Positions 1 through 64,000 of a stretch of DNA of 64,000 bases are shown in pieces. Both the position numbers and the translations under genes were made by a program. The stretch spans positions 11,467,662 to 11,531,661 of the forward strand of contig JAKSZU010000002.1 of assembly GCA_026018925.1 (NCBI GenBank). The letters are read 5' to 3'. Each line of letters starts with the position of its first letter. The first letter of the stretch is position 1. The notes below the pieces were generated by a model. It was not told where the DNA came from. It searched no databases and saw only the letters and a program-made list of their open reading frames with translations. The DNA comes from Tupaia tana. Taxonomy: Eukaryota > Chordata > Mammalia > Scandentia > Tupaiidae.

Positions 1-244
1 TGTGATCCCAATGGGAAAAGAGCATACAAAGGTTTGATACAGCTAACTACCTATAGGATTTGAGACTATATCAGAGAAAAGGGAAAAACCAGTCTAGAAG
101 TTTCAATGAATAGGGAAAACAGAACTCAAAGTTTAGAGAACCTAACGAGTCTAAAATTTGTAGGGTAGAATACCTAAAAGAAGTTTGCTATACAAAGAAG
201 TGTTCTGAGAATATGCAAAGAGGTTATCTCAATATTTGCAAGCA

Positions 245-511
245 GGGACCAGCAATTGGCGTAATGGCTATGTTGCTGGACTCCCATTTAGTTGGTCATG
301 GTTCGTGTCATGGACCCGGTGGCTAAAACTCATGCTGGGCATGTGTGTGTGCGTGCCCAAGATCCTGAGAGGAGAATGGAGGAAAAGGGATTGTGGCATG
401 GCCATCCCCCCGGGGGGTGATTTCTTGCTTTCTATCTCTCTGTCTCTCTCTCTCTGTCTTTCTGGTGGTGCCCTGTAGCAAAAACCTCTCCACCAAAAAA
501 AAAAAAAAAAA
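245..511 (+). mobile_element. tRNA-derived SINE, family A (full length)
   Basis: This copy defines family A. The tRNA-like head starts GGGACCAGCA, with an A box around 'ggcgtaatggcta' and a degenerate B box 'ggttcgtgtc'. A roughly 200-bp tRNA-unrelated body follows: 'cccaagatcctgagagga', 'gattgtggcatggcca', a G-rich 'ccccccgggggg' hairpin, a CT-rich tract and 'ccctgtagcaaaaacctctc'. It ends in an A-tail (495-511). The Pol III head and A-tail imply L1-driven retroposition. Confidence 0.9.
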
Positions 512-835
512 TTTACATGCACATACATGGGATTAAGAATTCCCAAAGCTCCCACAGAGTTGGAAAAATCGCATTCCCAAAAGACAAAATGGAGAGACCT
601 TGTAACATACGAGGCATCTGGTATAGTCATGAGAAGACTAATGTCATCATGGGGGGGATAAACTGTTCATAAAATTATGGAATTTCTGGACCCAATCAGC
701 AAAGCTGAAAAGCAATCCTCAAAAGAACCAATTGATCCCAGGTAACTTAACTGTGGCCTGTATAAAGTCAAACACTCTTTAATGGAATACTACAAATCCA
801 GCATCTAAAAACAAAATGTACAATGTCCAGAATCC

Positions 836-840
<5 letters not shown>

Positions 841-890
<50 letters not shown>
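841..890 (+). repeat. Poly(A) tract, about 50 A
   Basis: An almost perfect A homopolymer lies between two blocks of L1 sequence with no SINE body before it. It is probably an expanded A-rich L1 segment rather than a retroposon tail, and its length may vary or be an assembly artefact. Confidence 0.9.
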
Positions 891-894
<4 letters not shown>

Positions 895-979
895 ACCAGG
901 GGTGAAAAGAATTAGGGGACTATGAACCATAATCAGGAAAAAATTTTATCAATTGAAAAGTATCTAAAAATGACAAATA

Positions 980-1342
980 TTAGGTAGTAGGGAAAGTCAT
1001 GATGCTTTTTTTTTTTTTTTTTTTTTTTTTGAGAGGCTTTTGCTATAGGGTGCATGCACTCGCCAGAAAGACAAAGAGAGACAGAGAGACAGAAAGCAAG
1101 AAATCACCCCCCAGGGGGGATAGCCATGCCACAATCCCTTCTCCTCCATTCTCCTCTCAGGATCTTGGACACTCATGCACGTGTGCCCAGCGTGACTTTA
1201 AGCCACTGGGCCTGGGACTCAAACCACAGTTGACTTCATGGGAGGCCAGCGACATAGCCATTACACCACCTGCTAGTCCCAGGCATGATGGATTTTTAAC
1301 ATAGAAAAATAAGTCACAACTTTTCTGACAACCCAATATAAT
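980..1342. mobile_element. Mariner-type palindromic MITE, split by a SINE
   Basis: The left arm (980-1004, 'taggtagtagggaaagtcat') and right arm (1284-1340, ending 'cttttctgacaacccaata') form the ~80-bp palindrome seen repeatedly in this window. A family A SINE (1005-1283) separates them. Ends of the type TTRGGT...AAAGTCATGA and flanking TA fit a Tc1/mariner non-autonomous element. Confidence 0.75.
1005..1283 (-). mobile_element. SINE family A, inserted in the MITE
   Basis: Antisense copy: T-tract at 1005-1030, 'tttgctataggg', CT/GA tract, 'ccccccaggggggat', and head complement ending 'ctgctagtccc'. The duplication CATGATG flanks it at 998-1004 and 1284-1290, which is the MITE loop sequence. 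Confidence 0.9.
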
Positions 1343-1870
1343 AAAATTAGCAGGCAAGAAGTTTAGCTACTATTACAAACATGCTCCTATGTCCTAGAAA
1401 GTAGAAGGAAGTATACTCATAGTAAGGAGAGAAATGAATGTTGAAAAATTCCAAATAGAAAATATAGAAAATATAATATCTTAAGTAAACATACACTGGA
1501 GGGATTAACAACTGATTAGACAAAATGGAGGAGGAAGAAAGGCAGTGATCTTCATAAAATATCAATAGAAACTATCCATATTTGAGACTACAGAGAAAAA
1601 AATGGGTAGATTATCAGTGACCTATGGGACCACGTCAGGTGGTCCAACATTGGAGAAATTGGGATTGCCCATTCACACAAAGCAGATACTGAAGAGAGAT
1701 GAAATAAAATTTGAAAACTTTTAGAAGATTGGAAGTAACTAAAAAGTAATTTAAAGAAAGGGTTAGGGCTGAGAATGAGGGAAAAAATGATTCATGCTCA
1801 TCCAGTCTTTCCTTGAAACACAGAGATGGGCCATGTCCTCCTAAAGGAGAACTTTAAAGTATTGGCACTC

Positions 1871-3775
1871 AGTTTAATACAATACTGAAAAATTTATTTG
1901 TATTCATATGTATATTATACATGCTCTGCCACTTTTTTGAGGGTGGGAGCAGAAACTAAATTAAACTCACAATACCTTCAGCATCATCAATAGTATTATC
2001 TTGGCATTCATGCCAATACCCTTAATTATTCACCTCATTATCATCTTAAGTCCTTTGTGATATGAAAATAGGTGTACGTCAGTACTTTTTTGAGTAGACT
2101 ATCTACAAAAGTATAAAGAATCCCTTGAGTATAAGACGGCTATGAAGATACACAAAGAATTATAAAATCCAGTATGAAGTGAAGTGACACAAAGGGTCAG
2201 ACACAGGCAGAGGTAAAAAACTGTGAACAGAGGTTTACGATGAAACAGGAGATAAGTAATGCCAATTCCAGGATAAAGAGAATCAGTATTTCAGTACCAC
2301 AGAGCCACAAAGATCACACAGCATCACAGTGACCTCCACCCATGGGCCATCATCGGTTTGGCCAAAGCTAGCTTTTGGACAAAAGATTGTTCTCCCATTT
2401 TAGCTGTGAACTCATGCTACAGTTTAGGTGTAATAAAGAAGAAACGTGCATCTGCCTCTGAGGAGATTAGTAAAAAGAGTAAGAACATTTCCAATCCATA
2501 CATAGAAATGATATAAAATATTTCTAAGTACCAATTGCTCTGAAGTGGCCCATCTCAAAGAAGAGAAAGTGCTTGTGGGACTCCTGTGTGCTGATTTAAG
2601 CATTATGAATCTACCAGGTTTCTGAATAAATGCCACTTAATACAGATACCCAAATGTAGACAAGTCCATTATAATTTTGACAAGTTAATGTCACTAATGA
2701 CTTCATTTATAAAAAAGGGCCTTTGCAAGATATTTTATTTAAAAAAAAAAAAAGAATTAGGTATTTGATTGATTTTAAGTCACTAAGTAAATCCAGAAAA
2801 ATAGAAAATCAGGATTACTGTTAGAATAAAAGCTTTGGCCTTAATAATATGGTTTTGAACATTCAATTTGGAATTTCATTAAGATTCAATTCTGGCATTC
2901 CAAAATTCAATGACTTCCTCCAGCTTCCCAGTAAAAGCGATAATTTCTAAGACTACAAACCACAGTTTCTTTCTAACCTTGTGTTTTTCATGATAATTTA
3001 GGGAAAAAAAAGAGAAATTGAGAAACATATTATGACAGGTAATCATTTGCAAACACACAACTCTTTCAACGCCTGCCATGTTCGGCTTCGTTTTATAGCA
3101 TCTGTCTTGGCAATATAAATTGTGCTTGGCTGCAGAGGTGTGAGGTGCAGTACAGTAAAGAAAAACAATCGTGACAACTGAAAAATAAAGCACAATGTGT
3201 GAGCAAGAGTGTGCGTGTGCACATGCGGATGTTTGTGTTGAGTTCAGAATAGAGAAGCTCTCTGCTTTTCAGGCATTCTTTCAAAGGAGAATGATGTTAT
3301 TTTGGTTGGCTTCCTTGTTTTCTTTACAGCAAAGCAATGCCACTAGAGGAATGAGACAACTGTCATATCTCTGAGGGTTGCCAAACAACCTCAAACCAGT
3401 CCAAAAGGAGCTCCCTCAGCAGTTCCACAAAAGAAGGCAATTTAGTCCACCACGCACAGATTGATTGTGTCAGTAATATGTACTATTCTAAAAGTTGTGT
3501 TTTTCTAAATAATAGCCTATATGTCACATGAATTACTTTTTAAAGCAGTAGCATAGGACTACTAGAAAATTATATATGATATTATTACTGTTCAAACTCA
3601 AGATGGTATACTCACATTTTTGCAAACTAATTTTCACGCTGCTTCCAAAGCATTTCACTCAAGACATATGTTAAAAATGGTAAATTTTATGAATTTTTAA
3701 ACAAGTCTAAAGAATCTCAAATCCAAAACTTTGAAAGTATATACTTGAATCTCAGAAATAAAATCACATTTACTT
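1871..3775. other. No recognisable feature
   Basis: AT-rich unique-looking sequence. The short open frames at 2424-2636 and 2879-3284 show no domain, signal peptide or codon bias. It may hold old repeats too diverged for me to name. Confidence 0.6.
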
Positions 3776-3958
3776 GGGGCCAGCAAGTGTTGTGGTGGTT
3801 AAGGGCACTGGACTCCCACATGATCTACTGCAGTTCAAGTCCTGGACCCGGTGGCTTGCTTTCTCATTTTCCCTCTTTCTCTCTCTCTCCCTGACCGCCC
3901 CTCACTCTGGTCAACTTAAAATAAATAAATAAAGTTAAATAAAATAATTATTTAAAAA
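3776..3958 (+). mobile_element. tRNA-derived SINE, family B (short form)
   Basis: This copy defines family B. The head is GGGGCCAGCA with A box 'tgttgtggtggttaaggg' and B box 'agttcaagtcc'. Then comes 'ggcttgctttctcattttc', a CT tract and an A-rich tail with repeated AATAAA ('aaaataaataaataaagtta'). It is shorter than family A because the ~130-bp 'gcccaagatcc' body is missing. The tail resembles T+ class SINEs that carry a polyadenylation signal. Confidence 0.85.
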
Positions 3959-4708
3959 TCGTATTTTCTTAATGTTTCATTTTTTAATGGGTTTTGGCGA
4001 ATCAAGTTAAATATACCTGGAATCCTTCAACTGTGCAAATCGTAGTTAACTCCATTCAAAGAAACACACTAGATCAACCTAGTGTGTTCACTTGTTTTGC
4101 TGTTTAATTAATATTTAAGGTAATTATTTGAATTTCAATATATATTGTTTTATGGATTATATATTTTTAAATGACAAAAATTGAAAGAAGTAAAATGTCC
4201 TTGATTTAGAGACAATACATGTAAACTGCTTGTGGGAATCAACGTGGATAGTAAATAAACATAAAAAACAACCAGATTACTTAAAAATGAATTTTTGCCA
4301 TTGTTTTGGTATATTTTGCTTAAATGGTGAATGATGTAGGAAGGAGGAGGAGTCAAGCAGGGTTAACACAGGACGGTAAACACACAAAGAACAGTCATAA
4401 AGGAGTTGCGGCCCATCACTCTAATATTAGAGGGAAGTAACCTATTTCTCCAGAGAGTCTTGAAGGAGAGTTTATCTAACCACATTTGTGTGTTATCTGG
4501 TCTGAAAACAGCACACCCATAGGAGGTTATCATCAAACCCTTTTCATAAACGTAGTTTGTAACACAGCACAGGGGAGCTGTCGGTTTGGCTATTGACTTA
4601 AACAGTCGGTGTAACTAAGAGTACACAAACACGTGACCGCACATATTGATATTCATGTCTAAGCTACTTAAGTGATTTTAGTTCACAAACTAAGATATGA
4701 AATGACAA
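3959..4708. other. No recognisable feature
   Basis: AT-rich sequence with no gene, no clear repeat family and no structured element that I can identify. Confidence 0.55.
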
Positions 4709-4888
4709 GGCCTGGCCTCATAGCGCAGTTACGCACAGGGATTTCTGTGCATAGGGAGATGGATCCCACATAGCCGATCATTGTTCAAATGCCAGCCCCA
4801 GGGGCTTAAAAGACACAATAGGCACATGAGCGGGCATGCCCCAAATCCTAAAGGGAGAAAGCGGGACGGAGAGAGGGAGAGACAGAGG
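4709..4888 (+). mobile_element. Diverged tRNA-derived SINE, A-related
   Basis: The head 'ggcctggcctcatagcgcag' is followed by a B-box-like 'tgttcaaatgcc', then 'gcatgccccaaatcctaaag' and a GA-rich tract. The 'tgccccaaatcc' motif ties it to family A. The purine tract on this strand is unusual for the family. Confidence 0.6.
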
Positions 4889-5096
4889 TTATTTTTCATA
4901 GAGTCTTATCATATCACGATACAGTAACTGCAAGGCTCCTGTCCCAGCTCCCCAGTTAGCAAGGACCACAGATACCACAGCGTCCGGCCTGTTCCAGTAG
5001 GGTTGGGAATTGAACCCAGGCCCTCTAAGTGGCCTCAGCCACCACATAGTGGCATTCTCCAACTCGTACCACCATAGTTGGACCCAGAGATTACTC
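4889..5096 (-). mobile_element. Possible antisense tRNA-derived SINE, other family
   Basis: Read on the minus strand it starts 'gggtccaactatggtgg' and contains 'gggttcaattcccaac', a good tRNA B box, about 80 bases in. The body does not match families A, B or C. Confidence 0.4.
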
Positions 5097-5152
5097 TTTT
5101 TTGAAAATCTTCAACCACATTACCCAGGCTGTTAGGTACCCTTTCACTCTAC

Positions 5153-5229
5153 TAGGTCATCGGGAAAGTCATGATGTATTTTTCTGTTTCTCTAAGCAAA
5201 AATGGATCATGACTTTACCAACAACCCAA
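5153..5229. mobile_element. Mariner-type palindromic MITE
   Basis: Imperfect palindrome of about 78 bp: left 'taggtcatcgggaaagtcat', right 'atcatgactttaccaacaac' then CCAA. There is no room for a transposase, so it must have been mobilised in trans. Confidence 0.8.
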
Positions 5230-5679
5230 CAGTTACACAAATTGTCTTCATGTTTTTATTGCAAAACTGACTAGATTACCCAGTTGTCTCCATCTTGTCT
5301 TGAGCTCCATATGTAAATAAAGCCAACACCATCAACCTAGGGCTGTCACAGAGCCTGATGTCCAATTTATACTTGGGTTATTTCAATGAAGGAATGGTAT
5401 GGCTTGCCTGGTTAGGATCACTTTATTAGACCAAGAGGAAGTCTCAGGAGTATTATAAATGGAAGTAAGATGAGATGCAGGTTGGGAGAGATAGGCCTTA
5501 GCAAATAAATCAATGGAATCAACCCTGGAAGTCAATGAACTGCTTACCATCCTGTAATTATGGTCATTAAAAAAAGTTTTATTGAAAGAAAAGTCTGTTA
5601 ATTCTGTACATAGATGAATACAAGTAAAATTTAATTCCTTCTCTTGAGAGATTATATCACTATTGGGAAAACAAATATG
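5230..5679. other. No recognisable feature
   Basis: Unique-looking sequence. The 101-codon minus-strand frame at 5383-5688 has no recognisable protein features. Confidence 0.5.
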
Positions 5680-6070
5680 TGATCTCATGAAAGCAGAGTA
5701 GAATAGTGGTTACCAGAACCTGGGACAGGTGGGGTGAGGAAAGGAGATAGGAAAGGCTGAGTAATGGCCACAAAATCAGCTACATAGGAGGAGTAAGTCT
5801 ATTGTTCTATAGCACAGTAGGGTGACTATAGTTAACCACTGATTATTGCATACTCCAAAATAGCTAGAAAGGATCATTTTGAATGTTCCCAGCACAAAGA
5901 CATGGTAAATGCTTGAGGTAAACAACATGCTACTTGCTCTGATTTGATCATTATACATTGTATATAGGTAAAAATATCACTCTGTACCCCTTAATATGTA
6001 CAATTATTATGAAATACATAAAATTATTTTGTGTCAATTAAAAATAAAAATAATTTAAAAAGAAGAATAG
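5680..6070 (+). mobile_element. L1 3' UTR and tail (L1MA/L1PB-like)
   Basis: Characteristic L1 3' end: 'gtggttaccagaacctggga', later 'gggtgactatagttaacca', then 'catcactctgtacccc'-type sequence at 5975-5990, 'atatgtacaattattatg' and 'gtgtcaattaaaaataaa'. ORF2 is absent, so this is a 5'-truncated copy. Confidence 0.8.
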
Positions 6071-6076
6071 CTATAG

Positions 6077-6315
6077 GTCAGCCAAGTGGTGTGGTGGTTA
6101 AGGCAAATTGGACCCTACATGGCCAAATGCATAATTCCAGTCCCAGATCTGGCAGCTCACAAAACATGCCAAGCACGTGTGTGTGTGTGTGTGTGTGTGC
6201 ACGTGCACGCGCTCAAAATCCTGAGAGAAGAGCAGAGCAGAGATCATGGTCATCCTCCATGGGAGGTGCTTTCTCACTTTCTCTCTCTCTCTCCAGTGAG
6301 TACACACATACTCTC
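6077..6315 (+). mobile_element. SINE family A-prime (diverged)
   Basis: Head 'gtcagccaagtggtgtggtg' then 'gttaaggcaa', diverged B box 'ataattccagtccc', a (GT)n expansion at 6177-6200 inside the body, 'tcaaaatcctgagagaagag', and a CT tract leading into the TA-rich microsatellite. Confidence 0.75.
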
Positions 6316-6435
6316 TCTCTCTCTATATATATATATACAAACATATGTGTACATGTACACATATACATATACATATATATGTGTACATGTACACATATAC
6401 ATATATATATACATGTGTATATTTGTGTGTGCGTG

Positions 6436-6475
<40 letters not shown>
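6316..6475. repeat. Compound microsatellite (TA/TATG/GTAC, then (TA)n)
   Basis: Alternating 'acatatacatat' and 'gtgtacatgtacac' blocks, then about 18 perfect TA units (6440-6473). It grew from the tail of the preceding SINE. The open frames here are repeat artefacts. Confidence 0.9.
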
Positions 6476-6477
<2 letters not shown>

Positions 6478-6639
6478 ACATAAAAATAGCTACATTTCAA
6501 GACAGAATTGCATTAATGATAAATAGAACAAGAAGGTATGCACTATGAGAGTGCAGATGATAGAGATGTTATTTGCCATCTGAATAGTCCAGGATAATAT
6601 AAACAGTAGAGTATAAGTCTTTTAAAGTAATTTACTTTT

Positions 6640-6857
6640 CTTTCTTTTTAAAATTTTTGCCAAAGGGCATATGATCTTGCTGCAGAAAGAAAGTATACCC
6701 CATGAGGAATAGTCATGCTATAATCCCTTCACTTCTCCTTCTTTCTGGGATTTTGGCACACATACATGCACCCAGCTGCCAGGTCTGGGATTAGAACCAT
6801 GCAGTTTGTCATGTGGGATCCAGCTGCCTTAACTACCATGCCACTCACTGACCCCAG
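6640..6857 (-). mobile_element. SINE family A-prime (diverged)
   Basis: The minus-strand head ends at 'actgacccc', with 'agctgccttaactaccatgc' for the A box complement. The body is 'cataatccc'-like with 'ctccttctttctgggatttt'. The tail region is eroded. Confidence 0.75.
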
Positions 6858-6998
6858 TAATTAATTTTTCTAGTTTTCATTAAGTAACAAATTTTTCTAC
6901 TTCTTATAAGGTAAAATTCTTCCTTTCTATTGTACAGTTATACAAATTTTGACAAACTAATATCATGATATAACCACCATCAAAATCAAGTTAAAGAG

Positions 6999-7182
6999 GG
7001 CAGACCGTGGCATGCTCTCTGAGGTAGACTCATGTGGAAGTTGCAGTTTGCATCTGGAGACCTCCCTGAGTATGCCGGGCACATATGAGTCCATGATCTA
7101 GGCTGACTGACACTGGGGGTGGATTGTGTTATTGAGACCTTATTGAGGGGTGCTGTTTCTCTTGCTTATGAAAGTATAGACA
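6999..7182 (+). mobile_element. tRNA-derived SINE, family C
   Basis: Motifs shared with the other C copies: 'gactcatgtgg', a diverged B box, 'catgatctaggctgactgac', 'actgggggtggattg', and 'tctcttgcttatgaaag'. Family C has no 'cccaagatcc' block and ends in an AATAAA-plus-T-run tail in its better copies. Confidence 0.6.
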
Positions 7183-7220
7183 GATCCATCTCTTCCAAAT
7201 TTCCCTGTGCTTCTTTATAG

Positions 7221-7465
7221 GTAACTCCTACCCTGACCTCTAGTCTCTGGAGACCACTATCTCTATAAGGTAACTCCTATCCTGACCTCTAGTCTCTGGA
7301 GACCACTGTCCCTATAAGGTAACTCCTACCCTGACAGCTAGTCTCTGGAGACCACTATCTCTATAAGGTAACTCCTATCCTGACCTCTAGTCTCTGGAGA
7401 CCACTGTCCCTATAAGGTAACTCCTACCCTGACCGCTAGTCTCTGGAGACCACTGTCCCTATAGG
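7221..7465. repeat. 49-bp minisatellite, five copies
   Basis: Copies start at 7221, 7270, 7319, 7368 and 7417, exactly 49 bp apart; each begins GTAACTCCTA and contains 'agtctctggagaccact'. Copies alternate between ending 'atctctataag' and 'gtccctataag', so the working unit may be a 98-bp dimer. The unit is itself L1 3' UTR sequence (complement). Confidence 0.95.
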
Positions 7466-8067
7466 TTAACCTTTCTGGAAACTAGTAGCCTTTGAGTATG
7501 TCTTGCTTCATGCAGCAGGTTGCATCTGAGATTAATCTATGTTGTGAGCATTAACACTTCATTCTCTTCTATGGTTGTTTAGTGTTCCACTGTACATGAA
7601 ATTTCATCATATGCACCGTGGTCTGTGTATCCTCTCACCATTTGAAAGACATTTGGGTGGTTTCTGGTTTGGGTTATCAAGGACAAAGCTACTTTAACCA
7701 TAGTATATAGATTTCTGGGTGAGCATTAGTTTTCATTTCACTTGGATAAATATCCAGGAGTGTAAGTGTTGGTCTCATTGAGTCAGTGTGTATTTAAATG
7801 TCTGGACACTTACACACCCATGAGTAATTCCAATTCCAGGTGTTCCGCATACTGATTATAGTTTGATTTTTGAATGACAATTCTAATACGTGGGTAATGG
7901 TACCTTGTTTTGGTTTTAATTTGCTCCCCTTTTGACTAATGATGTTGAGTATCTTGTCCTGTGTCTACTTGCTATCTTTCCAACTTTGGTGAGGAATGTA
8001 TTAAAATATTTTACTTATTATTACTTTTTTTTCTTATTTTTTCAGTCTTCAGAATTATTCGGATCTA

Positions 8068-8297
8068 GGGGCCAGCAGATGGAATAATGGTTACATCGCT
8101 GGACTCCCATGTAGTCAACCACAGTTCGAGTCCTGGACTTGGTGGCTTAAAACTCATACCAGTAGCATGTGAGAAGGGATTGCAGCATGCCTATACCCCC
8201 CAGGGGGTGATTTCCTTCTTACTGTCTCTCTGTCTCTCTCTGTCTCTCCACTGAGCACACACGCCCTATAACAAAAATCTCTCTAAAGAAAAAACTA
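8068..8297 (+). mobile_element. SINE family A with internal deletion
   Basis: Good head with B box 'cagttcgagtcc'. After 'gtagcatgtg' it jumps straight to 'agaagggattgcagcatg', so the 'cccaagatcctgagagga' part of the body is missing. Confidence 0.85.
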
Positions 8298-8440
8298 ATT
8301 ACTCAGATCTTCTGAATAAAAATATTTATCAGATATATAATTTGTGAACATTTTCTCTAGTCTTGAGTTTATCTTTTCATGATCACAGTATCTTTTGAAG
8401 GATTATTATTTTGATAGAGTCCAATTTATATTTTTTAGAG

Positions 8441-8693
8441 GTTTTTTTTTTTTTTTTTCCTTAGAGCGTGTGCATTCACTAGAGAGAAACAGAAACACTG
8501 AGAGAGAAAGTGAGAAATCACACCCCAGGGGACATGGCCACGCCACAATCCCATCTCCTCCATTCTCCTCTCGGGATTTTGGGCACACATGAATATACAC
8601 TCAGCATGATTTTCAAGCCACCAGGTCCAGGTCTCAAACTACAATTGGCCATGTAGGAATCCAGCAACATAATTACTACGCCATCTGTTGGCC
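8441..8693 (-). mobile_element. SINE family A (full length)
   Basis: T-tract 8442-8458, 'ccccaggggacatggccac', 'ctcctctcgggattttgggc', head complement ending 'atctgttggccc'. It lies inside the antisense L1M. Confidence 0.88.
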
Positions 8694-8731
8694 CTTTCTT
8701 TATTTTTTAATGGATTGTGATTTCAGTTCTG

Positions 8732-8917
8732 TATTTATTTATTTATTTTAAATTATTCCACTAGTTAATTAACTAATTAATTTCAATTTGATCAAAGAGG
8801 GATAGAGTAAGAGAGAGAGAGGAAAAGTGAGAAAGCAAGTAACCAAGTCCATATCTGAACCATGGTCAGCCATGTGGGAATCCAGCGCCCCCAACCACCA
8901 CACCACCTGCTGGCCCC
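8732..8917 (-). mobile_element. SINE family B
   Basis: The minus-strand head ends 'cacctgctggcccc'. No 'cccaagatcc' body; a GA tract and an AATAAA-rich tail (complement 'atttatttatttatttta') make it family B. Confidence 0.85.
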
Positions 8918-9028
8918 TCAGTGTTAGATTTTAAAAATCTTTATTTAACCTAAAGTCACAAAGCATGCACCTATATTTTCTTTTAGAAGCTTTACAGTTT
9001 TAAGCTTTACTTTTAAGTCTATAATAGG

Positions 9029-9076
9029 GGTGTGTGTGTGTGTGTGTGTGTGCGCATTGTGTGTGTTTGTGTGTTT
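9029..9076. repeat. (TG)n microsatellite
   Basis: About 12 TG units, one interruption, then further TG/TGTT units, between L1 sequence and the 7SL-like fragment. Confidence 0.9.
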
Positions 9077-9250
9077 AGACAGAATTTCACTAGAACAATC
9101 CTCTCACCTCACAAGTAGCTAGAGCTATAGGTTTAGCCATGCCAGCCAGTTTTTCTTTTCTTTTTTTAGGATGGCCAGGTCCTATACCTGGGCTTCCCAG
9201 ATGGCCTCAGTCAGCCAAGTATCAGTGTCCAGTGCACACTACCATAGTAA
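9077..9250 (-). mobile_element. Possible 7SL-derived (FLAM/Alu-like) monomer
   Basis: The string 'gacagaatttcac', then 'aatcctctcacctcacaagt' and 'agctagagctatagg', matches the order of antisense Alu/FLAM words as I remember them, and 'cttttctttttttagga' fits the A-rich linker. The right part does not fit well. Confidence 0.35.
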
Positions 9251-9349
9251 CTGTAGAGTGATCTATAATCACTTTTTCACATAGTACAAGGTCTCAGTCA
9301 CAGTGCTTTTTCTGTATATGGATATCCAAATACTCCAACAACATTTGCA

Positions 9350-9865
9350 GATACTTGCACCCTCATCTTCACTTCAGCAATATTTCCAATAGTAAAGATA
9401 GAAAAATGATTTTAATGTCCATCAATAGATGAATAAAGAAGATGTAGTGTTTACCTACTCGTTACCACACAATGGAATATCATTCAGCCTTAAACACAGA
9501 AGGAAATCCTCCCAATTGCAACTACATGGATGACTCTGAAGAGCATAATGCTAACTGAAATAGATCGGTCACAGAAAGACAAATAGTGCAAGATTCCACT
9601 TCTATCAGGTATGTAATTAGTCAAACTCACAGAAATGGTGGTTACCAGGGATTCTGGGGAGAAGGAAATGGGGAATTGTTACTCAATGGGAAGAAAGCTT
9701 TACTTATGTGAAATGAGTAAGTCTAGAGATCTGCTCTACAACACGGCACCTAACTACAGTTAATGATATATATATTATTCACTTTAAAATGTGTAAATCA
9801 ATCATTACATATCATATTCAATCATTACACAAAAAACTGTATGTTTCCCTCTCTCATGAAAAAAT
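9350..9865 (+). mobile_element. L1 ORF2 3' end and 3' UTR
   Basis: 'gtccatcaatagatgaataa' then 'aatggaatatcattcagcct', 'ctacatggatgactctgaag', 'gctaactgaaatag', 'gtggttaccagggattctg', and a 3' UTR end at 'aaaaataaaactttaaaaa'. It is a 5'-truncated copy with degraded frames, next to the antisense L1M in tail-to-tail-like array. Confidence 0.85.
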
Positions 9866-12800
9866 AAAACTTTAAAAAATAAGATGCACACTAATCATAT
9901 CATATTGCTAGCTCAAGATATTAGTGGACAATAATTAGTGTGTGGAATTGCTCACTCAGGAAGTTTATGCAGATGAGAAAGGAAAAGAGAAAAGCACAGT
10001 GGATGGAACTGCCACCCACCAGATCATCTGAACTCAAAGGCTCACCATTCATACCTTCAGTTGCTAACATTTAACCAGGTACCAATTTATGTTAATTTTA
10101 CATCCGCAATATTTGTTGAGGTCCCTCCAATCTCTTTCTTATTTGAGGCCCATGTTGCCTAGAATATTTCAAGCTGTATCAACTTTCCTTAACTGTTCTA
10201 CTACTCCAGTTGGGGTGCCAGATAAATGAAAGGACACCAGTTAAAGTTGGATTTCATATACCTATCATGTTATATTTTAGGATGACCCAAAAATGGCATG
10301 GAACATACTTAAACAAAAAAATATATATATTAATTATGTGAAATGCCAATGTACCCTGTAGTACTACTTGCTATAGCTGGTGACCTTGCTTCCAACTCTA
10401 CCTTTTAGGGAAACCAGAGTGACAATAAATGAACAAACAAATAAACAAGTGAGCCCTCTCTCCCGGATTTGGGATAAGGTGCAATCTTGGAAAATAGCGC
10501 ATTGGATAAAGACTTGAAGAATGCATAGGATTTAACTTGATGAAGGGAGAAACAGCAAAGCAAAATACAAAATTCTTTATGGATTTTTGTTTTATTGCTA
10601 AGTACTGATAAAACTAGTATTTTGATACAGTTTACTTTTAGCATATTTACTACTGAAATAAACATCTTTTCCTAGACTTTCACTGTACTGGAACCGATTT
10701 TTATTAAGTAAACAGTGGCAAGACCCTTTAAATATAGAAGTCCTATTTGACCATGGGCATCTCAAAAGCAACAGCCAGGTCAGCTTGCAGTGTTTCCGCT
10801 GTCCATAAAACTCGTATTAGCCCGTACTGCAAAGGGCTAAGGTGAATGTGTTGGGTAGCGATCGAGGGGTTTAGCTCTGATGAGGCTGTATTTCTCTTAT
10901 TCGTGGCGTTTAGCTCTGTAGATAAATATACCCAGAGGGCAATAAACTCTGACAGGCCTTGGTGAAGGAACCACATTTGCGCCTCTTTTCAGGAAGACTT
11001 AAGGCTATAATTGAGTGAAACGACGAGGATAAACATAAAAGTACGAGCACGTTAAGGGATGAGGCGCGTAGGACCAGCTCATCATTTTAGTTCTAAGAAC
11101 TTAATCAAGTATTCAGGCTTTTGCTTTAACTCCCATTGGTCATTTGTCTTTAATCACTAATTATAAGAGAGATCAGATTAAATTTCCAGTGGGGAAAGGT
11201 CTCTGCTGACTTCCTGTAGTGAAGGTATTTGCTTCATGGCAATTTATTAAGGAAATTGCGCTTTTCTTCTGAGGACGGGTAATAATAACCTTCATTTACC
11301 TTTTATGTGTGTAGACATATAAGCAGTATCCACTTTTTTCCAGCTTTAAATTTTGCTGCTCTCCGTAGTTAATTGTCTAATAATGACCTGGATGTCAACA
11401 GTTCGGTTCCTGCCAGAGTTCAAAGAGATGAAAGACGTAGGATAAAACAAGAGGGGTTTCCTAGGTTGGTGATTTGGGTAGTCTGGAGGAACTATTTTTT
11501 CTACAGATGAGGCCTATTTCACTACTTTGTGTTCAGTCTAATGTACCTAGGAGTATTGACACATTGGGGTGAACAGTCTCTCTTTGTATGGAGCATTCAG
11601 AAGATGAAGATAGTGGAATACAGAGACAACCTGGGCCATGAGGATATCATTGAGCAATTAATTAATAGTTAATCAACTCCAAGGCCTCTCCATTTTTGAA
11701 CTTGCGCCATGATATGAATGAGCCTGCTTTACAGGAAGTTAAAGCATCCTAACTGATGTATAGCCTTCATTTATATTCCTATGTATATTTTTTTTTGCTA
11801 CTATCTAGGTTTGTGTGTGTGTGTGTGTTTATTTTATTAAAATCTCCCTCCCTTTTGTATATCATGTGCTAAAACTGAATTTTTCTTCTGGAAAAAGATA
11901 TATGATCATATTACTTCTATATTGGCTATTTTCAACCCCGTGATATCTTACAGAATTTTTTTTCATAAAATGGTAAAAAAATTCTTCAAGACTGCATCAA
12001 CTTTCCAATTTAAGGTATAGTTAGTATATGAAGGAAAAGGAAGGTTATTTCTAAATCCAGATTTAAAGTCCTACTCTTAAGAATGAAACTAGAAATAACC
12101 AAAGAGATCCTTTGTGGTCGTCTCATCTATAGCCATTACAGGACACTTAGCGTGGCATTTCTAGGTTAAAACTTTAACTACAAAACTTTCAATCAAGGTA
12201 ATTGCATTGTATTTGTGCAAAGAAAGAATATATTAGTAGTGAGGTTATGATAATGGTCATAAACAGTACAAAGAAGAATTCCAAAAGAAAAATTAAACAA
12301 TGTACCACACAGAGATCGCCAGGACCACAAATATGTCCCATCCTGGAGGGTTGTGTGATGTCACATCAAAATCATATGCATCTGTGTGTCACAGTTTTGA
12401 AAATGCCACCACTTGATATTATCTAACTAATAAACCTTGTAGATTCTGTGCCAATAAAGCAACTATTGAATAATAATGGAGTTATCAAAAAAATATCTAT
12501 AGGTGGAGAATATGCTGATTGGTAAATATATGTATCTTTCCCCTCTGTTAGGTTTGGTTCTTATTCTCCTTCAACCAACTAGTGTTCAAGCTTTTAAACA
12601 AAAATGTCCGGTCAGTTTGTTCCTCATGATTCAGTTCTCTGACAAATTCTAAATTCAGTGGCTTTTAGACTTCTAAGCCCATAAGCTTCAAAAGAAAAGA
12701 CATTGTTCCACAGGGGCCATCCTAATGTGCTTTAATTTTATTAGGACCTGTCAATGATTTCCCTGAGATATTGCTTATTTCAACCAGGTTTTGTTATCTG

Positions 12801-13159
12801 AACCACAGAACATGGAAAATTATTTGAAAAACTTTTTTTTCAATTCTCTGAAGGCAGTTTATAACTGTTACTGTTCTAAATGCATGGGTACAAAGATAAT
12901 TCATCAGGGAAGGTCCTTGGGATATTTAGACTCAGTTCTGTCACAGAACTCGTAGTTCCATTCTTCCAAATCAAAACATGAATTAATACCTGCTTTTCTC
13001 TTGTGGTAGGGGTTGAAAGCTGTATGGTGATAATCAGATGAGCATGGGGCCATGGAAATGAAGCTGCCTACAGTGTCCTAAGTTTGGTTCTAAGGGAGTA
13101 AAAACCATGAGCACTTGAACTTGAAATTGTATTAATTATGTCTATATATTTTTTTAGTG
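9866..13159. other. Unique-looking stretch with unusually few repeats
   Basis: About 3.3 kb with no SINE and no L1 that I can identify. The 77-codon minus frame at 10743-10976 lies in a locally richer block (10740-11060, including 'gatcgaggggtttagctctg'), but I see no domain, exon boundary with supporting flanking frame, or paralogue. Confidence 0.5.
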
Positions 13160-13170
13160 ATCACTGTCTT

Positions 13171-13452
13171 GTCTTTTTTTTTTTTTTTTTTTTTTTTGGA
13201 GAGGTTTTTGCTATAGGGCACGTGCGCTCGCCAGACAGACAGAGAGAGATAGAGAGATAGAAAGTGAGAAATCACCCCCCAGGGGGGATGGCCACGCCGC
13301 AATCTCTTCTCCTCCATTCTCCTCTCGGGATCTTGGGTACGTGCACACACGCGCCCGGTATGAGTTTTAAGCCACCGGGTCCGGGATGCGAACCGCGGTC
13401 GACTACGTGGGAGTCCAGCGACATAGCCATTACTAGCTAACTGCTGGTCCCA
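13171..13452 (-). mobile_element. SINE family A (young-looking)
   Basis: Antisense full-length copy with CpG-rich head complement ('ccaccgggtccgggatgcga', 'accgcggtcgactacgtggg'), hairpin 'ccccccaggggggat' and T-tract. Target-site duplication 'atcactgtctt' at about 13160-13170 and 13457-13467. Retained CpGs suggest a recent insertion. Confidence 0.93.
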
Positions 13453-13469
13453 ATAATCACTGTCTTTTA

Positions 13470-16106
13470 AGCACATCTCATGCTTACAAGAATAATTAGT
13501 TGATCCCAAAATATCTTTACTCTATTTCTACAGGAATATTAGTTGTAGCAGAATATATGGCGATCAACTTGAAGACCACATTCTTCTTCTCCTTTGCAGC
13601 TACATGTAGCCATCTGACTAAGCACTGCCAATAGGACGTGATCAGAAACAGCAGATGGACTATAGCATCTGAACCTTCAAAGAATGTAAGTGTCTCATCT
13701 TTCCCTTTCCTGGAGCAGACTTAGTGGGGAGTAACATCTGACCACACGTTTGAGACTAACAACCCAGGGACAGCAATAAATCAGGAATGAAGTAGGCTTT
13801 GGGCTGTCTCATCAACTCTAAATCAACTTCCCAGATTGCTCAGGTGAGAGAATTAAACTTCCACCATGATTAAGTCATGGGCGTTATGAGGTCTCTGTCA
13901 AACCAGCCTTGTTTATATCCTTACTAATTCACATATCCTACCTCATTTAATCCTTACAAGGATTATGAAGTTAGCTCAATAAATAGTAAGAGCCAAGGCG
14001 ATGCATACCAGAGTATGAACAAGCAAACATAAACAACAAAGCAGTTGCTACATATTTGAAATGAAGGCAAAGACCTGAAATAATGAAGTAACATGGAGGC
14101 AAAAGTAAATTGTAATATGAAACATAATTTTGAGTATATCCTGCCCCTTCCCTATGAAGGGCAAAAGAGCTCTGGGTGGTAGAGTTCTGAGACAGACCAG
14201 AAGTCAGGAACGTGGCCAGTCCTAGGATACCGGTTCAACTTGAATCAGTGAGGGAATGAATTGAGAAGTAAAGAGAACATGTGACAATGCCTCCTTTTAT
14301 ACTTTCTGCCAAGATAGAACTTGACATTGGTTTTAGACGAGTCCAGGTCCAAGCATGTCAGCAAATGTGGTTGCTCCCACGTGCAGCCAGGGTTAGGGTC
14401 CTTTCTGGACAGAATGATCCTGCTTTTTCTTTCGTACTTCAGATACAAGTTTGGGGGCATAAACAGGGCAGTGAAAAATGGCATGTGATGCTACAACCCT
14501 GCTCCCGTGTCTGACCATTTCTGTGGCTGTCGATCTCTCTTTGAATCATCTCCCACTAGGACAATCCGTTATTATTTTTACCTTCAAGGTCTTACCAGGG
14601 CGCAGACAACAGTCAGGCAGAGCTGGCTACTGGGCCTTAAATTACAGAACTCATTTCGTTTATAAAATAAAATACAGGACTGTGTATTTTTCAAAGTAAA
14701 ATCAAGTCAGAAGGGAAAGCAGAGAGTTACCATCTTGTGATGTTAGGGGCAAAATGAACGTTTTGGGGTCAGAAAGTGAGTACAGTTTGTCTGGAATAAG
14801 CAGGATCTCAAAATCTATAGGGTTGGGTCATTTGGATATCAGGGCTGGAAACTCAGAAATAATCTGATCCTTGGGCTAGAACTGTTCAACTCTCTGGTGC
14901 CACGGGGGCACTGGCAGCCAGTGGAACACTAACGCAGCCAAGGTGAGACAGACAGGAGGGGAGAGGAGGGTTTCCAGGGAATGGCCATGACAGGGCAAAA
15001 CTAGGGTGCAGGGTTCTACCAAGGACTAGGATACAGGGCCCCCAGTAAATGACCCTCCATTAACTGCATGTTTTGTGTTGGGGATCCCTGTATATTATAA
15101 ATACTCTATATTCATGGGTTTTATCATAAAACCTCTTAATCCTCAATTTATAGCATTTGGATAGATTCTACTTCTTGATACACAGCTTCCTTAACTCAGG
15201 GAAATCCAGAAGAAATGCAGTGACCTAGATTCTCGGTCAATATAGTGTCCGTCTAAGAAAGGAAGCGAACAGTAAGTATACGGACAGACGGGTATTTCTA
15301 AAGATGCCTGATGGATGGTGACAGTGAAAAGGAGCCATCACAGCTCTAACTCAAGAGTGGGCAAATCTGTAATAGAGACATTTGTCTTTACCAGACACCG
15401 TTATGATGATTTTAACGTGGATTTAAAATGTTGGAGTTTGAGGGGTTCTTCTGTTTTGCTGTTTTCATTCCTGATTTATATGCTATCTCAAGCACATGAG
15501 AGTGTAAACTATTTCCTGAGGGACAGTCTTCACCTGCTCCCACGCTGGGCTTCGGTATTGCAGGGCCGCTCTTGAGCAGAGAGCCCCTGGCAGAATTCTT
15601 TTCAGGTGAAAAGGAACATCAAAACTGTTATTTTGAACAAGACATACTCCAGGAAAACACAGCACAGGATGGCTTTTGCAACAGATCCTGCACTAGAAAA
15701 ATAAATCCAGCACAGTTATATTTGGGTCCTGCCTTTACAAAGGCTCATTAACATCTAAATATTCCAATGATGTAAAGAAGGATTAAAACAAGTTATTTGC
15801 CTGCCAGCCTTTTTCAAGGTAAAACACTCCTGCTGTTTAAGTTCCAGGAAAGGAAGAAATGTTCAAGCACCTCTGCTTCTCTTATGCTTGTGCAAACTGA
15901 AAAACTGGTAAATATTTGTCTATTTTAAGAAAAATGCCTAGTTGTTTACACCCCCTCCCCCATCATATGGAGTAAGCTGAGCAATGAAAGAACCTTGATT
16001 CATGATCGTTTAATACTGTTAAGAAAAACTGAAACGTCATCTAAAACTGTGGAACAGATGACATAGTAGAATTTCTAACACAGTAAAAGAGAAATTGCCA
16101 AAGCGT
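13470..16106. other. Mostly unrecognised; possible MIR piece at 13925-14000
   Basis: 13925-14000 has 'cctacctcatttaatcctta' then 'caaggattatgaa', similar to a MIR 3' core. The rest (including short frames at 14245-14699 and 15315-15665) shows no gene or repeat I can support. Confidence 0.45.
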
Positions 16107-16122
16107 AGAAAAGCCACTAGCA

Positions 16123-16198
16123 GGGGCCAGCAGGTGATGGGGTGGTTAAGGCGCTGGACTCCCACAGGGCCGAATGCAGTGAAAGACCTGGACCTGCA

Positions 16199-16237
<39 letters not shown>

Positions 16238-16307
16238 GAGTACAGTGCCCTGGAGCAAATCAAAATAATAATAATAGTGATAAATAAAATGAAATAACTC
16301 TTTAAAG
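16123..16307 (+). mobile_element. SINE family B
   Basis: Head GGGGCCAGCAGGTGATGGGG, A box 'tggttaaggcgctggac', a weakened B box 'gcagtgaaagacc', a perfect (CT)n tract at 16202-16234 and an AAT-rich tail. The 14-bp duplication AGAAAAGCCACTAG lies at 16107-16120 and 16308-16321. Confidence 0.92.
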
Positions 16308-16452
16308 AGAAAAGCCACTAGTTAAGATTATATAAAGCAAAAAGGAAACAGTGGAAATTCTAATGTTTGAGTAAAGAAAAAAAGAGGAAAAGCAGAGGGT
16401 GCCCGGCCTGAAATGTCTCCTTTCTCTTTGGTCATTTTTAGGAAATAGCATG

Positions 16453-16708
16453 GAGACCAGCAGTTAGTATAAAGGCTATGTCATTGGACTTCCATGTAGT
16501 CAAGCGCAGTTTGAATCCCGGACCCAGGGGTTTAAACTCACGCCAGGCATGTGTGCATGCATGCCCAAGATCCTGAGAGGAGAATGGAGGAGAAAGGATT
16601 GCGGTGTGGCCATACCCCATGGGGGGTGACTCCTTGCTTTCTGTCTCTCTGTCTTTCTGGTGAGCACACACGCCCTATAGCAAAAACCTCTCAAAAAAAA
16701 AGAACAAA
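16453..16708 (+). mobile_element. SINE family A
   Basis: 'gagaccagcagttagtataa' head, B box 'tttgaatcccgg', 'cccaagatcctgagagga', 'ccctatagcaaaaacctctc' and A-tail. The duplication 'ggaaatagcatg' at 16441-16452 pairs with 'ggaaatggcatg' at 16710-16721. Confidence 0.92.
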
Positions 16709-16721
16709 AGGAAATGGCATG

Positions 16722-17707
16722 TACTATTCATACTCAGAGCTGAATCGAGAGTGATCTGGCTGCATGGATGGGCAACCTGTTGGCCGAGACTTTGCCTCAG
16801 AGTTTGGCTGCCATCGGACAAGCAGGTGCACCAGCATTTCATTCCTCTACTCCCAAGGGCACCTTCTCATAAAATGAAATTTCATGCTCAGTCAAACTTT
16901 AGAAACATATGATTTAAACATATGCCAGTCTCCTGCAACATATTTGCAGCTTCTCCATTCTCCACCTCCTAGGCCCTTTCTTAAAATAGCTTCTGGTTGA
17001 AGCTACAAGGTTTAGCTGAAAAGTCATTTTTTCCCTCTTTTTAGCTAGTCAATAGAAATCTGAGAAAACTGAACCACCATGAGAAAATTGAGTTAATAAT
17101 ACTTTATAATATAATTTTTAATGCCTGGGCCTACTTTCAGAATTACAAAGGAATTTTCCTTTTGCAAACACAGTCTACCAAAAAAAATTCTCCATGGACC
17201 ATAACCAATGAACACAGGCTGATTCGTGTTTTGCCAGCCCCACTTTAAGAAAAGAGAGAGAGAGAATATGCGTAAGTGTGAAAGAGTTATAAAGATAAAA
17301 AAGTCTTGAAATGACAAAGTATTTTTTAAATTTGAAAGCAACTTTTTTGCCCACTAACAGTAGGAAAATACTTCTATAAGATGAAAAGTGTATGATACAT
17401 AAGAAACACTGCACATACTTAGTTACATGAAAATTTATATTGATTACTTTAAATACAAATACAAAGTTTTTCTGAGAAACATTAATAAGCAAAAATATCA
17501 GATAACTATAAAGCTTTATGTATCCTTAAAATACCATGCCAAGGGTTCATTATAACTAAGGGATTTTGTATAATGAAGGTCCCTCAGGAGCTCCCAGGGA
17601 GCTCCTGAACTCATGGCTGCTTAGATGTGGAATCAGAAAGGTGCTAAGAAAGACTCCTCCTTGACTTCACTGCTCCAAGTGATGCATGCCAAAGAAACAA
17701 AGCACCA
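16722..17707. other. No recognisable feature
   Basis: AT-rich. The minus-strand frames 17093-17492 have no domain and run through low-complexity sequence. Confidence 0.55.
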
Positions 17708-17968
17708 GGGCCAGCAGGTGGCATAGTGGTTAAGGTGCTGGACTCTCACATTGCTGACTGTGGTTTGAGTCCTGAATCTGGCAGCTTGAGAATCATACCA
17801 GGTGCATGTGTGTGCCCCAAATCCCTGGAGGACAGTGGAGGAGAAGGGATTACAGTGTTGCCATCCCCCCTGCGAGTGATTTCTCACTTTCCCTCTCACT
17901 GTCTCTCTCTGGTGAGTGCATGCATCCTATGTCAAAAACCTTAAAACACAAAAGAAAAGAAATAAAAC
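17708..17968 (+). mobile_element. SINE family A-prime
   Basis: This copy defines A-prime: GGGCCAGCAGGTGGCATAGT head with 'ggttaaggtgctggac' (as in B) joined to the long family A body ('ccccaaatccctggaggaca', 'gattacagtgttgccatccc', 'cactgtctctctctggtgag', 'caaaaaccttaaaa'). Confidence 0.88.
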
Positions 17969-18171
17969 ATCACTCTTCCAAATGTCACCCCCCTCTGGGG
18001 TGTTTTTTATTAATTAAGTGTGATTGCAGCTGGCTCACAGGGTGTCCTAATCTTTCGCAGCATGCATCTCCTGAATTCTCTAAATTCTCCCATAAATTCA
18101 CCGCATCTTTCTAGACTTAACTAAGCCACCATATTCACCATTACAACCCATTTTCTTTTAAAGCTTCTTTC

Positions 18172-18376
18172 CTTCTTCCATGAGAGAGAAAAAAAGACAG
18201 AGAGAGAGAGAGAGAGAGAGAGAAACTCAGTCCAATGCAATCTGCCTCTAGACTCGGCCAGCCCAGATCAAGGCACACACACACTGTGGTGCTCAGAGAA
18301 GTCGGCGACGCAAACCCAGTCCTTTCCCACGTGAGTCCAGTACTGTGGCCATTGTGCCAGCGCCTGGCCTTGCATG
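18172..18376 (-). mobile_element. Diverged antisense tRNA-derived SINE
   Basis: A (GA)n tract (18196-18223), 'gacgcaaacccagtcc' as a B-box complement, and 'gtactgtggccattgtgcca' then 'gcgcctggcc' as the head. The body between tract and head is shorter and unlike family A. Confidence 0.6.
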
Positions 18377-18399
18377 ACCCCTTCTCGATCAGCGAACCT

Positions 18400-19442
18400 A
18401 CCCTGGACATCCTAACTTAGCACTTAATTGACCCTCTGCCATTTCCATAGATATAAGTCCCATTTCTCTACAAAGTTATTGAAATTAAGTGAAAACTGAT
18501 ATAAATGGGCCAGCGCTCAGCTGATAGTTTACATTCCTTCCACATACATACTGCCGAGACTCAACATGGAGCTCATGACAAGTGATCCCCTTGGGAAGAA
18601 TGAAGTCTTGGTACCAGCCAGGAGTATGAGGTGAAGAATTCCTGAAAGATGAACAAGTTGATGCCAAGGACACACAGGACCAGCTTCACAATATTGCCAA
18701 GCATAGAGCTGGCTTAAACGGCAAGTTACAGCTCATTAGCGGAGTCTGAGATCTATGCAGACAGACTGAAACTGACATTTCACAAACGTGGACATTTTAA
18801 AAGTGGACCAGACTAGGAAATATCAGAGTGCTTCACACTTAAATTGCCTGCTGTGTCTTTGTTTCAGCTACGTATGTGTGCATGATGGACCGTGATGTAA
18901 ACTCTATTTCTTACTCTGGAACAAGGTCAGAGAAGTTTAAAATACACTGATTTACTCTTTCTCAAAATATGTTCCAAAGAAAATCACTTCCATAATGTGG
19001 CCTGTGGAAAAGGGGTTCATAGTCAATGATGCCTGAGAAACGGCAGATGAAATAAAATTAAACAGATATTTGAAATGCCTTAATTATTAGAGCTTGTAAA
19101 ATGCCAACATACTTGCAAATGCCTAAGACTGGAAAATAGTATACAGCACACTCTGAATTTACTTAACTATGAGACTTGGTATATAAACATACTTCTTCTT
19201 TCTTTGACAGATATTCTTTCTCATGAGCATATTGGAGTACAACTTTTATCCAAACTAAGGTACCAAAATGAACGACGCTATTTTATCCCTAGATTTTAGA
19301 CAACGTAAAAATTTTTGTTTCAAAAACAAAATTTCAAAAAAGAAAGGGGTCTTTGAAATTCTGTATACACTTTTCATGAAGTCATCAGGAAAACAATCTA
19401 CATGGTAGTTTCCAATGAAAAAAGTATTTTATATCAGGTGAT
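18400..19442. other. No recognisable feature
   Basis: No supported gene. The minus frame 18485-18673 is short and has no family resemblance. Confidence 0.5.
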
Positions 19443-19459
19443 AAAAGGTAGCATTTGTT

Positions 19460-20023
19460 GAGAACAGCAGATGTGGAATGGTTATAGTCCTGGACTCCCA
19501 AGTAGTTGACCACAGTTTGAGTCCTGGACCCAGTGGCTTAAATCTCACACTGAGGGACCAGCAGTTAGCATAATGGCTATGTTGCTGGACTCCCGTGTAG
19601 TTGACAATGGTTTGGGTCCCGGACCCGGTGGCTTAGAAATCACGCCAGGCATGTGTGCGTGCATGCCCAAGATCCCAAGAGGAGAACGGAGGAGAAGGGA
19701 TTGCGGTGTGGCCATCCCCCCCTGGGGGGGGTGATTTCTCACTTTTTGTCTCTCTGTCTCTCTCTCTCTGCCTGGTGAGCGCACGCGCCCTATAGCATAA
19801 ACCTCTAAAAACAAAACAAAACAAAACAAAACAAAACACTGGGGCACAGACCCAATGGCTTAAATCTTACACCAGGGCACATGTACAGGTGTGCCCAAGA
19901 TCTAAGAGAAGAATAGCGGAGAAGGGATTGGGGCATGGCCATTCATCTGGGAGGTGATTTCTCTGTCTCTCCAGTGAATGTGCATGCCCTATGAGCAAAA
20001 TTGTCTCTTAAAAAAACAACAAC
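19460..20023 (+). mobile_element. SINE family A (outer copy of a nest)
   Basis: The head (19460-19553) is separated from the body and tail (19839-20023) by a second SINE. The outer duplication 'agtagcatttgtt' (with 'aggtagcatttgtt' on the left, 19447-19460) recurs at 20028-20040. Sequence around 'acccagtggcttaaatct' occurs on both sides of the inner copy, longer than a usual target-site duplication. Confidence 0.8.
19554..19838 (+). mobile_element. SINE family A (inner copy)
   Basis: Full-length copy: 'gggaccagcagttagcataa', 'gtcccggacccggtggctta', 'cccaagatcccaagaggaga', G-rich hairpin, 'cgcacgcgccctatagc', with a tail of repeated AAAAC. Better preserved than the outer copy, so it is younger. 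Confidence 0.92.
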
Positions 20024-20040
20024 AAAAAGTAGCATTTGTT

Positions 20041-21649
20041 TATTTCCTGGCAGTGGCTTACCATTATTTTAATACTTTCACTTTTATCTATAAAATTCTC
20101 AGTTATAGAATGTCTGATGTTTTGGCATATTGCTATTTTAATTACCCCAAAACAATCAAGTGAAAGCTAATTTAAATAAGAAAGTAAGGGGCAAATTTAT
20201 CCTTATGCTGATAACACAAATTTATTGTATCAAAATTGCTACCTCCTATCCTCAGATAACTTAAAACTGCAGTTAAATTTCTTATTAAGCCACACTTTGT
20301 TATATAGACAGAACTTGATTTCAACTGGAAAAGCACCAAGTAGAATACCAGAGTTTAAAAATTAAATTTCAGAAGATTCTTTGTGAAGTCCTTCAGGAAG
20401 AAAAGAAAGAACTAAAACATTGACTATTAATCTAATTCTTAGGAAAACTTTCCTTCGTCTTAGTCTGAGCAGCCACTTTCAAATTCCATCATGGGAGCCC
20501 CTGCTCTGTACACTTTAAGACTGGCTCAGTGCTCTGACATGTTCAATAGAGAAAAAAAGAACCGAAGGAAGTACAAATTAAATTTTTTATACAGAGAACT
20601 AAAACTATAAAATATTAGGTGATTATAAAATAACTTTCAATAAGAGATGTAGAATAATATATAAAGTCTGCAGAGTGCAGGAGACTGGAGGGAGTCAGGG
20701 CATTTCATGGGTTCTTTGAAAGCATCTGATTGCTTTCAGATTGATCAATAGGCAAAAAAGAGCAAAATGCATTATAAATATGTGCTTTCACATATTTGAC
20801 CTATGCTGACCTAAGTATTTTAATATCTATCTAAAATTAATAGATTAATGATTAATAATTTATTAATTAATAATTAAGTAATTAATATTTAATATTGATT
20901 TAAATATTTACATCTTTATTTTCTATGAGTCTTTTTTTGCTGTACCATAATAACCCAAATAACCAATAAAGCAATATTGATTGCCACTTATACTGAGAGG
21001 ACACTGCTCAATGGAATTATGCCCAATTGTCCAAAAGCAAGGGTAATTACAGTGGAGAGCAGAGAATGTCCACTCCCTGTGCACAGACGGAGCAGAGCTG
21101 GACATCATGAGTGTGGTCTGTGAGGTCCCCCCACCCGGCTCTGTCTGCAAGCCTGACTTGCCCACTTCTCTGATGTCGAACACTCAGGTTATCGCCAATA
21201 TCTTCCCATTACAAATAACATTTTATGAATACTTTCATACATTAATCTTTCATTTCTAATTATTTCTGCATGATAGAACTGAAAGATTTGAACAACTGGG
21301 TTAACAGGAATATTTTAAGCCTTTTGATATATTTTAATGTGCTTGATTTTTTTAAAAAGCTATTAGCAAGCCACATTTGGACAGTATTATTCCCTGATCT
21401 CAGATCACCTTCCCCTCTCCTTTTAATCCTCCTATCGACCTCTGCCAACCTAACGCACCCCGACGATGTACTCTCCAGCTCTAAGATGCTTCGTGCACCT
21501 GGAAGACACAACGGTGTTTCAGCTTCTGTGCTAGCTCTTGCCTTGGTTTGCACCTTCAGTCCCCTTTTTGTCTCTTCCTCACCATTGAACTCTTCTGATT
21601 CCTCCTGCCGACTACACTTCCGTGGGCTGGAAGGTGACTCCGTAGTAAT
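20041..21649. other. No recognisable feature; TTAAT-rich stretch at 20830-20905
   Basis: 20830-20905 is a run of ATTAAT/TTAATA words. The 152-161 codon frames on both strands at 21260-21745 overlap each other and run into a family C SINE, so they are not supported as genes. Confidence 0.5.
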
Positions 21650-21872
21650 GCTCTGTGTGGCTGACCCACGTGGGAATGTTCTGGTTTGTGTCCAGAGGCC
21701 TCCCTTTGTACTGTGGATATGTAAGTGATCATGATCTGGGGCCACTGAAATGGGGTAGATTACAGCATCGACACCCTGTTGGAGGTGCTATCTTTCTGTC
21801 TGACTGTCTCTCTCTTATTCACTCTCTGTCACTCTTATTCACAAAAAATAAATAAATAAATTTACAAAAAAA
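21650..21872 (+). mobile_element. SINE family C
   Basis: 'gacccacgtgggaatgttct', 'tgatcatgatctggggccac', 'ggtagattacag', CT tract, then 'tcacaaaaaataaataaata'. The B box is eroded. Confidence 0.6.
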
Positions 21873-22463
21873 TACTCCTCATTTCCTCATTAAGGTTATC
21901 AAAGCATTCTGTTTATGCCTTATTTGTAGCAAGTGCATCTTCTATGTCTTAGAAATATTTTTCCAAAGAGGTGTTCCAGCTATAGGGTACAGACAAAAGT
22001 GCAACTGGTCTCTGATCATCAGGGTCTGCAAGATATTTCCATGTATAAATGGCACTCAATAAGTGTTTAGAAAATGCAGTTAATACCAAGGAAATTCAGA
22101 AGACATCCTAACTGGTTATAATTTGTAATTCAGCAATCATAAAATGCAGTATTACATAGAAAGGGGATTATATTAATTTGAAAATGCTCTACCACAGTTT
22201 TACTGAATATTTCTGGAATCATAATTCAAAAATGGTTAAATGTCCTGACCTAAGACACAGCCAGGAAGCTGAGACCTTTCATCCCTCAAACCATGGCCAA
22301 ATCCAGTTCTTTACGCTTGCTAAATGTACAGACTGCAGACTCGAGGTTTCAGTGGTTCATTCTTCTTAGTAACAGTTTATATTTTATCATGGTAATTTGA
22401 TTTAATTTCTTAATTTAATGTCTTATTTACTTTCTATGACTTTTTTCCTTGAGATTTCTTGAT
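21873..22463. other. No recognisable feature
   Basis: Unique-looking, AT-rich. A 63-codon frame at 22178-22369 has no recognisable features. Confidence 0.5.
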
Positions 22464-22475
22464 AAAAGTCTATTG

Positions 22476-22666
22476 GGGGAAAATATATATACATACATAT
22501 ATATGTATGAAACTAGAAATGGAAAATTATTGACAATAACATGTATGATTAAGCTACTATGCAGTGGCTTCTGGATGGGAAATTACATTTTGTATGTTGT
22601 GACAATGCTCAGTGAATAAATGTAAATTAATTAATTAAAAAAATAAGAAATAAAAAAAGATAAAAA
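22476..22666 (+). mobile_element. Orphan retroposed insert with tail and target duplication
   Basis: A 191-bp insert is bounded by AAAAGTCTATTG at 22464-22475 and 22667-22678. It ends in an A-rich tail (22635-22666) preceded by AATAAA at 22615-22620. The body ('gcagtggcttctggatggga', 'gtatgttgtgacaatgctca') matches none of the SINEs here. It is probably the truncated 3' end of some L1-mobilised transcript. Confidence 0.75.
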
Positions 22667-22679
22667 AAAAGTCTATTGA

Positions 22680-23107
22680 TTTCAGCCAGAAGATAACTCA
22701 TGGGACAAAATATAATTGTCAGGTTACAATAAATTTTTACAATAATTTCAATTTAACTGATTAAATCAAGGGGTTTAATACAGGTCTTGTTAAATAACTA
22801 AATTTTATTATTTTTTTTGAAGAGAATATCATTAGGAAGGTTTTCTCTTTGGATGACGGATGGGATTGATCACACAGTTTAAAACAATAAATTCAGTTTT
22901 CTATCTCAATAGTTGGTCTCGTCTTTCCCCTTAGGAAGTATTATACACTGAGCATCTGTCTCCCAGAACTGTGGTTGTGAATATTGAAAACATGCTGCTC
23001 AGATCTTTTCCCCATTGAAATGGGGCATTTGTACCATGTAAAAGGTTCAAGTTCTAAGCAAGCAAAGTCACTGTGATTGTATAAAAGCACAACAGAATAT
23101 AAAATCA
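22680..23107. other. No recognisable feature
   Basis: AT-rich sequence between the orphan insert and the next SINE. Confidence 0.5.
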
Positions 23108-23300
23108 CTGGGCATATGTATGTGCATGTCCAAAATCTTGGGGAGAGAATGGAGTAGAAAGGATTGTGGTGTGGCCATACACCCTGGGGGTGGGGTATGA
23201 TTTCTCACTTTTCCTCTCACTGTCTCTGTCTCCCTGTCTCCCTCTGGTGAGTGCACATGCCCTATGGCAAAAACCTTAAAAAAAAAAAAAAAAAAAAAAA
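23108..23300 (+). mobile_element. SINE family A-prime, 5'-truncated
   Basis: Begins inside the body ('actgggcatatgtatgtgca'), with no tRNA head, and continues through 'ccaaaatcttggggagag', 'cactgtctctgtctccctg', 'ccctatggcaaaaacctt' to an A-tail. 5' truncation is typical of L1-style priming. Confidence 0.85.
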
Positions 23301-23302
23301 GC

Positions 23303-24258
23303 TAGGGTAATATTGCATCAAGAAACAGAAATAGATCAATGAGATGGGATGGAAAGTCCAGGAGAAGACAAATACAAATCAACTGATTTTTGACAAAAAT
23401 TTAAAATTAATTCAATGGAATATAAATAATATTTTCACCAAATGAATATTTACATGCCAAAAAATGGACAATGATCAATGTCCTGTATATAACAACTTAT
23501 AATAGTCCACACACCTAAATAAAAAATCTAAAACTATAAACCTCCTAGGAAAAAGCCTAGGAAAATATTTGTGACTTTGAACTTGGCAAACATTTCTTGA
23601 ACATAACTCGAAAAGCATTAGCCATAAAATAAACATTTTATAAATTGAACTTTATTAAATGAAGAACTCTGTTCCTTGGAAGCATGATTTTGAAATAAAA
23701 ACACAAGCCGCAGACTGAGAAAACTTATTTGACAATCCTAAACCTGATAAAGAACTCACAACTAGAATACATAAAGAATTCCCAAAAATCTAATATGAGA
23801 ACTCAAACAACCCAATAGAAGAAAAAAATAGGCCGAAGATATAAACAGACATTCTGACAAACACATTATATGGATGGCAAGTGAGTACATGAAAAGATGT
23901 TTAGTATCATAAGTTATTAAGGAAATATATGTTCAAAAGCTTTTGGGTTTTCGAAAAAAGTCATGACACATTTTTGCATAGAAACAGAAAAATATGTCAT
24001 TATTTTTCCAATAACCCAATAGACAGTGCAAATGAATCTATAGTGATAACAAGCAAACAATGGTTGACTAGGAATGCAGGACTTAGGAGGGCTGAAAGGA
24101 AGGGGTTATTGACAGCAAGAGGAACGTTTTCTTGTGGAGCTGTCATTGTGCTGATAGCAGTAATGGTTTCAACAGTGTTACATCAAAATGGAAATAAGTA
24201 TACACTTTAAGCTTGTACAATTAATTGCACAATATACTTCAATAAAACTAAAAATATT
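23303..24258 (+). mobile_element. L1 ORF2 3' portion and 3' UTR, with MITE inserted
   Basis: 'aaatcaactgatttttgaca', 'aaactataaacctcctagga', 'ttataaattgaactttatta', 'agaactcaaacaacccaata' and 'gtgagtacatgaaaagatgt' follow the L1 ORF2 C-terminal order. Many frameshifts and stops. A MITE (23943-24021) interrupts it; the 3' UTR follows to 'aataaaactaaa'. Confidence 0.85.
23943..24021. mobile_element. Mariner-type palindromic MITE
   Basis: 'ttgggttttcgaaaaaagtc' at the left, 'cattatttttccaataaccc' at the right, with an internal 'gaaacagaaaaa' loop. Flanked by the L1 on both sides. Confidence 0.82.
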
Positions 24259-24318
24259 CATGCCACCAATAATGTATGTTTTCCAAATTAGTGAAATAAT
24301 TTACCAGAAAAAAGGAAA

Positions 24319-24374
24319 AGTGTGTGTGCGTGCATGCGTGTGTGTGAGAGAGAGAGAGAAAGAGAGAGAGAAAG
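24319..24374. repeat. (GT)n/(GA)n compound microsatellite
   Basis: 'gtgtgtgtgcgtgcatgcgt' followed by GA and GAAA units. Confidence 0.85.
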
Positions 24375-24684
24375 GTGTAAGGAGCCACATTAGACTGACA
24401 TAAAAACAAAGCCAAAAACATAAACTAACCCATCCAGCTGTGCTGGGACTTAAGGAACTGTCCCTTAAGGCAATAATTTCCATCGAGTACAGAAGAGGAG
24501 AAAAGGATGGGCTCAGGAAGAGCACACTTGGAGCAGAAGCCACCATCAGGCTGTCCAGTGTGGTGGCCATGGGTAGCTCCGGACCAGCACAATTCAAAGT
24601 TGAGAATGGATACACTTTCCTAGCACTTAGGATCTTTCTCAGGCTCTAAGGAAGAGGCTATATGAAAGCAGTCTAGCTGAGTTC
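24375..24684. other. No recognisable feature
   Basis: Unique-looking. Overlapping short frames on both strands are not supported. Confidence 0.5.
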
Positions 24685-24697
24685 AAGCACTTCTTTA

Positions 24698-24979
24698 TTT
24701 TGTTTATCTACTTTGCTATAGGGTGCTTGTGCTCACCAGACACACACACACACACACACACACAGAGATAGAGAGACAGAGACAGAGAAACAGAGGAAAA
24801 GTAAGAAATCACTCCCAGTGGGATGCTATGCCAGAATCCCTTCTCCTCCAGTCTCCTCTTGGAATTTTGGGCACACACTCACACTCACCTGGTGTGATTT
24901 CAAGCCACTGGGTCTAGAACTTGAGCTATGCAGATGCCCATGTGGGATCCAGCACCTTAACCTCCACACTACCTGCTGG
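24698..24979 (-). mobile_element. SINE family A-prime with (CA)n expansion
   Basis: Antisense copy with 'ttgctatagggtgcttgtgc', an expanded (CA)n at 24739-24764 replacing part of the purine tract, 'cttctcctccagtctcctct', head complement 'cacactacctgctggcac'. Likely duplication 'aagcacttct' on both sides. Confidence 0.85.
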
Positions 24980-24989
24980 CACAAAGCAC

Positions 24990-27059
24990 TTCTGTGTCAA
25001 ATTCACTGGTTTATCCATGAAGGTCAGCCATGGACTGACCGTGGGAGGACTTCAGGGTCACAGCACATTCCTCTGAAGGGTTCAGAGAGGACACTGGACC
25101 AGGAGGCATGCCGCTAGTGGCGATGTACGTGGGAGTGTGTGCCCTTAGGACCCATGCCTAGGGGGCAGATCTTATCTCCTCAAAGGTATTCAACAAGCTT
25201 TCATTAAGGACAAACAAAACTGTTTTTAAAAATTCACTAATTCAATAAGTAATATTGAAACACAATTTGAAATGTATTGGGTCATCAGAAAAGTCATGAT
25301 GCATTTTTCTATGCAAATATTACTATTTTCTATGCAATATTACTTGCATGAAACTTTTCTACTTAATATGTAAATAGTAAACACACACAAACCAAGCAAG
25401 TACACCATTCTCCCCAAATCTTACCAATTGGCATGAAAGAAGCATTCTGTGCAGAGTTATAGTTCTGACGTATTACTATTCATTTATGATCTATTACTTC
25501 ACAAACTGAGTGCACATTTAAAATTTTGGAAGAGTGCAATGCATGTCCACACTTTGATGATACATGCACATCTCTAACCTCTGGTCTATGTCATACCAGT
25601 TCCCGCATGAAAGAGTCTTTCAATTTTATGTCTGTGTTAAGAGGAATCATACACTATTTCACCTATAAAATTGGATATTGAAGAAGAAAGAAATACAGTA
25701 AACACGTTTTCTCTAGAGAATACTGTTCATAATTATTTCCCATTAATCAAATGCAATGTGTAACCTGCCAGAAAGCTCTGTAGCATTTTCCTAATAATAG
25801 TAGCTTCTAATCTATACAGCATACTGCTTCATTTTAGTCAAAATGACATCCTTAAAATCCATAAATACATACTAGAAGGTATAAAGAGGGAATAAATTAT
25901 AACATATGCTATGGCTTCTAGCCAGAGAAGAATAGAAACACAGAAAAGAGAAAAACAAGCAATGCTTTCCACAGATGAATGATGAAAAGCATGCACATCG
26001 ACATGGCTCTACAGGGACAGCTAGGAAATCACTCTTCTAAAAAAATAGTTTTAAGCAGAACAATTATCTGGAAAAGGATCCGAACACATTGCACTGCCCC
26101 GAGCAGCCCCATAAAGCAGTGTGATGCCTCTATAAAGCAAAGCTCCGTCCTGCAGGGCTGTCAGGGGAGAGCTTGCGTGCAATGAGGGAGCTCCCTGCAC
26201 ATTTACATCTACTCTGCCAATCCACTCTCTCTCACGGTGCCCAGTGCACCTCCTCCTGCACCCGCAAATCCGGATTAGGCTCTGTGTGCATCTGCTCTGC
26301 GGTTACAGGTCTTCTCCCCTAATTACAGCAGTCCCACTGCTCTGGAGGAGTAGCCCTGCTCAGACTAACACTGAAGCATGCACGCAACTGAATGAAAATG
26401 AGGGCAGGAGTGATTTATGGGAAAGGACATTTAAAGATGAAAAAGTTATGTGAGGTTGGGAAAGTATGCCCACGGAGCGATGGATGAGGCATTTGGAAGA
26501 CCAGTTGTTGAAATGCTAGGTCAAGTCAAGCAGAAATGTGATAGTTTTTATTTTACAACAGTCAGAAGGAACTTGCTAATTAGTATCTATCAAAGAAGTT
26601 TTTAAGTGGCCGATCCTTACACTTTTTACGTGTAGGGTGCAGAGGTTACGCATGAGAAAGCCCTGATGTATTTGTTACTCTGAAATTTTCTTATACAACA
26701 AAAGACAATTGTAAGAAGTTCTGTCATTTGGAATCCCAATATTGTATTTATATTAAAATAATTATTACAGTGAAGTATAGTAGAAAAGCTTGTGAGTCAT
26801 AGAACAATGGCAGACACCTATGTGCCATCTAAAAATCTCTACAAGGTTTTACTAGGACAATGTCATTAGGAAAACAGTAACGTTAGTTTTTACACATAAC
26901 ATTAGAAAGCACATATTATCCATGCAATGTACACCTACTGTGGGAATTTCAGATTTTTATGTCAAAGATCATGGAAAATCTATTAAATATGCTATATCTA
27001 AATCAAAGTGTTTAATTACTGCTAGTGATATCTCCACTGTGAACTTAGCTAGAATCAAA
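24990..27059. other. Mostly unrecognised; half MITE inside
   Basis: Apart from the half MITE at 25277-25319, I see no repeat or gene. 26030-26460 is somewhat more GC-rich, with open frames (25979-26185, 26244-26453) lacking any domain. Confidence 0.45.
25277..25319. mobile_element. Half of a mariner-type MITE
   Basis: 'ttgggtcatcagaaaagtca' then 'tgatgcatttttctatgcaa' is a near-perfect left arm. The right arm is replaced by AT-rich sequence in which 'ttttctatgcaatatt' is repeated once. Confidence 0.75.
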
Positions 27060-27295
27060 GTTATTTTGAATCTAGAGCCCAGAAATAGACATTACATATA
27101 TGGTCATTTGATTTCCAGCAAAGGTACCAAAGTCACCCAAAGAGAAAAGTAAAAACCGCATAACTGCATTGGTAGCCATATTTAATGCTATCATGAAATA
27201 AGATGAGTTGGATCCTAAACCTAAATGTAAAAACAAAATTATAAAACTTCAAAAAACAAACATCAGAGACTATTTCAAGAGTTAGGATTAGGGAA

Positions 27296-27387
27296 TTTTT
27301 TGTTTTGTTTTGTTTTACTATTGGGCGTTTGCGCTCACCAGAGAGACAGAAAGCAAGAAATCACCCCCCAGGGGGATGGCCACAGCA
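27296..27387 (-). mobile_element. SINE family A, 5'-truncated
   Basis: Antisense 3' part only: T/G tail (27296-27315), 'cgtttgcgctcaccagagag', 'aaatcaccccccaggggga', 'ggccacagca'. Lacks the tRNA head. Confidence 0.85.
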
Positions 27388-27509
27388 CAGAAGAATTAAG
27401 GAGAGACAACATGACAACACAGGCTGTGGGAACTCACTGCTTCCTGAGAGTGCAGGAAGGTAGAGCATCTTTGGAAAAACAAGTGGCCTTTCTTAGTAAA
27501 ATGAGTATA

Positions 27510-27743
27510 GAGTGGCCAAGTGGTGGTGCCATAGTAATGCAACTGGACTCCCATGGGGAAGGTCCTTAGTTCTCATCCCAGGACCTCCCCGAACACAACG
27601 ATATTTGTGTGCCCATGATCTGGGCCAGCTGAGGCTGGGAGTGGACTGTGGTGGGAGGACCCGTTGACTATGCTTGTCTCTCATTTTCTCTGCCTGTCTA
27701 TCTTTGCCTCTTATGGAAGAAACAGATAAACTTTTTTTAAAAA
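27510..27743 (+). mobile_element. SINE family C (reference copy)
   Basis: 'gtggccaagtggtggtgcca' head, 'actggactcccatgggga', weak B box 'ttagttctcatcc', 'gcccatgatctgggccagct', 'gaggctgggagtggactg', CT-rich tract, 'cttatggaagaaacagataa' and T-run. The best copy for defining the family. Confidence 0.75.
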
Positions 27744-28629
27744 TGGACACATGACCATCCCTTCTGCCTAGAAATCTCACTGCTAAGTATTAACTCAAGA
27801 TAAATAAAGTATCTGTCCAAAGTGACTGATATAATAAATGTTTAGAAAAGCTTTATTCAAAATAGGCAAAAAGTGGAGACAGGTGAGGTGTCCACTGAGG
27901 AGACTGCAATACCTACTCAGTCATAAAGAGCAACCAGCTGCAACTAAGTGCAGCAACAGAGCTTAAACTCAGACATATTTCGCTGAGTGAAAGCAGCCTT
28001 GCACCAAGGGGTACAGACTATATGAATCTACTTTTATGAAGTTCTAGTACAGGCAAAAATAATCTATGGTGAGAAAACAAAATCGGGAGTTGTTGCCCTC
28101 TCTGAGTAGAGTTGTGGCTGACCAGGAAGGGCAGGGCAGTGATGCTCTGGATGGTATCGCTCTGCATCCTCACAGGGTTTGGGCTGCATCAGGGTATGCT
28201 TTTGCCATAACTCGTAACCTCCCTAGATCACGCCTCCCAGATGCACTAAAATGGGTCTCAGACTCTGCTTCTCAAGAACTCCATAGTGAGAGTAATGCAG
28301 GGCGTGGCACGCACACACTGAAGGGGGTCTGAAAGAGCAGCCAGGAAGATGAGCCAGTCTACAACAATGTATCAGGAAGTTAAAGAAGAAGTACTGCTAA
28401 GTGTTAGCACTGTCACATGCAAGGTATAGAATTTTAATTTTAAAAAATTGCATAAAAAACCGAAAGCTCCCATATACCTGCTGTGATAGAAGTAAGAGAT
28501 TTGAAAGTCCCTGTAGAGTGTCCCCTGCAGAAACTCACCCAATGAACTGCTTCTGTCAAAATGGCCAAAACAACTGTAGAAAATTATCAAGAGTGTTTTA
28601 GATATGTGATTAAGAAAGTAACAGGGTCA

Positions 28630-28882
28630 AATACTGACTCTTTAGAATCACAATTGGATCTACCTGGGAAAGTCTTCAAGTTCGCATCCTGCACCCGTCC
28701 TTTGCTTCGTGGCACACACATGCTGGCCCGTGATCTGAGCTGGCTGAGACTGGTGGTAAAGTGCAGTGTGGGGACCCTACTGAAAGGGTCTGTACGTAGG
28801 CTTCTGTCTCTGTGTTGTATGCCTGTCTGTCTCTGTCAGTCTCACTCTTTCACAGAAGAAATAAATAAGAGTAAGCTATATA
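28630..28882 (+). mobile_element. SINE family C
   Basis: 'caagttcgcatcctgcaccc' (B-box region), 'cccgtgatctgagctggctg', 'agactggtggtaaagtgcag', a CT tract, and 'cacagaagaaataaataaga' with AATAAA. A (TA)n at 28878-28902 has grown from the tail. Confidence 0.75.
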
Positions 28883-28954
28883 TATATATATATATATATA
28901 TATTCCATTCATGACATACGGAGGTGGGACAGCAGTGCTGAAGAAACTTAATAC

Positions 28955-29170
28955 CCTGTGAGGGTGACACACATGGGAAGGTTCTGTGCTTACTTCAGAC
29001 TTCCTGAACATGCCAGGCGCATGACAGCTCATGATCTGGGCATGGCTGAGGCTGGAGAGGGATTTCAGGAGGAGGACTTCATTGGGGTTGCTCCCTCTCT
29101 GTCTCTCTCTTTATCTCTGTCTCTCTTACTCATGAAAGAAAGAAGGTAATAAACTTTTTAAAAGTAAAAA
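28955..29170 (+). mobile_element. SINE family C
   Basis: 'gacacacatgggaaggttct', 'gctcatgatctgggcatggc', 'tgaggctggagagggatttc', CT tract, 'cttactcatgaaagaaagaa', 'ggtaataaactttttaaaag': AATAAA followed by a T-run, as in T+ SINEs. Confidence 0.75.
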
Positions 29171-29172
29171 GT

Positions 29173-29410
29173 GGGGTTAGCGGGTTGCATGCTGGTTAAG
29201 GAGCTGGACTCCTCCATGACTGACATCAGTTCAAGTCCCAGACCTAGAAGCTTGAAACTCACGCCCAATGCATGTGCATGAGTGCCCAAAAATCCCAAGA
29301 GAATATAGGAGAAGGGACTGTGGTATGGCCATCCCTCCTGGGGGTTGATTTCTCATTTTCTGTCTCTCCTCTCCTGTAGTAAAACTCTCTCTCAAATAAA
29401 AAATAAAAAC
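29173..29410 (+). mobile_element. SINE family A-prime
   Basis: 'ggggttagcgggttgcatgc' head, B box 'agttcaagtccc', 'tgcccaaaaatcccaagaga', 'gactgtggtatggccatccc', 'aaaactctctctcaaa' and AATAA-rich tail. Placed immediately after a family C copy. Confidence 0.82.
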
Positions 29411-29669
29411 AACCTGCTTTCGTATGACCTGGGAAGAAATGTAGTCACGTGTCTAATCTTATGACAAAGGCCATCTGTTTCTTGGGGGTACTGTACCAGT
29501 GCACACTCCCAGGAAACAGCGTGGGAGAGTTTCTGAGGCGCCTCGGCCTCTGTTGCTGTCACTCCTTAGTTCTGCTACCTGGGTTGCTGTCATACCTACT
29601 GGCATCTGTTAAAATGGTCGGCTGTTATTCATACAGACCCTGGAGCTAGAATGTCTATAACTGAATCTT

Positions 29670-29800
29670 TATCCTGGCATGTGCTTTTTGTTTGACCCTG
29701 GTTAATCCTTCTGTGCATGGGTTTCCACAAACTATAAAAAGAAACTGGTAACAGTACCTACATCATAGTAAATGATTTAAGTGTTTGCTATTGCTATCAT
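29670..29800 (+). mobile_element. Possible MIR
   Basis: 'gaccctggttaatccttctg', 'tttccacaaactataaaaag' and 'agtacctacatcatagtaaa' follow the MIR order of words loosely. Confidence 0.4.
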
Positions 29801-30310
29801 TGGCCAGAAAACACCATGAAAAATCTAAAGAAATTATGACTTTAAGAATTGTAACTGAAGATCATACTGTATGAAAAAAGGGAAGGAATTACTTCCTACA
29901 AAATAACATTATGGATACAGAGAGCTTTGGCTTGTTTATCAAATGTGAAACACAAAGCTGAGAAGGCATTTTTTTTTCAAAAAATAATTTAGGACAAATA
30001 AGATTATGTATTATCTTCATATAGTTGTGGGTAATGTATAAAATCCATTGCTCCTAAGATATGGCAGGGATTTAACCACTGTTTATACAAATTTGGGGAA
30101 AGAAAGTCATAGAATGCTATTAAAGGAATGAGAACTACTGAGATTCTGAGGTTGGCAAAGGGTCTAGAAGTAATCACCAATCATGTTCTTTATTGATTCT
30201 GCTCATTCCTTATTTAATTTTTTATAGTCTTGCTATGAATCTTTGCATAAAATACAGAAAGTATTTAAAACAAGAACATTAAGGTAGAAGAATAATTATA
30301 TAAAATATAT
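29801..30310. other. No recognisable feature
   Basis: AT-rich, no gene or repeat supported. Confidence 0.5.
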
Positions 30311-30557
30311 TTTTTGAGAGGTTTTTGCTATAGGGCGTGTGCGCTCGCCAGACAGAGACATAGAGACAGAAAGCAAGAAATCACCCCCCAGAGGGGATGG
30401 CCACACTGCAATCCTTTCTCTTTCACCCTCCTCTTGGGATCCTAGGCACGCATGCACATGCACCAGGCATGAGTTTTAAGCCACCGGGTCTGGGACACGA
30501 ACCACGATCAACTACACAGGAGTCTAGTGACATAGCCATTACACTAACTGCTGGTCC
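30311..30557 (-). mobile_element. SINE family A
   Basis: Antisense copy with 'gagaggtttttgctataggg', 'cgtgtgcgctcgccagacag', 'ccccccagaggggatggcca', head complement ending 'aactgctggtccc'. Short T-tract; 'aaaatatatttttt'/'aaaatacattttta' is the probable duplication. Confidence 0.9.
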
Positions 30558-31800
30558 CTAAAAATACATTTTTAATAATCCAAATGATGTATTGAAGTAT
30601 ATTCAAATGAAAAAGCTTTCTTTGAAGACAAAATTTCTTGAAGTCTAGGGACAATCCAATCTTGCTATTAGTGAAATCCAAGACTGATCATAGGTTATGG
30701 AAGTCAAATTACAGTCTCAATCAGAGACTAAAATACTTACAATGAAAAACACAGCAAAAGCTGCATATCCTTACAAGATAAATTTCTTTCTCTCACTATC
30801 TATGAGAAGTCATGTATTCTGACTTGAAAAATGGCTGCATAAACTACTATGTCTCCCTAGTAGCAAATGATAATGCCTTATCATTGGTCTGGGCTTAGAG
30901 AATGACTAGGTGCACTTAAATTTTCATAAGTGCACTTATCAAAATCCATAACAGTATGCTGCTTGGTTTTTTGTTTTGTTTTGTTTTGTTTTTCTATTTA
31001 AGTTTTTTCTTCCTTGTGCCCCATGACTAGTAATTAGAAGAACTAAATTGGAAGTCATACTGACCAATTAAAATTTTACATGTAATTTTCTTTAAGTTAT
31101 GTATAAAACTTGCCTGTGTTTTTAAAACCCAAGTGGAATTATGGCATTTGCAAGGTAAACCAAGACATTTCATCCATCATTCTAATCTGTTTACAAAAAA
31201 AAGATCGAAGTAGCATTTGGGGAACAAAATGAGTGACATAAAAATGGCAGAAATATGTCAATAATAGTGATATTTCAGAGATCTGGGATACTGGCAACTA
31301 ATATGATCATTATCATTTCAATTCCCCAGACAGAACATTATCACTGTTCATGTCATTATAGATGATATAAATCTTAGGCACACTCATTGTACACTGAAAA
31401 GCAGCAGAAAGAAATGGTGCTTGTGACTGGAATCCTCCGTTCACTAAAAACTAGAAGCACATGTGCCCCTTTGTACAAGAGAGAATGAGAAAGTACCACC
31501 AAGTTACCTATAGACAAGCTACATAAAAAGGAACCAAAACAACAAAAGAAAAATTAAATAGCAATTAATTAAATTAATTATTTGTAACCATTATTCAGAT
31601 GTGAACTTCTTGCAAAGCTCTGTTCTGGCCATCAGCTCCTAAGTGCTATATCCCACAGCACTAGTAAGAAACTACCTGAGGACACAGAACACCCACATGT
31701 CATCCAGGTGGAGACTGCTGAGGACTTCAGTCTTCCCTCTTTAAGATGAGTGTTCACATGGAAGACGGAGTTATTGATAACAGGATTGAGGCAAAAAGAC
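30558..31800. other. No recognisable feature
   Basis: AT-rich sequence up to the MITE that hosts the composite retrotransposon. No gene supported. Confidence 0.5.
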
Positions 31801-31831
31801 TATTAGGTTGTTGAGAAAGTTATGATGCATT

Positions 31832-32105
31832 TTTTTTTTTTTTTTTTTTTTGGAGAGGTTTTTCACTATAGGGCGCGTGCGCTCGCCAGACAGACAGAGA
31901 GAGACATAGAGACAGAAAGCGAGAAATCACCCCCCAGGGGGGATGGTCACGCCGCAATCCCTTCTCCTCCATTCTCCTCTTGGGATTCTGGGCACGCACG
32001 CACACGTGCCCGGCGTGAGTTGTAAGCCACCGGGTCCGAGACTCGAACCGCAGTCAACTACGTGGGAGTCCAGCGACATAGCCATTACGCTAACTGCTGG
32101 TTCCC
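31832..32105 (-). mobile_element. SINE family A (young), inserted in the MITE
   Basis: Full antisense copy, CpG-rich: 'gggcgcgtgcgctcgccaga', 'ccccccaggggggatggtca', 'acgtgggagtccagcga'. Head complement ends 'gctggttccc'. The MITE loop motif ATGATGCATTTTT flanks it on both sides (from 31822 and from 32106). Confidence 0.93.
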
Positions 32106-32118
32106 ATGATGCATTTTT
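32101..32118. repeat. Left target-site duplication of the composite element
   Basis: TTCCCATGATGCATTTTT, identical to 35782-35799. The first five bases are the 5' end of the neighbouring SINE (complement), so the SINE was present before the composite element landed. Confidence 0.85.
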
Positions 32119-32126
32119 TTTTTTTT

Positions 32127-32170
32127 GCACCAAAAATAAACCCATACTTTAATTTCATTTTTCCATAAAC
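32127..32170 (-). other. Probable 3'-transduced segment
   Basis: On the minus strand it reads 'gtttatggaaaaatgaaatt', 'aaagtatgggtttatttttg', 'gtgc', lying between two A-tracts. It closely matches 51915-51956, part of a different MITE. ATTAAA at 32153-32148 sits about 22 bases before the second A-tract. This is what read-through past the element's own signal would leave behind. Confidence 0.65.
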
Positions 32171-32180
32171 TTTTTTTTTT

Positions 32181-32539
32181 GTTATTATCTATTTTTTTAT
32201 TACATTGAATTACTTACAACTTTACAGTGTATTACATTGCTTTTTCAAAAGGGAATGCCATGCATGTCAGTCAGTACAGAGACATTAATCTCCCCGCTTC
32301 AACATTCAATATCTTTCCTATGTTTCCCCCAATCATTATTATTATTTTTCTAATTATTTTTTATGATAAACATGATTTTATTTCCAATTATCAGATCATA
32401 AAGTTCCCAACAATAGGAAACGTAGACTGCACTCAGGGCTGGACCAAGGGTGGGTCTCGTGCAGCCCCGAAAATGTAGGTGAATCTCCATGGAACACAGT
32501 TTCAGGAACGCGGCTCAGGAAAGCAGAGACGGCCATCAG
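32181..32539 (-). other. 3' module of the composite element
   Basis: About 360 bp of non-repetitive sequence after the VNTR: 'cgttcctgaaactgtgttcc', 'ggggctgcacgagaccc', 'ttgttgggaactttatgatc', then AT-rich to 'gtaagtaattcaatgtaata'. AATAAA at 32201-32196 is 15 bases before the first A-tract. It may be the 3' UTR of the local L1 family, but I cannot confirm this. Confidence 0.6.
32196..32201 (-). terminator. Polyadenylation signal AATAAA of the composite element
   Basis: Complement TTTATT. 15 bases upstream of the A10 tract at 32180-32171 on the minus strand, normal spacing for cleavage and polyadenylation. Confidence 0.6.
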
Positions 32540-34592
32540 CGGTTGCGGCACGCGGGGCAGATCCCGGCCACGGCCCGCGGGGGCAGAGCCCCGGCCACGG
32601 CACGCGGGGCAGACCCCGGCCACGGCACGCGGGGCAGAGCCCCGGCCACGGCACGCGGGGCAGAACCGCGGCCACGGCACGCGGGGCAGAACCCCGGCCA
32701 CGGCACGCGGGGCAGAGTCCCGGCCACGGCACGCGGGGGCAGACCCCGGCCACGGCACGCGGGGACAGGACCACGGCCACGGCACGCGGGGGCAGGCCAC
32801 GGCACGCGGGGCAGAGCCCCGGCCACGGCACGCGGGACAGGGCCCCGGCCAAGGCACGCGGGGCAGAACCCGGCCACGGCACGCGGGGGCAGACCCCGGC
32901 CACGGCACATGGGGGCAGACCCCGGCCACGGCACGCGGGGACAGGACCACAGCCACGGCACGCGGGGGCAGGCCCCGGCCACAGCACGCGGGGCAGAGTC
33001 CCGGCCACGGCACGCGGGACAGGGCCCCGGCCACGGCACGCGGGGCAGAACCCGGCCACGGCACGAGGGGGCAGACCCCGGCCACGGCACACGGGGCAGA
33101 CCCCGGCCACGGCACGCGGGGACAGGACCACGGCCACGGCACGCGTGGGCAGGCCCCGGCCACGGCACGCGGGGCAGAGTCCCGGCCACGGCACGCGGGG
33201 ATAGAACCACGGCCACGGCAAGCGGGGCAGAGTCCCGGCCACGTCACGCGGGGCAGACCCCGGCCAAGGCACGTGGGGGCAGAGCCCGGCCACGGCACGC
33301 GGGACAGGGCCCCGGCCACGGCACGCGGGGCAGGGCCCCGGCCACGGCACGTGGGGACAGACCCCGGCCACAGCACGCGGGGCAGACCCCGGCCACGGCA
33401 CGCGGGGACAGGACCACAGCCACGGCACGCGGGGGCAGGCCCCGGCCACAGCACGCGGGGCAGAGTCCCGGCCACGGCACACGGGGACAGGACCACGGCC
33501 ACGGCATGCGGGGACAGGACCACGGCCACGGCACGCGTGGGCAGGCCCCGGCCACGGCACGCGGGGCAGAGTCCCGGCCACGGCACGCGGGGCAGAGTCC
33601 CGGCCACGTCACGCGGGGCAGACCCCGGCCAAGGCACGTGGGGGCAGAGCCCGGCCACGGCACGCGGGACAGGGCCCCGGCCACGGCACGCGGGGCAGGG
33701 CCCCGGCCACGGCACGCGGGGTCAGACCCCGGCCACGGCACGCGGGGCAGAGTCCCGGCCACGGCACGCGGGGACAGGACCACGGCCACGGCACGCGGGG
33801 ACAGGACCACGGCCACGGCACGCGGGGCAGAGCCCCGGCCTCGGCACGCGGGGCAGAGTCCCGGCCACGGCACGCGGGGGCAGAACCCAGCCACGGCACG
33901 CGGGGGCATACCCCGGCCACGGCACGCGGGGCAGAGCCCGGCCACGGCACGCGGGGCAGAGCCCCGGTCGGGCCGGACCTCCGGATAGGGCATGCGGAGC
34001 AGAGCCCTGGCCACGGCACACGGGGCAGACCCCGGCCAAGGCACGCGGGGCAGACCCCGGCCAAGGCACGCGGGGCAGACGCCGGCCACGGCACGCGGGG
34101 CAGACCCCGGCCACGGCACGCGGGACAGGGCCCCAGCCACAGCACGCGGGGCAGACCCCGGCCACGGCCCGCGGAGCAGAGCCCCGGCCACGGCACACGG
34201 GGCAGACCCCGGCCAAGGCACGCGGGGCAGACCCCGGCCACGGCACACGGGGTCAGAGCCCCGGCCACGGCACATGGGACAGACCCCGGCCAAGGCACGC
34301 GGGGTCAGAGCCCCGGCCACGGCACACGGGGCAGAGCCCCGGCCATGGCACGCGGGACAGACCCCGGCCACGGCACGCGGGGCAGACCCCGGCCATGGCA
34401 CACAGGACAGAGCCCCGGCCACGGCACGTGGGGCAGAGCCTGTCGGGCCAGACCTCCAGACAGGGCACGTGGAGCGGAGCCCCCGCGCCCTGACCCCGCA
34501 CCCCAGCACGTGGATTGGAGCCCCCGCGCCCGCCTCCCCACCCCCACGCGCCGGCACGCGGAGCGGAGCCCCCGCCTGACGCCCCTGGACGT
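32540..34592. repeat. GC-rich 25-bp VNTR (roughly 75-80 units)
   Basis: Each unit contains GGCACGCGGGGCAGA followed by a CCCCGGCCAC-type half; the period is 25 bp. Variants: 'gcagacccc', 'gcagagcccc', 'gcagagtccc', 'acaggaccacggcc', 'acagggcccc'. Longer blocks recur: 33241-33350 matches 33606-33714 (offset 365 bp), and the block at 32941 recurs at 33408 (offset 467 bp). Distinct units with 'gtcgggcc...gacctcc' occur at 33967 and 34441. No stop codon occurs in the unit, and 25 is not a multiple of 3, so all six frames stay open. The long frames here (up to 499 codons) follow from that and are not genes. Dense CpG makes it a likely methylation target. Confidence 0.95.
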
Positions 34593-35081
34593 TTAATTGT
34601 ATCTAGTACTTCTTGCATATTATTCTCAAAGTTTTGGGCCATTTTCTCAGTCTTTATGGTGGACCTTTCTAGGCCAGCCATTTTCTCTTCTACATTAGAG
34701 ATTCCATTTTCTGAATGATCTAGTCTGCTTTTAATACTTTCAAGGGAGATTTTGACTTCTTGTATTATAGCCTTCATCTCTAACAGCTCCATCTGATTCT
34801 TTTGTAAAGTGTGAAACTCCTCTTTTAGATCTTGCATGAATTTCCTCACCTCCTAGAACTCTTCAACTCCTTTCTCTTTCCCCTTCAGCAGTTCCTTGTC
34901 TCTCTTCTCTTCGATCTCTGTTAGCTTTTGCCATTATGAATGATCTGAATTGTTTATCAGACATTTCCATGAATTCCCTTGAACTGTGTGTGGATGAAGA
35001 GGAGCTATCCGTTTCAATTGGAGGAGGGATATTTTCCTGCTTCTCCATATTTCTTGTGGTCCTGCAGCGATTTCTAGTCAT
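34593..35081 (-). pseudogene. L1 ORF1 N-terminal half, frameshifted, truncated at the RRM border
   Basis: The ATG at 35081 starts a 72-codon frame (MTRNRCRTTRNMEKQENI... with a serine-rich stretch) that resembles an L1 ORF1p N-terminus. A frameshift after about codon 58 ends it at 34863. The continuation lies in another frame, with an in-frame TAG at 34855-34853, then an open coiled-coil stretch (KEEFHTLQKNQMELLEMK..., heptad-like Leu/Ile/Met) to ...EVLDTIKRP. In ORF1p the RRM domain starts directly after this KRP. Here the VNTR begins instead, in frame (GASGG...). The RRM and C-terminal nucleic-acid-binding domains, and all of ORF2, are missing. It cannot make a functional ORF1p. Confidence 0.88.
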
Positions 35082-35587
35082 CTGGTGGATGGTCGGTTTC
35101 TTCCCAAACTTTTGAAGTTTAATATGAGGGTTGGGAAGTGTGCAGAAAAGGAAGCAGAGAGAGGAAACAATACCAACAACAACAAAAAAAACCAGACAAG
35201 AAACAGAGAAAAAAAGAGAAAAGCTTTGGAATAAATCTAAAAAAGAAAAATTAATATTAAAAAAATTTCAATAAAAATCAAAAATTAGAAAACCGCGCGG
35301 CATGCTAGCGCGGCGCGTGAAATGTCTAGCTCTCAGGAGCCATGGAGCAGACTGTCTCTTGAAGAAGGGCTGTTCTGGGAGGAGCAGAGGGGATTATTAA
35401 CAAAACAAAGGCCTAGGAGGGAGGGGCCAAAGGGCCCTGTAAGAGGCCTCATCTTAAAAAATTCTAAAAAGCAAAAATTAAAAAAAAAGACAGACAGACA
35501 GACAGACAGAGAGAGAGAGAGAGAGTGAGAGGTAGAGAGAGACAAAGATTGATTCAGAGACAGGAGATATGAAAGGGGTTTTCCTAC
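35082..35587 (-). promoter_or_regulatory. Leader / 5' UTR of the composite element
   Basis: Between the monomers and the ORF1 ATG. Includes a third, diverged monomer-like piece at 35322-35376 ('caggagccatggagcag', 'cttgaagaagggctgttc'), a CpG cluster with near-palindromic 'cgcgcggcatgctagcgcgg' (35293-35312), a (GACA)n/(GA)n tract at 35488-35528 and A-rich sequence before the ATG. The role as an internal Pol II promoter is inferred from position and from L1 biology. Confidence 0.55.
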
Positions 35588-35781
35588 CACGTGGGTTTGG
35601 TATGATGGAGGCCCAGTTAGGAGTGGGACATCTTCATTTCTCCCAGCATGTCTACATCCCAGGAGCCATTGAGCAGGCTTTCTCTTGAAGAAGGGCTGTT
35701 CACGTGGGTTTGGTATGATGGAGGCCCAGTTAGGAGTGGGACATCTTCATTTCTCCCAGCATGTCTACATCCCAGGAGCCA
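35588..35781 (-). repeat. 113-bp tandem monomers at the 5' end of the element
   Basis: One full unit (35588-35700) and one partial (35701-35781), both starting on the plus strand with CACGTGGGTTTGGTATGATG and nearly identical. Arrays of promoter monomers at the 5' end are known in some L1 families (mouse A and F types); this looks like the same arrangement, with the outermost copy truncated at insertion. Confidence 0.85.
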
Positions 35782-35799
35782 TTCCCATGATGCATTTTT
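35782..35799. repeat. Right target-site duplication of the composite element
   Basis: Identical to 32101-32118. It includes five bases derived from the SINE end, which is absent from the MITE consensus. Confidence 0.85.
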
Positions 35800-35841
35800 A
35801 CATAGGAAAAATAAGTCATGATTTTCCTGATACAATATTTG

Positions 35842-37113
35842 TCATACTCCCATTTGTTGAATTTGTTCTTTGTTTTAGGTGGGATTTTTGTATTTTTGGC
35901 GTCTGTTTTTGTGTGTTTATTTATTTTTTTACTTGTTTCCTGACAAGTGTGAGATTCCACCATAATCTTGTACCAAAGAAAAAATGAATAAAATAAAATC
36001 ATTCTTTCTAAGTGAGAGTCCACCTGTAAAAAGTGATGCATCAAGAAAATAGCACTGGCTTTGCATGATAAGGAAGAGGCTAAAGGTTTTGTTCTCTTTC
36101 CTTGGCTCTCAAAACACCTTAAATGTTATATTTTCCTTTCTTAAATTATTTTTATTTATATTTAATCACTGTACATCTTTACAGAATACAAAATGGTTTT
36201 TCCCAGTGTGAAAGCAGTGTATTTTAGTCAAATCATAGCTATTACTGTGTACATTACCATCAACAGACAAATTTTCATTTTTGTTTTTGCTGTTTCTCTG
36301 ATGAATTTAAGGAGCTATTTTTATCTGATTAAGTTTGATAAGACAATTTAGGTGACTGAAAGAAAACTTTTATGACTTTTTCGACTTTGATATTCATAAA
36401 TGTTCTTTCCCTAAGACTTCCTGATTCCCAGGCTTATAATAAATTCACCTATCCTCCACCTGTAAAATAGTAATAATGAAAAATGAATTTTTGAATCTTT
36501 ATTTTAAAAACTACTTTCCACTTTGTTGATTTGATAATTCAGAATACAGGAAGACTTCACTTGCCCAGAATCTGTAGTATATAAATTCAAATTTATAGAT
36601 CAAAAGAACTCTGATTTCAGAGTAAAAACCCTTGGACCAACACCAAGTTCTGTCTTTTTTTCTTAAGCTCCTCCCCAGGGTGTTACCATGCAGTGATTCC
36701 CTTCCCCCAGCCCTCCAGGTCATCGGGCTCTAGGGCTCCTGCCTGCACAGCATGTTCTCAGGTCAACAGGGGATCCAAACCCACATCGGGATGTGGCTTC
36801 CAGCACTGCAGATCTGTGAGCTGCTGCCCGTACCACCCAGGCTGGGCCTCTGCTGGGCTCAAGGATTTTGAGTATATCACTTAACAATTCTGTGCCTCAA
36901 TTTCTTCAGGTGTTTAAGAGAATAGGACCAACTCAATTCTTCTTTTGTTTCAAGATCCTATAATTATAAATCATGAGGAAAGTTTTTGTTTCATCAACTA
37001 ACTGAAGTCTTTTGAGTAACTGGATTTTATAAGGTGATATTAGAAATATTTTAAGTTTTTTTAAATTTTTTTTTAAAGAGCACATATTAATGCTTTTAAA
37101 AATATACCATCTT
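35842..37113. other. Mostly unrecognised; weak L1 and MIR pieces
   Basis: 36130-36330 ('aatcactgtacatctttaca', 'tattactgtgtacattacca') could be an antisense L1M 3' end. 36855-36935 ('ttgagtatatcacttaacaa', 'ttctgtgcctcaatttcttc') resembles MIR. No coding sequence. Confidence 0.4.
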
Positions 37114-37270
37114 GGGGTTCGCAGGTGGCATGGTGAAGGGCGCTGGGCTCCCACATGGCAGACTGCGGTTCAAGTCCTGGACCTGGCGGCTTGCTTTCTC
37201 ACTTTCTCTCTTTCTCTCTCTTTTTGGTCAAATAAAAATAAATAAATAGGGTTAAATAAAATAATTCTTT
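37114..37270 (+). mobile_element. SINE family B
   Basis: 'ggggttcgcaggtggcatgg' head, B box 'cggttcaagtcctgg', 'cggcttgctttctcactttc', CT tract and 'ggtcaaataaaaataaata' tail. Confidence 0.9.
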
Positions 37271-37289
37271 AAAAAATGCATCATCTCTT

Positions 37290-37560
37290 GGGACCAGCAG
37301 TTAGCATAATGGCTATGTCGCTGGACTCCCATGTAGTCGACCACAGTTCGCGTCCCAGACCCGGTGGCTTAAAACACTCCGGGCGCGTGTGCATGCATGC
37401 CCAAGATCCCGAGAGGAGAACGGAGGAGAAGGGATTGCGGTGTGGCCATCCCCCCAGGGGGTGATTTCTCGCTTTCTGTCTCTCTGTTTCTCTCTCTCTC
37501 TCTGTCTGGCGAGTGCACACGCCCTATAGCAAAAACCTCTCAAAAAAAAAAAAAAAGAAA
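37290..37560 (+). mobile_element. SINE family A (young), next to a B copy
   Basis: 'gggaccagcagttagcataa', 'ggctatgtcgctggactccc', 'gtcccagacccggtggctta', 'cccaagatcccgagagga', hairpin, 'ccctatagcaaaaacctctc', A-tail. The duplication 'aaaaaatgcatcatctctt' (37271-37289) recurs with one change from 37561. Confidence 0.93.
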
Positions 37561-37579
37561 AAAAATGCATCACCTCTTT

Positions 37580-39559
37580 ATGTATAAACAAAAGAAAACA
37601 TGAAACTTCTTAAATACTCAGACACAAACTCTAAATGCACTAATGTTCCCTGATTTTCTCCTATTGCACAACTATGGGCATGGTATGGCTGATTGGCAAA
37701 GCTTTGCTAAAGATATATAGTGATATACTGAGTAGGAGTTGGATTAATACTTTTAATTTTAAATCACCTCTGTATGCTAAAATTGTTCATAGACATTGGG
37801 CCTGAAGGCATGTACCAATTTCAGTGACTCAGTTGTTACCTCTACATTTGCTTCCAAAATATGAAAGTTCTGTGAAATTCCTACTAACTATTCCTTTTGA
37901 TCTTCTATTTTGCATTAGGTAAAGGGTTTTGGGAACTTCACCACTGTTACAACGTTCCCTTGTATCTAGGAGGATATAGGGGAACAGCAATTGAATAGGT
38001 GGGGAAGGCATTCCTATACTAGAACGCTGTTAAACGTGATGGGGGGAAGCGACGCTCCAGCAGAATGTCCTAGAAAAGGAAAACGATTTTATTGCATGAC
38101 TGCCTAACTCATTACCAAGTGAAATTCACCACTATACATTTTGGTGTGAGCGTTCATCTTTTGCTATACAGGTGAGCGGCTCCCTGGGTCTCCCATCGCA
38201 GCTGAGACCATGAATCTATCAAATACTCTGTTTCCACTTTTACTGCTCTCACTCTGTCTCCATGTCCTTCTGAGGCAATTGCAAAAGAGAGATGAAAGAT
38301 TCTGTTTCTCACTCTTTCACTAGTTATTTATTTATATCTGCTCTAGGGAAGAAGATTGTGGAAAATGTGAGAGCAATTCACACATCAATGTTTTAAGATC
38401 CGATGTATAAATGGGCTGCTACGGAAAAGCATCTTCCCATAGGCGCTAATTAAAAAGCAATAAGTTCACTTGAGCAGCATTTTCCTTCCATTTATTTTTC
38501 TCTGTACCAGACGTGCTACTTTTCACTTTAATTTGAACATTATGCCTCTCTGTCCAGAAAACAAAACAAAACAAAACAAACACCATATAGTAAAGAAAAG
38601 CAGAATAACATTAACCAACAATTTGGAAAAGACATTTTTTCCTCAGATAAAATCTACTGCATTCTAGGGAACATTAAAGGTAAGCAGGGTACACCACCCT
38701 GAAACATCAGATAGCAGGCGTTTATGGAGAGACTCCTGGAACCTGTGGCCAAGTAGCTTGGCCTCCACCACCACCGTCATTAGGTAGCATTTTTAGATAC
38801 TAATCACAATTAATGTTGGAAATTATTTTAGAGACACTACGTCTGTCTTTTTCATGTACCTTTAGTTCAGGGTCACAAAGAAGAAATGAAAACACAGACA
38901 CACACTCAGGCTGCAGGGTACCGTAAGCTGAGAAAGCTGAGGGATCACTATGTGTCTCACTTAAATCAAAGTCATCACAAAGTTCACATTCAGTATGTTT
39001 AACAAGGAAGTTAAATAAAAACAGTCGCAGTAAGAATGTACACAAGAAAATGACGTGATCCATTCACTCACTTCATTAGTAAATGATTGAATATCTACTG
39101 TGGGAGAGTCTGTGCTAGAGACCGAAGAATTCAGACACGTCAGCATGGGAGCTTGCCAGAGTTTGTGATGTCCTGGCTTCATGCCCTACAGACAGTGTTG
39201 AATAGATACAGAAATCATTATCCCTCGCTGGTCAGAGGCTGGTTAATACACAGGCAGGTGCTCTGCATTCGCACTGGAAAAGATCACAATGATGGTGCAC
39301 ATGGGGAGAAAGCAGGGGTGGGAAGAGGATGGGAGGAGAAGGATGATGGGGAAATGGGCTAAGATTTCTCAGGCCCAAGACAATTTTCATACCAGGATTC
39401 TCTGGGAGACCACAGTCCAGTGGGGAAAACTTCACTGTTAAAACTAACCTGGACTAGAGATTAAGTAGAAGTGATAGTGCCTAACTGTAAGATCTGAGAG
39501 AGTGAGTATAGACAGCAGAGGCTGTCTGAGGGCTTGAAATACTGCTTTTCGTACTTTTT
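37580..39559. other. No recognisable feature
   Basis: Unique-looking. (AAAAC)n at 38560-38580. Frames at 38800-39435 on both strands are uncorroborated. Confidence 0.5.
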
Positions 39560-39690
39560 TGCTGATGGAATAGCCTTAAACAGTTTCCTGAACCCTCTGT
39601 TCTTTCTATTTCTCCTTTGTGAAATGGAAAATACTTACACCTATCGTAACAGTTAAAGGATTAAATGAAGGATTTAATATATGCAATGCT
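39560..39690 (+). mobile_element. MIR (diverged)
   Basis: 'cagtttcctgaaccctctgt', 'ctcctttgtgaaatggaaaa', 'ttaaaggattaaatgaagga' follow the MIR sequence order. Confidence 0.5.
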
Positions 39691-39767
39691 GAGAAAAGTC
39701 GTCACTATTCTGTAAAACAGCAGTACTTTGGTGGCCTTTTCCTGTCCCACCACACGTAGAATACAGC

Positions 39768-40436
39768 GTGCTGTGGTTTGAATGCATTCCCTGAACACTT
39801 ATACACTGAAGTGTGGTGAGCAGTTCTCAGTGTGGAGAGGTAGAGGCTTACTTCGACAATGGTGCTGAGAAATGGGGAGGGGATTAGGATTAAGGTCACC
39901 AAGGTGTGGCCCCATGATTGGATACTTGAGAGTTTATAGGGCACAGACACGCACTCTGTACTTGCTTGCTCATGCCTGTTTGGCCATGTGATGTGCTGCA
40001 GTGCCTCAGGACTCTGCAGGGAGCAAGGAGACCCCAACCTTATGCAGCCCTAGACCTTGAACCTCTAAAAACATGAAACAAATAAACCACTATAGCTTTT
40101 TGTTTTGTTTTTTGTTTTTTGTTTAAGAGTGTTTTGTATGTGGCATGTGGGCTTATCAGAAAGACAGAGAGACGGAAAGAGAGAAATCACCTCCCAGTGG
40201 GATGGCCATGCCATAATCCCTTTTCCTTCATTCTTCTCTTGGAATTTTGGAAACACATGCATACTCGTCCAGCGTGAGTTTCAAACCACATGGTACAGGA
40301 CTCGAACTGTGTTTGATCGCATGCAAGTCCGGTACCTTAACCACAATGCAATCTTCTGGACCCTAAACCTCTATGCTTATAAATCACCTAGACTCAAGTA
40401 TTTTTGTTATTTGCAACACAATGGACTGAAATACAG
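39768..40436 (+). mobile_element. MST-type LTR (ERVL-MaLR), split by a SINE
   Basis: 'gtgctgtggtttgaatgcat' at the start, 'aaggtgtggccccatgattg', 'ggccatgtgatgtgctgc', 'catgaaacaaataaaccact', then after the SINE 'cttataaatcacctagact', 'gttatttgcaacacaatgga' and 'ctgaaatac'. This is the order of an MST/MaLR LTR, including AATAAA. A solitary LTR; no internal region. Old retrovirus-like relic without coding capacity. Confidence 0.8.
40099..40364 (-). mobile_element. SINE family A-prime inside the LTR
   Basis: Antisense: T/G-rich tail, 'gtggcatgtgggcttatcag', 'cacctcccagtgggatggcc', 'actcgaactgtgtttgatc', head complement to 'atcttctggaccct'. Confidence 0.85.
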
Positions 40437-40804
40437 AGTATCTGTAAACATGGACATCTCATCCTTGAAGTCTCAGCTTGAAAGTCCTGAGAGTGGCCTT
40501 CCCGAGCCTCCTGTCCCAAGTGCCCACTCATTACTAACACCCAGCCCATTGTTTTCTTCATTATCACAATGCATATTTTTTTCTTCATACTTTACACAGT
40601 GATTAATAATTCTACCTACTTGTGTACATGATTGTTTTGTAGTTTTCTTTCTCATAAGTCCTACAGGATTTGCACTTGCCAATACTTTTAGGACTGATGC
40701 ATAGATTTTCAATAAATACTTGTGAAATCCTTACTACTGATGAAGATGGGGATGGTAGCTTGCCACTATATACCTCTTTCTTTGTGCTAATTATTATCCT
40801 AAGT

Positions 40805-41067
40805 ATTTTTATTTTTAATTTGCCAGGCATGTGCACCTGCCAGAGAGAAAGAGACAGAAAGGAAGAGAGAAAGTGACAAAGCACTCTGCATGGGACACAG
40901 TTTTGCCACAACCCCTTCTTCATTTTTTTTTCCTTTGGGGATTTGTGGCATGTAGACACACGTGCCTGGCATGTTTTTCAAGCTACCATGCCCAGAATTT
41001 GAACTGCATAGTCAGGCATGTGGGATTGTGCTGCCTTAACTGAACCACTGTGCTATCAGCTGGCCCT
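40805..41067 (-). mobile_element. SINE family A-prime (diverged)
   Basis: 'aatttgccaggcatgtgcac', 'gcactctgcatgggacacag', 'ttgccacaaccccttcttca', head complement 'ctgccttaactgaaccact' and 'atcagctggccct'. Confidence 0.82.
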
Positions 41068-41089
41068 CTAAGCAGCTTGAACACAGTAG

Positions 41090-41290
41090 TATTCCTAGTT
41101 CTCAGAGCAACTCCAAGAGCCCTACCACACGGGTAGGTGCTGTTATTGTCTCCATTTTGCAGATGAGGTTGTGGAAGCACACAGAGGTTAAACTATGTGC
41201 CCCAGAGCACGTTGGAAGCAGCAGAACTAAGCGTGGAATCAGCAGTCTGGCTCACAAAATAGGTTTTCTTAGCCATTGAGCTACCTGACT
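41090..41290 (+). mobile_element. MIR
   Basis: 'agcaactccaagagccctac', 'gtaggtgctgttattgtctc', 'cattttgcagatgaggttgt', 'cacacagaggttaaactatg', 'ccagagcacg' and 'cagcagaactaagcgtggaa' are textbook MIR core words. Confidence 0.85.
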
Positions 41291-41419
41291 GAAATGCCTA
41301 AATGACAGGAATGAACAGGGTACCGCCTGGGGCAGCCAGTAGCTAGAGGGCAGAAATGGCCTCCATGTTGCCCATAGATGGGAGATTGGGCAGATATTAA
41401 AAGAGGAACGTCCGGTACT

Positions 41420-41740
41420 TCATAATTTTCCTAGAATCCTAGTGGTTGAGCTACTTTCTTTATAACTGAAAACATTTTCTGTGCTTTGTGTATATCCTAT
41501 GAAGGTCTGCCAACTTCCAGAGACCAGCTCTTCATCCAGTATGGCCAGTTGGATCCGAAGTCCAGACCCTGGACACAGATCGACTAGGTTTGAATCATGG
41601 CTCTTCCTAGTCATTCTACCAAGTTATTTAATCTCTTCGTTCCTCAGTTTCCTTAACAATATTGTGCAAGATGGGGATTATAAAGCACCTATTTCACAGG
41701 CTGTGCTGAGGATTATGTCATACAGAGAGTGATGTCTTGG
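41420..41740 (+). mobile_element. MIR (main match 41545-41740)
   Basis: 'gtccagaccctggacacaga', 'gtttgaatcatggctcttcc', 'caagttatttaatctcttcg', 'ttcctcagtttccttaacaa', 'gatggggattataaagcacc', 'tgaggattatgtcatacaga'. 41420-41545 itself is unassigned. Confidence 0.8.
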
Positions 41741-42751
41741 ACAAATGTACCTCTTTCAGGTAAGGAACTGAATACCCTGGTCCTTCGGGCTAGTCCCTGT
41801 TTGTCATGTACTTTACCTTCCCAACGTGAAACCTTCCTGTTCTTGAAAGTTAATTCATGTCTGTACTCAGAAGCAGAAATATTAAAGGACCAAAATTAAA
41901 GGGAAGGCACACAAAGTGGGTGCTGGAACTGCATCCTCATAACATTTAACACTTCAGAACACATAAGTGCAGAGGAGGGGGCTTGGCAGAGCTCTGAGCC
42001 CCAGTACAACTGCCCAGTCTCAAGAGTGAAAAGAGGGGGTATGGGAGCACAGGGCTTAACCACTGGAGGGATGGGGAATGACAGAAACTGACTGAGAGTG
42101 AGTCAGGGGTTCTGGGCACCTGCGATACCCTTGGGAGTTGAATGGGTAGACCATGGGGAGTGGAAGTGGGAGAGAGGCTCTTGCTTCCCTATCTACATGT
42201 CTGGAACTCACCATTATGCTTTCTCATTCTTTCCTGAGATCCAAAACAGACAGCAGGTGACCTTCTGAATCATGCCTTCAAGGCTTTCTTCTTTCCTAAT
42301 TCTCAGTGGAACTCTTCCCGGGGTGTTGTAAAACACCCCTACCAGCCTGTGCACGGCACACAGCACTGCCTGCGAGCACTGTCCCCAGCATAGGCCTCCC
42401 TGCCCTGGTTCCGATATCCTGACGTTCTCTAATAAGTAAGGTTTAGACGTGGTGACTTGGTAGCATCTAGGCGAGCCTTCCCTGCTGGTGACCTGCGATG
42501 TCAGCGGGCAGCCGTATGTGCAGCAGGTCCCTGGCATTTCGAGGTAGCTATTTTGATGAAGTTTTTTTTTTCCTTTTAAGACAGTCTGACTAAATTGTTT
42601 TGACATCGCCTCAGGGAGAGTCTGGCCTACAAATACTGTTTTATTACTATCAAGTAACATGTGAATCAGAGGCTCTCATTTCCCCTCCCTTATCCTTGTC
42701 TCGCACTAAGCAATAGGGAGAGAAATGGGGCCAGTGCCCTCGGGAGACCGA
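41741..42751. other. Unrecognised; longest non-repeat frame of the window
   Basis: 42214-42660 (minus) is a 148-codon frame. It has Cys/Gly/Ser-rich segments but no signal peptide, domain, splice-site pattern or paralogue that I recognise, and ORFs of this size arise by chance. Confidence 0.4.
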
Positions 42752-42905
42752 CTCCTAGAGTCCGAATTCTGGTTCTTTGACCGTGACTCTGGATAACTTA
42801 GTTTCTTCATCTATAAAATGGAATATGATTTTAACTTACAGGGTATTGTGAGGAACAAATGAGCTAAATGGGTATAAAGTGCTTGACCAGAGGGTGCTCC
42901 ACAAG
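42752..42905 (+). mobile_element. MIR
   Basis: 'gtccgaattctggttctttg', 'ccgtgactctggataactta', 'gtttcttcatctataaaatg', 'gggtattgtgaggaacaaat', 'gagctaaatgggtataaagt'. Confidence 0.85.
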
Positions 42906-43144
42906 TCCTAGCCATCCTCGTCATCGTCATCCCTGAGAGGAAATGCGGCACCTGCCCTGACTTCTGTGTCAGCCTGCAAGCGCTGCCAAGTCTCCCGCTC
43001 TGTGCATTGCCCTGGGATTATAAGTTAGAGTGCGTGTCCAGGGGACAGAAAAGTCAGAAATGAAATGTACTGAGCAATCGTTGGACAGATAAATTACATA
43101 CACTTTTTAAATGCATTTTGCATGCAATTTAAAGGTAACTTACT

Positions 43145-43410
43145 GGGACCAGCAGTTAGCATAATGGCTATGTTGCTGGACTCCCATGTAGTCGACCACG
43201 GTTTGAGTCCCAGACCCAGTGGCTTAAACTCACGCCGGGCGCGTGTACATGCGTGCCCAAGATCCCTAGAGGAGAATGGGGGAGGAGGGATTGTGGTGTG
43301 GCCATCCACCCTGAGGGGTGATTTCTCACTTTCTGTCTCTCTGTCTCTCTCTCTCTGCGTGGCGAGCGCATGCACCCTATAGCAAAAACCTCTCCACAAA
43401 AAAAAAAAAA
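43145..43410 (+). mobile_element. SINE family A (young)
   Basis: Full copy from 'gggaccagcagttagcataa' to A-tail. Exact 14-bp duplication AAAGGTAACTTACT at 43131-43144 and 43411-43424. Confidence 0.95.
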
Positions 43411-43424
43411 AAAGGTAACTTACT

Positions 43425-45798
43425 GAAGGTATGTGACTGAAAATACACTTGAGACAGGAGATGCCCTGCCCAAAGCAATGACTTTCCTCTGAGAAATCTG
43501 TATCTTCATATTTACTGATGCAGAGATGCTGTATCATTGTTTCCTTTCCCATCAGCATATAGAAAATAAATAACATTTGTCTACATGCATTTTACATAAG
43601 AGTCAGCTGACTTGCAGAAGCCAGCCCTCCCCCCTACACATACACAAACTCATATATCTGTGAGTACCTTACCGTAGGTTCTGAGAGCTCACATAAATAG
43701 GAATTTGGTGTTAAAGCCCCTGGATTCAATATTCTATTTCACTTAACCTACATTTTTCTCTTTCTATGTACCTTAATTCTGGAGTTAAAATACAGTTTTT
43801 CCAATAACATGAAACCCGTGGTATTGGAAGGAATCACAGTCTCCGCTTTGCAGGCTTTATCTCATCGTTTATCCAGATCACTATCAATTTTGGCTTTACT
43901 CCAGACTTCTAATCAATTCTATATCCTTGTTCAAGGCCTGTTTCTTATTTTTCACCTCTAGTCAGGTATTCATTCCTTGTTCTTTGTTCTTGTTCATTTC
44001 ACACACAACTAGTCCCGTTCATATGAAACGCATCCTAATCCAATCTGTGTTTTACAAATGAATCTTCCAAACAGAAAGTCATTGTGTCCTTCCTAGTTGA
44101 GAAGTACTAAGTGCAGGGACTTACAGCTCAACTAAAGGGTAATCATTTACCTAATATTTTGAGCCACCTAAAATACAGAACCAAACTCTGATAGCGCTGG
44201 AGAAGTGCTGGGGGTTTTTGGATAACTCAGAAATGATGTGACCTGCTGAGGTGTATTTCTCCACTCTGTGAGGCTCCACTGAAGGGACAAGAGTGACTGC
44301 ACAGAAAGTTTACTTTGAATTCAATTATTCTTTAGCTTGAGACTGTATTAACCAGAGTTATAGCTGCAAGCAACAGAGATGAGGCTGTCTCATACGCTGT
44401 GTGGGTATCACCTTGGTGCGAGGTAGCCTCCACACCCGGTACAGGCAAGCTCTCCCAGAGGTCACAGTGCAGGACACGCAGACCAAAATAATATACTTTA
44501 AAAATTAACAAAAAAACATATTTTGAAGAGTAAAAGGAAAGAGATGAGAACAGTAAACACACAAAATGGGACGCAAGTAGATGGAAAGATCAAATTCTCT
44601 AAGTCCTAGAATAGACCATGTCAGCATGCTTTGTTCTCTCTCTTCCTTTCATTATTTCAGCAGCACTGACCTCCTGGTGAGGATGTCTCAGGTATGCTAA
44701 GGATCCTGGTGCCTCATGGAGATGTGGTATCTCCAGGTCTTTTCTTTTCTCTCTATGCTCTGTTTGCTAACTACATGCTGTACACCTAGCACATGCCATG
44801 AATTCTGCCTATGTACAACCAGGTTTTGGTTTACTAGCTACGTAAAACACTCCAGAATGTTTTGTCTATGATTTATAAACTACAAACTTGTAATCAGGGC
44901 TATGACAATGCTTGAATGTGATTGAAGTGTTTTAGTAGGTGTCATGAACTGAACTTCCTGAAAAGTAAATGTGTATATGTAAAGCATAAATGAAAGGAGA
45001 CAGGCTGCTGAGAATCTCTGAGAGGTGGGAGATCAGGGTACACCGAAACACTGGACAGTAAGAACCAAAACAAAGGCTGTGCCCAAGAAAGACTCTTTTC
45101 TTTTCATCAGTGCCACTGCAGAGGCAGTGACTGTCGCTGTCCCCACCTTGTTGTGTCACTCACTTATAAGTCACATTCCGGGAGTAAGCCTCAAGTTTGT
45201 ACCTGCCTGGGGATGTACCAGGACTGGGAGGAGAAAACTCTCGCCTGTTGGTTCTACCACAGGAGATGCTCAGGACCTCAAGGCCACTTAAACCAGAGTA
45301 TTCTCAAAAAGAAGGCTTGGAGGCTGGTTGAATGACACTCCTCCCAGATGGGGAGCCTCTAACCATTACTCCTGTTTGATATCTCATAGACACCCATGAC
45401 TTCAAAAGCCATCTTGATGCTGATGATTTGAAACATGCCTCTATTTATATCATAGTATCAACCAACTAAAACTCTATTAGCCTTCTGAAATGTCCATAAT
45501 AGAAGTCTCAATTCTCCTCCCCACAAAGATCTGCTGTTCTTCCACTCTTTTTAATCATGAAAAATGGCATTCTATTTGCTCAGTTACTCAGGAAAAATAA
45601 ATATTGAAATGATGCATCTTTGGAATCATCCTTCTATTCCCTCTTTCTCTCATATTCCACACCAAGTTCTTTAGTAAACCATGGTGACTTCATCTTCAAA
45701 GCCTATCTTAGAACCATTTCTTCCTCCCAATAGAATATCATATCACTTTCTTCTTTAGCCCTCAGTGTTTCCCTGGACCACTTACTACTACTAGCTTT
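43425..45798. other. No recognisable feature
   Basis: About 2.4 kb of unique-looking sequence. Short frames at 44332-44562 and 44932-45335 lack corroboration. Confidence 0.5.
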
Positions 45799-45814
45799 CC
45801 ATTTATTTTCTTTT

Positions 45815-46018
45815 TTTAAAAAATTTTTTATAATTACTTTATTTCACTTTATCTATTTTAATTTTTATCAGAGAGGGACAGAGCAAGAGAGTGAGAGAGA
45901 GATAGAGATAGAGAGAGAGACGGAAAGTGAGAAAGCAAGCCGCCAGGTCCAGGACTTGAACCACAGTCTGCCATGTGGGAGTCCAGCACCCTTCACCACC
46001 ATGCCACCTGCCAGCCCC
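45815..46018 (-). mobile_element. SINE family B
   Basis: Antisense: AATAAA-poor T/A tail, GA tract, 'aagcaagccgccaggtccag', B-box complement 'ggacttgaaccaca', head to 'cacctgccagcccccc'. 'ccatttattttc' lies before it and 'ccatttattttatt' after. Confidence 0.9.
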
Positions 46019-46035
46019 CCATTTATTTTATTTTT

Positions 46036-46277
46036 TAGAGAGAGATTTTTGCTATAGAGCTTATGTACTTGCCAGAGAGACAAAGACAGAGAGACAGAGA
46101 GGGAGAAATCATCTCCCAAAGGGAAAGGCTATGTCACAATCTCTTCTCCAATCTCCTGTTGAAGTTTTGGGCATGTACACACATGCACTCAGTTTTAAGT
46201 CACTGGGTCCAGGACTCAAACCGGAGTTGACTATGTGGGAGTCCAGCAATGTAATTATTCCTCCATCTGCTGGTCTT
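46036..46277 (-). mobile_element. SINE family A-prime at the same target motif
   Basis: Antisense: 'agagatttttgctatagagc', 'aaatcatctcccaaaggga', 'gactcaaaccggagttgact', head to 'catctgctggtctt'. The motif 'ctttcyatttattttct' precedes the B copy (45796), lies between the two SINEs (46019) and follows this one (46282). Confidence 0.85.
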
Positions 46278-46282
46278 GAACT

Positions 46283-47335
46283 TTCTATTTATTTTCTATA
46301 TTCCCCACATAGTAATTTAAAAGTGCAGATATTAGGTGTTTTTGCTTATTGTCTTTTTAGTTATCTATTAAATCACCAGCACCTGGGAAACTGTCTAGCA
46401 CATAGTAGATGTTTTATGAACGAGTAGCAAATGAATATAGGATATTGTTAAGCAATTATTTTGTAGCTATTGTAAGACAATGTGTTGGGAACCATAGATA
46501 AAAACTAATCAAATGACAGAATATCAGTCTCATATGCTGACTGCAGAAATTACCTCTATGAGGGTGTATGCGATGGGATCACTGTTGGTGGATATTTTTC
46601 CTTGTCTAGGTCAGTATCCAGGTAACTCATACCCTACGAGCTCCATAGTTTTTGTTCTGTGATTAAGGCCACTGGTTGGGACAGAGAGGAAATGGACTAT
46701 CAGAAGTGAGGCTGATGGTTCATGAAGTATCTGCTATTAAAGCTAGGCTTAGACTTCTGCACCTGTTTATACCAGGGAAGGGCTTGACCATACAGCGTCA
46801 AATGTCCCCTAACCAGAAATCTGGGGTGTGATATCCAATCTCACCAAATACCTGTGCTGTCCCCTCACCAGAGTTTCCCCCTATGAAGACTGATCCAGAT
46901 GCCAAGGTGTGGGTGTTCTCTGCATTCACCTTTGCTGATGGAGATCTGCTCAGCATTTAATATCGGAGATAGGTTATGGCTGTCATGCTATTTATAACTA
47001 ACTGTAGGAAGGCTCTGCTGTGATGGTGGCAGTTAGAACATAATTGCTGCCTTCCCTTTCTGTGCCTTTCAAGCCAGCTTGATCTCCTGGGCATAGGAGC
47101 TACCGGAGCAGAGTGCTCCCAGCATATGAGCGAACTTTCAAGTGCCATAGGTGTACAAATGGCGAGACCTTTACTATATTGGATAAATGATGTTAAAGTT
47201 CAAACCAAAAAATATATGCCCATGAAGACCCAGAAAATGATAAAAAAAAAAAAAAGAAGAGTTGGTTGAGGCTGTCCTTACTTTCTAGTGTGCCGGAATA
47301 CACCATGCACTCACTATACTCAAACTGGTATGGAT
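46283..47335. other. No recognisable feature
   Basis: Unique-looking. 46395-46430 ('tgtctagcacatagtagatg') resembles a MIR/L2 3' end. The 63-codon minus frame at 46957-47148 is not recognised. Confidence 0.45.
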
Positions 47336-47462
47336 GGGGCCAGGAGGTGCTGTGGCGGTCAAGGCAGTGGACTCCCACACGGCCGCCCACAGGGGTGATT
47401 TCTCACTTTCTCTCTCTCCAGTGAGCGCACATGCCCTGTGGCAAAAACCTAAAAAAAGAACA
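47336..47462 (+). mobile_element. SINE family A-prime with internal deletion
   Basis: The head 'ggggccaggaggtgctgtgg' runs to 'cacggccgcc' and then jumps to 'caggggtgatttctcacttt' and 'gagcgcacatgccctgtgg'. The B box and most of the body are gone. Confidence 0.8.
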
Positions 47463-47479
47463 AAATTATGGACAGTCAT

Positions 47480-48490
47480 GCATTTTTATGGATAACACAT
47501 ATAATAGAAAACCATAAATAAACCTCAAAATATTCAGAAATTTATTTTGACCTAGGTAATACTTTGATATATTGGAGAAAAGGATTATTTAATAAATGAT
47601 AACATTACAGAAGATCTTCTGTCCAAAGGAAGTAAATTATGGCCCCTTCCTCACAACATATAGGAGATTTCAGATAAATTACAAGCTTTGAATGTAATGA
47701 GTTTAAAAAATATATTGCAGATACAGGTAAAAACAAGAAGCTGTGCAGACTCTGATAACCAAAATATAAACAAAGAATAGAAATATGTGAAATATTTATG
47801 GATGAAAAAGGACACAATAAATAAAAACAATAGACAATAGAAATGGTTAGATTAGAAAAATATATACGCAACTTGTACAGTAGATAAAATTACTATCTGC
47901 CATATATACTATACATAAATATGTCTGTCATATACATATATATATATATAGAGAGAGAGAGAGGGAGAGAGCTTATAATGTGATATTAGAAATGCTCAAT
48001 AAACAGATAAATGAAAATTAAATTATAATAATACTTCATTTGAGTTAATCAGATTGGGAACACAAACAATGCAGTATTCTAAGTAAAAGAGAATCCTTAT
48101 GTATTGACAGCAAAAATGTAAATTGTAATTCTTTTTGGAAACATAATCTTGAATCTTAAAACACATATTAAACATTAAAATTAAAAATACATATACCCTT
48201 TAACTTAGGAATCCCCCTCTTTAGAATGAACTCCTTGAAAGTTCCAGAAATTAAGGGCATAAGTATAGGGTATATATTATACATATACACAAAACAAATA
48301 CATGCATGTTCACACATAGACCCTTATTAATTGGACCATTGTTTATATCTTACACACTCATGCGTGCACACACATGCACACATAACATAGAAATGCAGTG
48401 TATACCGTCAATGAATCAAGAGGGTAATGTTTAAATAAAGGCCATTATAATAGAGTATGGAATATTATGCAGCCCTTAAAAATAAAACTG
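47480..48490 (+). mobile_element. Diverged L1 or HAL1-like segment
   Basis: A-rich strand with L1-like words in order ('ggaaacataatcttgaatct' for the ORF2 'ggaaaacagt' area, 'ggaatccccctctttagaat', 'tggaatattatgcagccctt' at 48460-48480). The left part (47480-48000) is assigned only by composition. TA/GA microsatellite at 47935-47965. Confidence 0.45.
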
Positions 48491-48492
48491 CT

Positions 48493-48772
48493 AGGGCCAG
48501 TAAGTGTCATACTAGTTAAGGTGCAGGATACACGGCCCACTGTGGTTCAAGTCCCAGACCTGAAGGCTTGAAAATCATGCTGGGTTTGTGAGTGTGCATG
48601 CCCAAAGTCCCGAGAGGAGGCTAGAGGGGAAGGCATTGCAGTGTAGCAATCACCCCTAGGTGGTGATTTCTCACCTTCTCACTTTCCTCCTCTCTGTCTC
48701 TCTCTGGCGAGTGCTCATATCCTATGGCAAAAAATCTTAAACAAACACACACACAAACAAATAAAATAAAAC
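48493..48772 (+). mobile_element. SINE family A-prime
   Basis: 'agggccagtaagtgtcatac', B box 'ggttcaagtccc', 'gcccaaagtcccgagagga', 'gagtgctcatatcctatggc', tail of AAACA units. It interrupts the preceding L1-like segment. Confidence 0.85.
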
Positions 48773-48774
48773 TT

Positions 48775-49070
48775 GGGGCCGATAGGTGAGGTGGTGATTA
48801 AGGCACTGGATCCCACATGGCTGACTCAGCACTTCAAATCCCAGAGCAGGAGGCCTGATAAACATGCTGGGCACGTGCGTGTACCTGCCCCAAGTCCTAA
48901 GAGGAGAGTAGAGGAGAAGGGACTGCAGTGTGGTCATTCCCCCCGGACACTGTTTCTCTTTCTGTCTTTTTCTGTCTCTCTAGGGTGAGCATATTCTCCC
49001 TATTGCAGAAAAATCTAAAACAAACAAACAAACAAACAAACAAACAAATACACAAATAAATAAATAAAAT
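48775..49070 (+). mobile_element. SINE family A-prime, tandem to the previous copy
   Basis: 'ttggggccgataggtgaggt', 'cacttcaaatcccagagc', 'ccccaagtcctaagaggaga', CT tract, 'ccctattgcagaaaaatcta', and a tail of (AAAC)n then (AAAT)n (49015-49068). Confidence 0.85.
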
Positions 49071-50892
49071 GAAGAACTATAAAAATGCATTTAGAAAGAA
49101 CTGGTTTAAATTACTGATAAACAAGCCCCCCCAAAAAAAATAAAAAAAGAAATCTTGTCTGTGTGTGAGGATGTGAATGCATCCAGAGAACCCAGGAAGA
49201 GGACACTAAAATGTTAGCAGTGGTCGTAATACCAGTTTGTGGCTCACACATTTTCATGTCCTTGAAGTGTTATATGCTGAAAATGTGCTATATTACTAAT
49301 AAAAGTTAATAAAGCTACTTTTTTGTTAAAAGGCATTGGTGTAACTACTTATTTTTCTCATTTAAAAATATACCTTCCACCAGTTGCTAGTCAAAGAAAA
49401 AGAAAAACCATAAGGGCTGCCGTTTAAAAGAACTTGGGTATAATTAAGGAAAATTGAAAGCAAGGCATCGTCTCTTTGTGCCTTCAGTGACTACGAGAAT
49501 ACAACAAAGAAGACAGAAGTTTGGCTGTATATTTAATAAAGAAAATAAATTAAAGAGAGTGCCTTGCATTGGGACATTTGAATCTCAGTGGCAGCTGCCA
49601 GATTAAAAAAATAAATAAAGTGCCCTCGATCGAGCTGCAGCGGTGTCCCTCTGACTCCCGCTGGCACCACAGGCCCAGCGCCATCATCAGTGCCGCCGGG
49701 TGCTGTGGGTGTCCTTCATTTCTCTTTGAATGTGACCAGGCCTCTTGAATGAGAACACTAGGTGGCATGCCTACCAAGCTCTGAAACACCATTAACCACC
49801 AGGAAAAAATGCCATTATGATTCTATTTGGAGATCATATTTTCCCCTCTAGGCTAAGGAGACATTCTCTAACACAGTCGAGCTAAGTCTCTTTACCAAGA
49901 AGATCAAAACGTTTCTGAGGCCACTAGGCAGGACTTTCAGAAATAGAGTAGCTGTAGTGCAGAGGCTTCTGGGAAAGAACATGAAACGATTCTCCTTGTG
50001 GGTCATCCATAAAATGCTAATTGTGAATCCTCAAACCTTCACTGCAGAGAGCACTTTCATAAAATGAATTCTACTTGTGATAAAACAATTTTCGCAGAAG
50101 TGTTTCTTTTGGCATGACTAATTCTGGGAGACCGACCTAGGCAGCCTGTACCTTCTGATGGTTGTGCCCATGTGTCTGGGAGTCCCTGCTCTGTGACCTA
50201 GGCTCCGAGTCTGAGGAAACCCTAGTCGGACAGGCCGATAGATCCCAGCCGGCCCTCTCACTGGCCGATGGCCCTTGTGGGCTGGGCACACACAGGCATG
50301 CTCTCCCCTGCCCTTGGAATTCAGAGATAATTCAGCATCTCTCAAGTCCCAACTATCCATCTATCTGTTTAAAGGCTAACTTGACAAATTATAGTCAATA
50401 GAGTATTGTTATATTTTGCCAAAGTACCACATGTGAATATGACTGTGTGTTGAAGAGGACTGACATGCTTTCAATGATCAGTTTTAGGGTACGGATATGA
50501 GTGATAACTCAGTTTTGGTTTGTTTTGTTTGCCTGTTACAGAATAAGAGCCTCAGTCTCTGCTTTGGGGGCTTTCTTCCTTTAGTTGTACAACCTTTTTC
50601 CCCCAATGTCATTGCATTTTGAACACTGGGTCTAAAGCTCCATGGACACTGTGCAAGTTCTAGTTGAACCTTTATTCTCTGCTACCCAGACTTCTTAGGA
50701 ACCTAAGCCAATTGTTTCCATATTTAGTCCAAACTATACCCTATTCACCTGAGAGTCTCCAGTGTATGTGTGCCATGGCAGGTGGACCCCGATTTGGACT
50801 ATGGTTTGTCTGACTCCAGTCCTAGGGTTGTTCCCTTCTAGCTGCTGCTAGGGTCCATCCCTCTGACCTCACTTTAAAAGCGTTCTTGTAAG
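49071..50892. other. No recognisable feature
   Basis: Unique-looking; 49620-49800 and 50110-50310 are more GC-rich. Frames at 49550-49792 and 50118-50401 lie there but show no domain. These blocks would be my first choice for a conservation check. Confidence 0.45.
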
Positions 50893-51095
50893 TAAGCCCC
50901 ATGGACTAGTGGTGAAGGAAGCTGGATTCCATGTGGTGGACCTTGGTTTAAATCCTGATCCCACTGGCTTAAAAAACATGCTGAGCACATGTGCATAGGT
51001 GCCCCAAATCCTGACAGGATGGAGAAATGGAGCAGGGATGGTGGCATAACCACACTACATTGGCAAGTGCTTTCTCCTCTCTCTCTATTTTAGTC
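50893..51095 (+). mobile_element. SINE family A-prime (diverged)
   Basis: 'gtaagccccatggactagtg', 'ggtttaaatcctgatcccac', 'gtgccccaaatcctgacagg', 'gatggtggcataaccacact', CT tract; the tail is eroded. Confidence 0.75.
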
Positions 51096-51377
51096 TTGGA
51101 AATTTTAGTCTTGGAAACTTGGAAAAGGAGAGGAGAAGAACCAAGAACACTGGTCAATCACCAGGTACCTGGCCTGAGCAAATTGCCTTAGGTGCATTTC
51201 TTTACTATTCCAGCACTACTTAGTAGCTTCCAACTACACTGCCCATGACAGAGGTGCAAAGACATTAAATTCTGAATGTAGGAGAGAAGCTAAACTAATG
51301 AAGCCAAAGGCCCTCATTTCAAAAGGGAGAAAAGAGGCTCACAAATTTTAAGAGTCTTGCCAAAAGCCATATATGTG

Positions 51378-51567
51378 GGGGCCAACAGGTATCATGGTGC
51401 TTAGAGTGCTGGACTCCTATGTGGCCGGCCACAGTTCGAGTCCCAGACCTGGCGGCTTGCTTTCTTACTCTCCCCCTCTCTTCCTTTGCCTCTCCCGTGA
51501 GTGCATGTACCCCATAACAAATTAAGATAATAATTATAAATTAAATTAAATAATTCTTAAAAAATAC
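51378..51567 (+). mobile_element. SINE family B / A-prime intermediate
   Basis: 'gggggccaacaggtatcatg', B box 'cagttcgagtccc', 'ggcggcttgctttcttactc', 'cgtgagtgcatgtaccccat' (the A-type end) and an AATTAAAT tail. It has B-type deletion but keeps the A-type 3' word. Confidence 0.85.
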
Positions 51568-51898
51568 ATAAGTCATACATATAAGGAGAGGCAATTGGTT
51601 ATGTTGTTACCAGAAACAGAAAGTAAATTCTTAACTTGGTAATGAGTCAGATATTAGTGAGACATTCATCTGAATATGCATAGACCATCTGTACTCAGAA
51701 TTCCTGTGATCCATTATCTTCCAGTCTCACAGTAATGTAGTAGAAAGAAAGGAATTTCATACAAAGTGTGAGTATTTTTTGTTGTTGTTCACATTTATTT
51801 TGTATCTACTAGGTTCTGTCATGGGGAAGAACAGAAGCTGGTGTTACTATCTGCTGTATTAGTGGTATATTCAACTTCTATTTGGTTGTTGCGAATTT

Positions 51899-52031
51899 AA
51901 GGGGACTCGAAAAGGTGAATGAAAAATGAAATTGGAGCATGAGTTTATTTTGGTACAAAAAAGTTTTGAAATCTGCATAGTTATTTTCATAATATGCACT
52001 TTCTATGGGCTTTTATTTAAAAGACCCTTTG
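51899..52031. mobile_element. Second MITE type (about 133 bp, imperfect terminal inverted repeats)
   Basis: The left end is 'aaggggactcgaaaag', and the right end reads 'aaagggtctttt' on the complement. The interior includes 'gaaaaatgaaattggagcat', 'gagtttattttggtac', 'aagttttgaaatctgcatag' and 'cataatatgcactttctatg'. It resembles a common placental Tc1/mariner-like MITE whose name I cannot recall with certainty. Part of it matches the composite element's extra 3' segment. Confidence 0.6.
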
Positions 52032-52039
52032 TATAAAAA

Positions 52040-53188
52040 ACTAAGACATTAAACACAAATGCTGTTTGGAGTTCAAATATTAGACTTAAAATCATGTTAT
52101 CATCTGCATTTACAGTGAGGGGAGAAGTTCTGTGACCAGAGATATCATCCAACATAGACTCAAGAAACAGAATGGAAATGTTACTGCACAGCAGGGACCA
52201 GCCTGAGGATAAGCAATGTCTGCCCTAGTTTCAGCTGTGCTGTGGCTGTCTGCAGGACTAGAGCAACTGATTCACCTGGAGCCTACTTTGTCGAGACAGC
52301 AAAGGTCACCTGGGGGAACCTCTCCATAAGTGAGGAAAGTGTCCCAGCACCCAACCATGATCCAAATCTAACATGTCAATTTGAAAAACAGGATGGCAAG
52401 TTGTTACACCTCAGCCAGCTCCCATTGGTCTCATACCAGCATCCAAGAAAGAATCTGCAAGGAGTACCAAGGAACTTCTTTTTCTTACCAAAATACGTAT
52501 GTAAAACTTATACATCTGCATTTTGGGACAAATGTCAACTAATGTACCAGATCTGAGTATTCAACTGCTTACTTTGCATCTTTCTTGGGTATCCACACAG
52601 CAACTCAAACTCAAAATTTCCAAAGCTATACTCAATGATTGTTTACAACAAACTTACTGATTTTCTCAGTTTTCCATTTCTTAAGAATCATATCAATATT
52701 GACATGAAAATGCAACACTGGAAAAATCAATAGGTTTCCCTGCCACCAATCAACAGGTTTCCCAACCACCTTCCTCTTCTCCCCCATTTTTCTTGCTCTC
52801 TTAACATGCCATGCCTTCCTTGCTCAGGGACATGACTTGTGATGCTTCTTCTGTCCTGAAGCCTCTCTCAACACCTCCACCCACCAGCGAGATTTTTGTC
52901 ATTTGGTTTATAGTGTTATCTCTGCCACACATCTTCTCTTTATTCCTCTAGATCCATGTACTATTCTCTATACAGTCTTTACTTTGGGTGGGGAGAGGTG
53001 ATGGCTCTGAGAATTTGAATGTTGCCCGTTGACCTCTTGACACACAAGGTGGAAAAGCTCCAGCATCCTGCTCCCAAGGTGGTCAGGGTAAGCCAGTCTA
53101 TGGAGGAGCGCCTCTCCTGTTCCACTGCTTCTTTCTTTCTTGATTTGATTAGCCTCCCAACTCTACTGGATGCCTTTAAAAACTGCAG
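52040..53188. other. No recognisable feature
   Basis: Unique-looking. The 104-codon plus frame at 52242-52556 has no recognised features. Confidence 0.5.
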
Positions 53189-53209
53189 TGCTCTAACTCT
53201 CTCTCTCTC

Positions 53210-53467
53210 TCTTTTTTTGAGAGGTTTTTGCTATAGGGCGCATGCACTCACCAGAAAGACAGAGGGAGACAGAGATACAGAAAGCGATAAATCACCTCCC
53301 AGGGGGGATGGCCACGCCGCAATCCCTTCTCCTCCATTCTCCTCTTGGGATCCTGGGCACATGCGTACACGCACCTGGCGTGAGTTTAAGCCACCGGGTC
53401 CAGGACTCAAACCACGGTTGACTACGTGGGAGTCCAGCGACATAGCCATTACACCAACTGCTGGTCC
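53210..53467 (-). mobile_element. SINE family A (young)
   Basis: Antisense: 'gagaggtttttgctataggg', 'cacctcccaggggggatggc', 'gactacgtgggagtccagcg', ending 'ccaactgctggtccc'. 'ctaactctct' flanks it (53190 and 53468). Confidence 0.92.
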
Positions 53468-53477
53468 CCTAACTCTC

Positions 53478-54675
53478 TTGTATAGGGTTACATACATGTT
53501 AGTGCTTTATTCATGGTGAGTCTCAATATATTGTCCCCAACAATGACTTCAATCATTCTAATTAAAATTATATTTCTTCATATCTCAAAATAAATTTACA
53601 ACTGAACAAGTATTGTATCATCTGAAACATTCAAGTAAACTGAAGTCCATTAAAAACTACTTTTTATGTATTCTGAAGCCCACTATTACTGGGTTATTTA
53701 TGCCAACCTTTACAACATATCTGATAAGGTATTATTGGCATTTTTCTGCTGATTTGAAGAAATAATTATAATAAAAAGCATTTCTATATATGCAAGGACA
53801 CTGGATAATGTACAGTTGTGCTGCATGACAAAACAGTGTTTTCTACAGCCACATGGTGTCAAGCAGATCAGATTTCCTGATCAGAAACACAGAGCTGCAT
53901 TAGGCCTTTATGTGAGAAAACAGTGTGTGCTCACACTGAGAATTGCACACGCAGGAGGGTAGCAAGGGCATGGCGTCAGGAGATGGAGAACTAACAGAGT
54001 CCTAGGGAGAAAGCACAGTACAGACCGTCTTCTGCCACGGTGAACTGAGACGCAGTTCCAAGGGACACAGAACCCACACAGGCCCAGGGAGCTAGCTTGG
54101 GCCTGCCAAAATGATCTGGCTCAGCATCCCTGCTGAACCACTCTGAGGGCATGGGGGTGACAGAACTATTCCTAACAGATGGCAGGCCGTGACATAGGTT
54201 CCTCTGTACAAGAAATTCACCTTCTCTCCTACCTCAGCATGGATGGGAAAGACTGCAGGCCTCTCTCTCATCAGAACCAAATATTTCTCATTCCAAAATT
54301 CTCACATGCCCATGTATACATCTTTGAAAGAATTCAACAGGTGACAAAGCAGTAAATTATGAAGTAAACAACCTCAACTTAGTTCCAGATCTCTCACTCC
54401 CACCTGGTGACTCAGGACAGCCCTGTCACATTCTAGACCTTGGTTCATTAACCATCAACCTTTGCTAAGGTTTAAGTCACTATGACTTCCCCTGACCCCC
54501 GCCATGCAGGTCACTTGGGCAAGTGCCGAGTAAGCACTGCACTCTCTTCTCTTTCTTCTTCCATTTGTTTTTTTCTTTTTAAACCTGTTTCTCTTTCTTC
54601 TTAGTTTTAGGAAAAAACACTTTGAAATTTTAAATATCCCCTATCACTGACCCAGTTAGAATCCCCTAAACACAT
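53478..54675. other. No recognisable feature
   Basis: Unique-looking; no gene supported. Confidence 0.5.
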
Positions 54676-54885
54676 GCTATCCAATAGACATCTCTGTGCA
54701 GACAGGAATGCTGTGTATATTCACAAGGTCTGATGACTGCCACAGCCACTAGCCACAAATACCTCATGAGCCCTTGAAGTGTGGCTACTGTGGCCAAGGA
54801 CAACTTTCATTTCATTTTAATTCATTAAAATCTAAAGAGACATTCACAGTTAGTGGCAGCCTTATCAGGCAGCATTGCCGTATAT
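54676..54885 (+). mobile_element. MER5A-type hAT-Charlie MITE
   Basis: 'catgctatccaatagacatc', 'ccacagccactagccacaaa', 'gagcccttgaagtgtggcta', 'atttcattttaattcattaa', 'cacagttagtggcagcctta' with inverted ends. Very good fit to MER5A as remembered. Confidence 0.85.
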
Positions 54886-55340
54886 CAATTTTTGCAATGA
54901 ATGCAGATATCCAAGATATCTTGTACTTTATTTGTTCTTTCATTCAATCAAACAACATTCAGTAACAATAATTTATGGACTGTTAGTAACAGGAGAGTCC
55001 TCGAGAGCTCATCGTCTAGTGAAGTTAACCCATACCACGTCATCTCGTTCTTTTAATCACTCTTTCAAAATTTCCTTCATTGACCTTGCCCTTCTCTCCT
55101 CTGACTTTGCTTTGATACTGGCCCCTCACTGAAGTTAAAAACACACATTTCTCATGGGCGTAAAGATTCAGAAAATCTGCATGTTTGGTGAAGAATCGGT
55201 CTCACTGAGAAATACTTGTCTATAAATATTTAAGAAATTTAAAGCAAACCAATTTTCTCTGTTTCATAATGGTGCCAATTCCTATCTTCTAAGTGAGGCA
55301 TTATTTTCCCCAAATTTCTTACACATAAAATGTTATATAA

Positions 55341-55389
<49 letters not shown>

Positions 55390-55751
55390 CATACATGCTA
55401 CTATCTTGGTCTAATAAAGGGAAAATTGACGTAGTTATTAAATTTGTTTTGGGCTTTGCTTACAAATATATATATAAATTGACATTTCCTAGATTTGTGA
55501 TACTATTTAGTAGCTATTTCACCTAAATCATATACCACAGCATATTCTCCGATGTTATGGATTTTTTCTAAGCTCATCTGAACTTTCCAAGTTTGGATGC
55601 ACATAACCACTTGAAAACAAATGCTCGCAAATTTTAATTTGTAACAGGTAAGTTTTCTAATAAATGGTAGACTAGAATAAAATATAGAACCGAATATTTG
55701 TACCAACTCATTCTGCTGTGCACCTCCTTCAAAATCTTAGTTTTCAAAATA
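54886..55751. other. Unrecognised, with a (TA)n microsatellite at 55342-55384
   Basis: About 20 TA units. 54945-55025 loosely resembles an old L2/MIR-type 3' segment. No gene. Confidence 0.5.
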
Positions 55752-55834
55752 TTGGGTCGTTGGAAAAGTCATGGCATATTTTAGCTTAGAAAAATCACAG
55801 AAAAATACATCATGACTTTTCTGAGAGCCCAATA
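55752..55834. mobile_element. Mariner-type palindromic MITE
   Basis: 'attgggtcgttggaaaagtc' left, 'catcatgacttttctgagag' then CCCAATA right. Confidence 0.85.
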
Positions 55835-56002
55835 AAAGAAACAAAAACTCTTGGCTGAACATACCTCTGCAAATTAAAGTAATTGTAATCACAATGATAA
55901 GTTATTTACATTGCATGGTGGGGGGGAGAAGATCAGAAAGACAGGAAGTTAGGCCAAGAGTTCCAGCATTCTCTGTGCCCTTCATTATAAGAAATTTGAA
56001 GA

Positions 56003-56034
<32 letters not shown>

Positions 56035-56618
56035 CCTTTCTGGAAACACTAGTGAGTAATAGCTTAGTCTAAATGACAGCAGCTCTGTGGTACCAAAGGT
56101 CCACATTTCAGCTAATATTCAGCTTTTATTATCTTGATACCGTGAGATGGGATTTAATAGATGGCTAGAACATCGATGACATGACATTTAGCAAAGGATG
56201 TGTCAGTGGCATCCATGGCCTTAACAAAGATGGAGCCTTCAAATCATAAATCAAAGAAAATAGAAGAACATCTTAGAAGAAAAGGATGGCAGTGATCCTG
56301 TACATTTAAAATATTTTAAATGCCTTAGGGAATCTATGGAACAAGCAGTGTTAAAATAATGATGTACCAACCACAAATGTTTAGCTCTGCTAAGAGAGGA
56401 AGCAATGCAGAGGAATATGAATCTTCAGATTTTTTTCAAAAAAGTGTGGGTTCAGTTAAAGCCCCACCTCGCATATTTCTACAGTAAGTCTCTTACTCTC
56501 TATGAACCTCAGAGTTTCTTCTGACCCCATCTTTCCCAATTTACATAATTATCTTATCAATAAAGACAATGTACATGAAAATATTTTTTAAATTGTGACT
56601 CTTCAGATTTAGCTGGTA
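55835..56618. other. No recognisable feature; poly(T) at 56007-56034
   Basis: A 28-base T homopolymer with no SINE body attached. The rest is unique-looking. Confidence 0.5.
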
Positions 56619-56696
56619 CAGTGGGTCATCAGAAAAGTAATTTCATATTTATTTTTCTATGCAAAAATGCATCATGACTTTTCTGATGACCCAATA
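56619..56696. mobile_element. Mariner-type palindromic MITE (best right arm)
   Basis: 'cagtgggtcatcagaaaagt' left, 'aaaatgcatcatgacttttc' then TGATGACCCAATA right; the loop is 'ttttctatgc'. One of the best copies for a consensus. Confidence 0.88.
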
Positions 56697-57821
56697 ATAG
56701 AATATTAAATTAACCGTTTCAATCAGAGCTGCTAATACAGTAGATATTGTAAACCAAAAGACATGCTGAATCTACATGTAAATTTGAAAGTCTTTTAACC
56801 AGTGACATAATTTTTTTAAATAGAACAACCCACTCTCTCGGGAATTAATTAGGGAGAACTCACTCCCTCCCCATGGGTTCAAATCTTTTCACCAGAAATC
56901 CGCCCAAACACTTGTTCCCAACACTTGCTATCAAGCTCTGTCTCCCAACATGCTGCATTGGGTGTCAAGTGACAGCGGGAGGTTTTGGGGGGTGTACCAG
57001 GTCACACCACAGCAGCCAGTGATCCCAGAGTTGGCTCAAACAAGAGAGGCGCAAGAGTGCCTCTGGAAAAGGAGACGGAGCGGCACCAAACCTTTCTCCC
57101 ATCTGCCCAAGAAGACCTCTGGGAGGCTCAGAAGACTGCAACGCAGAACATCTGGGCGGAGAACCGTGAGTGCTGGGAGTTGAGAGAATGATCGCTGCAG
57201 GAGGGGCGGCAGCATGTGCTTGGAGGTGAAGGAGAAATGTCCCATGGTGGCCCCTAAACCTACACAGGAGCCAGTGAGCTAGAGTCTACTTCTCACACTT
57301 GTCCGGCGCTTCTGCTGCCTGGAATACACCCCGACAGTGTTGGTCAGGGACGGACTTTCCTGTTTCCTCCTCCCTACTCTCCTGTCCTGCTTTAAGAGAT
57401 ATCAAGCACTGAGAGGAGTGAGCGATCAGGCAGCAGTGTAAGTGCAAGATAGAGAGAGAGAAGCATGTCCCCTCACGCTGAGTGCGTGGCCTGACCTGGC
57501 CTGCCAGAGTAACGGAAAGGTGCTTGTTTGGCTGGTTGTCTCCAGGAGACTGGACATTGTTATTTAGAAAATTAAAATCATCCCAGTTTGATCATTACAC
57601 ATTCAAGCACTGAAAATAAAACAAAGCAAAACAACCAACAACATGTATCTCAGAAAAGTACAATTAGTATGTAAAAAAAAAAAAAAAAAAAGCAAAAATT
57701 GATTTTGAGCTGTAAAATTGTCTAGTTGGTCCTGGCACACTCTGCCATCTACCAGAAGGATATGGCAATGCCTTTAGAGGAAGGCACACCAGAAAAGTCA
57801 GTAAAACAAACAAACAAACAC
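56697..57821. other. No recognisable feature; GC-richer block 56940-57470
   Basis: Overlapping frames at 56950-57245 on both strands, none with a recognisable domain. Possibly a regulatory or diverged retroposed sequence; nothing in it is decisive. Confidence 0.45.
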
Positions 57822-57827
57822 AGGGAC

Positions 57828-58089
57828 CAACAGTTGGCGTAAGGGCTACATCGCTGGACTCCCTTGTAGCCGACAGTGGTTCAAGTCCTGGACCCGGTGA
57901 CTTAAACTCACCGGGAGCATGTGTGCGTGTGCCCAAGATCCCAAGAGAAGAATGAAGGAGAAGGGATGGCAGCATGGCCATCCTCTTGGGGGGGTGGGTG
58001 ATTTCTCCCTTTCTATCTGTCTCTCTCTGTCTTTCTGGCGAGCACACATGCCCTAAAGCAAAAACTTCTCAAAAAAAAAAAAAAAAAAA
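57828..58089 (+). mobile_element. SINE family A
   Basis: 'gggaccaacagttggcgtaa', B box 'ggttcaagtcctgg', 'cccaagatcccaagagaaga', G-rich hairpin, 'ccctaaagcaaaaacttctc', A-tail. Confidence 0.92.
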
Positions 58090-58368
58090 TACAGCAAGAT
58101 ACCTGGGTTGTGCAGTGGAGGCTACAAAAGGCTTGCCCTGGGCTGGTCGGGAGCTGCCTTCTAAAAGCTGTGCTCAGCGTCAAGGCTTGGGTAGCTCCAG
58201 TTGCAGTGTGACCCTGACGGCCCAGCTCCTGTAATACCTGTCCTTCTGGATTGTCATTTCCAGCCACACCTGACTCCCCAACTTAATATCATCCATATTC
58301 CATAGCCTCTGTATATGGTCCCCTTTTACCTTCTTAAAATTCAGGCTTCTCAAAAATATTCTGGATTG

Positions 58369-58645
58369 GGAACCAGCAGTTAGCGTAATGGCTATGTCGC
58401 TGGACTCCCACATAGTTGACGGCGGTTCGCGTCCCAGACCCGGTGGCTTAAAACTCACGCTGGGCGCATGTGTGTGCATGCCCAAGATCCCGAGAGGAGA
58501 GTGGAGGAGAAGGGATTGCGGCATGACCATCCCCTCTGGGGGGTGATTTCTCGCTTTCTGTCTCTATGTCTCTCTCTCTCTGTCTGGCGAGCGCACGCGC
58601 CCTATAGCAAAAACCTCTCCAAAAAAATAAATAAATAAATAAAAG
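58369..58645 (+). mobile_element. SINE family A (young)
   Basis: 'gggaaccagcagttagcgta', 'ggcggttcgcgtcccagacc', 'cccaagatcccgagagga', 'cgagcgcacgcgccctatag', A/AAAT tail. Exact duplication AATATTCTGGAT at 58356-58367 and 58646-58657. Confidence 0.95.
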
Positions 58646-58748
58646 AATATTCTGGATCAATGCTCACCTGTCCACATAAACCCTACTCTAGTTCAAACAG
58701 TAATCTGCTGGACCTGCCTAAGAGCACCTCCATATTCTAGTTTGAGAA

Positions 58749-58866
58749 CTTTTTTTTCTTTCTATTTTTCAGTTTTTAAGCCATAGGGTGTATCCCTGGG
58801 ACTCAAACCACACATCTAGCCACGTGAGACCCAGTTGCCTTAACCTCTACACCATCTGCTGACTCC
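58749..58866 (-). mobile_element. SINE, A-related, internally deleted
   Basis: 'ttttaagccatagggtgtat' is joined to 'ccctgggactcaaaccacac', so the body is missing. Head complement ends 'catctgctgactcc'. Confidence 0.75.
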
Positions 58867-59098
58867 TGAGGAATTTTCTTTTATGCTCTTGCCATATCAT
58901 TAATGACTCTGAAGTGATTTGTAGAAAACAGAATTTCTTTGAGTCAAGAAAATACTTTGAGCTTTTTCACCATTTGAATCATAAGTTAGGTAAGGAAAAA
59001 CCTAGGAAGTAAATTGCTTCATTTGTTTTAAACACGTGAAGAACTAGCAGATGGAAGAGTCCCAGGATTTTGTTCTATTTTCAAAGAACAGAAATAGG

Positions 59099-59371
59099 AA
59101 CCAGTCGGTAGCATAGTAGTTAGGGGGCTGGACTCCCACATGGCTGACTGGGGTTGAGGTCCCAGACACGGTGGCTTAAAACACCCTAGGTGCATGTGCA
59201 TGCAGGCACAAAATCCTGAGAGGAGAATGGAGAAAACGGGATTGCAGTGTGGCTATGCCCATGGCGGGGTGGGGGGGATGTCTTGCTTTCTGCCTCTCTC
59301 TCTCTCTCTCTCTCTCTCTTTAGAGAGTTCATGCACCCTATATCAAAAATCTCTCAAAATAAAAAGAAACA
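59099..59371 (+). mobile_element. SINE family A-prime
   Basis: 'ggaaccagtcggtagcatag', 'caaaatcctgagaggagaat', CT microsatellite (59297-59320), 'caccctatatcaaaaatctc'. 'acagaaatagg'/'gcagaaatag' is the probable duplication. Confidence 0.88.
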
Positions 59372-60412
59372 AGGAGCAGAAATAGAAAATGGGTGGAGAC
59401 AAATTTTGGGGCTGAATAGCATCTCTCAATTTCAGTTCTTTAACAAAGAAAACAGTTCATCTGGAAAGCCACGATTCTGCCATTACTAAGAGTGTTCTGA
59501 CTGAAGCCAGATGGCCAAACACCAACATGCATTTTAAGAGCAATTCTAGGGCAAGGAGGGAGTTTTGACTAGAAGACCAGAAGGCCCGCTCCTATTCCAA
59601 GGTTACAATGAGGCCAAGGCTTGCACTGGCTACGATGGCTTTGTTCGGTTATTCACTTACTCCACGAAGTATCTTACTCATCCGCTGTGCATCAGACGCT
59701 AGGCTAAGTGCAAGGATGGACAGGGTTCTCTCTGCTCAAGGAGCTGTGCCTTGTATTAGAACTGAGTACAGAGTTATTCAAGCAACAATCTCTTCTCTTT
59801 TTGTTTTTGGTTTTGTTTTGATCACACTCTATTTTGTGAACTTGTCTGTTTCGCCTTTCCTATATCTGCTTATGCAAAGTTTATCTGTTTTGGGCAACAC
59901 TCCACAATTTGCAGGTTATAACACATTCATTTACTCTGACCTCTACCTAAACCACTTCAAATAAAGATATCCTATTCAAAGGGAAATAGCATGGTTTCTC
60001 ATTTGCTTTTAGCACATTATGGGGAGAGGGTAGTGGATTTGTCCACATGATGATGCTACCAGCTTTAAATTATGGCCAAATCTGATCGTGTTCATTGTAG
60101 GTCATGTCCTAGGCAGTAGGCGAGTACATTCTTATTAGGATGGCATTCTGAATTAAGATGAAATACTCCACACACCACTGAAGATTTACAACACGGTTTT
60201 TAAAGAGCAGGATAATTCTGACAGACAGAAATAAAATTATTTGAAACTAGTTGGGAGAACCCGTTCAGTCATTCTAAGTAACTGCAGGGCTTTAATTGTG
60301 CACAGAGATGCGAGTGGCCTGTGCAGGGCACCTGCCATAGACTGTGGCTGCATTAGCATTAAGCCCGCCCAGAAACCAACTTGGCTAACTATTCTCTCAA
60401 AAAGTCATTATT
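59372..60412. other. No recognisable feature
   Basis: The 118-codon plus frame 59608-59964 is hydrophobic near its end but has no recognised family or exon signals. 59680-59760 loosely resembles an L2-type 3' segment. Confidence 0.45.
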
Positions 60413-60703
60413 GGGACCAGCAGTTGGCGTAATGGCTATGTCGCTGGACTCCCATGTAGTCAATTGCGGTTCAAATACTGGACCTGGTGGCTTAAACTCA
60501 CACGGGGCGCATGTGCGTGTGTGCCCAAGCTCCCAAGAGGAGAATGGAGGAGAAGGGATTGCTGCATGGCCATCTGCCCTGGAGGGGTGACTTCTTACTT
60601 TCTGTCTCTCTGTCTTTTTCTGTCTTTCTGGCGAGTGCATGCACCCTATAGCAAAAAACCTCTCTCAAAAAAAAAAAAAAAAAAAAAAAAAAGAAAAAAA
60701 AAT
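60413..60703 (+). mobile_element. SINE family A
   Basis: 'gggaccagcagttggcgtaa', 'attgcggttcaaatactgga', 'cccaagctcccaagaggaga', 'caccctatagcaaaaaacct', A-tail of about 28 bases with one G. Confidence 0.93.
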
Positions 60704-60790
60704 GATTATCTAGGAGAGCTTCCTGTTCATTTTCTCAATTTTGTTTTGCCAAACACACCAGCAGTACTCTTCCATTTCCTCTCTCTCTCC

Positions 60791-61026
60791 TTTTTTTTTT
60801 TTCTTTTTCTGAGAGGTTTTTGCTATAGGGCACATGCCCTAGCAAAAACTGGCATCCCCAGGGGGGATGGCTATGCCGCAATCCTTCTCCTTCTTTCTCC
60901 TCTCGGGATCTTGGGTACACATGCGTACGCACCTGGTATGAGTTTAAGCCACCGGGTCTGGGACTTGAACCGCGGTTGACTACATGGGAGTCCAGAGACA
61001 TAGCCATTACACTAACTGCTAGTCCC
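60791..61026 (-). mobile_element. SINE family A with internal rearrangement
   Basis: Antisense. After 'tttgctatagggcacatg' comes 'ccctagcaaaaactggca', an inverted echo of the same 3' word, then 'tccccaggggggatggct'. The purine tract is lost. Head complement to 'aactgctagtccc'. Confidence 0.85.
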
Positions 61027-61188
61027 CCATTTTCTTTTTGGTAAAGAAAAACTCCGTGTTTTACTTCTTATTCAAGTCTCAAATCTTGATCTCCATTTCA
61101 GAGAATGTGATCTAGTAAACTTGACTCTTTTCAGAAAAGACTGCAAGTAAGTCTCAATTTCCACTCAGTCCTAAAGGAAGCTAATGGA

Positions 61189-61270
61189 CTGGGTCATCAG
61201 AAAAGTCATGAAGCATTTTTGGACAGAAAAACATAGAAAAATACGACATGACTTTTCCAACAACCCAATA
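61189..61270. mobile_element. Mariner-type palindromic MITE
   Basis: 'ctgggtcatcagaaaagtca' left, 'gacatgacttttccaacaac' then CCAATA right. Confidence 0.85.
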
Positions 61271-61319
61271 ACTCAACGAATGCTTTCAGAAAAAAAATTT
61301 AAATTTGAGTTCCCCAGAT

Positions 61320-61410
61320 TGGCTCTCGATTTGGTTTCTCTCTCACTGTGTGACCCGAGGAAAGTCAATTAACCTCTCCGTTTCCCATCCAGCTGTAATG
61401 ATACACTGAT
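61320..61410 (+). mobile_element. MIR fragment
   Basis: 'cactgtgtgacccgaggaaa', 'gtcaattaacctctccgttt' match the MIR 'gtgtgacc...caagt' core. Confidence 0.55.
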
Positions 61411-63014
61411 GTAGGTAGCTTGATACTCCCAGATGGAAGCCAGATGGCAAGCTTGCATAAGTACAAAGGCTTCGTGAAGCAATCCAAAAACATCGCAGTC
61501 CTGGTCTGCACTCTGTTGCCTAATTCGGAAGTGGCATTTTCAGTGTGACCTACCCCCCCCCCCACCACACACACACACACACACACACATACGCGCGTAC
61601 ACATACACACATACACACACATTTTATTAGTGCTACATAATACATGTGCTGTTTATAATGCATCAACAAAGGCTCTACCATAGAGTACAACTAGGCTACT
61701 AAATTCTATTTATTTTTCCCCAGTGAGGTTTTTGAGACATTTACCTCTTAAGAAAAACAAAACAAAACACAAGTAAATTAACCTACTGCCTGAAGGACCT
61801 ATTTTATTTACAGAATTCCTGATAAGGCTGCTAAGTTGTCAAATAGGTCACATATCAATTTCTTTCTGTAGACAGAGGAAAACCTCTACGTATATCTCAT
61901 ACACACAATAAAAACAGTGGTATTTCACACAGAAAAATAATTTCAAGGCTGGTAAAATCTCTAATAGAGACATAGTGATACAGATTGAGTATGTAACATC
62001 ATCATTTCCACTCAGCAATGAAATTAATATATTCATAGAAGTGATCGAAAACACTAGTACATGCAAATATGGCAGCCGTTGGCCCTGCCTACCCAGGGTG
62101 CATATGGTCCCCTCTCCTGGTTATAGGACTGCGATTCTGACTCACATGCAATGGGCTCAGCCAGTCATGGCTATTCTGTCGCCCTTTGGCAAACACGTGC
62201 TTTGCAACTTCCTGTGTAACTGGCAGCGGACATGTGACATACTTATGAACAATGAGTTGTAAAGACAAGTCTACCAGGAAGCCTCTAAAAATTATTTCTT
62301 TAAAATAAAACAGACAGATACTGCTGCTCTCACCATTGTCCTACATCACACACAGACTTGAGGCCACGATGCTGGTGCTGAGGCTTGGACAGGGAGAGTG
62401 AAGGTAGAAACAGCTCAGCTGGTGCATGAGAAAACAAGAATGCCCTGGTGGGTTTCCTTCCATTAAGTAAAAGTTATATCAGGGCCAGAAGACAGTACTA
62501 TCAACCACAGTCATAAAGCAACTAGTTTTAAACATGATACACTGAAATTGCAATGTAGGATGAAATAATAAAATACGTGAAAAACCTTATCTTTTCCTTT
62601 ATGCTTCATCAATATTTTTCTTTATTTTTAAAATTTTATTATTTTTTATACATCCAATTTCTGTATATCATTATAGCCTGCAAAATAAATTTTCCCAGCA
62701 TGAATACATTCTATTTTAAAAATATTATCTCGTGATTTTTGTCACAGCATTCTATGTAGTTTTGATATCTTTCTTATGAATGTTTTAAATGCATCACCTT
62801 ACACAATTACTAAAACTAGGCAGCTCAACAAATTTCCCAATTAAATAAATTAATGACCACATGTCACTACCAATTGATAGACTCTATGAAAACGTAATGT
62901 CTTCTTCTTAAAAAATAAACAATGGCATTATATACCTTGCTGCCATAACGGTACATCTATATGAAAATTAAAAGAACCACTATTCAATTAAATATTTTGA
63001 TAAAGTCCTGAGCT
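61411..63014. other. No recognisable feature; (CA)n at 61564-61590
   Basis: A C-run followed by (CA)n and CACATA units. 62610-62760 is AT-rich and could be an old antisense L1 3' end, but I cannot show it. Confidence 0.5.
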
Positions 63015-63016
63015 TG

Positions 63017-63289
63017 GAGACCAGCAGTTAGCGTAATGGCTATGTTACTGAACTCCCATGTAGTTTTCTGTGGTTTGAGTCCTGAACCTGGTGGCTTAAA
63101 TTCATGCCGGGCGCATGTGCATGCATGCCCAAGATCCCCAGAGGAGAATGGAGAAGGGATTGCAGTGTGGCCATCCCCCCTGGGGGGTGATTTCTCTCTT
63201 TCTATCTCTCTGTCTCTCTCTGTCTTTCTAGCGAGTGCGAGTGCATGTGCCCTATAGCGAAAACCTCTCAAAAAAAAAAAAAAAAAAAC
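63017..63289 (+). mobile_element. SINE family A
   Basis: 'gagaccagcagttagcgtaa', 'gtggtttgagtcctgaacct', 'cccaagatccccagaggaga', hairpin, 'ccctatagcgaaaacctctc', A-tail. Confidence 0.93.
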
Positions 63290-63300
63290 AACTAAATCCT

Positions 63301-63380
63301 GGGGCCAGCAGGTGGCATGGTGGTTAAGGCACTGCATTCCCACATGGCTGACCACAGCTGGACATGGTGGCAGTAATACC
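63301..63380 (+). mobile_element. SINE head only (B or A-prime), truncated 3'
   Basis: 'ggggccagcaggtggcatgg' to 'cacatggctgaccacagctg' then 'gacatggtggcagtaatacc'. The body is absent. It directly follows the A-tail of the previous SINE. Confidence 0.7.
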
Positions 63381-63400
63381 ATGAAGAACTTATACTTTAG

Positions 63401-63641
63401 AGAGACCAGCAGATGGCATAGTGGTTACATCACTGGACTCCTACATGGCTGACTGTGGTTCAAGTCCTGGACACAGTGGCTTGAAAACATCAAGCTGAGC
63501 ATGTATGTATGTGTACCCAAGAGCCTAGGAGGAAAAATGGAGGAAAAGGGATTGCATGTTCATCCCTTCTTGGGAGTGATTTCTCACTTTCCCTCTCACT
63601 GTCTCTCCCTCCAACAAGCATACACACCCTAAGGCAAAAAT
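63401..63641 (+). mobile_element. SINE family A-prime inside L1
   Basis: 'agagaccagcagatggcata', B box 'ggttcaagtcctgg', 'cccaagagcctaggagga', 'ccctaaggcaaaaat'. Exact duplication AACTTATACTTTA at 63387-63399 and 63642-63654. Confidence 0.92.
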
Positions 63642-63654
63642 AACTTATACTTTA

Positions 63655-64000
63655 TGGAATACTATTCAGCCATTTAAAAAAAAAAAAAAAAAAAAAACAA
63701 AAAAAACAAGGCCCTGGTTTTTGACAGAAAGTGGAAGAATATGGAAGATTTACTGCTGAGTAAAGCAAGCCAGGCTATGAAAGAGAGACATTGTATGTCC
63801 CCATGTAATATACACCGAGTGTCCATACTCTATGACAGAAACTGATTAACTAAAGAATACAGAAACACAGTAAATGGAAGAGAATACCAGATATTGTGTG
63901 TGTGAAAGAGTAGAGTCTGAGAAAGGAAATTTAGAAGAAAAATAGAGAGGCAAAGTATTAATGGGACAAAGAAATGTGGTATCATCTGTTGAAGATAATT
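63655..64000 (+). mobile_element. L1 ORF2 3' end, runs off the window
   Basis: 'tggaatactattcagccatt', A-rich expansion 63678-63700, 'tatggaagatttactgctga', 'gtaaagcaagccaggctatg', 'aaagagagacattgtatgtc': the L1 ORF2 C-terminal order in diverged form. No open frame. Confidence 0.7.

Follow-up and report, generated by a model that had tools for sequence, protein, structure and literature searches.

The window, by which we mean the whole 64,000-nucleotide stretch of DNA analysed, carries one copy of a composite mobile element found in this genome roughly a hundred times or more, as complete or incomplete copies that are nearly identical. We are highly confident that these copies form a dispersed family of composite retrotransposons, likely transcribed from their 5' units, with the L1 proteins of this genome carrying out the insertion in trans. 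Judging by the sequence of the copies, they were likely made by the L1 machinery, much like human SVA. With clearly less assurance, we consider it reasonably probable that VNTR composites arose here a second time, apart from those of hominoids, as a chimera that joined two L1 lineages around a GC-rich VNTR, was active recently, is perhaps active still, and has, like SVA, repeatedly trapped host exons at its 5' end.

The limits of the element in the window follow from the exact 18-bp repeats that bracket it (Table 1), as these two copies are the only occurrences of the 18-mer in the whole window. The first-pass annotation had placed this duplication at both ends of the element, and its limits stand as given.

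Table 1. Features of the composite element and its surroundings, listed in the sense of the element; loci elsewhere in the genome carry L numbers.
Feature	Position	Strand	Remarks
Target-site duplication, 5' copy	35782..35799	-	exact 18-mer
Composite element	32119..35781	-	flanked by exact 18-bp target duplication
5' tandem monomers, 113-bp unit and 324-bp higher-order unit	35461..35781	-	exact 83-bp repeat
Leader, between monomers and ORF1 piece	35082..35460	-	whole in 20/26 ORF1-selected copies
5' half of L1/HAL1-type ORF1	34586..35081	-	85.3% DNA identity to L029 ORF1; TAG and frameshift
Non-repeating GC-rich block linking ORF1 to VNTR	34438..34585	-	98-100% identical across 26 copies
GC-rich VNTR	32546..34437	-	25-27 bp units; 80% GC; CpG observed/expected 0.84
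196-bp block between VNTR and L1 tail	32350..32545	-	present in 28/28 copies read
Terminal L1 3' UTR sequence, A-rich tract at end	32171..32349	-	91.7% identity to L042
Extra 3' segment within target duplications	32127..32170	-	not at 3' ends of 19 other copies
A-tail	32119..32126	-	T run on + strand
Target-site duplication, 3' copy	32101..32118	-	exact 18-mer
Older SINE	31850..32105	-	many relatives in window; own 13-bp duplication

By running three diagnostic searches against the same assembly, each of which scored about 40 loci, we found at least 101 distinct loci, which lie on 26 contigs and match at 99-100% identity. We read 28 copies, 26 of which were picked via the ORF1 junction. Both junctions were present in all 26 of these, and 25 had the L1-type 3' end. 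The copies were chosen as the closest matches to the window, which biases toward youth the mean pairwise identity figures of 0.28% for the ORF1 end and 1.6% for the 3' module; several copies were identical across the ORF1 piece. The multi-copy mobile family that had been predicted, with many loci matching each junction, is thus what the assembly holds, rather than junctions confined to a single locus or other copies that are full L1s lacking the VNTR.

Each copy had also been predicted to carry its own target duplication, and exact duplications of 14-19 bp were found in 16 of the 26. Duplications of at least 15 bp occurred in 10 of 19 testable copies vs none of 342 mismatched flank pairs, where the longest was 13 bp; at a threshold of 12 bp, the counts were 11/19 and 7/342. 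The 10 copies in which no duplication reaches 14 bp comprise L015, which was left out of the test, and others that are short, rearranged or of low complexity. In a few copies the duplication extends slightly into the monomer, which leaves its length uncertain. Flanks of different loci matched through SINE copies, short pieces and one common 36-bp transduced piece. The A-tails, 5' truncation and 5' inversions in two copies (L010 and L020) are consistent with L1-mediated insertion, and long open L1-type reverse-transcriptase frames are present in the same genome.

At the 5' end, the monomers that the first reading had described are borne out by the exact 83-bp repeat, which recurs at 113-bp spacing in the window element. 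Their number varies between copies, and in 14 of 17 copies the 5' end lies in one of three narrow phases of the monomer. In L016 and L024 only the 3' part of the leader is left; the leader is inverted in L010, lost through 5' truncation in L021, and replaced in L035 and L038. It had been taken for the genome's own L1 leader, which our comparisons did not bear out: one HAL1-like element gave only short AT-rich matches (best E 6e-5), and a single ORF2-type L1 gave none in its upstream part. In 4 of the 26 copies (L019, L026, L035 and L038), foreign 5' sequence is joined directly after an AG, and in one of the four it comprises codons 1-40 of XRCC2 without an intron (E 6.8e-19).

The ORF1 piece matches the 340-aa ORF1 of L029 in the same genome, and the best PDB match to its coiled-coil part is L1 ORF1p (E 7e-4), both of which support its earlier identification as the N-terminal half of L1 ORF1. 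In Pfam, the first ORF1 piece hit no family, whereas the second had 21 matches, every one below its cut-off. An internal TAG is common to all 26 copies, and the window copy and L009 have a frameshift as well. Across the same 26 copies, ORF1 joins directly to the GC-rich block, the VNTR and the 196-bp block, with no ORF2 bearing an endonuclease or reverse transcriptase. The composite presumably codes for no working protein.

The array of about 2 kb with 25-bp units that had been claimed is present, with units of about 25-27 bp. The VNTR and joining block together span 968-3554 bp across 26 copies, at 79-81% GC. We do not claim a special fold for the VNTR RNA: one of five 200-nt segments folded beyond what composition explains (z -4.7), and the others ranged from -0.1 to -1.5. 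A scan of viral contigs with the VNTR unit gave no match.

Downstream of the VNTR, the 196-bp block matched neither of two young L1 3' ends at a threshold of E 1e-4. The L1 3' end of the composite is 91.7% identical, in an alignment of 181 columns, to the end of the 3' UTR in L042, a sequence located downstream of, and in frame with, an open reverse-transcriptase frame of 1343 aa; L021 contains the end of an older L1, to which identity is 80.6%. The extra 3' segment of the window copy is 81% similar to window positions 51910-51962 and probably represents a 3' transduction; among the 19 compared 3' ends, L017, L025 and L028 have other extra pieces. The A-tail and the 3' module were correctly recognized at the outset, but the AATAAA assigned to the module is not general. 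It occurs at 32377-32382 in the window copy and otherwise in L009 alone, 25 of 28 copies have a run of A8-A10 there, and L017 has no match at this position. We therefore rejected this motif, present in 2/28 copies, as the family's poly(A) signal. Premature polyadenylation at the internal AATAAA in L011 was also rejected, as that copy has an A-run there.

In the mechanism that we propose, transcription would start within the 5' monomers, and the source of ORF2p would be the L1 lineage whose 3' end the composite matches. Both this 3' end and the VNTR may aid the RNA in capturing L1 proteins, and changes in VNTR length may arise at the DNA level. Exons of upstream genes could be spliced to acceptors in the 5' region, giving rise to new 5' subfamilies.

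We weighed this proposal against four other explanations. The L1 origin of the ORF1 piece and the 3' end could also reflect a single internally deleted L1 or HAL1 copy that underwent local tandem expansion at the window locus only; with at least 101 loci, both junctions in 26/26 ORF1-selected copies and differing flanks, this has practically no probability left. Spread at the DNA level, by segmental duplication or a satellite-like process rather than retrotransposition, is scarcely more credible. VNTRs do expand at the DNA level, and the identity of several copies over the ORF1 piece would fit such a process, but the individual target duplications, A-tails and 5' inversions would not, nor would the captured XRCC2 codons that lack an intron or the flanks that match solely via SINEs and short pieces.

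The composite might instead be a HAL1 (half-L1) subfamily that acquired a VNTR by chance and still acts via its ORF1 protein. The same genome does hold a very young ORF1-only family (5/5 loci read), whose ORF1 is 85% identical to that of the composite. However, the composite's ORF1 is halved and carries the TAG in 26/26 copies, and the HAL1-like 5' UTR and 3' part have no match inside it, making this reading very unlikely, if slightly less so than the others. True membership of the hominoid SVA/LAVA group would explain the same order of 5' repeats, GC-rich VNTR, foreign 3' part and A-tail, along with exon capture. This is extremely improbable, since the ORF1 and 3' parts derive from L1, the units measure 25-27 bp vs the 30-50 bp given for SVA, and an Rfam search of 31800-35850 returned no family at E up to 1.

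The trans-mobilized composite family that we favor nevertheless resembles several known systems. Three papers describe SVA, LAVA, PVA and FVA as non-autonomous, L1-dependent elements with a central GC-rich VNTR, an A-tail and transduction, and SVA_F1 as an exon-capturing subfamily with MAST2 (PMC4432496, PMC12593883, PMC5753468). Our composite, presumably non-autonomous and L1-dependent as well, shares with these elements the GC-rich VNTR of variable length, L1-type insertion with target duplication and A-tail, 5' repeats, a foreign 3' part, transduction and exon capture, its XRCC2 sequence being, like MAST2, gene sequence captured at the 5' end. By contrast, its 5' part consists of monomers, leader and dead ORF1, and its 3' part is an L1 3' UTR end. 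The units are also shorter, compared by description, than those of SVA in PMC4432496, where VNTR composites are called specific to hominoid primates. Among the papers listed by our literature searches on SVA-like or VNTR-bearing L1 composites and on HAL1, none showed an element of this sort outside hominoids.

The Rfam search of 31800-35850 (E up to 1) likewise indicated no shared 5' CT-hexamer/Alu-like region, with 113-bp monomers standing there instead. To our knowledge, Rfam includes 7SL RNA but no Alu model, so this test for an Alu-like part is indirect. The composite would work like SVA and LAVA and is set apart by what it is built from and by having no 7SL-type match. It is on these differences that its probable independence from hominoid SVA rests; common ancestry is not claimed.

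Mouse-type L1s have a variable count of tandem monomers at the 5' end, as the composite does, but the composite lacks ORF2 and an open ORF1. HAL1 elements, as described in PMC5322556 and PMC5753468, are ORF1-derived, lack ORF2, bear an A-tail and target duplications, and rely on full L1. The composite is similar in lacking ORF2 and in its A-tail and target duplication, but HAL1 encodes ORF1p, whereas the composite's ORF1 is halved and stopped; the composite also adds a VNTR and takes its 3' end from a different L1 lineage. Chimeric insertions in which L1 RNA is joined to other RNA, for example by splicing or template switching, are described in PMC13174262. Unlike these, the composite is a chimera amplified into a family with a VNTR.

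If VNTR composites did arise twice, the question of VNTR function would become a comparison of two independent experiments. Common features (the GC-rich VNTR, L1-type insertion and 5' exon capture) would be candidates for function, differing ones (the Alu-like part and SINE-R) would be dispensable, and a long GC-rich VNTR would in itself be a device by which an RNA becomes well suited as a substrate of the L1 proteins. The composite also offers a non-human system for studying exon trapping and the instability that mobile DNA with a VNTR causes. Existing repeat libraries of the host organism may miss or split the family.

No tRNA gene was found in the window, and an Rfam search of the window gave no family at gathering score. 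The SINE beside the composite preceded it, and the composite landed inside the SINE's 5' target duplication. This duplication is the 13-mer ATGATGCATTTTT, found at 31822, 32106 and 35787, with one further occurrence on the + strand at 25296.

The composite element is a multi-copy family, as the first-pass annotation had predicted. Searching the Tupaia tana assembly with the two joints it had singled out, we obtained 40 full-length matches at 99–100% to a 401-bp ORF1/GC junction probe (the best 40 of 2022 first-look candidates) and 40 matches to the VNTR/3' junction probe at 199–201 of 201 bases, or 99–100% (the best 40 of 1559). A 3'-end probe gave a further list of 40 at 99–100% (the best 40 of 493). 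Combined, these searches yielded at least 101 distinct loci on 26 contigs, a lower bound given that 40 candidates were scored per search and that the first-look counts are themselves unverified. This rules out a single-locus origin of the junctions. We read the window copy, 25 of the 40 loci in the ORF1-junction list (together, 26 ORF1-selected copies), and 2 of the 40 in the 3'-end list. Pairwise differences averaged 0.28% (maximum 2.1%) across ORF1-end segments of 25 copies and 1.6% (maximum 3.2%) across 3' modules of 27 copies, but these copies were chosen as best window matches and the figures understate family diversity.

Read in sense, the window copy opens with tandem 113-bp monomers followed by a leader and then the 5' half of an L1-type ORF1; after a GC-rich block come a VNTR and a 196-bp block, and the copy closes with an L1 3' UTR end, a 44-bp extension, and an A-tail. 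The annotated 18-bp duplication at both ends is present and exact, and the VNTR, put at ~2 kb of 25-bp units, proved to be a 1.9-kb array of 25–27-bp units. The 44-bp extension is probably a piece of an older repeat because it has an 81% match elsewhere in the window. The neighboring SINE was the earlier insertion, and the composite later landed in its 5' duplication copy, which accounts for the 13-mer ATGATGCATTTTT being present three times nearby.

Features of the window, with coordinates on the forward strand
Feature	Coordinates	Strand	Details
Composite element	32119-35781	minus	flanked by an exact 18-bp duplication
Composite 3' end compared with other L1 ends	32171-32346
Older SINE beside composite	31850-32105		target duplication ATGATGCATTTTT
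Match to 44-bp extension	51910-51962		81%
SINE of about 255 bp, example	58367-58622
SINE of about 255 bp, example	13196-13451
Tandem array	7219-7470		49-bp unit, about 5 copies, 91% matches

This architecture recurs across the family. The ORF1/GC junction, the 196-bp block, and a GC block of 968–3554 bp (79–81% GC) occur in all 26 ORF1-selected copies, and the L1 3' end in 25; the exception, L011, ends where the L1 3' end would start, with its target duplication located there. Twenty of the 26 have a complete leader. L016 and L024 retain part of it, L010 has it inverted, L021 lacks it, and in L035 and L038 other sequence takes its place. Both 3'-selected copies carry the 196-bp block and L1 end, one of them (L039) being 5'-truncated inside the VNTR. 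Among 17 copies, 5' ends fell at monomer phases 7–13 (six), 82–88 (five), 101–104 (three), and elsewhere (three). This clustering fits starts inside the monomers, where transcription may begin.

Several features point to L1-type insertion. Exact target duplications of 14–19 bp flank 16 of the 26 ORF1-selected copies (12 including the window copy at 18 bp, plus L019, L035, L036, and L037), although in some the match extends a few bases into the monomer, making the exact length uncertain. Shorter ones occur in L026 (10 bp), L009 (12 bp, AT-rich), and L016 (8 bp), and L015 fell outside the test, its 5' end lying beyond the fetched stretch. A scripted search counted none in L010, L012, L013, L020, L034, or L038; matches in L012 and L013 were in A-runs only, and L034 had a 20-bp match that lay well away from either end. 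A control used 19 copies, omitting L010 and L015: duplications of ≥15 bp occurred in 10 copies vs. 0 of 342 mismatched flank pairs (longest control match, 13), and those of ≥12 bp in 11 copies vs. 7 of 342 pairs. The duplications tend to be A-rich at their start, which is what the L1 endonuclease would be expected to leave, and the 5' ends of L010 and L020 are inverted, as is known to happen in L1 twin priming. Comparing 600-bp flanks between loci (matches of ≥90% identity or ≥200 bp), we found matches confined to SINE copies, short fragments, and a single 36-bp piece. The proposal of an SVA-like composite with a central VNTR inserted in L1 fashion is thus supported by the duplications, inverted 5' ends, and L1 3' end.

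The composite probably depends on proteins supplied by L1. The same TAG interrupts the ORF1 piece in all 26 ORF1-selected copies, the window copy and L009 have a frameshift in common, and by sequence the copies read could not yield ORF1p; we therefore rejected HAL1 identity for the composite. An intact-looking ORF2p source exists in the genome: the 150 scored RVT_1 matches exceed the family cut-off, and many of them fall within open frames measuring 1290 or 1343 aa. The composite 3' end shares 91.7% identity with a 3' UTR end in L042 that lies downstream of a 1343-aa L1-type reverse-transcriptase frame; identity to an older L1 end, in L021, is 80.6%, and the composite 3' end also aligns with another in L011. 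Among sequences compared, the ORF1 piece is closest to an ORF1-only HAL1-like family (85% DNA identity), vs. 66% over 261 columns for the ORF1 that precedes the L042 frame (L044). Because its ORF1 piece and 3' end have different nearest relatives, the composite is best interpreted as a chimera between two L1 lineages, with further parts added. Of the idea that the genome's own L1 leader and ORF1 were used, the ORF1 part is supported; the leader gave only short AT-rich matches to the HAL1-like locus L029 and none to L043 or L044 at E 1e-4. An antisense 67% relative of the leader (L013:4771-4953) adjoins the 3' end of the L013 composite and is a possible lead to where the leader came from.

Some copies carry foreign 5' parts. 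L019 and L026 have a 36-bp piece in common, which follows the AG of ACAG|CCCTTC in a monomer, with the joint placed to within one base, and is preceded by differing sequences; their target duplications (15 and 10 bp) lie 396 and 590 bp upstream, respectively. The foreign part of L026 includes XRCC2 codons 1–40, uninterrupted (E 6.8e-19), and the likeness ends, judged by eye, after coding base 121, which we take to be the exon 2/3 boundary. L035 and L038 have another GC-rich 5' unit in common (462 columns, 99.1%), joined directly after an AG of the leader; in L035, a target duplication of 17 bp precedes this unit by 12 bp. Given the AG positions and uninterrupted codons, we infer that these parts were acquired by splicing, in which upstream exons would be joined to AG acceptors in monomer or leader. 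The unit common to L035 and L038 suggests a small captured-exon subfamily, comparable to SVA_F1, an SVA subfamily with captured MAST2 (PMC12593883).

Like SVA and LAVA, the composite combines L1-type insertion of an RNA bearing a long GC-rich VNTR with transductions and exon trapping. However, a search for a 7SL-type match to the composite found none, and the VNTR unit length and 5' and 3' parts differ; on these grounds it is not a shown member of either family. VNTR composites are described as specific to hominoid primates (PMC4432496), and among the papers listed in searches for SVA-like or VNTR-bearing L1 composites and HAL1, no counter-example appeared.

The HAL1-like family itself is very young: all 132 scored loci (the best 132 of 86177 first-look candidates) showed 98% identity and lacked a stop in the matched stretch. 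Five of five loci read (L029, about 1057-3330, and L030–L033) comprise ORF1, about 1 kb, and an A-tail, with no ORF2 seen. L033 is possibly a chimeric insertion; positions 1-517, upstream of the HAL1-like 5' UTR, read like what we take to be ribosomal protein L21 cDNA. A protein filed under Streptomyces narbonensis (P0001) is 98% identical to Tupaia tana ORF1s, which makes contamination of the Streptomyces assembly by animal DNA look likely. Long open L1-type reverse-transcriptase frames among the RVT_1 matches fall into classes of 1290 aa and of 1343/1322 aa. The 3' ends differed between L041 and L042, one locus from each class, which suggests that two or more L1 lineages carry long open frames. 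A SINE about 255 bp long occurs very densely across the window, 14 near-complete copies being 83–94% identical to their own majority consensus.
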